Made by a program: the position numbers and the translations under genes | Notes under the pieces: model-generated | Database searches by the model: none | Told to the model about the DNA's origin: nothing | Seen by the model: only the letters and a program-made list of their open reading frames with translations | Shown here: positions 1 to 42,272 of the stretch, piece after piece | How the letters are laid out: every line of letters starts with the position of its first letter | Numbering within the stretch: position 1 is the first letter of the stretch | Source of the DNA: Elioraea sp. Yellowstone | GTDB lineage: Bacteria; Pseudomonadota; Alphaproteobacteria; Acetobacterales; Acetobacteraceae | NCBI RefSeq assembly: GCF_006704265.1 | Contig: NZ_VIKA01000014.1 | Location: 1-42,272 of the forward strand | Direction: 5' to 3' | DNA: 42,272 nt

Positions 1-2
1 AC

Positions 3-428
3 GCGGTGGTGGACGAGGCCGGCGCTGCGGCGGCGTCGCGCGGGATGTCGGCCGTGGCCGCCGCGGGCAATGACGGGCCGCGCGCCCCGCCGCGCTATCC
101 GGCCGCGCACGCTTGGGCGATCGCGGTGACCGGGGTGGACCGCAACGCGCGCATCTTCGCCCTGGCGGTGCGCGGGCCGCACATCGCCTTCGCCGCCCCC
201 GGCGTCGATCTGCCCGTGCTGGTGGCCGCCGACCGCCCGCCGGTCCTGCGCTCGGGCACCTCCTACGCCGTGCCGTTCGTCGCCGCGGCGCTGGCGCTCG
301 CCCGTGCCTCCGGGCTGGATGCGGACGTGGCGATCCGGCAGCTCGCCGCGGCGGCGCGGGACCTCGGCCCGCCCGGACGCGATCCGATCCACGGCTGGGG
401 CCTCGTGCGCGCAGTCGGCGACTGCTGA
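3..428 (+). CDS. S8 (subtilisin-like) serine peptidase, C-terminal part
   Basis: This is the C-terminal 141 residues of a subtilase; the start lies before the window and the frame is open to the first base. Two family hallmarks are visible. The oxyanion-hole asparagine sits in AAAGNDG (Asn codon at 69-71), and the catalytic serine sits in SGTSYAVP (Ser codon at 261-263). The Asp and His of the triad would be upstream and cannot be checked. The protein ends about 55 residues after the catalytic serine, which is normal for a subtilase without a long C-terminal extension. Substrate and location cannot be told from this piece. It lies 48 bp ahead of gpmI, which has its own candidate promoter, so the two need not be cotranscribed. 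The family call is secure; the physiological role is unknown. Confidence 0.9.
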   Translation, partial: AVVDEAGAAAASRGMSAVAAAGNDGPRAPPRYPAAHAWAIAVTGVDRNARIFALAVRGPHIAFAAPGVDLPVLVAADRPPVLRSGTSYAVPFVAAALALARASGLDADVAIRQLAAAARDLGPPGRDPIHGWGLVRAVGDC

Positions 429-441
429 GCGGCCCCCGACC

Positions 442-470
442 TTGCAGCCCGGCGCGCAAGCCGCTAGGCG
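442..470 (+). promoter_or_regulatory. Candidate promoter of gpmI (leaderless type)
   Basis: TTGCAG (442-447), a 17-bp spacer, then TAGGCG (465-470). The -10 match is weak, but its end lies 7 nt before the A of the gpmI ATG, so transcription would start at the start codon. No Shine-Dalgarno sequence precedes the ATG, which fits a leaderless transcript. Prediction by eye only. Confidence 0.3.
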
Positions 471-476
471 CCTCGC

Positions 477-2042
477 ATGACTCGACCCGTGATGCTGGTG
501 GTCCTCGACGGCTGGGGCTGGCGCGAGGAGACCGAAGACAACGCCGTCCGGCTCGCCCGCACGCCGCACTTCGACCGCCTCTGGGCCGAGTGCCCGCACG
601 CCTTCCTGCGCACCTCCGGCAAGGATGTCGGGCTGCCGGACGGGCAGATGGGCAATTCCGAGGTCGGGCATCTGAACCTCGGCGCCGGGCGGGTGGTGAT
701 GCAGGAGCTGCCGCGCATCGACGCGGCGGTGGCGGACGGCTCGCTCGCGACGCTGCCGGCGCTGACGGCGCTGGTCGCGCGCACGACCGGCACCGTGCAC
801 CTGATGGGGCTCGTCTCGCCCGGCGGGGTGCATGCCCACCAGGACCACGCGCTGGCGCTCGCGCGCGCGGTGACGGCGGCGGGCAGGCCCGTCGCGGTGC
901 ATGCCTGGCTCGACGGGCGCGACACGCCGCCGCGCGCCGCGGCCGAGGACCTTCCGCCGTTCGTCGCGGCGCTGCCCGCGGGCGCACGCGTCGCGACGAT
1001 CGCCGGCCGCTACTACGCGATGGACCGCGACAACCGCTGGGACCGAATCGAGCGGGCCTGGCGCGCGATCGTGCTCGCGGATGCGCCGCGCGTCGCGGAG
1101 CCGATGGCGGCGGTGCGTGCGGCGCATGCGCGGGACGTCACCGACGAGTTCGTGCCCCCCGCGGTGGTGGGCGACTACGCCGGCATGGCGGACGGCGACT
1201 CCGTGCTGTGCTTCAACTTCCGCGCTGACCGGGTGCGGCAGATCCTCGCCGCCCTGCTCGATCCCGGCTTCGACCGCTTCCCCCGTCCGCGCGTGCCCAA
1301 GCTCGCCGGGGCGGCCGGGATGACGCAGTACTCGGCCGAGCTCGCGCCGCTGATGGAGGCGCTGTTCCCGCCGCAGAGCCTGCACGGCATCCTCGGCGAG
1401 GTGGTGGCGGCGGCGGGCAGGACGCAGCTCCGCATCGCCGAGACCGAGAAGTATCCGCATGTCACCTATTTCCTGAACGGCGGGCGCGAGGAGAGCTTTC
1501 CCGGTGAGGAACGGATTCTCGTGCCCTCGCCGAAGGTCGCGACCTACGACCTCAAGCCGGAGATGAGCGCGCCCGAGGTGACCGAGCGCGCGGTGGCGGC
1601 GATCCGGTCGGGGCGGTTCGACCTGATCGTGCTCAACTTCGCCAATCCCGACATGGTCGGGCACACGGGCAGGCTGGACGCGGCGATCCGCGCGGTCGAG
1701 ACGGTCGATGCGGGGCTCGGGCGGATCGCCGAGGCGGTGGCCGAGGCGGGCGGTGCGCTGCTGGTGACGGCCGACCACGGCAACGCAGAGCTGATGCGCG
1801 ATCCGGTGACGGGCGGGCCGCACACCGCGCACACGACCAATCCGGTGCCGGTGCTGCTGATGGGCGGGCCCGCGGGCGCCCGGCTGCGTGATGGCCGACT
1901 TGCCGATGTCGCGCCGACGCTGCTCGCGCTGATGGGGCTCGCCCAGCCCGAGGCGATGACGGGGCGGAGCCTGCTCGCCGATCCGGCGCGGGACCGGACA
2001 TGCCCGGGCCATGGGTTGCCGGGCACGACAGGCAGCGGCTAG
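477..2042 (+). CDS. gpmI: 2,3-bisphosphoglycerate-independent phosphoglycerate mutase
   Basis: Interconverts 3-phosphoglycerate and 2-phosphoglycerate in glycolysis/gluconeogenesis; a cytoplasmic, Mn-dependent member of the alkaline phosphatase superfamily. The 521-residue length is typical. The metal-binding start VVLDGWGW (Asp11), the phosphorylated serine in MGNSEVGH (Ser61), the substrate-binding segment WLDGRDTPP and the C-terminal metal motif TADHGNAE are all present. The last 20 or so residues, after MTGRSLL, are a Gly/Pro/Arg-rich tail beyond the usual end of the family. The ATG has no Shine-Dalgarno sequence, and the nearby promoter-like elements suggest a leaderless mRNA. In related Alphaproteobacteria this gene often heads a run with envC and ctpA; here envC is absent and an SBP gene lies in its place. 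Confidence 0.97.
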   Translation: MTRPVMLVVLDGWGWREETEDNAVRLARTPHFDRLWAECPHAFLRTSGKDVGLPDGQMGNSEVGHLNLGAGRVVMQELPRIDAAVADGSLATLPALTALVARTTGTVHLMGLVSPGGVHAHQDHALALARAVTAAGRPVAVHAWLDGRDTPPRAAAEDLPPFVAALPAGARVATIAGRYYAMDRDNRWDRIERAWRAIVLADAPRVAEPMAAVRAAHARDVTDEFVPPAVVGDYAGMADGDSVLCFNFRADRVRQILAALLDPGFDRFPRPRVPKLAGAAGMTQYSAELAPLMEALFPPQSLHGILGEVVAAAGRTQLRIAETEKYPHVTYFLNGGREESFPGEERILVPSPKVATYDLKPEMSAPEVTERAVAAIRSGRFDLIVLNFANPDMVGHTGRLDAAIRAVETVDAGLGRIAEAVAEAGGALLVTADHGNAELMRDPVTGGPHTAHTTNPVPVLLMGGPAGARLRDGRLADVAPTLLALMGLAQPEAMTGRSLLADPARDRTCPGHGLPGTTGSG

Positions 2043-2234
2043 GCTCACGACTGGTGGGGCGGATCGCCAAGCCGCACGACGGATCGCGGCCGTCCGGCCA
2101 TCGCCCGGTCGCCCCGCGGGGAGCGGTGAGGGCCGAGGACGCGGGGCACCGGCGCGAGCCGTCCAGCCCATGAGGCTGCGGAGACACGCGCGCCGCCAAC
2201 CATGCCATCGGACGAGGAAGGGGACGGGACGACC

Positions 2235-3839
2235 ATGACGACACGACGCGAACTGCTGACCGCCGGCGCGGCGCTTGCGGCCGCCGGGGCCCTGCCGCGG
2301 CCGGCGCTGGCGCAGGGCGCCCGGCGCAGCGTGCTGCGCGTGGTGCCGCACGCCAACCTGACCGTGATCGATCCGATCTGGACCACCGCCTACATCACGC
2401 GCAACGCCGGCTTCATGGTCTGGGACACGCTGTTCGGGCTGGATTCCCAGTTCCGCCCGCAGCCGCAGATGGCCGCGGGCCACACGCTCTCGGACGACCG
2501 CCGGGTCTACACCATCACGCTGCGCGAGGGGCTGACGTTCCACGACGGGACGCCGGTGCGCAGCGCCGACTGCGTCGCCTCGATCAAGCGCTGGGCGGTG
2601 CGCGATGCGATCGGCCAGAAGCTCGCCACCCTGGTGGACGAGTACCGCGTGCTGGACGACCGCCGCTTCGAGATCCGGCTGAAGCAGCCCTTCGCGCTGA
2701 CGCTGTTCGCCCTCGGCAAGCCGGCGAGCAATGTCTGCTTCATCATGCCCGAGCGGGTCGCCGCGACCGATCCGAACACGCAGATCGCGCCCGAGGACGT
2801 GATCGGCTCCGGCCCCTTCCGCTTCAAGCGCGACGAATGGAACCCCGGGGCGCGCGCGGTCTGGACGAGAAACCCCGACTATCGGCCGAGGAGCGAGCCG
2901 GCCGACTGGGTCGCGGGCGGCAAGCGGGCGAACTTCGAGCGCGTCGAGTGGCACATCATCCCCGACGCGGCCACCGCCGCGGCGGCGCTGCAGTCGGGCG
3001 AGGTCGACTGGTGGGAGACGCCGCTCGCCGACCTGTTCCCGGTGCTGCGGCGGGACCGCAACATCGTCCTCGAGCAGATGAACCCGCTCGGCGAGATCGG
3101 CATCCTGCGCTTCAACCACCTGCACCCGCCGTTCGACAAGGCCGGCGTGCGCCGCGCGCTCGCGATGGCGATGAACCAGGCCGACTACATGCAGGCGATC
3201 GTCGGCAATGATCCGGCGCTGTGGAAGCACGCCGGGTTCTTCACGCCCGGCACACCGATGGCGACCGAGAGGGGCCTGGAGGCGCTGAAGGGCCCGCGCG
3301 ACATCGAGGCGGCGAAGCGTGCCCTGGCGGAAGCGGGCTACAACGGCGAGAAGGTGGTGCTGCTCGCGGCGACCGACATCCCGATCACCAACGCCCAGAG
3401 CCAAGTGACAGCGGAGGTGCTGCGCCGGCTCGGCGTGAACCTCGAGTATGTCGCCACCGACTGGGGCACGGTCGTGCAGCGGCGGGCCTCGCGCGAGCCG
3501 GTGGAGCGGGGCGGCTGGAGCCTGTTCCACACCTGGTGGGCGGGGTTCGACCACGCCAATCCCGCCGCGCATCTGTCGCTGCGCGGCAACGGCACGGGGC
3601 CGGGGAGCTGGTTCGGCTGGCCGACCAGCCCGCGGCTCGAGGAGCTGCGCGAGGCGTGGTTCGCGGCACCCGACGAGGCCGAGCAGGCGCGCATCTGCGA
3701 ACGGATGCAGATGGTGGCGCTCGAGGATCTGCCCTATGTGCCGACCGGGCAGTTCTTCATCCCCTTCGCGTTCCGGCGCGACATCACCGGCATCCTGAAG
3801 GGGCCGATGCCGCTGTTCTGGAACGTCGCGCGGAGCTGA
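2235..3839 (+). CDS. ABC transporter substrate-binding protein, family 5 (peptide type), orphan
   Basis: A periplasmic solute-binding protein of the DppA/OppA class (SBP_bac_5), 534 residues. The N-terminus carries a twin-arginine-like signal (TTRRELLTAG, hydrophobic core, cleavage near PALAQ). Family hallmarks follow: LREGLTFHDGTPV, GSGPFRFKRDEW and the C-terminal lobe with EEL/ERMQMVALEDLPY. The ATG at 2235 is preferred over the upstream one at 2202 because GAGGAAGGGG lies at 2212-2221 and the signal peptide begins there. No permease or ATPase of this class is nearby, so it is an orphan. It is clearly paralogous to the SBP at 19020-20591; both begin the mature protein with VLRVVPHA. It lies between gpmI and ctpA, where EnvC is usual. 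The ligand is unknown; peptides are the family default but other solutes are possible. Confidence 0.92.
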   Translation: MTTRRELLTAGAALAAAGALPRPALAQGARRSVLRVVPHANLTVIDPIWTTAYITRNAGFMVWDTLFGLDSQFRPQPQMAAGHTLSDDRRVYTITLREGLTFHDGTPVRSADCVASIKRWAVRDAIGQKLATLVDEYRVLDDRRFEIRLKQPFALTLFALGKPASNVCFIMPERVAATDPNTQIAPEDVIGSGPFRFKRDEWNPGARAVWTRNPDYRPRSEPADWVAGGKRANFERVEWHIIPDAATAAAALQSGEVDWWETPLADLFPVLRRDRNIVLEQMNPLGEIGILRFNHLHPPFDKAGVRRALAMAMNQADYMQAIVGNDPALWKHAGFFTPGTPMATERGLEALKGPRDIEAAKRALAEAGYNGEKVVLLAATDIPITNAQSQVTAEVLRRLGVNLEYVATDWGTVVQRRASREPVERGGWSLFHTWWAGFDHANPAAHLSLRGNGTGPGSWFGWPTSPRLEELREAWFAAPDEAEQARICERMQMVALEDLPYVPTGQFFIPFAFRRDITGILKGPMPLFWNVARS

Positions 3840-4005
3840 GGCGGCGGTCGTCCTGCGCCCGGGCCTCGCCGGATCGGACGGGCGGCGCGGCGCACGGTCG
3901 GGGCCGGCTGCCCGCAGGGCGAGGCGGCGGGGCGTTCACAGGTCCCGCGCCATGCGTGCGCCCCGGTCTGCCGCATTTGTGTGCAGGCTCGGCCCACCCC
4001 TTGCC

Positions 4006-4033
4006 TTGATCGGCCCCGAAGCGGAGCGATACC
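4006..4033 (+). promoter_or_regulatory. Candidate promoter of ctpA
   Basis: TTGATC (4006-4011), a 16-bp spacer and GATACC (4028-4033) in the 262-bp gap before ctpA, which holds no convincing gene. About 70 nt of leader would precede the ATG. The match is modest (4/6 and 3/6), so this is only a suggestion. Confidence 0.25.
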
Positions 4034-4101
4034 CTGTGTGATCGGCGGATCCCGGGGTGACGGCCCCGCGCGGCGCACCGCGCCTGAACGGACGGTCTGG
4101 T

Positions 4102-5499
4102 ATGAAGGTCTCTTTCCGCTCGGCTCTCCTCGCTGCGGCGATCGCGTTCGGCGCCGGCGCGGCGCTGAACCACCCGGTTGGCGACTGGCTCGGCGCGCGC
4201 CTCGGTCTCGGCGCGCTCGCCCAGGACGGGGGCCGGGCCGACACCTACCGGCTGCTCTCGCTGTTCGGCGACGTGTTCGAACGCATCCGCGCCGAGTACG
4301 TCGAGCCGGTGAACGACCGCGAGGTGATCGAGGCGGCGATCAACGGCATGCTGACCAGCCTCGATCCGCACTCCGGCTACATGAACCCGCGCACCTTCCG
4401 CGACATGCAGGTGCAGACGCGCGGCGAGTTCGGCGGGCTCGGCATCGAGGTGACGCAGGAGGGCGGCTACATCAAGGTGATCAGCCCGATCGACGACACC
4501 CCGGCCTTCCGCGCGGGGGTGAAGGCCGGCGACCTGATCACGCATATCGACGGCCGCTCCGTGCAGGGGCTGACGCTGAACGAGGCGGTCGAGCGGATGC
4601 GCGGGCCGCCGCGCACCGAGATCAAGCTGACGATCCGGCGCGAGGGCGCCGCCCAGCCGATCCAGATGACGATCGTGCGCGACATCATCCGCATCCAGTC
4701 GGTGCGCGCGCGGCTCGAGGACGATGTCGGCTACATCCGCATCACGAGTTTCAACGAGCAGACCGATGCCGGCCTGCGGCGGGCAGTCCAGCAGCTGCGC
4801 AGCCAGGGCGGGGCGCGCCTGAAGGGCTTCGTCATCGACATGCGCAACAACCCGGGCGGGCTCCTGGACCAGGCGGTGTCGGTCTCGGACGACTTCCTCG
4901 ACCAGGGCGAGATCGTGTCGACGCGCGCGCGCCGGCCCGAGGACGCGCAGCGCTACAACGCCAAGCCGGGCGACATCGCCGCCGGTCTGCCGCTCGTGGT
5001 GCTGATCAACGGCGGCTCCGCCTCGGCGAGCGAGATCGTCGCCGGCGCGCTGCAGGACCACCGCCGCGCGGTGGTGATCGGCACGCGCAGCTTCGGCAAG
5101 GGCTCGGTGCAGACGGTCATGCCGCTGCCCGGCAACGGCGCGATCCGGCTGACGACCGCGCGCTACTACACGCCCTCCGGCCGCTCGATCCAGGCAACCG
5201 GCATCCAGCCGGATGTCGTGGTCGAGCTCTACGAAGGCGAGGCCAGGGCCGAGGCGCGCGACCGCGAGGCGAACCTGAACCGCGCCCTCTCGAACGACGG
5301 CGGCAACGGCGCCCGCCCGGCCCCGATCGCCCCGCCCGCCCTGCCGCCGGGCTTCGTCGAGGCCTCGTCGAACCCGCCCAAGCCGCCCGGCGAGGGACAG
5401 CCGCCGATCCAGTTCGGCGACGTCGCGCGCGACTACCAGTTGCAGCGCGCGATCGAGCTGGTGCGGGGGCTGGCGGTGATGCGGCGGGCGTCGAACTGA
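4102..5499 (+). CDS. ctpA: Carboxy-terminal processing peptidase (S41)
   Basis: A periplasmic Ser/Lys protease that trims C-termini of exported proteins and, in several Gram-negatives, controls peptidoglycan hydrolases. 465 residues: an N-terminal hydrophobic export segment (residues 5-21), a helical region containing YVEPVNDREVIEAAINGML, a PDZ domain (about 85-165, with GGLGIEV and AGVKAGDLITHIDG), then the S41 core. The serine in GGSASASE is Ser308 and the lysine in SFGKGS is Lys333. Their 25-residue spacing matches the catalytic pair of this family. The C-terminus is Pro-rich. The start at 4102 is chosen because the hydrophobic segment begins there; an in-frame ATG at 4057 would add 15 charged residues. 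It is followed after 24 bp by the deacetylase-like gene, the usual order. The usual upstream partner EnvC is missing. Confidence 0.96.
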   Translation: MKVSFRSALLAAAIAFGAGAALNHPVGDWLGARLGLGALAQDGGRADTYRLLSLFGDVFERIRAEYVEPVNDREVIEAAINGMLTSLDPHSGYMNPRTFRDMQVQTRGEFGGLGIEVTQEGGYIKVISPIDDTPAFRAGVKAGDLITHIDGRSVQGLTLNEAVERMRGPPRTEIKLTIRREGAAQPIQMTIVRDIIRIQSVRARLEDDVGYIRITSFNEQTDAGLRRAVQQLRSQGGARLKGFVIDMRNNPGGLLDQAVSVSDDFLDQGEIVSTRARRPEDAQRYNAKPGDIAAGLPLVVLINGGSASASEIVAGALQDHRRAVVIGTRSFGKGSVQTVMPLPGNGAIRLTTARYYTPSGRSIQATGIQPDVVVELYEGEARAEARDREANLNRALSNDGGNGARPAPIAPPALPPGFVEASSNPPKPPGEGQPPIQFGDVARDYQLQRAIELVRGLAVMRRASN

Positions 5500-5523
5500 A
5501 CATCGCGCGCGACGGCACCCGAC

Positions 5524-6606
5524 ATGGCTGAACGGATCGGCGGCGGGCTGTCGCCTGCATGGCGCGCGCTGATCGCCTTCTGGCTGGTGCTGCTGGCCGG
5601 CGGCGCCGGGCTGGTCGCATGGCTCGAACTCGCCCCCCCGCCCGACTCCCCCGCCGTCGAGCGCGTGCCGGCTGCGCAGCCCGGTGACGCAGGCGCGACC
5701 GCGCGAAGCGATGCCGGCCGACCGGACGGACCGTCACCGGGCACCGCCGCCGACGGACGGCCGGCAGGCCTCGATGCCGAGCCCCGTCCGGAAGGGCTCG
5801 GCACGCCCGCCCCCGCGCACACCGCGGCGCGGCCGGAGGGCCTCGCACCGGATGCTGTCCCGGAAGCCCGCCAGCCCTGGCGGGCCCATGCCCGCCCCTT
5901 CGACCAGTCCGACCGCAGACCGCGCATCGCCGTCATGGTGGTGGGGCTCGGGATCAGCGAGAGCGCCACCGCCACCGCGATCGAACGCCTGCCCGGCGAG
6001 ATCAGCCTGGCGTTCTCACCCTACGGACGCGACGGCCTGCTGGAGCGCCAGGTCGCCGCCGCGCGCGCGGCCGGCCACGAGGTGCTGATCGGCCTGCCGA
6101 TGGAGCCGGCGAACTTCCCGCTGAACGATCCGGGCCCGCAGGCGCTGCTCACCGGCCTGCCGCCGCCGGAGAACGCGGCGCGCCTCGCCTGGGTGCTCTC
6201 GCGCGCGCAGGGCTATGTCGGCGTCACCAATGCCGCCTCCGCCGTCCTGCGCGGCGAGCGCTTCACCGCCTCGGCCGAGGCGATGCGCCCGGTGCTGGAG
6301 ACGCTGCGCGCGCGCGGCCTGCTCTACGTCGAGGCACGGCCCGGCGAACGCCCGCCGGCGATGGTGCCGGCGCGGACGGCCGACCTCGTGATCGACGAGC
6401 GGCCGGCGCGCGCCGAGATCGAGGCCCGGCTGGCCGAGCTCGAAGCGATCGCGCGCGAGCGCGGGGTCGCACTCGGCGTCTCGGGCCCCTCGCCCCTCTC
6501 GCTGGACCGGCTGGCCGCCTGGGCCCCCGGCGCGGCTGCGCGCGGCTTCGCCCTCGCCCCGGTCAGCGCCGTGGTGATCAGGCCGGCGACGGCCGCGCGG
6601 CCGTGA
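5524..6606 (+). CDS. Divergent polysaccharide deacetylase family protein (YibQ-like)
   Basis: A 360-residue membrane-anchored periplasmic protein. It has one transmembrane helix (residues 14-33), a long Pro/Ala/Gly-rich linker (about 35-118), then the divergent polysaccharide deacetylase domain (about 133-355). The domain shows RIAVMVVGLGIS, ISLAFSPYG, HEVLIGLPMEP, YVGVTNAASA and RGLLYVEARPG. Many homologues have an Asp pair where this one has VVGLG (residues 139-143), so the classical metal-dependent deacetylase site is degenerate and catalysis is doubtful. The family nearly always sits between ctpA and rppH in Alphaproteobacteria, as here, which implies a cell-envelope role. Its stop codon overlaps the GTG start of rppH, so the two are translationally coupled. 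Confidence 0.9.
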   Translation: MAERIGGGLSPAWRALIAFWLVLLAGGAGLVAWLELAPPPDSPAVERVPAAQPGDAGATARSDAGRPDGPSPGTAADGRPAGLDAEPRPEGLGTPAPAHTAARPEGLAPDAVPEARQPWRAHARPFDQSDRRPRIAVMVVGLGISESATATAIERLPGEISLAFSPYGRDGLLERQVAAARAAGHEVLIGLPMEPANFPLNDPGPQALLTGLPPPENAARLAWVLSRAQGYVGVTNAASAVLRGERFTASAEAMRPVLETLRARGLLYVEARPGERPPAMVPARTADLVIDERPARAEIEARLAELEAIARERGVALGVSGPSPLSLDRLAAWAPGAAARGFALAPVSAVVIRPATAARP

Positions 6607-7103
6607 GCCGTGATCGCTCCCTGCTGCCCTACCGCCCGAATGTCGGCGCGGTGCTGTTCGCGCCGGATGGCCGCGTGCTGGTCTGCCGCCGCGCCGATCT
6701 GCCCAACGCGGAAGGCGCACCGGGCGGCTGGCAGCTCCCGCAGGGCGGGCTGGACGAGGGCGAAGATCCGCGCAGCGCCGTGCTGCGCGAGCTCGCCGAG
6801 GAGATCGGCACGGACCGCGCCGAGATCCTGGCCGAGCATCCCGACTGGCTGACCTACGACCTGCCGCCCCGCCTGGTCGGCGTCGCGCTCGGCGGCCGCT
6901 ATCGTGGCCAACGCCAGAAATGGTTCGCGCTGCGCTTCCTCGGCACCGATGCGGACATCCGGCTCGACGCCGACCCCCATCCCGAGTTCGACGCCTGGCG
7001 CTGGGTGCCGATCGAGGACCTGCCGGCGCTGGCGGTGGACTTCAAGCGGGACATCTACGCGGAGCTGGCGCGCGCCTTCGCCCGGTTCGCACGTCACGAT
7101 TGA
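6603..7103 (+). CDS. rppH: RNA pyrophosphohydrolase (Nudix)
   Basis: Removes pyrophosphate from triphosphorylated mRNA 5' ends, starting decay; the same enzymes were also described as dinucleoside polyphosphate hydrolases (NudH). 166 residues, the normal length. The N-terminus LPYRPNVGAVLF and the Nudix box at residues 48-70 (G-x5-E54-x7-R62-E63-x2-E66-E67-x-G69) are intact, as is the RppH-type segment QRQKWFALRFLG. Translation starts at a GTG whose last bases form the TGA of the previous gene. Orthologous position next to CtpA and the deacetylase supports the name. Confidence 0.95.
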   Translation: MSRDRSLLPYRPNVGAVLFAPDGRVLVCRRADLPNAEGAPGGWQLPQGGLDEGEDPRSAVLRELAEEIGTDRAEILAEHPDWLTYDLPPRLVGVALGGRYRGQRQKWFALRFLGTDADIRLDADPHPEFDAWRWVPIEDLPALAVDFKRDIYAELARAFARFARHD

Positions 7104-7180
7104 GCGAAGCGCATAGCCGGCGCACGGTTCTCAACCTTGACGTGCTGGCCCTGCGTCTCGATCTGGCGCACAGTATCGTA

Positions 7181-7226
7181 TTCCGGGACTTGCCCGGAAC
7201 GCTGCAGGTGGCGGCGCACGCCGCCA
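7181..7226 (+). promoter_or_regulatory. Two consecutive dyads in the leader of the AhpD-like gene
   Basis: First dyad: TTCCGGG (7181-7187), 5-nt loop, CCCGGAA (7193-7199). Second: TGGCGGC (7209-7215), 4-nt loop, GCCGCCA (7220-7226). Both are perfect 7-bp stems. The second abuts the ribosome binding site AGGGA (7226-7230). A TTGACG element at 7137-7142 lacks a good -10. Operator, attenuator or leader structure are all possible. Confidence 0.45.
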
Positions 7227-7239
7227 GGGATCCTCGCCG

Positions 7240-7659
7240 GTGAAGGAACTCATCGAACAGGCGGCCGAGCTCGGAGCGGCCAACTTTGCCGCCACGTCCG
7301 GCCGCGTGCCCGACCGGTTCAAGCTGCTGCGCGACACGGCACCCGCGACCTTCGCGGGCTATGCGCTGATGCGCGCCGCGGTGATGCGCGACCGGAAGGA
7401 CGGCGGTGCGCTCGATCTCAAGACCAAGGAATTCGTGTTCGTCCTGCTCGACGTGCTGGCGGGCAACCGGGAGGGCGCGGTCGCGCATCTGGAACGGGCG
7501 ATCGCGCTCGGGCTGACCCTCGAGGAGCTCGCCGAGGGCCTCACGCAGGTCATCATGGTGGGCGGCATCATGACCTGGAACCTCGCCGGCGCCGAGGTGA
7601 TGCGCCGGGCCGTCGATCTGGCCGCCGAACCGCGCGTCGTGCCGCCGCCGTTCGGCTGA
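7240..7659 (+). CDS. Carboxymuconolactone decarboxylase / AhpD-like family protein
   Basis: A 139-residue all-helical protein of the CMD family (AhpD-like fold). The conserved core is visible: LDLKTKEFVFVLLDVL, a central AVAHLERAIALG and LTLEELAEGLTQVIMVGG. It contains no cysteine at all, so it lacks the CxxC pair of AhpD-type peroxidase reductases and resembles the decarboxylase-like branch instead. The start is a GTG at 7240 with AGGGA about 10 bases upstream. It stands alone on the plus strand, 136 bp after rppH, and converges on a ferritin-like gene. A small-acid lyase role or a binding role are both possible; the substrate cannot be named. Confidence 0.85.
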   Translation: MKELIEQAAELGAANFAATSGRVPDRFKLLRDTAPATFAGYALMRAAVMRDRKDGGALDLKTKEFVFVLLDVLAGNREGAVAHLERAIALGLTLEELAEGLTQVIMVGGIMTWNLAGAEVMRRAVDLAAEPRVVPPPFG

Positions 7660-7747
7660 GCCGGCCGGGATGTGAGCGGGAGCACCGCCCTGATGTGGCG
7701 GCCGGTCGGGGCTGCCGGGGGCGTGGCCGGCGCCGCCCTCTCCCGCC

Positions 7748-8611
7748 TCAGGCCGCTCTGGCGGCGCGCGGGAGGTTGCTGTTCGCAGCCGCCCGCTGCG
7801 CGATCGCCTCGTTCCGGCGCTGCTTGAACCGGATGAACCGGTGCGCGGCGCGCGCGGCGAACTCCGACAGCCGGCCGCGCGGCGGCAGCCCGACCGCCTT
7901 GAAGATCATGCCCATGCCGCGGTCGATGTGGCGCACCTTGTAGTAGGTCATCGCCTTGGCCATGTAGGTCGCGATCGCCGTCTTGCGGTCGTAGGGCGCG
8001 CCCTCCGGCATGTTGCCGCAGTGGAACGCGAACGCCAGTTCGTCGTCCTCGCTCTCGCCGATGCGCCCTGCCGCGATCCGCATGCGCTCGAAGAGCGAGA
8101 TCTTCTCGCGCGCGAGATAGCGCCGCATGTGGTCGTAGAAGAGCTTGAAGTGCCGGTACTCGTCGGCGGCGATCAGCTGGCACACCTGCTTCAGCACCGG
8201 CTCCTCCGTGCCCTCGCCGAGCGCGGTGTAGTAGGAGGAGGTGCCGGTCTCGACCATGCAGCGCGCGATCAGCTCGCCGGTGCGGCTGCCGCGCACGGAA
8301 TGATCCGCCTCCAGCGGGATGCGGTAGCCGGACCGGAAGCGCGCGAAGGCGGCGCGGTAGTCCCAGGACGGATCGGCAAGCGTCGCCCAGCGGCCGAGCG
8401 CTTCGCCGTGCTGCACCTCCTCGACCGCCCAGTTGCGCGCCGCCTGCTGGAAGTCCGGATCGTCGTGGAAGACGTTGCAGAGATAGGTCGCGTAGTCGTC
8501 GCCGTTGCGCTCGACCATCGCCGCGGCCTTCACCAGCGGCACGATGTCCGGATCGACCTTGGCGGGATCGAACCTGTCCCAGCCGACCTGGTCGATATGC
8601 CAGTGCTTCAT
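7748..8611 (-). CDS. Ferritin-like di-iron domain protein
   Basis: 287 residues with the two-half pattern of ferritin-like di-iron oxygenases: Glu34, then EEVQH (Glu65, His68), Glu121, then DEYRH (Glu151, His154). This spacing resembles acyl-ACP desaturases and related hydroxylases rather than storage ferritins. The C-terminal 110 residues continue as helices ending in an Arg/Ala-rich tail with FIRFKQRR. No signal peptide or transmembrane segment is seen, so it is probably cytoplasmic. GGAAGGACGG lies just before the ATG. It is downstream of the ATP synthase operon on the same strand, but a 181-bp gap suggests its own promoter. Substrate unknown; an oxidase or hydroxylase acting on a lipid or thioester is a reasonable guess. 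Confidence 0.8.
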   Translation of the reverse strand: MKHWHIDQVGWDRFDPAKVDPDIVPLVKAAAMVERNGDDYATYLCNVFHDDPDFQQAARNWAVEEVQHGEALGRWATLADPSWDYRAAFARFRSGYRIPLEADHSVRGSRTGELIARCMVETGTSSYYTALGEGTEEPVLKQVCQLIAADEYRHFKLFYDHMRRYLAREKISLFERMRIAAGRIGESEDDELAFAFHCGNMPEGAPYDRKTAIATYMAKAMTYYKVRHIDRGMGMIFKAVGLPPRGRLSEFAARAAHRFIRFKQRRNEAIAQRAAANSNLPRAARAA

Positions 8612-8792
8612 GGCGTCGCCGTCCTTCCCGGTTCTCGAACAGCCATGCCTTCCCCTTGGAGGGGGGACTCGGCCTCCGCGGGGAACGCTAGCACAGGAAT
8701 GGGGATTGCGCGGCGCGGCGGCAACCCCCGCTCGCGGATCAGAAAGCGAGCCGAATCAGGCTGTTGGGACGGGTCTGCGATCGCCCGCAGCT

Positions 8793-9209
8793 TCAGCGGC
8801 GGGATGCTGCCGCCGCCATCGCGCGCGCCGCGACTAGGCGCGCCATGGCGCGTTCCATCACCTCGCCCTCGCGGGTCCCGGCCGCCTCCTCATAGGCCTT
8901 CTCGGCCTCGGCGATGCGCGCGCGCGCGGTCTCGGGAGAGAGCTCGTCCGCCGGGATCGCCTCGTCGGCGAGCACCGTGCAGCGATCCGGCGCGATCTCG
9001 GCGAAGCCGCCGCCGACATAGAGCTCGCGTGTCACGCTGCCGCCCTGGTGCACGCGGATCAGCCCGCCCTGCAGCGTGACGATCATCGGCGCATGGCCGG
9101 CCAGCACGCCGATATAGCCCTCGGCCGCCGGGATCTCGGCGAGATCGACCTTCTCCGACAGCAGGAGCCGTGTCGGGCTGACGATCTCGAGCGTGGTCTG
9201 TTCCGCCAT
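8793..9209 (-). CDS. atpC: F1F0 ATP synthase subunit epsilon
   Basis: The epsilon subunit of the F1 central stalk, which rotates with gamma and inhibits ATP hydrolysis. 138 residues. The N-terminal beta-sandwich (LEIVSPTRLLLSEKVDLAEIPAAEGYIGVLAGHAPM) and the GGGFAEI segment are typical. The C-terminal part is a short two-helix region rich in Ala/Glu. It is the last gene of atpHAGDC, 28 bp after atpD, with GGGAACG before the ATG. Confidence 0.96.
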   Translation of the reverse strand: MAEQTTLEIVSPTRLLLSEKVDLAEIPAAEGYIGVLAGHAPMIVTLQGGLIRVHQGGSVTRELYVGGGFAEIAPDRCTVLADEAIPADELSPETARARIAEAEKAYEEAAGTREGEVMERAMARLVAARAMAAAASRR

Positions 9210-9237
9210 CGCGCTGCGTTCCCGGATGCGGCCGCGC

Positions 9238-10734
<1,497 letters not shown>

Positions 10735-11619
10735 TCAGATCGCTTCCGCGCCCGAGATGATCTCGATCAGTTCCTTGGTGATGTTCGCCTGGCGCTGGCG
10801 GTTGTAGTTCAGCGTCAGCCTGGCGATCATGTCGCCGGCATTGCGGGTGGCGTTGTCCATCGCCGTCATGCGCGCGCCCTGCTCGCCGGCAGCGCTCTCC
10901 AGCAGCGCGCGATAGATCTGGATCGCGAGGTTGCGCGGCAGGAGCTCGGCGAGGATCTCCTCCTCGCCCGGCTCGTACTCGTAGGATGCGCGCGGCCCGT
11001 CCGCGGTCTGGGCCGGCGTGCCCTCGATGCTCGCGGGGATCAGCCTCTGCTCCGACGGCACCTGGGTGATGACGTTCTTGAAGCGGTTGTAGATCAGGGT
11101 GCAGACGTCGAACTGCCGGTCCTGGAGCATCGCCGTCACCTGGCCCGCGATCTCGACCGCGTCCTCGAACCCGATCTGCTTGCGGCCGACGAAGTCGATG
11201 CTGCCGACGATCTGCTTGCGGAACTCGCGGCGCAGGTAGTCGCGGCCCTTGCGCCCGACGGCGAGGATCTTCACCGTCCGTCCCTGCTCCATCAGCGCGC
11301 GGATCCGGTTGCGCGCGAAGCGCGAGACGGCGGCGTTGAAGCCGCCGCACAGGCCGCGATCCGCCGAGACGACCACGAGCAGATGCACCTCGTCCTTGCC
11401 GGTGCCGACCAGCATCGGCGGGGCGATCGGGCTGCCGGCGACGGAGGCCGCGAGCGCGCCCAGCATCCGCTCCATCCGCTCCGCATAGGGACGGGCCTGC
11501 TCGGCCTGGCTCTGCGCGCGCTTCAGCTTCGACGCGGCGACCATCTTCATCGCCTGCGTGATCTTGCGCGTCGAGCGGACGCTGTTGATCCGCGTGCGGA
11601 GCGCCTTCAGGCTCGGCAT
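10735..11619 (-). CDS. atpG: F1F0 ATP synthase subunit gamma
   Basis: The central rotor shaft, 294 residues. The N-terminal helix ([31 protein letters not shown]) and the C-terminal helix ([36 protein letters not shown], here cited only as landmarks) are the most conserved parts of the family and both are intact. The middle Rossmann-like region contains [21 protein letters not shown] lies upstream of the ATG. It follows atpA by 24 bp. Confidence 0.97.
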
Positions 11620-11643
11620 TCGTCTGTCCCCGGACCGCGCGCC

Positions 11644-13176
<1,533 letters not shown>

Positions 13177-13177
13177 G

Positions 13178-13819
13178 TCAGGCGGCCCCCTTCATGGCAT
13201 GGGCGAGCCGCTGCAGGCGGCTCCTGATGGACGAATCGTAGAGACGCGAGCCGAGCTTCAGCACGAGCCCGCCGAGGATGGCGGGATCGACCCGCTCGGC
13301 CAGACGCACGCGCGCATGACCCGCGCGGTTGAGCGCCGCCAGCAGCTGGGCACGGCGGGTGTCGTCGAGCGGCACGGCCGTCACCACCTCGGCCTGCTCC
13401 TCGCCGCGGCGTTCGGCGTCGAGCGCGCGGAACGCGGCGATGATGCGGGCAAGCAGCGCCGCGCGGCGGTTGCGGACCACCACGCCGATGAAGTTGCGCA
13501 CCTCGCGCGGCACGGAAAGCCCCGTGGCGGGATCGTCGAGCACCGCGAGCACGGCCTTGAGCTGCGTCTCGGCGGGAATGAGCGGACTTTCCAGCGTGCG
13601 GCGGAAGACCGCATTCTGTTCGATCGCGGCGGCGACCGCGTCCAGACCCTGGGCGATCCGGTCGTGGATCCCGGCATCGCCCCGTTCGTACCTCTCGCGC
13701 GCGAGCGCCATCAGCCCGCCGGCATAGCGTGACGGAATGGCGTCGACGGCCGCACGCGCCTCCCGCGCCATCCTCAGCGCGGCGGCGATCTCGGCGACTT
13801 GCGGATTGGTCTCCGGCAC
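13178..13819 (-). CDS. atpH: F1F0 ATP synthase subunit delta
   Basis: The peripheral-stalk subunit joining F1 to the b-subunits. The core begins at [15 protein letters not shown] and runs through [14 protein letters not shown] and [31 protein letters not shown] to [14 protein letters not shown], a normal delta subunit. The start is uncertain. GTG at 13819 gives 213 residues and has ACGGGGACC upstream; ATG at 13771 gives 197 residues, closer to the usual 180-190, but lacks spacing for its GAGG; GTG at 13876 gives 232. This is the first gene of the operon. Its promoter must lie in the 230-bp region shared with divergent pgi, but no convincing -35/-10 pair was seen on this strand. Confidence 0.92.
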
Positions 13820-14067
13820 GCGGACCCGGTCCCCGTTCTGCTGCGGCGCGCGCTTGGGCGCCGGCACGAAAAACACGGCCCGCGGGGCGAGCCCCCGCAG
13901 GCGCGGCGGGGGTTACCATAGCCCCTCCGGCGGCGCAACAGGGCTTGGCCGGGCCCCAGACTCATGTGTTGGTCCAGCCCCCGAGCATGCCGCACTCCCC
14001 CGCCCGCGATCATCCCGTCTTGTCGTCCCTCGTGTCCGGACGGTGCGGTCGCTGTCGGGAATGCCGG

Positions 14068-14097
14068 TTGACCCGCCCCCTCCCCGGCGCCGACCAT
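14068..14097 (+). promoter_or_regulatory. Candidate promoter of pgi (leaderless type)
   Basis: TTGACC (14068-14073, 5/6 to consensus), an 18-bp spacer and GACCAT (14092-14097). The -10 ends 9 nt before the ATG, so the start of transcription would fall at or next to the start codon. There is no good Shine-Dalgarno sequence. Confidence 0.3.
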
Positions 14098-14105
14098 GCC
14101 GGGCG

Positions 14106-15761
14106 ATGAGCGACTCCGCCTCCCTCATCCGCAGCGCCCCCTGGGCGCGGCTCGCCGCGCGCGCGGCCGACCCGGAAGCGAGCGCGATCCGCGCCCGGCT
14201 TATCGCCGACCCCAACCGCTTCGCACGGTTCTCGCGCACCGGCGCCGGCCTGCTGATCGACTTCTCGCGCACGGCGCTCGACGGGGCGCTGCTCGACGAC
14301 CTGCTCGCCCTCGCCGAGGCCGCCGGGCTCCGCGCGTTTCTCCGCCGCATGGCGGCCGGCGCGTGGGTGAACGCGACCGAACGCCGCGCCGCCCTGCACG
14401 TGGCACTCCGTGCCCCGCGCAGCGCCGGCTACCGCGCCCGCACGGCGGACGGCTGGGAGGATGCCTCCGGCACCATCCACGCCGAGCTCGACCGGATGCA
14501 CGGCTTCGTCACGGGCGTGCACAGCGGCACCATCACGGCGGCGAACGGCACGCCCTTCGCCAATGTGCTCAATCTCGGCATCGGCGGCTCCGATCTCGGC
14601 CCGGCCATGGTGACGGAGGCGCTCGCGCACACCGGAGCGCGCCTCGATGCGCGCTTCGTCGGCAATGTGGACGGCCACGCCCTCGCCCCGGTGCTCGACC
14701 GGCTCGACCCCGCGCGCACGCTGGTGCTGATCGCGTCCAAGTCCTTCACCACCCAGGAGACCATGGCGAACGCCGCGGTCGCGCGCGAATGGCTCGCGGC
14801 GAAGCTCGGCGAGGCGCGGATCGGGCAACATCTCGCCGCCCTCTCCACCAATCTGCACGCCACCGACGCGTTCGGCATCCCGCGCGACCGCGTGTTCGGC
14901 TTCAGGGACTGGGTGGGCGGGCGCTTCTCGCTCTGGTCGCCGATCGGGCTCGCGATCGCGCTCGCCCGCGGCTGGGAGGTGTTCGCCTCCCTGCTCGCCG
15001 GCGCGCACGCGATGGACGCGCACGCGCTCACGGCACCACCGCGTCGCAACCTGCCGATGCTGCTGGCGCTGATGCACACCTGGCACGCGACCTTCCTCGG
15101 CCGTCCGGCCTATGCGTGCCTCCCCTACGACCAGCGGCTCGCGCGCCTGCCGGCCTGGCTGCAACAGCTCGAGATGGAATCGAACGGCAAGCGGGTCGAT
15201 CTCGCCGGGCGGCCCGTGTCGTTCCCGACCGCGCCCGTGGTGTTCGGCGAGCCGGGCACGAACGTCCAGCACAGCTTCGGCCAGCTCCTGCACCAGGGCA
15301 CGGCGGTGATCCCCGCCGATCTCATTCTCGTTGCTAGACCGGATCATGGGCTCCGCGCGAACCACCGCATCCTGCTCGCCCATGCCGCCGCGCAGGGAGC
15401 GGCCCTGGCGCTCGGCCGCAGCGAGGAGGAGGCGGTCGCGGAACTCGCGTCCTCCGGCATCGATCAAGCGCGCGCGGCCGAACTCGGCCCGCACCGGACC
15501 TTCCCCGGCAACCGCCCGACCATCGGCATCATCCTGCCGCGCCTCGACCCGCATCATCTCGGCGCGCTCTTGTCCCTCTACGAGCACAAGGTCGCGCTGC
15601 AGGCCGCGCTCTGGGGCATCAACGCCTTCGACCAGTGGGGCGTGGAGCTCGGCAAGACGCTCGCCGGCGGCACCGAGGCGGCCCTGGCGACGGGCGACAC
15701 GGCAGCGCTCGATCCCGCGACCGCCGGGCTCGTCGTCGCGCTGCGGCGGCTCACCGGATGA
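14106..15761 (+). CDS. pgi: Glucose-6-phosphate isomerase
   Basis: Interconverts glucose-6-phosphate and fructose-6-phosphate in the cytoplasm. 551 residues, the normal bacterial length. Diagnostic segments are present: LGIGGSDLGPAM, IASKSFTTQETMANA, VGGRFSLWSPIG (phosphate site), LEMESNGKRVD (with the catalytic-region Lys/Glu) and GEPGTNVQHSFGQLLHQG, which contains the conserved Gln-His. The ATG at 14106 fits the family N-terminus; the reading frame stays open upstream to 13737, but that stretch does not resemble Pgi. It overlaps mutL by ATGA and is divergent from atpH. Confidence 0.97.
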   Translation: MSDSASLIRSAPWARLAARAADPEASAIRARLIADPNRFARFSRTGAGLLIDFSRTALDGALLDDLLALAEAAGLRAFLRRMAAGAWVNATERRAALHVALRAPRSAGYRARTADGWEDASGTIHAELDRMHGFVTGVHSGTITAANGTPFANVLNLGIGGSDLGPAMVTEALAHTGARLDARFVGNVDGHALAPVLDRLDPARTLVLIASKSFTTQETMANAAVAREWLAAKLGEARIGQHLAALSTNLHATDAFGIPRDRVFGFRDWVGGRFSLWSPIGLAIALARGWEVFASLLAGAHAMDAHALTAPPRRNLPMLLALMHTWHATFLGRPAYACLPYDQRLARLPAWLQQLEMESNGKRVDLAGRPVSFPTAPVVFGEPGTNVQHSFGQLLHQGTAVIPADLILVARPDHGLRANHRILLAHAAAQGAALALGRSEEEAVAELASSGIDQARAAELGPHRTFPGNRPTIGIILPRLDPHHLGALLSLYEHKVALQAALWGINAFDQWGVELGKTLAGGTEAALATGDTAALDPATAGLVVALRRLTG

Positions 15762-17458
15762 CGATCCGCCTCCTTCCCCCCGCCGTTGCCGACCGCATCG
15801 CCGCCGGCGAGGTGGTGGAGCGTCCGGCCTCGGTCGTGAAGGAGCTGGTCGAGAACGCGCTCGACGCCGGGGCGCGGCGCATCGCGGTGGCGATCGAGGG
15901 CGGCGGCACCGCGCGCGTCACGGTGGAGGATGACGGTGCGGGGATCGCGCCGCATGAACTGGCGCTGGCGGTGGAACGCCACGCCACCTCCAAGCTCGCC
16001 GATGAGCGGCTGATCGAGATCGCCACACTCGGCTTCCGCGGCGAGGCGCTGCCCTCGATCGGCGCGGTGGCGCGGCTGGAGATCGTCTCGCGCGCGGTCG
16101 GGTCCGACACCGGCGCGAGGATCGCGGTCGAGGCCGGCGCCAAGGGCGAGGTCCGCCCGGCCGCGGCACCGCCGGGCACGCGCGTCACCGTGCGCGACCT
16201 GTTCTTCGCCACCCCGGCGCGGCTCAAGTTCCTCAAGACCGCGCGCACCGAGGCCGAGGCCTGCGTGCAGGCGGTGCGGCGCCTCGCACTCGCCCACCCG
16301 GCGGTCGGCTTCACTGTGACGCTGGACGGGCGCGAGGCGCTCGCTGCGCCGCCCGCGGAGCGGTCCCGCCGCATCGCTGGACTGATCCCCGACCTCGCCG
16401 AACACGCGATCGAGGTCGCGTCCGAACGCGGCGCCGTCGCGCTCGCCGGCGTGATCAGCCCGCCGAGCCTGACGCGCGCGACCGCGACCGAACAGCATCT
16501 GATGGTGAACGGACGGCCGGTGGCGGACCGGCTGCTCCGCACCGCGCTGCGTGTGGCCTATGGCGACCTGATCGCCCAGGGCCGGCATCCGCTCGCGGTG
16601 CTGGCGCTGACCCTGCCGGCCGAGGCGGTGGACGTGAACGTGCACCCGGCCAAGGCGGAGGTGCGGTTCCGCGAGCCCGACGCGGTGCGCGGCTTCGTCA
16701 TCTCGGCGCTGCGCAGCGCGCTCGGCACCGCGCGCAGTGTCGCGCCCGCGCCGGCCGTGCGCTGGCCGCCTCCGATGCACCTCGCCGCCGGCGCGACCGC
16801 GCTCGCCGAAGCCCCCGCCCTGCCGCTCGCCGCCCCACCGCTCGCCCGCCCTGTGCCCGTGGCGCCGCCGCAGCCCGAGCATCCGCTGGGCGCGGCACGC
16901 GCGCAGCTCCTCGACACCTACATCGTCGCCGAGACCGCCGACGGCGCGGTGGTGCTGGTCGACCAGCACGCCGCTGCCGAACGCCTCGCGCACGAGGCCC
17001 TGAAGCGCGCACTGGAAGCGGGCGGCGGCACGTCGCAGACGCTGCTCTCGCCCGAGGTGGTCGAGCTCTCCCCCGCCGCCGTCGAAGCCGTGCTCGCGCG
17101 CGCCGACGACCTCGCCCGTCTCGGCCTCGCGGTCGAGCCGTTCGGCGGTGCGGTTCTGGTGCGCGCGGTGCCCGCCCCGCTCGCCGGCTGCGACGCCGCG
17201 GCCCTGCTGCGCGACATCGCCGAGGAACTCGCCGAGAGCGGCGAGACGACGCTGCTCCGCGTGCGGATCGATGCGGTGCTGGCGCGCATGGCCTGCCACG
17301 GGTCCCTGCGCGCGGGCCGCCGCCTCACCCCGGCGGAGATGGATGCGCTCCTGCGCCGGATCGAGACCACGCCGAACAGCGGCACGTGCAGCCACGGCCG
17401 CCCGACCTGGATCCGCCTGACGCGCGGCGAGCTGGAACGCCTGTTCGGCCGGCGCTGA
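15758..17458 (+). CDS. mutL: DNA mismatch repair protein MutL, endonuclease type
   Basis: Couples mismatch recognition by MutS to strand removal. 566 residues. The N-terminal GHKL ATPase (1-330) has ELVENALDAGA, DDGAGI, RHATSKL and GFRGEALPSIG. A Pro/Ala linker (about 335-380) follows, then the dimerisation/endonuclease domain. That domain carries DQHAAAERLAHE (Asp402-Gln-His-Ala, then Glu408), the DQHAx2Ex4E metal-binding motif, plus ACHGSLRAGRRL and GTCSHGRPT. MutL with this motif nicks DNA itself, consistent with bacteria lacking MutH. The start codon overlaps the pgi stop. Confidence 0.97.
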   Translation: MTIRLLPPAVADRIAAGEVVERPASVVKELVENALDAGARRIAVAIEGGGTARVTVEDDGAGIAPHELALAVERHATSKLADERLIEIATLGFRGEALPSIGAVARLEIVSRAVGSDTGARIAVEAGAKGEVRPAAAPPGTRVTVRDLFFATPARLKFLKTARTEAEACVQAVRRLALAHPAVGFTVTLDGREALAAPPAERSRRIAGLIPDLAEHAIEVASERGAVALAGVISPPSLTRATATEQHLMVNGRPVADRLLRTALRVAYGDLIAQGRHPLAVLALTLPAEAVDVNVHPAKAEVRFREPDAVRGFVISALRSALGTARSVAPAPAVRWPPPMHLAAGATALAEAPALPLAAPPLARPVPVAPPQPEHPLGAARAQLLDTYIVAETADGAVVLVDQHAAAERLAHEALKRALEAGGGTSQTLLSPEVVELSPAAVEAVLARADDLARLGLAVEPFGGAVLVRAVPAPLAGCDAAALLRDIAEELAESGETTLLRVRIDAVLARMACHGSLRAGRRLTPAEMDALLRRIETTPNSGTCSHGRPTWIRLTRGELERLFGRR

Positions 17459-17472
17459 CCGAGGAGTCTCCC

Positions 17473-18999
17473 ATGCCGTTCGACCTCGCCCGCGCGCCGG
17501 CGGCCGCCGACGGGATCGCCGCATCCTGGGCTGCCGCGCGCGGCCCCGGTGGCGCGATCGTGCTGTTCGACCGGGACGGTCCCCGTGCGGCCGCCTGCGG
17601 CGGGCGCGCGAGCCTCGACCACGCGCTCGCGATCACGCCCGACACGGCATTCCGCTGGGCCTCGATCACCAAGCACGTGCTGGCGGCGCTCGTGCTGCGC
17701 GAGGGCGGGATCGGCCTCGACGATCCGCTTGGTCGGCACCTCCCCGAGCTCGCGCCCGCGCCGGCCGCCGTGCCGGTCGGCCGCGCGCTCGACATGACGA
17801 GCGGGATCGCCGACGCGATGGAGGCGTTGTGGCAGTTGGGCGTGCCCTGGACCGCGACGCACACGCGCGACGCGCTCTTCCGCTTCACCGCCGGGATCGA
17901 TGCGCTGAACCATCCACCCGGAACCGAGATCTCCTACACCAACACCGGCTATCGCTGGATGCAGCACGCGATCGAGAAACGCGTCGGCCCGGTCGGTGCG
18001 GCGTGGCGCGAGGCGTTCTTCGCCCCGCTCGGGCTCCATTCGGTGCAGTTCCCGGAGGATTTCACCGACCCCGTGCCCAGCCTCGCCACCGGCTACTGGC
18101 GCGACGCCGAGGGTGCCTGGCACAGCGGGCGCTACGGCACGCATCTCTCCGCCTCGGGCGGGCTCGCAGGCTCCGCGCGCGACCTTGCGACCTGGCTCGC
18201 CGCGCTGCTCGCCGACCGCGCGGCCGTGCAGGGTCTGCTGCCCCGGCTCGCGCAGCGCCGCCGCCTGACCGACGGGCGCGAAACCGGTTACGGGTTCGGC
18301 ATCGCGCATGCGCCCTTCCTCGGCATCCCGCTCTACGGCCATGGCGGGTCGCTGCCCGGGTTCAAGAACCACGTGCTGATCGCCCCCGAGCACGATGTCG
18401 GCGTGGTGTTGCTGTCGAACCGCGAGGACACCGATCCGCTCGGCGTGGCCCTCGAGGTGATCGCCGCCGGACTCGGCGCCACGCTCCCGCCGCCGACTAT
18501 CGCGCTGCCGGACGGGCTCTTCGCCGCCGCGGACGGTGCGCCGTTCTGGATCGAGCTCGCGAACGGGCGCGCCAGCTTCCTTGGCGCGGCGGAGCAGCTC
18601 TTCGACGGCGGCGATGGCTGGGCGATCTCGCGCAGCCCGTACATGTGGATGCGGCTCAGGCACGAGGGCGGCGCGATCACGGGCGAGATCAACCATGTCG
18701 CGCGCCGCTTCGTTCCCGTCGCGCGCGACGCCGCGCCCGACGCGGCCTGGGCCGGACGCTGGCGCAACGATGCGCTCGGCGCCGAGTTCGAGGTCGCGGT
18801 CGCGCAGGGCGCGGCGACGCTGACCATGGGTGCGGGGCCCCTGCGCAACGCGATGCCGCTCGTCCCGCTCGGCGCGGGTCGCGCGCTCGGCCGCCGCAGC
18901 GACGGGCCCTGGATGCAGCGCCCCTGCTTCGCCTTCGCGGGCGACACCTGCCGTCTTGTCACCAACCGCTGCCGCGTGTTCACCTTCCGCCGCGCCTGA
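17473..18999 (+). CDS. dap: D-aminopeptidase / penicillin-binding-type serine hydrolase
   Basis: 508 residues with no signal peptide, so probably cytoplasmic. The N-terminal beta-lactamase/PBP fold has Ser64-x-x-Lys67 (SITK), Tyr155-Thr-Asn157 and His290-Gly-Gly. These positions correspond closely to the catalytic residues Ser62, Lys65, Tyr153 and His287 known for Ochrobactrum DAP (520 residues). As in DAP, about 170 residues of beta-rich C-terminal domains follow, with RFVPVARD and NRCRVFTFRR. Such enzymes release N-terminal D-amino acids or glycine from short peptides. GAGGAG lies 7 bases before the ATG, and mutL ends 14 bp upstream. The next gene, 20 bp on, is a peptide-type SBP, suggesting uptake and cleavage of the same substrates. 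It could alternatively be an esterase or DD-peptidase relative. Confidence 0.82.
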   Translation: MPFDLARAPAAADGIAASWAAARGPGGAIVLFDRDGPRAAACGGRASLDHALAITPDTAFRWASITKHVLAALVLREGGIGLDDPLGRHLPELAPAPAAVPVGRALDMTSGIADAMEALWQLGVPWTATHTRDALFRFTAGIDALNHPPGTEISYTNTGYRWMQHAIEKRVGPVGAAWREAFFAPLGLHSVQFPEDFTDPVPSLATGYWRDAEGAWHSGRYGTHLSASGGLAGSARDLATWLAALLADRAAVQGLLPRLAQRRRLTDGRETGYGFGIAHAPFLGIPLYGHGGSLPGFKNHVLIAPEHDVGVVLLSNREDTDPLGVALEVIAAGLGATLPPPTIALPDGLFAAADGAPFWIELANGRASFLGAAEQLFDGGDGWAISRSPYMWMRLRHEGGAITGEINHVARRFVPVARDAAPDAAWAGRWRNDALGAEFEVAVAQGAATLTMGAGPLRNAMPLVPLGAGRALGRRSDGPWMQRPCFAFAGDTCRLVTNRCRVFTFRRA

Positions 19000-19019
19000 C
19001 AATCGGGGAAGAAACGATC

Positions 19020-20591
19020 ATGACCCTGCGCCGAACTGTGCTCGCGGTGGCGACTGCGTGCGCCCTCGCGATGCCCGCCGCTGCCCAGGACAAGGTGCTG
19101 CGCGTCGTGCCCCATGCCGATCTGCGCACGCTCGATCCCGTCGCCGTCTCGGTGGTGATCACCCGGATGCACGGGCTGATGATCTACGAGACCCTGTTCG
19201 CCTGGGACGAGAACCTCCAGCCGAAGCCGCAGATGGTCGAGCGCTGGTCGGTCTCGCCGGACGGGCTGACCTGGACGTTCACCCTGCGCGAGGGGCTGAA
19301 GTTCCATGACGGACAGCCGGTCACCACGGCGGATGTCGCGCAGTCGCTGCGCCGCTGGATGGCGCGCGACACCGTGGGGTCGCGCATCGGCGACGCGCTC
19401 GCCTCGCTCGACATCGTCGATGCGAAGACGTTCCGGATGGTGCTGAAGCGTCCCTTCGGACTGATGGAGTACGCGCTCGGCTCCGCGGTCGGGCAGATCC
19501 CGGTGATCATGCGCGAGGAGGACGCGAAGACCGATCCGGCACGGCCGATCACCACCGCAATCGGCTCGGGCCCCTTCCGCTTCAACCGCGACCGCTGGAT
19601 GGCCGGGCAGGTGGTCGTCTATGACCGCAACCCGGACTATGTGCCGCGCAGCGAACCCGCCTCCGGCCTCGCCGGGGGGCGCGTCGTCAAGGTCGATCGC
19701 GTCGAGTGGCGCAACATCCCCGACGCCTCGACCGTCGCGGCGGCCATGCAATCGGGCGAGATCGACATCTGGGAACAGCCGGCGACCGACCTGATCCCCG
19801 TGCTCGCCCGCGCGCGCACGGTGACGCTCGACAGGCTGAACACCATCGGCACGCAGGGCATGCTGCGGCCGAACAGCCTCTTCCCCCCGTTCAACGACCA
19901 CCGCGCGCGGCTGGCACTCGCCTACATGGTCGACCAGGCCGACGTGATGGCCGCCGGGTTCGGCGACGAGCGCTGGTGGCGCCGCTGCGAGGCGTTCTTC
20001 ATCTGCGGCAGCGTCTACGGCTCCGAGGCGGGCGCGGACGATCTGCGCCGGCCGAACATCGAGAAGGCGAAGTCGCTGCTCGCCGCGGCAGGCTACAGGG
20101 GCGAGCGCATCGTCTTCGTCACCACCAACGACATCGCGCCGATCGGCCGGATGGCCGAGGTGGTCGCGGCCGGGATGCGGCAGGCGGGCATGAACGTCGA
20201 TCTCCAGTACAACGACTGGGGCACCGTGATCACGCGCCAGGTGAACCGCAACCCGCCGGATCAGGGCGGCTACAACATCTTCCTGACCTACGCCTCGGGC
20301 GCGACCATGTTCCATCCGCTGACCAACATCGGCACCAACATGTCCTGCGACGGCCGCAACTGGGCCGGCTGGCCCTGCGACGAGGAGGCCGAGCGCATCC
20401 GCCGCGCCTTCATCGACGCGACCGACGAGACGACGCGCAGGCGGCTGGCCGAGGAACTTCAGGCGCGGCTTGCCGTGGTGCAGCCCTATCGCGTGCTCGG
20501 CCAGGCGGATCTGCCCTATGCACGCCGCAACGCGGTGACGGGCGTGCTCGCCTCTCCGGTGATGGTGTTCTGGAACATCGAGAAGAGGTAG
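19020..20591 (+). CDS. ABC transporter substrate-binding protein, family 5 (peptide type), orphan
   Basis: 523-residue periplasmic binding protein with a Sec-type signal peptide (MTLRRTVLAVATACALAMPA, cleavage near AAAQ). It contains the SBP_bac_5 hallmarks LREGLKFHDGQPV and GSGPFRFNRDRW. It is paralogous to the SBP at 2235-3839: the mature start VLRVVPHA, the DxxTVxxAMQSGEID region and the C-terminal FWN ending recur. GGGGAA (19005-19010) lies before the ATG. It closes the pgi-mutL-dap run and is followed by a 28-bp palindrome. No cognate permease or ATPase is present. Ligand inferred, from the neighbouring D-aminopeptidase, to be short peptides; not shown by sequence. Confidence 0.92.
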   Translation: MTLRRTVLAVATACALAMPAAAQDKVLRVVPHADLRTLDPVAVSVVITRMHGLMIYETLFAWDENLQPKPQMVERWSVSPDGLTWTFTLREGLKFHDGQPVTTADVAQSLRRWMARDTVGSRIGDALASLDIVDAKTFRMVLKRPFGLMEYALGSAVGQIPVIMREEDAKTDPARPITTAIGSGPFRFNRDRWMAGQVVVYDRNPDYVPRSEPASGLAGGRVVKVDRVEWRNIPDASTVAAAMQSGEIDIWEQPATDLIPVLARARTVTLDRLNTIGTQGMLRPNSLFPPFNDHRARLALAYMVDQADVMAAGFGDERWWRRCEAFFICGSVYGSEAGADDLRRPNIEKAKSLLAAAGYRGERIVFVTTNDIAPIGRMAEVVAAGMRQAGMNVDLQYNDWGTVITRQVNRNPPDQGGYNIFLTYASGATMFHPLTNIGTNMSCDGRNWAGWPCDEEAERIRRAFIDATDETTRRRLAEELQARLAVVQPYRVLGQADLPYARRNAVTGVLASPVMVFWNIEKR

Positions 20592-20614
20592 GCGGAGGCG
20601 GCTCCCCTCATCCT

Positions 20615-20642
20615 GGCCCTCTCCCGCGCGCGGGAGAGGGCC
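20615..20642. repeat. Perfect 28-bp palindrome, REP-like, probable bidirectional terminator
   Basis: Arms GGCCCTCTCCCGCG (20615-20628) and its exact complement (20629-20642). It lies in the 79-bp gap between convergent genes and could fold into a very stable hairpin from either strand. The flanks (CCCCTCATCCTGG before, GGGGCAAGGG after) match the layout of the widespread CCTCACCC...GGGAGAGGG intergenic repeats of GC-rich Proteobacteria, whose chance translation reads PHPGPLPRAGEG. No U-tract follows, so termination is inferred from position. Confidence 0.7.
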
Positions 20643-20670
20643 GGGGCAAGGGCGGGCCGGTCGTCTCGTC

Positions 20671-21159
20671 TCAGAAATATGCGATCGCGCGCCCGCTCGA
20701 CGCGACACCGAGCCAGAGCGTCGCCGAGAACGCGGCGAGCGTGCGCGCAAGCTGCCCCGGCTCCTGCCCCTCCGCCGGCCAGGCGACGCGATGGAAGAAC
20801 AGCACATTGGTCAGCGCCAGCACGACCAGCACCATCTTCACCGCGAAGGCGTCGTTGGTGGCGACATGCGTCGCATCCGCCGCCAGCATCACCGCGCCGG
20901 AGGCCACGATGATCGCGAAGCCCGTGCGCGCCACCGGCAGCAGGAGCCGTGCCGCCGCCGGGAACGGCACCGCGCGCGCCACGCCCAGCACGCGCAGGTC
21001 GAACGAGACGATCGAGCCGACCAGCAGCGCGATCCCGAGCACATGCGCGATCGAGGCGGCCGGATAGAGCCAGAGACTGTTGCGCGCGACCTCCCCCAGC
21101 GCGCTCGCCTCCAGCCACACCGCCCAGTCGGGCGGGCTGATTCCGGTTCCGTGCTCCAT
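20671..21159 (-). CDS. DUF6644-like integral membrane protein
   Basis: About 162 residues with four predicted transmembrane helices (around residues 32-53, 69-91, 105-122 and 139-156). The pattern WLEASALGEVARNSLWLYPAASIAHVLG, SFDLRVLG and LPVARTGF, then a helix with AFAVKMVLVVLALTNVLFFHR, resembles the family annotated DUF6644; the name is from memory of the pattern. Conserved His residues in helices 1 and 3 could bind haem, but that is speculation. ATG at 21159 or GTG at 21162 are both possible. It follows the DUF6152 gene by a few bases; the two families commonly occur together. Function unknown. Confidence 0.65.
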   Translation of the reverse strand: MEHGTGISPPDWAVWLEASALGEVARNSLWLYPAASIAHVLGIALLVGSIVSFDLRVLGVARAVPFPAAARLLLPVARTGFAIIVASGAVMLAADATHVATNDAFAVKMVLVVLALTNVLFFHRVAWPAEGQEPGQLARTLAAFSATLWLGVASSGRAIAYF

Positions 21160-21166
21160 CACCCGG

Positions 21167-21517
21167 TCAGCGGAGCTGCGTCACCATCTCGCCGATGCGG
21201 ATCCACTCCGCGCGCAGCTCGTTCTCCTTCTGGCGGTGCGGGTAGCCCATCACGGTCACCGTCATGCCCGCGCGCAGCCTGTCTGCGGCCACGCCGCGGC
21301 TGGTCATGCGGAAGGGCGGCGCCAGCACCACCTCCCAGGTCTTGCCCGGCGTCTTCAGCCAGATCGTCGCATGCGGGTTGACGAACTCCACCCGCTCGAT
21401 CTCGCCCGTGAGCGTCTGCGGGTTCTGCGCCTCGTAGCTGCCCCAGCCGTGATGCGCCGTCGCCGGCGCGGCGATCAGCGCCGGCGCGAGTGCGAGAAAC
21501 AGACGACGTGTCGGCAT
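21167..21517 (-). CDS. DUF6152 exported protein
   Basis: 116 residues. The N-terminal signal MPTRRLFLALAPALIAAPATA ends just before HHGWGSYE, the invariant start of mature DUF6152 proteins. The rest is a small beta-rich domain: LTGEIERVEFVNPHATIWLK, TWEVVLAPPFRMTSRGV and GMTVTVMGYPHRQKENELRAEWIRIG. It is predicted to be periplasmic. GGGGAGAA precedes the ATG at 21517; longer in-frame extensions have no signal peptide at their start. It forms a two-gene unit with the DUF6644-like membrane protein. The His-His at the mature N-terminus and the Asn-Pro-His could bind a metal, but no function is established. Confidence 0.8.
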   Translation of the reverse strand: MPTRRLFLALAPALIAAPATAHHGWGSYEAQNPQTLTGEIERVEFVNPHATIWLKTPGKTWEVVLAPPFRMTSRGVAADRLRAGMTVTVMGYPHRQKENELRAEWIRIGEMVTQLR

Positions 21518-21614
21518 GGCGTTCTCCCCGGTCGCAATCCTGTGCCAGAGTGCGCGACCGAACGGTCGCATGAAAGCCTCGCGCACGCATCCGTGAGCGA
21601 TGCTCCCTGCCCCG

Positions 21615-22214
21615 TCAGCCGAGCGGCACCAGCCTGAGCGCCGAGGCGAGCGTACGCCGTGTGGCCGCAAGGTCCCCGGACCGGTCCACCGCGAAGGTCG
21701 CGAGCGCGACCAGGAACGCATCCGTCAGGCCGATCTCCTCGAGCGCACGCAGCGGCCCGCTCCGGTCGAGCTGGGCCGCCTCGCGCACCCAGTGGATCAG
21801 CCGCGAGAGGTTGAACACCATCGGCACCCAGTGATGCGGGTGGAAGGGCCAGGCCTTCTCGCGAATCATCGCCAACGTCACCGCGCGCCGCGCCGCCGCC
21901 GCCTCGAACCAGCGCAGCATCACCGCCTCCGCCCGCTCGCGCGGCGCGAGGATGGCGAAGGCCGCCGGATCGGCCGGCGGCGCGATCATGGCCGCAAGCA
22001 GGCGGCGGAAATGCGCATCCGCGAGCGCGTCCTGGTCGCGGAAGCGCGCGAGCACCTCGGTCAGGGGAAGGCCGAGCTCGCCCGCGACCTCGCGCAGCCG
22101 GAGGTCGTGCCAGCCGACCACCTGGGCGCGATCGAGCGCCGTGTCGAGGATGCGTTCGGCGAGCGCGTCCATGGGACTCAGATAAGAAGGCTCCACCGCG
22201 GGGGAAAGGGTCAT
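21615..22214 (-). CDS. COQ9 / TetR-fold protein
   Basis: 199 residues. The N-terminal half looks like a TetR helix-turn-helix (AERILDTALDRAQVVGWHDLRLREVAGELGLPLTEVLARFRD). The C-terminal half has KAWPFHPHHWVPMVFNLSRLIHW, resembling COQ9-like proteins, which share the TetR fold but bind lipid rather than DNA. So it is either a TetR-type regulator or a ubiquinone-biosynthesis accessory protein; sequence alone does not decide. ATG at 22214 has GGGAGG upstream; ATG at 22172 would drop 14 residues. It lies between the MATE gene (30 bp upstream) and the DUF6152 pair on the same strand. Confidence 0.65.
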   Translation of the reverse strand: MTLSPAVEPSYLSPMDALAERILDTALDRAQVVGWHDLRLREVAGELGLPLTEVLARFRDQDALADAHFRRLLAAMIAPPADPAAFAILAPRERAEAVMLRWFEAAAARRAVTLAMIREKAWPFHPHHWVPMVFNLSRLIHWVREAAQLDRSGPLRALEEIGLTDAFLVALATFAVDRSGDLAATRRTLASALRLVPLG

Positions 22215-22244
22215 GCGTCGCTGGCCTCCCGTCAGCGAAGCGGC

Positions 22245-23660
22245 TCAGGCGGCCCCCTTTCCCCCCGCACCTCCTATCCCGAGAACCTCGCGCCGCGACC
22301 ACCGCAGCACCAGGAGCACGGCGACCACGGCGAGTCCGAAGGCCAGCCCGAACCAGATCCCGATCGCGCCGATGCCGGCACCGAAGGCCAGAGCCGCACC
22401 GAACGGCAGGCCGAGCACCCAGTAGCCGAGCCCGGCGTAGAGCATCGGCACACGCGTGTCCTTCAGTCCGCGCAGCGCACCTGCGCCGATCACCTGCATC
22501 CCGTCGACCACCTGGAAGAGCCCCGCCACCATCAGCAGCCGCGCCGCGAGCGCGGCGACCTCGCCCGCCGCCGGCAGCGCCGGATCGAGGAACAGCGCGA
22601 CGATCGGGCGGGGGAGCGCGAGGAACACCAGCGCCATCGCGCCCATGAACGTCCCGCCCAGCGCCAGCGCGGTCCAGCCCGCCCGGCCCACGCCCGCGCG
22701 GTCGCACGCCCCTGCCGCGAGCCCCACCCGTACCGTCGCCGCCTGGCTGATCCCCATCGGCACCATGAAGGTGAGGCTCGCGCACTGGATGGCGATCGCG
22801 TGCGCGGCCACCGACACCGCGTCGATCCAGCCGACCAGCAGCACGGCCGCGTTGAACACCATCACCTCGAACAGCAGCGCGCCGACGATCGGCAGCGAGA
22901 CACGCAGCAGTTCCGCCATGCGCGCGCGATCGAGCCGCCACAGCCGGCCCAGGAGGGCGTAGCGGCGGAACTGACGATCCGTCACGCAGACCCCGAGCAG
23001 CAGCGCCATCATCGTCGTCATCGAGGCCGCGCTCGCGAGTCCGGCGCCGACGATGCCGAGTTCGGGCAGGCCGAACCGGCCGAAGATGAACAGCCAGTCG
23101 AGCAGCCCGTTCAGCGGGATCGCGAGCATGGTCGCGACCAGCGCGGGCTTCGGCCGTTCGAGCGCGGAGACGAAGCTGCGCAGCACCATGAACCACCAGA
23201 ACGGCAGGAGCCCCGGCAGCAGCGTGCGCACATAGAGTCCCGCCGGCGCCGCGATCGCCGCTTCCTGGCCGAGCAGCAGCAGGATCGCCTCGGCCTGCCA
23301 GAGCACGAGGCTCGCCGGCAGGGCGAATCCCGCTGTCGCCCAGAGCCCCATCCGCGCCGAACGCCGCACGTCGCGCACCGCATGGCGCCGCCGCCCGAGC
23401 GCCTGTGCCATCAAGGGTGCGGTGCCGAAGGCGAGCCCGAGCCCGGCGATCGCGAACGTCCAGTAGAGCGCAAGCCCGATCGCCGAGGCGGCGAGCGCCA
23501 CCGCGTCGTAGTTGCCGAGCATCGCCGCATCGGTGATACCCATCGCCATCTGCGAGAGATTGGTCAGCGCGATCGGCCAGGCGAGCGCGAGCGTGGCCCG
23601 GATCTCGGCCAGCCAAGCGCCGCCCGCCGCCGCGCGGACGGGCAGCGCGGTCGTCGTCAT
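22245..23660 (-). CDS. MATE family multidrug/cation exporter (NorM-like)
   Basis: 471 residues with about twelve hydrophobic helices in two repeats. The first half begins with ATLALAWPIALTNLSQMAMGITDAAMLG, a typical MATE helix 1, and contains ALERPKPALVATMLAIPLNGLLDW. The second half has MAELLRVSLPIVGALLFE and GISQAATVRVG. It exports drugs or toxic compounds in exchange for Na+ or H+; the substrate is unknown. GGGAGG lies just before the ATG at 23660, divergent from the ABC importer (111-bp gap). The C-terminal Gly/Lys-rich tail is short. Possible cotranscription with the COQ9/TetR-fold gene makes local control by that protein conceivable. Confidence 0.92.
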   Translation of the reverse strand: MTTTALPVRAAAGGAWLAEIRATLALAWPIALTNLSQMAMGITDAAMLGNYDAVALAASAIGLALYWTFAIAGLGLAFGTAPLMAQALGRRRHAVRDVRRSARMGLWATAGFALPASLVLWQAEAILLLLGQEAAIAAPAGLYVRTLLPGLLPFWWFMVLRSFVSALERPKPALVATMLAIPLNGLLDWLFIFGRFGLPELGIVGAGLASAASMTTMMALLLGVCVTDRQFRRYALLGRLWRLDRARMAELLRVSLPIVGALLFEVMVFNAAVLLVGWIDAVSVAAHAIAIQCASLTFMVPMGISQAATVRVGLAAGACDRAGVGRAGWTALALGGTFMGAMALVFLALPRPIVALFLDPALPAAGEVAALAARLLMVAGLFQVVDGMQVIGAGALRGLKDTRVPMLYAGLGYWVLGLPFGAALAFGAGIGAIGIWFGLAFGLAVVAVLLVLRWSRREVLGIGGAGGKGAA

Positions 23661-23771
23661 GCCTCCCGCTATAGCCGAGGGAAGGTGTTGCGCGCCATCG
23701 CGGCGGCCTCGACAGCCCGCCAGCGGCCGCGCAAGATCGTCGGCCTGCCAATCCGACGGGAGATCGCGACG

Positions 23772-24821
23772 ATGCGAAAGCTGGCCCTCGCCTCCGCCCT
23801 TGCCGCGCTGTCGGCCGGATCCGCCGCAGCCCAGCCTTCCGGCACCATGACGCTGATGGCCTATTCCGGCATCTTCCAGGACAACTACACCGCCGTCGTG
23901 ATCGATCCGTTCAAGGCGAGGCATCCCGGCCTCGAGGTGACGTATTTCGGCCCCGGCACGTCCTCGCAGATGCTCGGCCTCCTGCGCAGCCAGCGCTCCT
24001 CGCCGCAGACCGACGTCGTCATCATGGACACCACCACCGCCGCGATCGCCTGCCGCGAGGGGCTCGTGGAGAAGCTCACCCCCGCCGAGATGCCGGTGCT
24101 GGACGAGCTCGTCCCGCTCGCGCGCGAGGCCGGCGGCGAGTGCGGGCCGGCCGTCACCTTCGACCATTTCGTGATCGTCTACGACAGCACCAAGGTCACC
24201 CCGCCGCCGACCAGCCTGAAGGCGCTGTGGGACGAGAGGTGGCGCGGCCGGCTCTCGGTCTCGGCGCCGCCGAACATCCAGGGGCTGGTGCTGACCGCGA
24301 TCGTCGAGCGGATGGAAGGCGGCGACTACCGCCGGGGCGTCGACCGCGCGATCGCCAGGCTGCGCGAACTCGCGCCGCTGGTGCAGACCTTCAACCCGAC
24401 CCCGGACGGCTACAGCCTGATCCTGAACGACCAGGTGACCTTCGCCACCGGCTGGAACGCGCGCGCCCAGCTCTACCACGACCAGTCGAACGGGCGGATC
24501 GGCGTGATGCTCCCCGAGGAGGGTACCGCGTTCCAGATCAACACGATCAACGTGGTCGCGAACGGGCCGAACCGCGCGGCCGCCCGCGCCTTCGTCAGCC
24601 ACGCGCTCAGCGCCGAGGCGCAGGCCGCGTTCACCGACCGCATGTTCTACGGGCCGACGAACGCCAGGGCCGCACCGAAGCCTGAGGCGCTGGCGCGCAC
24701 CGCCGTCGATCCACGCTATCGCGACCGCGTCATCCCGCTCGACTGGAACGACATCGTGCGGCTGCGCGACGCCTGGAACAACCGCTGGCGCCGCGAGGTG
24801 ATCGCCGCCGGCGCGCGCTGA
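23772..24821 (+). CDS. ABC transporter substrate-binding protein (PotD/iron-type family)
   Basis: 349 residues with a Sec signal peptide (MRKLALASALAALSAGSAAAQ). The mature protein starts GTMTLMAYSGIFQDNYTAVVIDPF and contains TDVVIMDTTTAAIACREGLVEKL, FDHFVIVYDSTKV, PTSLKALWDERWRGRLSV and the ADP-like DGYSLILNDQ region, the pattern of spermidine/putrescine- and ferric-type binding proteins. ACGGGAG lies 9 bases before the ATG. First gene of a five-gene operon with ATPase, two permeases and an RraA-like protein. The polyamine site residues cannot be confirmed; a small organic acid or amine is equally possible. Confidence 0.88.
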   Translation: MRKLALASALAALSAGSAAAQPSGTMTLMAYSGIFQDNYTAVVIDPFKARHPGLEVTYFGPGTSSQMLGLLRSQRSSPQTDVVIMDTTTAAIACREGLVEKLTPAEMPVLDELVPLAREAGGECGPAVTFDHFVIVYDSTKVTPPPTSLKALWDERWRGRLSVSAPPNIQGLVLTAIVERMEGGDYRRGVDRAIARLRELAPLVQTFNPTPDGYSLILNDQVTFATGWNARAQLYHDQSNGRIGVMLPEEGTAFQINTINVVANGPNRAAARAFVSHALSAEAQAAFTDRMFYGPTNARAAPKPEALARTAVDPRYRDRVIPLDWNDIVRLRDAWNNRWRREVIAAGAR

Positions 24822-24829
24822 CCGGACCC

Positions 24830-25858
24830 GTGGCGGAGCTTGCGCTCGCGGGCCTGAGCAAGCGCTACGGCGAGGGCCCGCCGGCCGTGGACGCGCTCGA
24901 TCTCGCCGTCGCCGAGGGCGAGTTCCTCGCCCTGCTCGGCCCCTCCGGCTGCGGCAAGACGACCACCTTGCGCATCGTCGCCGGGCTGGTGCCGCCCGAT
25001 GCCGGCACGGTCCGCCTCGGCGGGCACGACATCACCGCCCTGCCGGTGCACCGTCGCGACATCGGTCTCGTGTTCCAGTCCTACGCCCTCTTCCCGCACA
25101 TGACGGCCGCCGGCAATGTCGGCTTCGGGCTGGAGATGCGCGGACTGCCGCGCGCCGAGCGCGACCGGCGCGTGGCCGAGGCGCTCAGGCTGGTGCGGCT
25201 CGAGGAGCTGGGCCATCGCCGCCCGCGCGAACTCTCCGGCGGGCAGCAGCAGCGCGTCGCACTCGCGCGCGCGATCGCGATCCGCCCCAGCCTGCTGCTG
25301 CTCGACGAGTGCCTCTCCAACCTCGACGCCAAGCTGCGCGAGGAGATGCGCGGCGAGATCCGCGACATCCAGCGCGCGGCCGGCATCACGGCGGTGTTCG
25401 TCACGCATGACCAGACCGAGGCGCTGGCGATCTGCGACCGGGTGGCGGTGATGCGCGAGGGACGCATCGAGCAGATCGGCACGCCGGAGGAGGTGTACGA
25501 GCGGCCGGAGACGCCCTTCGTCGCCGGCTTCCTCGGCCGGATGAACAGGATCGCCGCACCGGTCGCGACCGTGCGCGGGAGGCTGCCATCGGGCCATGTC
25601 GCGATGGTGCGGCCGCACCGCGTGCGCATCCTGCGCGACGGCGCCGATCCGCGCGGCGCGGAGAACCGCGCGGACGGCACGGTGCGGCGCATCACCTATA
25701 TCGGCGACGTCGTGCAGGTGGAGGTGGAGACGCCGCTCGGCCGGCTCGCGGCCGAGGTCTCGGGCGCCGCGCCCGAATGGCGCGGCCTCGGCCCCGGCGC
25801 GCCGGTCGGCCTCGCCTGGGCGGCGGCCGACACGCTGGTGTTCCCGGTCCGGGCATGA
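24830..25858 (+). CDS. ABC transporter ATP-binding protein (PotA type)
   Basis: 342 residues: Walker A GPSGCGKTT (37-45), Q-loop VFQSYALF (81-88), signature LSGGQQQR (135-142), Walker B LLLLDE (155-160), D-loop SNLDA and H-loop THD, followed by a C-terminal TOBE domain (about 255-340). One oddity is Cys161 after the catalytic Glu160: DECLS, where importers of this family nearly always have DEPLS. The start is GTG at 24830, 8 bp after the SBP stop, and the stop overlaps the next gene (ATGA). It energises the two permeases downstream. Confidence 0.95.
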   Translation: MAELALAGLSKRYGEGPPAVDALDLAVAEGEFLALLGPSGCGKTTTLRIVAGLVPPDAGTVRLGGHDITALPVHRRDIGLVFQSYALFPHMTAAGNVGFGLEMRGLPRAERDRRVAEALRLVRLEELGHRRPRELSGGQQQRVALARAIAIRPSLLLLDECLSNLDAKLREEMRGEIRDIQRAAGITAVFVTHDQTEALAICDRVAVMREGRIEQIGTPEEVYERPETPFVAGFLGRMNRIAAPVATVRGRLPSGHVAMVRPHRVRILRDGADPRGAENRADGTVRRITYIGDVVQVEVETPLGRLAAEVSGAAPEWRGLGPGAPVGLAWAAADTLVFPVRA

Positions 25859-26697
25859 CGCCGCGCCTCCTGCCCTGGCTGCTGCTCGCCCCGGCGCTCG
25901 TCGCGCTGTCGCTGGTGTTCGTGCTGCCGATCGCTTGGCTGTTCCGCATCTCGCTCAACATCTCCGAAGGCTCGGGCGCGATGGTGGAGGCGGTCGCGCT
26001 CGACAGCTACGCGACGCTGTTCGCCGACGACTTCACCTGGGCGCTGACCGCGAACTCCTTCCGGCTTGCCGCCACGGCGAGCACCGGCGCGGTGCTGCTC
26101 GGCTATCCGATCGCGCTGTTCCTGTTCCGGACCAGGAGCCGCTTCCGCCCGCTGCTCGCGATCCTCGCGGTGGCACCGCTGATGGTCTCGGGGGTGGCGC
26201 GCGTGGTCGGCTGGCTGGTCGTGCTGGGCGACCAGGGGCTCGTGAACGCGGCGCTGATCGGGCTCGGCCTGGTCGAGCGGCCGGTGCCGCTGATCAACAA
26301 CTGGGACGGGGTGGCGATCGGGCTGACCGAGAGCGTCATGCCCTACGTGATCCTGTCGCTGCTCGCCGGCTTCGGCCGGCTCGACCGCAGCGTCGAGGAG
26401 GCGGCGGCCACGCTCGGCGCGCCGCCCTGGCGCGTGTTCCTGCGCATCACCCTGCCGCTCTCGCTGCCCGGCGTGGTGCTCGGCTGGCTGATCGGCTTCG
26501 TCCTCGCGATGAGCGCCTTCGTCACCCCGCGCCTGCTCGGCGGCGGACGGGTGTTCGTGCTCGCGACCGAGATCTACGACCTCGCCCTCGAATCCGTCGA
26601 CTGGCCCGCCGCGGCGGCGCTGGCGATGTACGCGCTGGCGCTTCTGCTGCTGGTGCTTGCCGCCTACACGGCGCTCACCCGCAGGATCGCGCACTGA
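25855..26697 (+). CDS. ABC transporter permease (PotB type)
   Basis: 280 residues, six predicted helices. The cytoplasmic coupling loop EEAAATLGAPPWRVFLRITLPLSLPG is the EAA motif that contacts the ATPase. The N-terminal helix LLPWLLLAPALVALSLVFVLPIAWLF is typical of PotB/CysU-like permeases. The start overlaps the ATPase stop (ATGA), and the stop overlaps the next start (TGATG), so all are translationally coupled. Confidence 0.94.
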   Translation: MTPRLLPWLLLAPALVALSLVFVLPIAWLFRISLNISEGSGAMVEAVALDSYATLFADDFTWALTANSFRLAATASTGAVLLGYPIALFLFRTRSRFRPLLAILAVAPLMVSGVARVVGWLVVLGDQGLVNAALIGLGLVERPVPLINNWDGVAIGLTESVMPYVILSLLAGFGRLDRSVEEAAATLGAPPWRVFLRITLPLSLPGVVLGWLIGFVLAMSAFVTPRLLGGGRVFVLATEIYDLALESVDWPAAAALAMYALALLLLVLAAYTALTRRIAH

Positions 26698-27470
26698 TGC
26701 TGTTCCGCGCGCTCGTGTTCTGCGGCTATGCCTTCCTGCTCGCGCCCGGCGTGTTCGTCTTCGCGATCGCCTTCTCCTCCGACCGCTTCCTGACCTTCCC
26801 GCCGCCCGGGCTCTCGCTGCGCTGGTTCGTCGCACTCTGGCAGCACGAGGGGCTGATGGGCGCGATGCAGCGGAGCGCGATCCTGGCGAGCGTCGTCACC
26901 CTGCTCGCGCTCGCGATCGGCGTGCCTGCGGCCTATGCGATCGCGCGGCTGCGCTTCCCGGGCCGCGAGGCGGTATTCAGCGCGCTCACCGCGCCGCTCC
27001 TCCTGCCGACGCTGGTGCTCGGCCTCGGGATCCTGCTCGTCTTCTTCCCCTTCGGCCTCGCCGCCACGTGGCCGGGGCTGGCGATCGCCCATCTCGCCGT
27101 GACGCTGCCCTTCGTGGTGCGCATCATGGCGACTGCGCTCGCCACCCTGCCGGCCGATCTGGAGGATGCGGCCGCGACACTCGGCGCGCCGCCGCTCACG
27201 GTCGTCCGCCGCGTCACCCTGCCGCTCGCGCTGCCGGGCCTGATCGCCTCGGGCGCGCTCACCTTCCTGATCAGCTTCGACGAGGTGGTGATCTCGCTCT
27301 TCATCGCCGGCCCGCGCCTCTCCACCCTGCCGGTCGCGATGTACCGCTACGTCGAGGGCAACACCGACCCGCTGGTCGCCGCGCTCGCGGTGGTGCTGAT
27401 CGTCTTCTCGCTCGCCATCGTGCTGCTGGTCGAGCGGCTGCTCGGGTTCATGCGCGCCGTGGGACGCTAG
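26697..27470 (+). CDS. ABC transporter permease (PotC type)
   Basis: 257 residues, six predicted helices. The EAA loop EDAAATLGAPPLTVVRRVTLPLALPG and the following FLISFDEVVISLFIAGPRLSTLPVAMY are characteristic of the PotC half of spermidine/putrescine-type importers. It forms the transmembrane channel with the preceding gene product. The RraA-like gene follows after 11 bp. Confidence 0.94.
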   Translation: MLFRALVFCGYAFLLAPGVFVFAIAFSSDRFLTFPPPGLSLRWFVALWQHEGLMGAMQRSAILASVVTLLALAIGVPAAYAIARLRFPGREAVFSALTAPLLLPTLVLGLGILLVFFPFGLAATWPGLAIAHLAVTLPFVVRIMATALATLPADLEDAAATLGAPPLTVVRRVTLPLALPGLIASGALTFLISFDEVVISLFIAGPRLSTLPVAMYRYVEGNTDPLVAALAVVLIVFSLAIVLLVERLLGFMRAVGR

Positions 27471-27481
27471 GGAGAGCAACG

Positions 27482-28153
27482 ATGCCGAAGTACGAGATCG
27501 GGCCGATGCCGGAGCCGCTGCCCGCGGCGCTCGTGGCGAAGCTGGAACAGGTCGAGACCGCCACGGTCGGCCACTGGCGCCACTGGGGCTTCATGGATCG
27601 CGGCATCCAGCCGCTCCTGCGCGAGAAGCGCATCGCCGGCGTGGCGGTCACGCTCGCGATCCCGGGCCCCGACTCGACGCTGCTGCACCATGCGCTCGGC
27701 CTCCTGCGCCCGGGCGACGTGCTGGTGGTCGACCGGCTGGGCGACGACCGCCACGCCTGCTGGGGCGGCGGCGTGACGGTCGCGGCCAAGGCCGCCGGCG
27801 CGAAGGCCGGGATCGTCGACGGCCCCTGCACCGACCTCACCGAGATCCGCGACAGCGACTTCCCGGTCTGGTGCCGCGGCCTGGCGCCCATCACCACGCG
27901 GCTCTACGACCTCGGCGGGCGGCTCAACAAGCCGGTCTCCTGCGGCGGCGTCGCGGTGATGCCGGGGGACGTGATCCTGGCCGACGAGTCGGGCGTGCTG
28001 GTGCTGCCGCGCGAGGAGGCCGAGGACGAGGCGGAGGCGGCGATCGCGCGCCAGGCGCGCGGGCTCGCGAGCCAGGAGAAGGTGAGGGCCGGGGCCAAGC
28101 TGGGCGACCTCTCGGGCGCCACGGCGAAGGTGAAGGCCGCGCTCGGCGGCTGA
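27482..28153 (+). CDS. RraA / HMG-aldolase family protein with altered active site
   Basis: 223 residues. The RraA fold is clear: GVAVTLAIPGPDSTLLHHAL, GDVLVVDRLGDDRHACWGGG, KAAGAKAGIVDGPCTD, DFPVWCRG and PGDVILADESGVLVLPRE. Family members acting as 4-hydroxy-4-methyl-2-oxoglutarate/oxaloacetate lyases share G-x20-R-D; here it is Gly96-x20-Thr117-Asp118, so the substrate-binding arginine is replaced by threonine. AGGGAGAG precedes the ATG. Being the last gene of an importer operon, it probably acts on the imported compound, or on a keto-acid derived from it, in the cytoplasm. It could also have a different chemistry or be a regulator like E. coli RraA. Confidence 0.82.
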   Translation: MPKYEIGPMPEPLPAALVAKLEQVETATVGHWRHWGFMDRGIQPLLREKRIAGVAVTLAIPGPDSTLLHHALGLLRPGDVLVVDRLGDDRHACWGGGVTVAAKAAGAKAGIVDGPCTDLTEIRDSDFPVWCRGLAPITTRLYDLGGRLNKPVSCGGVAVMPGDVILADESGVLVLPREEAEDEAEAAIARQARGLASQEKVRAGAKLGDLSGATAKVKAALGG

Positions 28154-28183
28154 GTGGAGCCTCGCCCGGGCGCGCGGTCGCAG

Positions 28184-28212
28184 CGCCACGGAATCCGGCT
28201 TGCGCCGTGGCG
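28184..28212. promoter_or_regulatory. 8-bp stem dyad upstream of ftsH
   Basis: CGCCACGG (28184-28191) and its complement CCGTGGCG (28205-28212) enclose a 13-nt loop in the 106-bp gap after the importer operon. It could be a weak terminator for the operon or a leader structure of ftsH. No T-run follows. Confidence 0.35.
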
Positions 28213-28259
28213 GCGAATGCGTCACGTGAACCGGACCGTCACGGCATCGGGAGCGGGCC

Positions 28260-30083
28260 TTGGAGAAGAAGACCCAGATCAATCTCTGGTACCTGCTTGC
28301 TGCGGTGTTCGCGGTCCTGGTGATCCAGGACTTCTTCCAGGCAGCCCGCCAGACCGAGACCATCCCCTATTCCGAGTTCAAGCGCCTGGTCGCCGAAGGC
28401 AAGGTGGCGGAGGCGGTGGTCGGTCCGACCACCATCACCGGCCGTTTCAAGGAGCCGCAGCAGGGACGGCCCTTCTTCGTCACCCAGCGCGTCGACGAGT
28501 CCCTGGCGGAGGACCTGGTCCAAGGCGGCGTGACCTTCACCGGCGCGGTGCAGAGCACGTTCCTGACGACGCTGCTGTCCTGGGTCGTTCCCGCGCTGGT
28601 GTTCTTCGGGTTGTGGTTCTTCCTGATCCGCCGCTTCGCCGACAAGGCCGGCTTCGGTGGCATGATGACCATCGGCAAGTCGAAGGCGAAGGTCTATGTC
28701 GAGAAGAACACCGGCGTGACCTTCGCCGATGTCGCCGGCGCCGACGAGGCCAAGGCGGAGCTCGAGGAGATCGTCGCCTTCCTGAAGGACCCTGAAGCAT
28801 CGGGACAGCTCGGCGCGCGGCCGCCCAAGGGCGTGCTGCTGGTCGGCCCCCCCGGCACCGGCAAGACGCTGCTGGCGCGCGCGGTGGCCGGCGAGGCGGG
28901 CGTGCCGTTCTTCTCGATCTCCGGCTCCGAGTTCGTCGAGATGTTCGTGGGCGTCGGTGCCGCGCGGGTGCGCGACCTCTTCGAGCAGGCGCGCAAGGCC
29001 GCCCCTTGCATCATCTTCATCGACGAGCTCGACGCGCTCGGCCGGGCCCGCACGGCAGGCCCCGTCAGCGGCGGCTACGACGAGAAGGAGCAGACGCTGA
29101 ACCAGCTCCTGGTCGAGCTCGACGGCTTCGATCCCTCGGTCGGGATCATCGTGCTCGCCGCCACCAACCGGCCGGAGATCCTCGATCCGGCGCTGACCCG
29201 CGCCGGGCGCTTCGACCGCCAGGTCGCGATCGACCGGCCGGACCGCAAGGGCAGGCGCGACATCCTCGCCGTGCATGTGCGCAAGGTGAAGCTCGCACCG
29301 GATGTCGATCTCGACCAGATCGCCGCCCTGACCCCCGGCTTCACCGGCGCCGACATCGCCAATCTTGTCAACGAGGCCGCACTCGCCGCGACGCGGGCGA
29401 AGCGCGGCGCGATCACCATGGACGACTTCACCGTGGCGGTGGAGCGCATCGTCGCCGGGATCGAGCGGCGGTCGCGGCTGATGAACGAGGAGGAGCGCCG
29501 GCGCGTCGCCTATCACGAACTCGGCCATGCGCTGGTCGCGCTGTCGATCCCCGGCGCGGATCCGGTGCACAAGGTCTCGATCATCCCGCGCGGCGTCGGC
29601 GCGCTCGGCTACACGCTGCAGCGGCCGACCGAGGACCGCTTCCTGCTGACCGAGCGCGAGCTGAAGACGCGCATGGCCGTGCTGCTGGGCGGCCGTGCGG
29701 CCGAGGACCTCGTGTTCGGCGAGGTCTCCACCGGCGCGCAGGACGACCTGATGCGCGCGACCGAGATCGCGCGCGGCATGGTGACGCGCTACGGCATGGT
29801 CGACCGCCTGGGCGAGGTCGCCTACGAGACCGAGACCAGCCGCTTCCTCGGCTTGCCGATCGAGGGGGGCGGGCGGCGCTTCTCGGAGGCGACCGCGCGC
29901 GAGATCGACCTGGCGGTGAAGGATCTGGTCGCCGAGGCGCATGCGCGCGCGAGGGCCATCCTGGCCGAGCGGCGGACCGAGCTCGACCGGCTGGCGGAGC
30001 GGCTGCTCGAGCGCGAGACGCTCGGGCCGGAGGATCTGCCGCCGCCGACCGCTTCCCGCGGCGCCGCAGGCACGTCATCCTGA
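28260..30083 (+). CDS. ftsH: ATP-dependent zinc metalloprotease FtsH (second-type paralogue)
   Basis: A membrane-bound AAA+ protease that extracts and degrades membrane and short-lived proteins. 607 residues: TM1 (about 9-25), periplasmic domain, TM2 (about 104-123), Walker A GPPGTGKT (196-203), Walker B IIFIDE (251-256), second region of homology (303-321) and zinc site HELGH (419-423). Pore motif MFVG is present. The start [13 protein letters not shown] and HELGH rather than HEAGH match the accessory FtsH clade rather than the canonical FtsH next to tilS. The start is TTG at 28260 with GGGAG 8 bases upstream; an in-frame stop at 28227-28229 rules out longer forms and no ATG lies near. Confidence 0.95.
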
Positions 30084-30112
30084 GGATGCACAGCGCGCCG
30101 GCGGAGCCGAGC

Positions 30113-31021
30113 ATGACCGAGACCATCGTCGCCTACGGGCTCTCGACCGAGGGCCCCTGCGAGCCGGCCGCCCTCGAACGCGAACTCGCGCTGTTCGCCG
30201 AGTCCGGCTGCACCGCGGCCGAGATCTCCCTGCAGAACAGCCTCGCCGTGCATGCCGGGCGGGTGAACGGGCCGGAGGTGGAGCGGCTGGCGGCGGTGCT
30301 GCGGCGCTTCCCGCTGCGCTACACGGCGCACGGCCCCCTCGGCATGAACCTGATGGATGCGGCGCATCACGATCTGCACGTCGCCGTGTGCCGGGCGATG
30401 ATCGAGGCGACGGCGGCGCTCGGCGCGACCGTGCTGGTGGTGCATGGCGGCGTCTGGGAGCACGGCCTCGCGCCGGCGGAGGTCGAGCGGCGCAAGCGGA
30501 TGGAGGTCGAGGCGCTGCGCGCGCTCGGCGATGTGGCCGCGCGGCACGGCGTGATGCTCGCCTTCGAGAACCTGCCGCCCCTGCCGCACATCCCGGAGAC
30601 GCACGATGCCTGGGGCATCGCCGCGCAGGTCGAGGCGGTCGGGCATCCGAATGTCGGCGCCACACTCGACATCGGCCATGCGGCGATGATGGCGACGGCG
30701 AAGCAGCAGGATCTCGCCGCCAGCATCGCGGCGATGGCGCCGCATGTGGTGCATCTGCACCTGCAGGACCAGTGCGGGCGCCTCGACACGATCCGCCTGC
30801 CGGGAACCGGCGAGAAGCTCGCCTACGGGACCGGCGACCTGCATGCCCCGCCCGGCTGGGGCGACATCCCCCTGGAGCGGCTCCTCGCCGGCTTCGCGCC
30901 GCGGGCCGGGACCGTGATGATCTACGAGCTCTCGGAGAGGTTCTTCCGCTTCGTGCCCGAGACCGCGGCGGCGCTGCGGCGCCTCGCGGCGAGAGTGGGA
31001 ACGGCGCGTCAGGCGGCCTGA
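30113..31021 (+). CDS. Sugar phosphate isomerase/epimerase family TIM barrel
   Basis: 302 residues of the xylose-isomerase-like TIM-barrel family (AP_endonuc_2). Barrel strands with metal-ligand candidates are visible: AEISLQN, YTAHGPLGMN, VLVVHGGVWEHG, LAFENLPP (Glu), GATLDIGHA (Asp, His), VVHLHLQD (His) and TVMIYELSE (Glu). These agree with a divalent-metal enzyme acting on a sugar or related polyol. The ATG at 30113 has GGAG; ATG at 30086 would add nine residues. It lies 29 bp after ftsH. Its 3' end overlaps the convergent sufE by 13 bp. Substrate unknown. Confidence 0.87.
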   Translation: MTETIVAYGLSTEGPCEPAALERELALFAESGCTAAEISLQNSLAVHAGRVNGPEVERLAAVLRRFPLRYTAHGPLGMNLMDAAHHDLHVAVCRAMIEATAALGATVLVVHGGVWEHGLAPAEVERRKRMEVEALRALGDVAARHGVMLAFENLPPLPHIPETHDAWGIAAQVEAVGHPNVGATLDIGHAAMMATAKQQDLAASIAAMAPHVVHLHLQDQCGRLDTIRLPGTGEKLAYGTGDLHAPPGWGDIPLERLLAGFAPRAGTVMIYELSERFFRFVPETAAALRRLAARVGTARQAA

Positions 31022-31509
31022 TGCCCCGCGGCCGCGGTCGAGGGGCCGGCCGCCGACGCGTGAGGCGCTGCGGCGGCTGCGGCGAGCGCGCAGATGCGGC
31101 GGATCAGCGCGGCAACGCCGTTGCCGCGATTGGCCGAGAGGTTGCCGATCAGGTCCATCTCCTTGAGGAAGCCGCCGGCATCGGCTGCGAGGATTTCCTC
31201 CGGGGTGCGGCCCGAGTAGATGCGCAGCAGCATCGCGACCAGGCCCTGGACGATCGCGGCGTCCGAGGCGCCGGCGAGCCAGAGCCGCCCGTCGGCCATA
31301 CGGGAATCGAGCCAGACCTGGCTCTGGCAGCCTTCGACCCTGCGCGACGGCTCCCGCCACGCGGCCGGAAAGGCCGGCAGGGCGCGGCCCCAGTCGATCA
31401 CCTGCTCGTAGCGGTCCAGCCAGTCCTCGAAGAAGGCGAGCTCCTCCTTCAGCGCGGCGATGGCCTCGGCCGCACTGGCTTCGGCGGGCGTGACGTAGGG
31501 AGCGTCCAT
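31009..31509 (-). CDS. sufE: SufE family sulfur acceptor
   Basis: 166 residues. Accepts persulfide sulfur from a SufS-type cysteine desulfurase for Fe-S assembly. The active-site Cys61 sits in RRVEGCQSQVWL, and LIGNLSANRGNGVAALIRRI and SGRTPEEIL complete the family pattern. The C-terminal 25 residues are Ala-rich. No Shine-Dalgarno sequence is present; promoter-like elements place the transcription start on the ATG. It stands alone, overlapping the convergent TIM-barrel gene, away from a suf operon. Its nearness to the Fe-S- and sulfur-dependent formate dehydrogenase genes may or may not be meaningful. Confidence 0.93.
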   Translation of the reverse strand: MDAPYVTPAEASAAEAIAALKEELAFFEDWLDRYEQVIDWGRALPAFPAAWREPSRRVEGCQSQVWLDSRMADGRLWLAGASDAAIVQGLVAMLLRIYSGRTPEEILAADAGGFLKEMDLIGNLSANRGNGVAALIRRICALAAAAAAPHASAAGPSTAAAGHQAA

Positions 31510-31515
31510 GCGGCG

Positions 31516-31543
31516 AAGATGGCGGTTCTCGGCACGCGCTCAA
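31516..31543 (-). promoter_or_regulatory. Candidate promoter of sufE (leaderless type)
   Basis: Read on the minus strand: TTGAGC (31543-31538), 16-bp spacer, CATCTT (31521-31516), then 6 nt to the ATG. Transcription would begin at the start codon, and no ribosome binding site is present. Confidence 0.35.
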
Positions 31544-31628
31544 GTGCTTTCCCGTCCCGCGTGCCCGCGTCGGCGGACCGGCCCCCCGCAGGGCACGCGG
31601 CGCCGCATGCCGACCGTCCACCCCATGC

Positions 31629-32411
31629 TCAGTACGCCATCCAGCCGCCGTCCACCATCAGCACCTCGCCGGTGATGTAGGTCGCCTCGTCGGAGGCGAG
31701 GAACAGCGCGGCATTGGCGACGTCCTCGCTGCGGCCGAGCCGCGGCCAGGGCGTGCGTGCGCGCGAGTAGTCGAGCCAGCGCGGCTCCACCGCGCGGCCG
31801 GTCTTGCCCGTCAGGATCTTGCCCGGCGCCACCGCGTTGCAGACGATCCCCTCCTTGGCATAGTCGACCGCGATCTGGCGCGTGATGTAGTTCGTGCCCG
31901 CCTTGGCCACGCCGTAGGCGACGTCCTCGGGCGCGGCGACCATGCCGTGCTGGCTGCCGATGTTGACGATGCGTCCGCGCACGCCGTCCTCGTTCGCCGC
32001 CTGGGTCAGCATCTGGCGCACGGCGGCGCGGCTCATCAGGAACACGCCGGTCAGACCGACCGCGAGGGTTTCGTTCCACTGATCGAGCGTCGTGTCGGTC
32101 AGCCGGCCGCCGCGCGTGCCGCCGATCGCATTGTTGACCAGGATGTCGAGGCGGCCGAAGCGCTCCACGGCCAAGGCCACCGCCGCCTCGGCATCCGCTT
32201 CCGCTGCGACGTCGGTGCGGTGGAACAGCACCGCACGCCCCTCGCGCTCGAGCACCGAGCGGGTCGGCTCACCACCCTCCCGGACCGTCTCAGTGATGTC
32301 CGCGATCACCACGATCGCGCCCTCGCGCGCGAAGCGCAGCGCGATCGCCCGGCCGATGCCCGAAGCGCCGCCCGTCACCAGCGCGACCTTCCCGAGCAGC
32401 CGATCCGCCAT
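31629..32411 (-). CDS. Short-chain dehydrogenase/reductase (classical SDR)
   Basis: 260 residues, the normal length of classical SDRs. Cofactor motif TGGASGIG (13-20), Asp38 after the second strand (favouring NAD(H)), LVNNA (91-95) and the catalytic Ser153, Tyr166 and Lys170 (YGVAK) are present; the C-terminus DEATYITGEVLMVDGGW is family-typical. GGGGGAG lies before the ATG. The usual NAG at the end of the fourth strand is NNAIGGTRGG, with an extended Gly-rich loop. It is divergent from fdhD with a 52-bp gap. Substrate unknown; a link to formate metabolism is not implied. Confidence 0.93.
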   Translation of the reverse strand: MADRLLGKVALVTGGASGIGRAIALRFAREGAIVVIADITETVREGGEPTRSVLEREGRAVLFHRTDVAAEADAEAAVALAVERFGRLDILVNNAIGGTRGGRLTDTTLDQWNETLAVGLTGVFLMSRAAVRQMLTQAANEDGVRGRIVNIGSQHGMVAAPEDVAYGVAKAGTNYITRQIAVDYAKEGIVCNAVAPGKILTGKTGRAVEPRWLDYSRARTPWPRLGRSEDVANAALFLASDEATYITGEVLMVDGGWMAY

Positions 32412-32428
32412 GACGTCTCCCCCGATGC

Positions 32429-32457
32429 TTGAACCGTATGCGCCAGAGTCGCATGTT
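32429..32457 (+). promoter_or_regulatory. Candidate promoter of fdhD (leaderless type)
   Basis: TTGAAC (32429-32434), 17-bp spacer, CATGTT (32452-32457), ending 7 nt before the A of the ATG. No Shine-Dalgarno sequence. The layout CTTGAA-N18-CATG recurs exactly upstream of the 41-residue gene at 34045. Confidence 0.4.
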
Positions 32458-32463
32458 CGCGGC

Positions 32464-33348
32464 ATGGACACCACCGCGGAGGCGCCGCCGATCGTCCCGG
32501 ATCCCGCCGATCCGCGCCTGACCCGGCGCGTGCGCGGGATCGACCACACGGGCGCGCCGGTGGAGACCAGCGTCACCGTGGAGCGGCCGCTGACGCTGTT
32601 CCTGAACGGGCAGGAGATCGTCACGATGATGACGATCGGCGACTACCCGGAGTATCTCGCGCTCGGCTACCTCCTGAACCAGAACATGCTGCGCCCGGAC
32701 GACGAGGTGACGGGCGTCGAGTACGACGCCGAGCTCGAGGTGGTGGTGGTGCGCACCGCGCGCACGACCGACTACCAGGAGAAGCTCAGGAAGAAGACGC
32801 TCACCTCGGGCTGCGCCCAGGGCACCGCGTTCGGCGACCTGATGGAGCGCTTCGAACGCGTGCGGCTGCCCGAGGCGGAGCTGCGCACCTCCTGGCTCTA
32901 CCGCCTCACCCACGCGATCAACACCATGCCCAGCCTCTATCTCGAGGCCGGCGCCATCCACGGCTGCGTGCTCTGCCGCGAGGACCGGCCGCTCGTCTAC
33001 ATGGAGGATGTCGGCCGGCACAACGCGGTGGACAAGATCGCCGGCTACATGTTTCGATACAAGATCGATCCGGCGGACAAGATCTTCTACACCACCGGCA
33101 GGCTCACCTCCGAGATGGTGATCAAGACCGTGCAGATGGGCATTCCGATCCTGGTGAGCCGGTCGGGCTTCACCGCCTGGGGGGTGGAGCTCGCGCGCCA
33201 GGCCGGGCTGACACTGATCGGACGCGCGCGCGGCAAGCGCTTCCTCGCCCTCTCGGGCGAGCACCGCATCGTCTTCGACCTCGACCCCGCCCATGTCGAG
33301 GAGGAGAGTGCGAAGCACCGGCGCAAGGGATCGCGTGACGACGCGTGA
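32464..33348 (+). CDS. fdhD: Formate dehydrogenase sulfurtransferase FdhD
   Basis: 294 residues. Transfers sulfur from a cysteine desulfurase to the molybdenum cofactor of formate dehydrogenase, making the sulfido ligand needed for activity. The conserved regions [36 protein letters not shown] (Cys168, Cys171), [12 protein letters not shown] and [12 protein letters not shown] are present. The functional loop reads TSGCAQG with a single cysteine (Cys117), where E. coli has a CxxC pair. An upstream in-frame ATG at 32425 is possible but also lacks a ribosome binding site. mobA overlaps its 3' end, so the two are cotranscribed. Confidence 0.95.
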
Positions 33349-33970
33349 GCACCCGCCCACGCTCGGCGTCCTGCTCGCCGGCGGGCTCGCGCGGCGCATG
33401 GGCGGCGGCGACAAGGGGCTGAAGCGGATCGGCGGCGAGACGATCATCGCCCGCGTGATCGCCCGGCTCGGCCCGCAATGCGCCGGGCTCATCGTCAACG
33501 CGAACGGCGATCCCGCCCGACTTGCCTTTCTCGGCCTGCCGGTGGTGCCGGACGACGTGCCGGGCTTCGCGGGCCCGCTCGCGGGCGTGCTCGCCGCGCT
33601 CGACTGGGCCGCGCGCGAACTATCCGCCATCGAATGGGTGGCGAGCGCGCCGACCGACTGTCCGTTCCTGCCGCGCGACCTCGTGGCCCGGCTGCACGCC
33701 GCGCGCAGGGCCGCGAACGTCCCCCTCGCCTGCGCGCGCTCGGGCGGCCGGACCCACCCGCCCGTCGGGCTCTGGCCGGTGGCCTTGCGGGCCGATCTGC
33801 GCCGCGCGCTGACAGTGGAGAACGAGCGCAAGATCGACCGCTGGACCGCGCGCCACGGCATCGCCTGCGCCGACTGGGAAGCCACACCCGTCGATCCCTT
33901 CTTCAACGCCAACACACCCGAGGACCTCGCCGAGGCGGAGGCGCTGCTCGCCGCCCATGCCGACCCGTAG
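33335..33970 (+). CDS. mobA: Molybdenum cofactor guanylyltransferase
   Basis: 211 residues. Adds GMP to molybdopterin to give the guanine dinucleotide cofactor (MGD) used by the formate dehydrogenase. The nucleotidyltransferase start [19 protein letters not shown], the NANGDPAR segment, [10 protein letters not shown] (metal-binding Asp), [11 protein letters not shown] and the ending [18 protein letters not shown] are diagnostic. GTG at 33335 with AAGGGA upstream is preferred over ATG 33293. The start overlaps fdhD by 14 bp. Confidence 0.95.
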
Positions 33971-33983
33971 CCTGCACAGAGGC

Positions 33984-34012
33984 TTGAAATTCCTCGCGGA
34001 ACGTCCCATGAC
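33984..34012 (+). promoter_or_regulatory. Candidate promoter of the 41-residue membrane protein
   Basis: TTGAAA (33984-33989), 17-bp spacer, CATGAC (34007-34012). It shares CTTGAA-N18-CATG with the fdhD promoter. Transcription would start about 25 nt before the ATG, leaving room for the AAGGGAG at 34025-34031. Confidence 0.35.
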
Positions 34013-34044
34013 ATGCGGCAGGGCAAGGGAGCGATGGGCCAGCC

Positions 34045-34170
34045 ATGAAAGCCTTCATCGTCGCCGTGATCGTCGCCGTGGCACTCGCGGTGGGCGGGTG
34101 GTACGTGCTGGACAATCAGTTCCAGCAGAACGCGCAGAACGCGTTCTCCACCTCGAGCGTGCGCCTCTGA
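34045..34170 (+). CDS. Small single-pass membrane protein (41 residues)
   Basis: A 41-residue open reading frame from ATG 34045 to TGA 34168-34170. Residues 3-22 form one hydrophobic helix (MKAFIVAVIVAVALAVGGWY), followed by a short polar tail rich in Gln/Asn that ends FSTSSVRL. The composition is unlike chance translation of this Arg/Ala/Pro-rich DNA. AAGGGAG lies about 14 bases upstream and a promoter-like pair precedes it. Small proteins of this shape with an ending like STSxVRL occur in other Alphaproteobacteria as far as I recall, but no function is known to me. It is next to mobA (74 bp) and ends 6 bp before the convergent moeA, inside the formate dehydrogenase island, so a helper role at the membrane enzyme is a possibility only. 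Confidence 0.75.
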   Translation: MKAFIVAVIVAVALAVGGWYVLDNQFQQNAQNAFSTSSVRL

Positions 34171-34176
34171 CGCCGG

Positions 34177-35433
34177 CTACAGCAGCTCGCTGAACGGCAG
34201 GAACGCGACCGTCTCGCCGGGCGCGAGGGTGGTCGTCGTCTCGCCGAGCTCCACCAGACCGTCGGTCTCCACGAGCGAGGAGAGCAGGCCGGCGCCTTCG
34301 CGCGGGAAGTTGCGCGCCTCGGGGACGCCGTCCGCGCCGGTGGCGAGACTTGCGCGCACATACTCCCGCCGCCCGGCCTTCTTGCGGTAGCGGAACCCCG
34401 CGCGCACCGGGAAGCGGAGCGGCGGCGGCGCTGCCCCGCCCGCGAGCAGCAGCGCGAGCGGGCGGACGATGTGCACGAAGGTGACCACCACCGCCACCGG
34501 GTTGCCCGGCAGCCCGGCGAAGGCGGTTCCGCCGACCTGGCCGAGGGCGACCGGCCGGCCGGGCTTGATCGCGAGACGCCAGAAGAACAGCGACCCGGCC
34601 GCCTCCACCGCGGCCTTGACGTGGTCCTCCTCGCCGGTGGAGACGCCGCCCGAGGTCAGCAGGAGGTCATGCGCCGGCGCGGCCGCAGCGAGCGCCTCGG
34701 CGACCGCGGCGCGCGAGTCCGGCAGGATGCCGAGATCGGTCACGGCGCAGCCGAGCCGTGTCAGCGCGGCGTGCAGGGTGAAGCGGTTGCTGTCGTACAC
34801 CTTCAGCGGCGGCAGGGGCGCGCCCGGCGGTGCAAGCTCGTCGCCGGTGGAGAACAGCGCCACGCGCAGCCGCGTGCGCACCGCGAGCGTGTCGCGCCCA
34901 AGGGCGGCCGCCATGCCGACATCCTGGGGACGCAAGAGCCGCCCCGCCGGCAGCGCGGTCGCGCCCGCGCGCACGTCCTCGCCGGCCGAGCGCGCATTCG
35001 CCCCGCGCTTGAGTCCGGCCGGCAACCGCACGCGGCCATCGGGCAGCAGCACGGCGTCCTCCTGCATCATCACCGTGTCCGCGCCCTCGGGCATGGGTGC
35101 GCCGGTGAAGATGCGGATCGCCTCGCCCGGCCGGATCGGCCGGGCGAGCGCCCCCCCGGCCGGCACACGCCCGCCCACCCGCAGGATGGTCTCGGCGTCG
35201 GGCGCGAGGTCGGCGTGGCGCAGCGCGTAGCCGTCCACCGCGCTGTTGGCGAAGGGCGGCAGGTCGACCGGCGCCACCAGGTCCTCGGCGAGGATGCGCC
35301 CGACCGCCGCATGCAGCGGCACCTGCTCGATGCCGGTGACCGGCCCGAGACGCACGCGCAGTTCCGCGACCGCCACATCCACCGGCAGGAGCGCGGCCCC
35401 AAAGGCGAAGCAGTCGTCCGAGAGCTGGGCCAC
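34177..35433 (-). CDS. moeA: Molybdopterin molybdenumtransferase
   Basis: 418 residues. Inserts molybdate into adenylated molybdopterin in the cytoplasm. Typical segments in order: DLPPFANSAVDGYAL, RIFTGAPMPEGADTVMMQED, FSTGDEL, VYDSN, LLLTSGGVSTGEEDHVKAAVE, AIKPGRPVALG and GLPGNPVAVVVTF, then the C-terminal beta domain (FRYRKKAGRREYVRASL). The start is GTG at 35433, five bases after the mobB stop; there is no ATG near. It is cotranscribed with mobB and convergent with the 41-residue gene. Confidence 0.95.
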   Translation of the reverse strand: MAQLSDDCFAFGAALLPVDVAVAELRVRLGPVTGIEQVPLHAAVGRILAEDLVAPVDLPPFANSAVDGYALRHADLAPDAETILRVGGRVPAGGALARPIRPGEAIRIFTGAPMPEGADTVMMQEDAVLLPDGRVRLPAGLKRGANARSAGEDVRAGATALPAGRLLRPQDVGMAAALGRDTLAVRTRLRVALFSTGDELAPPGAPLPPLKVYDSNRFTLHAALTRLGCAVTDLGILPDSRAAVAEALAAAAPAHDLLLTSGGVSTGEEDHVKAAVEAAGSLFFWRLAIKPGRPVALGQVGGTAFAGLPGNPVAVVVTFVHIVRPLALLLAGGAAPPPLRFPVRAGFRYRKKAGRREYVRASLATGADGVPEARNFPREGAGLLSSLVETDGLVELGETTTTLAPGETVAFLPFSELL

Positions 35434-35438
35434 GCGCG

Positions 35439-35957
35439 TCAGCCCGCCGCGCGCGCGGGCAGCCCGATGCCGACCGCGCGCAGCACGAAGCCGGCGATCG
35501 CCTCGACGTCGTCGAGGCCGAAGCGCGGCAGCGGGCAGCCGGGCATCTCGCCGTCCGAGGCGACCGCGAGGATCTGCGGATCCTCGGGGTAGAGCGGCGC
35601 CTTGCCGGTGACCGCGCGCCAGACCTCGAGCTTCGGGTGCGGGTTGCGCTTGAAGCCCTCGACCAGGACGAGATCGACCGGGCTCATCCGCGCCAGCAGC
35701 TCCGGCAGGCTGGGCTCGGGTACGCCGCGCAGCTCGTGCATCAGCGCCCAGCGATTGGCCGAGCCGATCAGCACCTCGGTGGCGCCCGCGCGACGGTGCT
35801 CGTAGCTGTCCTTGCCCGGCCGATCGACGTCGAAGCCGTGATGCGCATGCTTCACGGTGGAGACGGTGAGGCCGCGCGCGACCAGCGCCGGGATCAGGCG
35901 CACGAGCAGCGTGGTCTTGCCCGAGCCCGACCAGCCGGTGATGCCGAACACCTTCAC
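35439..35957 (-). CDS. mobB: Molybdopterin-guanine dinucleotide biosynthesis GTPase MobB
   Basis: 172 residues. A small GTP-binding protein that assists MobA. P-loop GWSGSGKTT near the N-terminus, TVKHAHHGFDVDRPGKDS (the conserved switch-like region), and LVLVEGFKRNPHPKLEVWR are diagnostic. The preferred start is the GTG at 35957 giving MKVFGITGWSG; a TTG at 35969 would add four residues (Cys-Cys-Ala in them). It begins just past the terminator of the formate dehydrogenase operon, so it needs read-through or its own promoter. Confidence 0.94.
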   Translation of the reverse strand: MKVFGITGWSGSGKTTLLVRLIPALVARGLTVSTVKHAHHGFDVDRPGKDSYEHRRAGATEVLIGSANRWALMHELRGVPEPSLPELLARMSPVDLVLVEGFKRNPHPKLEVWRAVTGKAPLYPEDPQILAVASDGEMPGCPLPRFGLDDVEAIAGFVLRAVGIGLPARAAG

Positions 35958-35967
35958 GGCGCAACAC

Positions 35968-35998
35968 AACGGCCGGCGGACAGGGCCCGCCGGCCGTT
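35968..35998 (-). terminator. Hairpin terminator of the formate dehydrogenase operon
   Basis: A perfect 12-bp stem, AACGGCCGGCGG (35968-35979) and its complement (35987-35998), with a 7-nt loop. It lies 21 bp beyond the fdhC stop on the minus strand. The sequence after it on that strand is GTTGTGTTG, moderately T-rich, so it may terminate partially before mobB. Confidence 0.7.
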
Positions 35999-36018
35999 CC
36001 TCCCGGCGCCTGCGCGGA

Positions 36019-37050
36019 TCAGTCGGCGCCGGCGCTGCGGGCCCCCGGCGGCGCCGCGGCGGCGCGCCCGCCGCTCATCATCTCGTCCACCCACAGGCTG
36101 TGGTGCTCCTTCGCCCAGTTGAGATCGACCCGGCCCGTGCCCATGGCGGCGAAGGCGCCCTCCATGCCGAGCGAGCCGATATAGATATGGGCGAGGATGA
36201 TCGCGATCATCACCAGCGCGATGATGCCGTGCAACTGGATGGCAAGCTGCATGCCGGCGATGTCGGTGGCCCAGAACTGGAACGGGAACATCATGATGTA
36301 GCCGGTGACCGCGATCGCGGCACCGCCCAGCACCACCGACCAGAAGATCAGCTTCTGTCCCGCGTTGAACTTGCGCGCCGGCGGATGGCCATGGCCGATC
36401 AGCCCGCCGCCCTCGGCGAACCAGCGCGCATCGGTCGCGGAGGGCAGGTTGTCCTTGATCCAGAGCACCAGCATCAGCGCGACGCCGAGGGTGAAGGGGA
36501 AGGACAGGTAGTTGTGCGCGACCTTGGCGAGCTCCGACCACGCGGTGAAGGCGTCGGGCCCGATCAGCGGCAGCAGCAGCTCGCGCCCGAAGGTGATGTT
36601 GAGCCCGGTGATGCCGAGCACGATGAAGGTCGAGGCGGTGAGCCAGTGCGCGAAGCGCTCGACCCCGTTGAAGCGCTGGATGGTGCGCCCCGAGGGGCCG
36701 GCCTCGATGCGGATCGTGCCGCGCACCAGGTAGAAGATCGCCAGCACCGCCAGCATCCCGAGGATGGCGATGCCGCCGATCCACTTCATGGTGGAGCGCC
36801 AGAAGTCCTGGAAGTCGCGGCCTGCGGGCTGGATCAGCGTGGCCGCGCGCCGATCGGGGATGGTGACGCGGCCTTGCACGTTGCCCTGGAGGTAGTTGAA
36901 CAGCATCTGTTCGGTTGCCGCCGGCGGCGCGGCGGGCTGCTGCTGTGCGGCCGCCTCCGGCGCAGTCGCCGTCGCGGCCGCGAGACCGATCCCGACCCCC
37001 AGCACCAGCGCGACGAGGGCCGTGCGCAGCCGGGTCCTGATGCCCATCAT
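36019..37050 (-). CDS. fdhC: Formate dehydrogenase gamma subunit (cytochrome b)
   Basis: 343 residues. The membrane haem b subunit that takes electrons from the Fe-S subunit and reduces quinone. An N-terminal signal-like helix (residues 10-25, then APEAAAQQ) and a periplasmic stretch to about 86 precede four core helices (about 90-109, 139-157, 182-197, 232-253) and a fifth near 270-292. Candidate haem ligands are His135, His179, His274 and His288. This is longer than E. coli FdnI and resembles the FdhC type with an N-terminal extension. GGGAGGA lies 8 bases before the ATG. Confidence 0.94.
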   Translation of the reverse strand: MMGIRTRLRTALVALVLGVGIGLAAATATAPEAAAQQQPAAPPAATEQMLFNYLQGNVQGRVTIPDRRAATLIQPAGRDFQDFWRSTMKWIGGIAILGMLAVLAIFYLVRGTIRIEAGPSGRTIQRFNGVERFAHWLTASTFIVLGITGLNITFGRELLLPLIGPDAFTAWSELAKVAHNYLSFPFTLGVALMLVLWIKDNLPSATDARWFAEGGGLIGHGHPPARKFNAGQKLIFWSVVLGGAAIAVTGYIMMFPFQFWATDIAGMQLAIQLHGIIALVMIAIILAHIYIGSLGMEGAFAAMGTGRVDLNWAKEHHSLWVDEMMSGGRAAAAPPGARSAGAD

Positions 37051-37059
37051 CCGGTGTCC

Positions 37060-37102
37060 TCCCGCGGGAAGAATGCCGGCGGCGGGGGGACGCCCCGCCG
37101 CC
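37060..37102 (-). promoter_or_regulatory. Intercistronic hairpins between fdhB and fdhC
   Basis: A perfect 10-bp GC stem, GGCGGCGGGG (37078-37087) with CCCCGCCGCC (37093-37102) and a 5-nt loop, occupies the 70-bp gap. On the mRNA it is followed by the palindrome TCCCGCGGGA (37060-37069), which includes part of the fdhC ribosome binding site. They could adjust fdhC translation or mRNA stability; no T-run follows, so a terminator is less likely. Confidence 0.5.
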
Positions 37103-37120
37103 CTCGCTCCGGCCCGGGCC

Positions 37121-37717
37121 TCAGCCCGCGACCATGTCCTTGTAGGCCGTGCGCCAGCCCCACGCGCCCGAACCGTAGCCGCGCGTGGTCACGCGCTCGG
37201 CGTAGATCTGGGCGATGATGTCGCCGTCGCCGGCGAGCAGGGCCTTGGTCGAGCACATCTCGGCGCAGAGCGGCAGCTTGCCCTCGGCGAGGCGGTTCGA
37301 GCCGTACTTCGCATATTCGGCAGGCGTGCTGTCGGCTTCCGGACCGCCGGCGCAGTAGGTGCACTTGTCCATCTTGCCGCGGCTGCCGAAGTTGCCGAGC
37401 CGCGGATACTGCGGCGCCCCGAACGGGCAGGCGTAGAAGCAGTAGCCGCAGCCGATGCACAGATCCTTGGAGTGCAGCACCACCCCGTCGGCCGTGGTGT
37501 AGAAGCAGTCGACCGGGCAGACCGCCGCGCAAGGCGCGTCGGTGCAGTGCATGCACGCCATCGAGATCGAGCGCTCGCCCGGCTTGCCGTCGTTGATCGT
37601 GACGACGCGCCGGCGGTTGATGCCCCAGGGCACCTCGTGCTCGTTCTTGCACGCCGTGACGCAGGCATTGCACTCGATGCAACGGTCCGCGTCGCAGAGG
37701 AACTTCATGCGGGCCAT
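37121..37717 (-). CDS. fdhB: Formate dehydrogenase beta subunit, four [4Fe-4S]
   Basis: 198 residues. Carries electrons from FdhA to FdhC. Sixteen cluster cysteines are visible in four groups: Cys13/16/19/23; Cys55/58/63/67; Cys87/90/93/97; and Cys119/122 with Cys151/155. Unlike E. coli FdnH it has no C-terminal transmembrane helix, so it is held to the membrane by FdhC alone. No signal peptide: it is expected to be exported with FdhA by the TAT system as a complex. GGGAGGAGAG precedes the ATG; 23 bp separate it from fdhA. Confidence 0.95.
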   Translation of the reverse strand: MARMKFLCDADRCIECNACVTACKNEHEVPWGINRRRVVTINDGKPGERSISMACMHCTDAPCAAVCPVDCFYTTADGVVLHSKDLCIGCGYCFYACPFGAPQYPRLGNFGSRGKMDKCTYCAGGPEADSTPAEYAKYGSNRLAEGKLPLCAEMCSTKALLAGDGDIIAQIYAERVTTRGYGSGAWGWRTAYKDMVAG

Positions 37718-37740
37718 GATGCTCTCTCCTCCCTAGCCCT

Positions 37741-40677
37741 TCACGCCGCCCGCACCTGGCAGAGCGTGCATTTGGCCTCCTGCATCGAGGTGACCGGGTC
37801 GTAGCCGTAGGTCGTGACCGTGTTCACGCTCTCGCCGAGCACGATCGGGTCGGTGCCCGGCGGATACTTGCCGCGCTGATCCTCCTGCATGAAGTGGCCG
37901 GCGAAGTGGAACGGCATCCACACCACGCCGCGGCCGACGCGTTCGGTGACCAGCGCCTTGACGCGGATGAACCGGTCGCGCGGCATCTCCGGCCCCTGCA
38001 CCAGCACCCAGGCGCCGTCGACGATGTTGCGCTCCGCCGCGTCCGCCGGATTGATCTCGATGAAGCTCTCCTGCTGGAGCTCGGCGAGCCACTTGTTCGA
38101 GCGCGTCTCCTCGCCGCCGCCCTCGTACTCGACCAGGCGGCCGGAGCTGATCACCAGGGGGAAGTCGCGCGCGATGTTGCGCTCGACCGCCTGCTTCTGG
38201 ACCGTGTGGCCGATGTTCGGCACGCGGTGGGCGACGAAGTTGTCGCGGGTCGGATACTTCGCCACCAGATCGGGCCGCGGCGTGTAGATCGGCTCGCGGT
38301 GCACCGGGATCGGATCGGGCAGGTTCCAGGCATTCGCCCGCGCCTTGCCGTTGCCGAACGGGATGCAGCCGTGCTCGAGCGCGACCCGCTGGATGCCGCC
38401 CGAGAGGTCGGTCGCCCAGGAGACCGTATCGGGGTTGTTGCCGCCGATGCGCAGGATCGTCTCCAGCTCGGCCTGGGTGAGATCCTTGTCCCAGCCGAGT
38501 CTCTTCAGCACGCCGTAGGTGAACTGCGGATAGCCGTCCTGGATCTCCGAGCCCTTGGAGTAGCTGCCCTCGGCGAGCAGGGTCTGGCCGTTGTGCTCGA
38601 CGCCGAAGCGCGCGCGGAACGTGCCGCCGCCATCCTTGACGTGCAGATTGGTGTTGTAGAGCTGGTGCGTGCCCGGATGGCGGTACTCGGGCTTGCCCCA
38701 GCAGGGCCAGGGCAGCCCGTAGTAGTCGCCGCGCACCTCCTCGGGCGCGTCCGGCCCGGCGCGCAGCGTCACCAGGTCGAAGTGCTTCTGGTGGCGCATA
38801 TGCGCCTTCAGCCGCTCGGGCGACTGGCCGCAATAGCCGGTCGACCAGCCGCCGGCGTTGATCTCGCGCAGGACGCTCTCGGCCACCGGCTCCTTGCCCT
38901 TCACCTCGATGTTCTTGAACATCTCGGAGGCGAAGCCGAGCTTCTCGGCGAGCCGGTAGAGCACCTCGTAGTCGTTCCTGCTCTCGAAGATCGGCTTGAC
39001 GATCTGTTCGCCCCACTGCAGCGAACGGTTCGAGGCGGTGCGGCTGCCGGAGCACTCGAACTGCGTGCAGATCGGCAGCAGGTAGGTGCCCTCGCGCCGT
39101 TCGGCCAGCACCGCGAAGGTGGTGGGATGCGGATCGGCGACCACCAGAAGGTCGAGCTTGGCGAGCGCCTTGGCCGCCTCCGGCATGCGGGTGACCGTGT
39201 TGCCGCCGTGGCCGAACACCACCATGCCGCGCAGGTTCGGCTGGTCGCGCAGCTCGCCCTCGGGCAGCAGCGTGGCGTCGAGATAGCGGGTCGAGGTGAT
39301 GCCCGCCGTCTCCATCAGCTTCTTGCGCGCCGCCTCGTCCGCGCCGGCCTTGCCGAAGCGGTCACGCAGATACTCGTACGAGACGTTCCAGACCCGGCCC
39401 CAGTGCCGCCAGGCGCCCTCGTCGAGCCCGTAGTAGAGCGGCAGCGTGGTGTTGTCGACGCCGAGATCGGTGGCACCCTGCACGTTGCAGTGGCCGCGGA
39501 AGATGTTCGCCCCGGTGCCGGGCGCGCCCACGTTGCCGGTGGCGAGCAGCAGGATGCAGGCGGCGCGCACGTTCGCCGTGCCGACCGTCTTCTGCGTCAT
39601 GCCCATGCACCAGACGAGCGTGGCCGGCTTCTGCTTGGCGAACATCTCCGCCACCTTGCGGAGCTGCGCGCCCGGCACGCCGGTGACGCGCTCTACCTCG
39701 TCCGGGGTCCACTTCGCGACTTCCTTGCGGACGTCGTCCATGCCGTACACCCGCTGGCGGATGAACTCCTTGTCCTCCCAGCCGTTCTCGAAGATGTGCC
39801 AGAGGATGCCCCAGAGGGTCGGGATGTCGGTGCCGGGGCGGATGCGCACATACTCGGTCGCGTGCGCGGCCGTGCGGGTGAAGCGCGGCTCGATCACGAC
39901 GAAGTTGGCGCGGTTCTTCTCCTTGCCCTGCAGCAGGTGCTGCAGGCTGACCGGGTGCGCCTCGGCGGGGTTGCCGCCCATGATGACGATGGTCTTGGAG
40001 TTGCGGATGTCGTTGTAGGAGTTGGTCTGCGCGCCGTAGCCCCAGGTGTTGGCCACCCCCGCCACCGTGGTCGAGTGGCAGATGCGCGCCTGGTGGTCGA
40101 CGTTGTTGGTGCCCCAGAACGCCGCGAACTTGCGGAACAGGTAGGCGCCCTCGTTCGAGAACTTGGCCGAGCCGAGGAAGAAGATCCCGTCCGGCCCCGC
40201 CTCCTCGCGGATCTTCAGCATGCGGTCGCCGATCTCGTTGATCGCCTGATCCCACGAGATCCGTTGCCACTGCCCGCCGGCCAGCTTCATCGGGTACTTC
40301 AGCCGGCGGTCGCCATGCACGAGTTCGCGCACCGATGCGCCCTTGGCGCAGTGCGTGCCCCGGTTGATCGGGCTGTCCCAGGCCGGCTCCTGGCCGACCC
40401 AGACGCCGTTCTGCACCTCGGCGACCACCGTGCAGCCGACCGAGCAATGCGTGCAGATGTTCCTGCGCACCTCCACCGGCACGCCGGGCTGCATCGGCCC
40501 GGCCTCGGCGCGCTTCACCGTGCCGGCCGCGAGCCCGGCGACCGCGGCGAGCCCGCCCGCGGCGACGCCGGAGCGGCGCAGGAAGGCGCGCCGGTCGAGC
40601 GCGCCGGCGGAGAAGGATGCGAAGGCCTGGGCGAGACCGCCGCGGGCCCGGCTTGCGTCACTGCGCTTGATCAGCAT
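37741..40677 (-). CDS. fdhA: Formate dehydrogenase alpha subunit (Mo/W-bis-MGD, cysteine type)
   Basis: 978 residues; oxidises formate to CO2 in the periplasm. The TAT signal contains LDRRAFLRRSG (Arg29-Arg30) and a hydrophobic stretch to about 55. The [4Fe-4S] ligands are Cys75, Cys78, Cys82 and Cys110. The metal ligand is Cys200 in QARICHST, encoded by TGC, so this is not a selenoprotein; the neighbouring His201 is the expected catalytic histidine. WGYGAQTNSYNDIRNS, MGGNPAEAHPVS and the C-terminal MopB domain ending in TTYGYDPVTSMQEAKCTLC follow. AGGGAGGAAG precedes the ATG. It depends on TorD, FdhD and the Mob/Moe proteins encoded nearby. Confidence 0.97.
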   Translation of the reverse strand: MLIKRSDASRARGGLAQAFASFSAGALDRRAFLRRSGVAAGGLAAVAGLAAGTVKRAEAGPMQPGVPVEVRRNICTHCSVGCTVVAEVQNGVWVGQEPAWDSPINRGTHCAKGASVRELVHGDRRLKYPMKLAGGQWQRISWDQAINEIGDRMLKIREEAGPDGIFFLGSAKFSNEGAYLFRKFAAFWGTNNVDHQARICHSTTVAGVANTWGYGAQTNSYNDIRNSKTIVIMGGNPAEAHPVSLQHLLQGKEKNRANFVVIEPRFTRTAAHATEYVRIRPGTDIPTLWGILWHIFENGWEDKEFIRQRVYGMDDVRKEVAKWTPDEVERVTGVPGAQLRKVAEMFAKQKPATLVWCMGMTQKTVGTANVRAACILLLATGNVGAPGTGANIFRGHCNVQGATDLGVDNTTLPLYYGLDEGAWRHWGRVWNVSYEYLRDRFGKAGADEAARKKLMETAGITSTRYLDATLLPEGELRDQPNLRGMVVFGHGGNTVTRMPEAAKALAKLDLLVVADPHPTTFAVLAERREGTYLLPICTQFECSGSRTASNRSLQWGEQIVKPIFESRNDYEVLYRLAEKLGFASEMFKNIEVKGKEPVAESVLREINAGGWSTGYCGQSPERLKAHMRHQKHFDLVTLRAGPDAPEEVRGDYYGLPWPCWGKPEYRHPGTHQLYNTNLHVKDGGGTFRARFGVEHNGQTLLAEGSYSKGSEIQDGYPQFTYGVLKRLGWDKDLTQAELETILRIGGNNPDTVSWATDLSGGIQRVALEHGCIPFGNGKARANAWNLPDPIPVHREPIYTPRPDLVAKYPTRDNFVAHRVPNIGHTVQKQAVERNIARDFPLVISSGRLVEYEGGGEETRSNKWLAELQQESFIEINPADAAERNIVDGAWVLVQGPEMPRDRFIRVKALVTERVGRGVVWMPFHFAGHFMQEDQRGKYPPGTDPIVLGESVNTVTTYGYDPVTSMQEAKCTLCQVRAA

Positions 40678-40701
40678 CGGACTTCCTCCCTGTCTCCCGC
40701 C

Positions 40702-40908
40702 TCAGCGCTCGTAGCGGTTGGTGCGATAGAAGGCCTGCACATGCGCCGAGTTCGCCTGGTAGCGGGCCTTGCGGGCCTCCTCCCGGCTCTCGCGCGCGGC
40801 TGCGCCCGTCGCCCCGGCGATCGGCAGCGTCGCCGCCGCGGCGCCGGCGGCGCCGAGCGTGCGCAGGAAGCGCCGGCGTGCCCCGGCCTCGTTCGTCTGC
40901 TTCGTCAT
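40702..40908 (-). CDS. Formate dehydrogenase region TAT-signal protein
   Basis: 68 residues. The N-terminus ARRRFLRTLGAAGAAAATLPIAG is a twin-arginine signal (Arg11-13), followed by a short charged segment REEARKARYQANSAHVQAFYRTNRYER. This matches the small 'formate dehydrogenase region TAT target' family that almost always precedes the catalytic subunit gene. Its exact role is not established; stabilising or delivering the enzyme at export is a common suggestion. AAGGGAGCG precedes the ATG. It sits 24 bp before fdhA in the same operon. Confidence 0.92.
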   Translation of the reverse strand: MTKQTNEAGARRRFLRTLGAAGAAAATLPIAGATGAAARESREEARKARYQANSAHVQAFYRTNRYER

Positions 40909-40948
40909 TCCCGTCGCTCCCTTTCCAACCCTCCGTCACGCGCCGGCC

Positions 40949-41560
40949 TTACGCCGGCAGCGCGAAGGCCTCCGTTTCGATCGCGATGAACGCGCGCCCC
41001 AGCCGGCCGACCGCGCGGTAGAACCGCGCCGCCCGGGCCTCCTCGAGGTCACCGAAGAACCGTTCCGCCCACGGGCCGATATGGCGCTCGAAGAAACGCC
41101 GGTCCTGGCCGGGCGCGCCGTCGCCGAGGCTGCCCTCGATCAGCCCCGCCATCACCTCGCAGAGCATCGCGATGTGGTCCTCGGGTTCGGCGACGCCTTC
41201 GGCGCGGGTGATCCCGAGCGCAGCCAGGTCGCCGCGCAGCTTGGCGAGCGGCCGCTCGTGCAGGAACCCGGTCAGGTAGTAGCTGGCATAGGGCAGGAGC
41301 TCGCCGCGGCCGAGGCCGATGAAGAGGTCGTGGAACTCGCGTTCCACCGTCTCCGCTCGCGCCTCGCGCGCCGCCGCCGCGAGCGCGTCGAGCGCTTCGC
41401 CGAGACGCGTCCCGTCCCCGCCGAGCGCGCCAATCCGGCCGAGCAGCCCGGCATCCGCCGGGCGCGCGAGCAGCAGGCCGAGCAGCGCGTAGACGCGCGC
41501 ACGGCCCACTTCGGTCTCGCGATCCAGACCAGACGCCGCAGGATGGATCCCGACGTCCAC
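40949..41560 (-). CDS. TorD/DmsD family molybdoenzyme chaperone
   Basis: 203 residues, all-helical. It is expected to bind the TAT signal of FdhA and hold it until the cofactor is loaded. Family landmarks: REFHDLFIGLGRGELLPYASYYLTGFLHERPLAKLR and EPEDHIAMLCEVMAGL, with a C-terminal helix pair. The start is a GTG at 41560 without a strong ribosome binding site; no ATG is available nearby. It lies 40 bp before the TAT-signal gene, in one operon with fdhABC. Confidence 0.92.
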   Translation of the reverse strand: MDVGIHPAASGLDRETEVGRARVYALLGLLLARPADAGLLGRIGALGGDGTRLGEALDALAAAAREARAETVEREFHDLFIGLGRGELLPYASYYLTGFLHERPLAKLRGDLAALGITRAEGVAEPEDHIAMLCEVMAGLIEGSLGDGAPGQDRRFFERHIGPWAERFFGDLEEARAARFYRAVGRLGRAFIAIETEAFALPA

Positions 41561-41583
41561 CGTTCCCGAACGCTCCGTCCGTC

Positions 41584-41606
41584 GTGTCCGTCCGCTTTCC
41601 GGACAC
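41584..41606 (-). promoter_or_regulatory. Hairpin in the torD leader
   Basis: GTGTCCG (41584-41590) pairs with CGGACAC (41600-41606); a shorter overlapping stem GTCCG/CGGAC uses 41590-41604. It lies 24-46 nt before the GTG and downstream of the promoter-like elements at 41622-41650, so it would be in the 5' leader. It may alternatively be an operator. Confidence 0.4.
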
Positions 41607-41621
41607 CCGTCTTGCCGCCAA

Positions 41622-41650
41622 CTCTATGACAGGATCTCGGGCCTTTCCAA
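41622..41650 (-). promoter_or_regulatory. Candidate promoter of the torD-fdhABC operon
   Basis: Minus strand: TTGGAA (41650-41645), 17-bp spacer, ATAGAG (41627-41622). It lies in the 129-bp gap between the DUF3306 gene and torD, giving a leader of about 55 nt. The elements are weak matches. Confidence 0.3.
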
Positions 41651-41689
41651 GCACATTGGCGTTGGGTCGCGGGCGGATGGGGAAGGGTA

Positions 41690-42272
41690 TCAGACCGGCA
41701 TGGCGCCGCCGTGGCGCGGACGGGAAGGCGGCGGCGGCGCCTGCTCCTCCGTCGCGGTTGCGGCCCGCGGGTCGGCAGCGGCCGGCGCGGCAGCCGCTGG
41801 GAGTTCCGCAGGTGCCGATGCCACGGCCTGGCCGTCGGCAAGCCGGCCCGGCTCCGATTCGTCCGATTCGGACTCGGGCGCGCCCGCCGCCGCCCGCTCC
41901 GCCGCAGCCGGACGCGGTGCGGGCGAGAACAGCCTCTCCGCGAGCGCACGGATCTCCGGCCCCTCGCCGATCCCGTCCACGAAGTCGGGCACGCCGCCGG
42001 GCGTGTTCCAGTCCCAGCCGTAGTCCACCGGACCGATGAAGTCGCGGATCGCCGGATCGAGCGACCAGACGCGCCTGAGCGCGGCGTTGCGCAGGCCGAC
42101 CGGCACGCCCTTGCGCAGGAAGGCGGTGATGTCGCTCTCCGCCGTGAGGTCCTCGATGCGCGGCAGGGCGCTGAGGTCCACCGCCTCCTCGGCTGCGGCC
42201 GCCGCGCCTTCCGGCGGCGGCAAGGGGGTCTCGGCCGGCGGCGCCTCGGCAGGCGGCTCGGCCGGCGCCGCG
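41690..42272 (-). CDS. DUF3306 domain protein, N-terminus outside the window
   Basis: The frame is open to the last base, so the true start lies beyond 42272; about 193 residues are visible. An Ala/Pro/Glu-rich stretch comes first, then the DUF3306 core: LPRIEDLTAESDITAFLRKGVP, LRNAALRRVWSLDPAIRDFIGP and YGWDWNTPGGVPDF. After this comes a low-complexity Ala/Ser/Glu/Pro tail of about 90 residues ending HGGAMPV. DUF3306 proteins are found in formate dehydrogenase loci, often beside a DUF3305 gene, and are thought to be accessory; the mechanism is unknown. The TTG at 42223 is not taken as the start because the same composition continues upstream. Confidence 0.88.
   Translation of the reverse strand, partial: AAPAEPPAEAPPAETPLPPPEGAAAAAEEAVDLSALPRIEDLTAESDITAFLRKGVPVGLRNAALRRVWSLDPAIRDFIGPVDYGWDWNTPGGVPDFVDGIGEGPEIRALAERLFSPAPRPAAAERAAAGAPESESDESEPGRLADGQAVASAPAELPAAAAPAAADPRAATATEEQAPPPPSRPRHGGAMPV

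Follow-up and report, generated by a model that had tools for sequence, protein, structure and literature searches.

Does the short reading frame between mobA and moeA in Elioraea sp. Yellowstone encode a real protein and, if so, which enzyme does it serve? The frame belongs to a formate dehydrogenase locus in a stretch of 42,272 nucleotides (contig NZ_VIKA01000014.1), the whole of which we call the window. The original prediction was that it may encode a small subunit or assembly factor of the membrane formate dehydrogenase or of its maturation machinery. We find that the frame is a real, conserved gene, and that its product probably serves an FDH3-type membrane formate dehydrogenase as a small subunit or assembly helper that has gone unnoticed. 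The argument draws on the following features of the window:

32464..33348, + strand: fdhD (TIGR00129, 136.5 bits against a cut-off of 140.9, and NF001943)
33293..33970, + strand: mobA, start uncertain (TIGR02665, 210.5 bits, above cut-off)
34025..34031, + strand: AAGGGAG, a candidate ribosome-binding site at a long distance from the ATG (13 nt)
34045..34170, + strand: gene of the 41-aa small membrane protein, with one helix (residues 4-22) and the C-terminus FSTSSVRL
34177..35439, - strand: moeA, start uncertain, convergent with the small gene (NF007960, 416.4 bits against a cut-off of 440)
35439..35969, - strand: mobB (TIGR00176, above cut-off)
36019..37050, - strand: fdhC, cytochrome b subunit and proposed partner (TIGR01583, 150.6 bits against a cut-off of 115.85; 1kqf_C)
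37121..37717, - strand: fdhB, FDH3 beta subunit (NF038355, 338 bits against a cut-off of 240)
37741..40677, - strand: fdhA, catalytic subunit (TIGR01591, 462.6 bits, below the cut-off of 666; 9vap_A, 1254.8 bits)
40702..40908, - strand: 68-aa Tat-target-like protein (TIGR02811, 35.6 bits, below the cut-off of 48.45)
40949..41560, - strand: TorD-like chaperone (NF003442, below cut-off)

Along the window fdhD, mobA and the small gene point forward, and moeA, mobB, fdhC, fdhB, fdhA, the Tat-target gene and the torD-like gene follow on the other strand. By the profile labels of these neighbours the small gene lies between mobA and moeA, as described. FdhB exceeds the NF038355 cut-off, which assigns the locus to the FDH3 type, and a cytochrome b membrane subunit is present, as FdhC passes that of TIGR01583. 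FdhC has five hydrophobic segments, among them a signal-like one (residues 10-28) and an extra one (91-109) ahead of the FdnI-like core; no hydrophobic segment was found in FdhB. The 68-aa frame upstream of fdhA is a different small protein of the same locus.

The 126-nt frame runs from ATG to TGA at 34045-34170 on the + strand and encodes MKAFIVAVIVAVALAVGGWYVLDNQFQQNAQNAFSTSSVRL, so that its coordinates, sequence and C-terminal FSTSSVRL agree with the earlier description. The ATG at 34045 is the first start in its stop-to-stop frame, with no ATG, GTG or TTG upstream. A gap of 74 nt separates it from the mobA stop (33970), and it ends 6 nt short of the convergent moeA frame, whose 3′ end is at 34177. 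Two other open reading frames overlap it, at 33957-34193 (+) and 33903-34115 (-). Of the signals that had been claimed upstream, AAGGGAG is present, and the promoter-like pair did not hold up: there are 0 such sites in 33850-34260 (shuffled sequence: mean 0.0, sd 0.2). The gene is more likely to be transcribed together with mobA than from a promoter of its own, since the mobA stop overlaps the start of the small gene in 20 of the 47 homologous loci where mobA precedes it. The frame had also been called too short for common gene finders, which is right only in part, because some homologues of 41-66 aa are listed in public records as 'hypothetical protein'.

The first question is whether this is a gene at all. 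Searching with the single sequence gave matches in five of the six other genomes of the genus, at 49-73% identity (73% in G003 and 49-56% in four more), and none in the sixth (G002, 75% complete). A 12-row profile at E<=1e-3 found the small protein in 62 of the 249 genomes of a family sample and in 32 of the 385 of a class sample, 'family' and 'class' being the groupings used by the genome collection itself; the NCBI taxonomy places Elioraea in the Elioraeaceae, Acetobacterales. Homologues keep the frame and the C-terminal [F/Y]xTxxxRL motif. Substitutions are biased towards synonymous change: the 25 closest pairs, drawn from 48 sequences with a length of exactly 41 codons, have a pN/pS of 0.20-0.86. 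These pairs share sequences and are thus not independent. For the window gene and its nearest relative pS is 0.42 and pN 0.16. The other two forward frames show no uniform relation of pN to pS, and often it is the reverse. Shortness, GC-richness and a place in no curated family would suit a chance reading frame, yet frame, start, length, motif and neighbourhood are all conserved, and homologues with a conserved frame and pN/pS below 1 rule that reading out, leaving it next to no probability. Four individual matches do look false: G178 and G853 lie within longer frames (of 408 and 393 aa, and no formate dehydrogenase marker surrounds G853), and G042 and G309 cover the helix region alone. All four are still counted in the family, class and phylum tallies.

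The homologues share a general form: MKxF, about 20 hydrophobic residues and a tail with [F/Y]xTxxxR[L/V]. In an alignment of 61 members M1 never varies, and A15, L22 and R40 hardly do. Longer tails occur, with an NLVGPxW-like stretch in Methylobacterium and Sinorhizobium, and G481 has a form of 113 aa. In the window protein the predicted N-terminal transmembrane helix is borne out by a hydrophobic segment at residues 4-22 (Kyte-Doolittle mean 2.57 over 19 residues) and by an AlphaFold2 model with a helix at residues 2-26 (block-mean pLDDT 94 and 93 over residues 1-20) and a low-confidence tail (pLDDT 60-69). The protein is thus short with one membrane helix, as a small accessory respiratory subunit should be. 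We compared 86 sequences for topology, the window protein and 85 homologues (one, at L122, was left out as it is cut by a contig end). Each has one strong hydrophobic stretch; the N-terminus is positive in 81 of 86, and the tail charge is near neutral on average. This charge bias predicts an N-in/C-out topology. The twin-arginine motif is absent from the 41-aa protein.

With which genes is the small protein inherited? In the 249 family genomes, where FDH3 was called by an FdhB match at E<=1e-60, the small protein is in 62, FDH3 in 61 and both in 59, a nearly one-to-one co-occurrence. Put differently, 59 of the 61 FDH3-bearing genomes have the small protein, as against 3 of the 188 others; the Fisher P of 7e-51 overstates independence, since the sampled genomes are related, and switches within genera are the better argument. 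In four genera (g17, g21, g25 and g72) the FDH3 members have the small protein and the listed FDH3-less members are without it, including FdhD-bearing ones in two genera (four in g21, two in g72). FDH3 stands alone in G019, which has a weak candidate beside fdhC (27 bits), and in G088, where no small gene was found in the opened stretch. The reverse holds for G105 (77% complete), G231 and the probably false match in G178; G105 and G231 have no FDH3 match, possibly through incomplete assembly. Encoded and inherited with the enzyme, the small protein behaves, with these exceptions, as an accessory subunit should. However, copy number does not follow FDH3, as six genomes have two FdhB matches and one small-protein match (G118, G194, G200, G236, G240 and G264), and this counts against the subunit reading.

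The class sample extends the picture. FDH3 is in 56 of its 385 genomes, and the 12-row profile found the small protein in 29 of them; its three other matches are the helix-only G042 and G309, and G376, a homologue in a 74% complete genome. For the remaining 27 FDH3-bearing genomes we used a broader 61-row profile and opened the stretches of 23. Twenty of the 27 gained a homologue (G057, G300, G324, G328, G345, G356, G384, G397, G435, G481, G484, G500, G533, G535, G550, G553, G581, G605, G610 and G612), that of G300 not being near FDH3. Seven of the twenty are weak and were accepted partly on their position beside FDH3 genes; five of these reach E 0.005-0.12 with the 61-row profile (G345, G356, G397, G610 and G612), and G324 and G533 have no match at E<=1 with it and score 12.5 bits on the opened stretches. 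No small gene was found in the opened stretches of G354, G477 and G625, nor by the profile searches alone in G036, G313, G560 and G614. The total is 49 of 56 FDH3-bearing class genomes, or 42 excluding the seven weak ones. Since G088, G354, G477 and G625 have FDH3 and yielded no small gene, the protein is either not universal or diverges past recognition.

In a phylum sample 23 of 299 genomes match, and the matches outside the class are 4, three in one genus where the gene is close to fdhC, plus the probably false G853. Two FDH3 loci outside the class, in Variovorax RA8 (a Betaproteobacterium) and Halomonas PA16-9 (a Gammaproteobacterium), gave no convincing match. The Variovorax locus carries a 77-aa lipoprotein-like gene between fdhB and fdhC (L182:9636-9869, +).

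Named public records contain further homologues, which we found through their FDH3 loci by scanning small reading frames with the profile; tblastn of a 41-residue homologue against plasmid records had given no match. Where annotated they are called 'hypothetical protein'. In Pseudosulfitobacter pseudonitzschiae (41 aa, WP_263480987.1) the gene directly follows fdhC, and in Sagittula sp. P11 (42 aa, WP_256388408.1) the order is fdhA-fdhB-fdhC-cytochrome c-small gene with a 4-nt overlap. In Azospirillum lipoferum 4B (66 aa, WP_014189535.1) it occupies the opposite end of the operon, ahead of torD. Microvirga terrae has a 63-aa protein (WP_173946017.1), and in an unannotated record of Methylobacterium bullatum a 67-aa frame comes after one that we read as fdhC. 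The 70-aa frame of Sinorhizobium meliloti LMB1, which is absent from the record's (incomplete) gene table, has fdhC on one side and moeA-mobA-fdhD on the other, an arrangement close to that of the window. No small protein was found in the stretch from Bradyrhizobium sp. CW1.

We fetched the surroundings of 86 homologues. The 62 family loci are the 63 profile places minus the window and G178, plus G005 (a single-sequence match); the 24 class loci come from 33 places, leaving out the window and eight partial-length matches (G293, G306, G565, G432, G042, G403, G578 and G309). In 78 of the 86 loci (58 of 62 family, 20 of 24 class) fdhA, B, C or D is in the fetched stretch, which is far from the scatter without any link to formate dehydrogenase that would have told against the prediction. 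The kind of link differs. Counting fdhA, B or C alone gives 25 of 62 family and 20 of 24 class loci, and counting FdhD gives 48 of 62 and 5 of 24. In the family the link is thus often to fdhD-mobA only, with fdhABC elsewhere in the genome, and it counts against preferring the enzyme to the cofactor machinery that in most of the 37 family loci without fdhA/B/C in the stretch fdhD-mobA is the only visible link. Eight loci show no fdhA-D in the stretch: L070, L090, L127 and L147, whose genomes carry FDH3 at another place, a point against the subunit reading; L092 and L111, which lie at contig ends; and L138 (a 3.9-kb contig) and L146, both beside cytochrome c/WD40 or WD40 genes.

The gene directly upstream, with neighbours called by a codon-usage script, is mobA in 47 of the 86 loci, a cytochrome c/WD40 gene in 11, fdhC in 5, an ABC-transporter-like gene in 3, a divergent gene in 6 and another same-strand gene in 3; in 11 there is none. 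Besides the 20 overlaps with mobA, such an overlap of stop and start occurs in 2 of the 11 cytochrome c/WD40 cases. If a gene changes its operon but not its enzyme, the best explanation is that it is tied to that enzyme.

These neighbourhoods hold some features of their own. In many FDH3 loci of other genera (e.g. L139, L141, L137, L145 and L184:10962-12242) the small gene directly adjoins cytochrome c and WD40 genes, either fused or separate, whose product is a possible electron partner of FDH3. In three loci (L104, L135 and L136) genes that read as tungstate/molybdate ABC-transporter-like precede the small gene, which converges with fdhC. The divergent gene in L070, L081, L083 and L090 is of one family, SMP-30/gluconolactonase-like by reading, and two of these loci have no nearby formate dehydrogenase gene. 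G594 has two copies of the small gene (L127 and L147), both away from its two FDH3 loci.

Does the small protein serve the enzyme or the machinery that matures its cofactor? It follows fdhD-mobA in the window, and its frequent place directly behind mobA (those 47 of 86 loci) would suit a partner of FdhD or MobA that serves the molybdenum or tungsten cofactor in general. FdhD separates the two: it matches in 79 of the 249 family genomes, and the small protein accompanies it in 58 of the 60 that also have FDH3, as against 2 of the 19 that do not (G105 and G231). With 17 of the 19 lacking it, presence follows the enzyme more than the cofactor machinery. In most of the fetched class loci, moreover, the small gene is not beside fdhD or mobA, and in other genomes its upstream neighbour is fdhC or a gene for a c-type cytochrome in place of mobA. 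Of the two homes originally proposed, the enzyme is therefore favoured over the maturation machinery, a cofactor role being very improbable.

The cytochrome c/WD40 neighbours suggest another role, a docking piece for the periplasmic protein encoded next door that lets FDH3 pass electrons to cytochrome c. Such a gene is directly upstream in 11 of the 86 loci, its stop overlaps the start in two of them and in Sagittula, and the same gene order recurs in many further class loci. In the family loci, however, the window included, no cytochrome c/WD40 gene lies beside the small gene, and we regard this explanation as improbable, if a little less so than the cofactor role.

A subunit or assembly factor of the membrane enzyme, as proposed, is supported by the conserved frame and the near one-to-one co-occurrence in the family. 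Which of the two is it? An FDH3-specific membrane assembly factor would act at haem uptake by FdhC or at docking of FdhA-FdhB, and would be missing from the mature enzyme. It would show the same co-occurrence and linkage, and mobA, the most frequent upstream gene, is itself a maturation gene. The five loci where the small gene is directly behind fdhC and the conserved short motif on the periplasmic side, which suits a fixed contact, speak against this without being decisive. We consider an assembly factor unlikely, though it deserves to be taken seriously.

The reading we prefer, with moderate confidence, is that of a dedicated single-helix accessory subunit of FDH3. The helix would span the inner membrane with the N-terminus in the cytoplasm and the short xTxxxRL tail in the periplasm, and it may pack against the cytochrome b subunit FdhC. 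The tail would then sit where the periplasmic FdhA-FdhB unit meets the membrane, and could stabilise this junction or the nearby haems. The extra segment of FdhC (91-109) and an FdhB without a hydrophobic segment are points for FdhC as the partner; we infer both the binding and the stabilising role.

A bolder version is put forward tentatively and could well prove wrong. FDH3 might have four subunits, the fourth having escaped notice since its gene is so small and shifts from one neighbouring operon to another. Its periplasmic xTxxxRL tail might help to set the electron exit, to quinone or to a neighbouring cytochrome c, and co-expression might be needed for an intact membrane-coupled complex. 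An overlooked membrane partner, if real, would bear on how the periplasmic formate dehydrogenase unit is coupled to the membrane. The homologues also give annotators a family to model.

No curated family describes the protein so far. The window protein reaches no Pfam or NCBIfam cut-off; the sole Pfam match of the single sequence, NVEALA (PF14055), was rejected at 11.9 bits against a gathering cut-off of 27. In the set of 61 members each of four Pfam families finds a single member (E 0.0006-0.009), and NCBIfam finds none. Solved structures gave only weak matches, the best at E 0.21. A partial literature search brought up no published description of such a protein, an absence that is weak evidence. 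TIGR02811, 'formate dehydrogenase region TAT target', also describes a tiny protein of formate dehydrogenase loci, but it does not match the 41-aa protein, which has a membrane helix and a short tail.

E. coli formate dehydrogenase-N (FdnGHI) is a three-subunit enzyme whose beta subunit carries its own membrane helix, and we know of no small subunit reported for it. Its cytochrome b subunit resembles the window FdhC (1kqf, 4.2e-20), and unlike its beta subunit the window FdhB has no membrane helix. The closest solved relative of FdhA (1254.8 bits) and FdhB (325.8 bits) is Shewanella oneidensis FdhAB (9VAP), in which only chains A and B were matched, with no match to the small-protein profile or FdhC at the thresholds used. 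This FdhAB is described as an oxygen-tolerant tungsten enzyme and discussed for CO2 reduction (PMC13397495).

The nearest parallels are found among the terminal oxidases. CydX and CcoM are single-helix small partners of such oxidases (PMC12719787), and CioY of Campylobacter was found by synteny and shown to bind its oxidase (PMC11955535). No Pfam match links the window protein or 60 homologues to such a family of small subunits. The enzyme here is a formate dehydrogenase, unlike in those cases. If our reading is right, formate dehydrogenase would join the respiratory enzymes with a single-helix helper, the examples cited being terminal oxidases. Like CydX, CcoM and CioY, the small protein is tiny, has one helix and is encoded beside a respiratory membrane enzyme; we regard the three as analogues, and it may work as they do.
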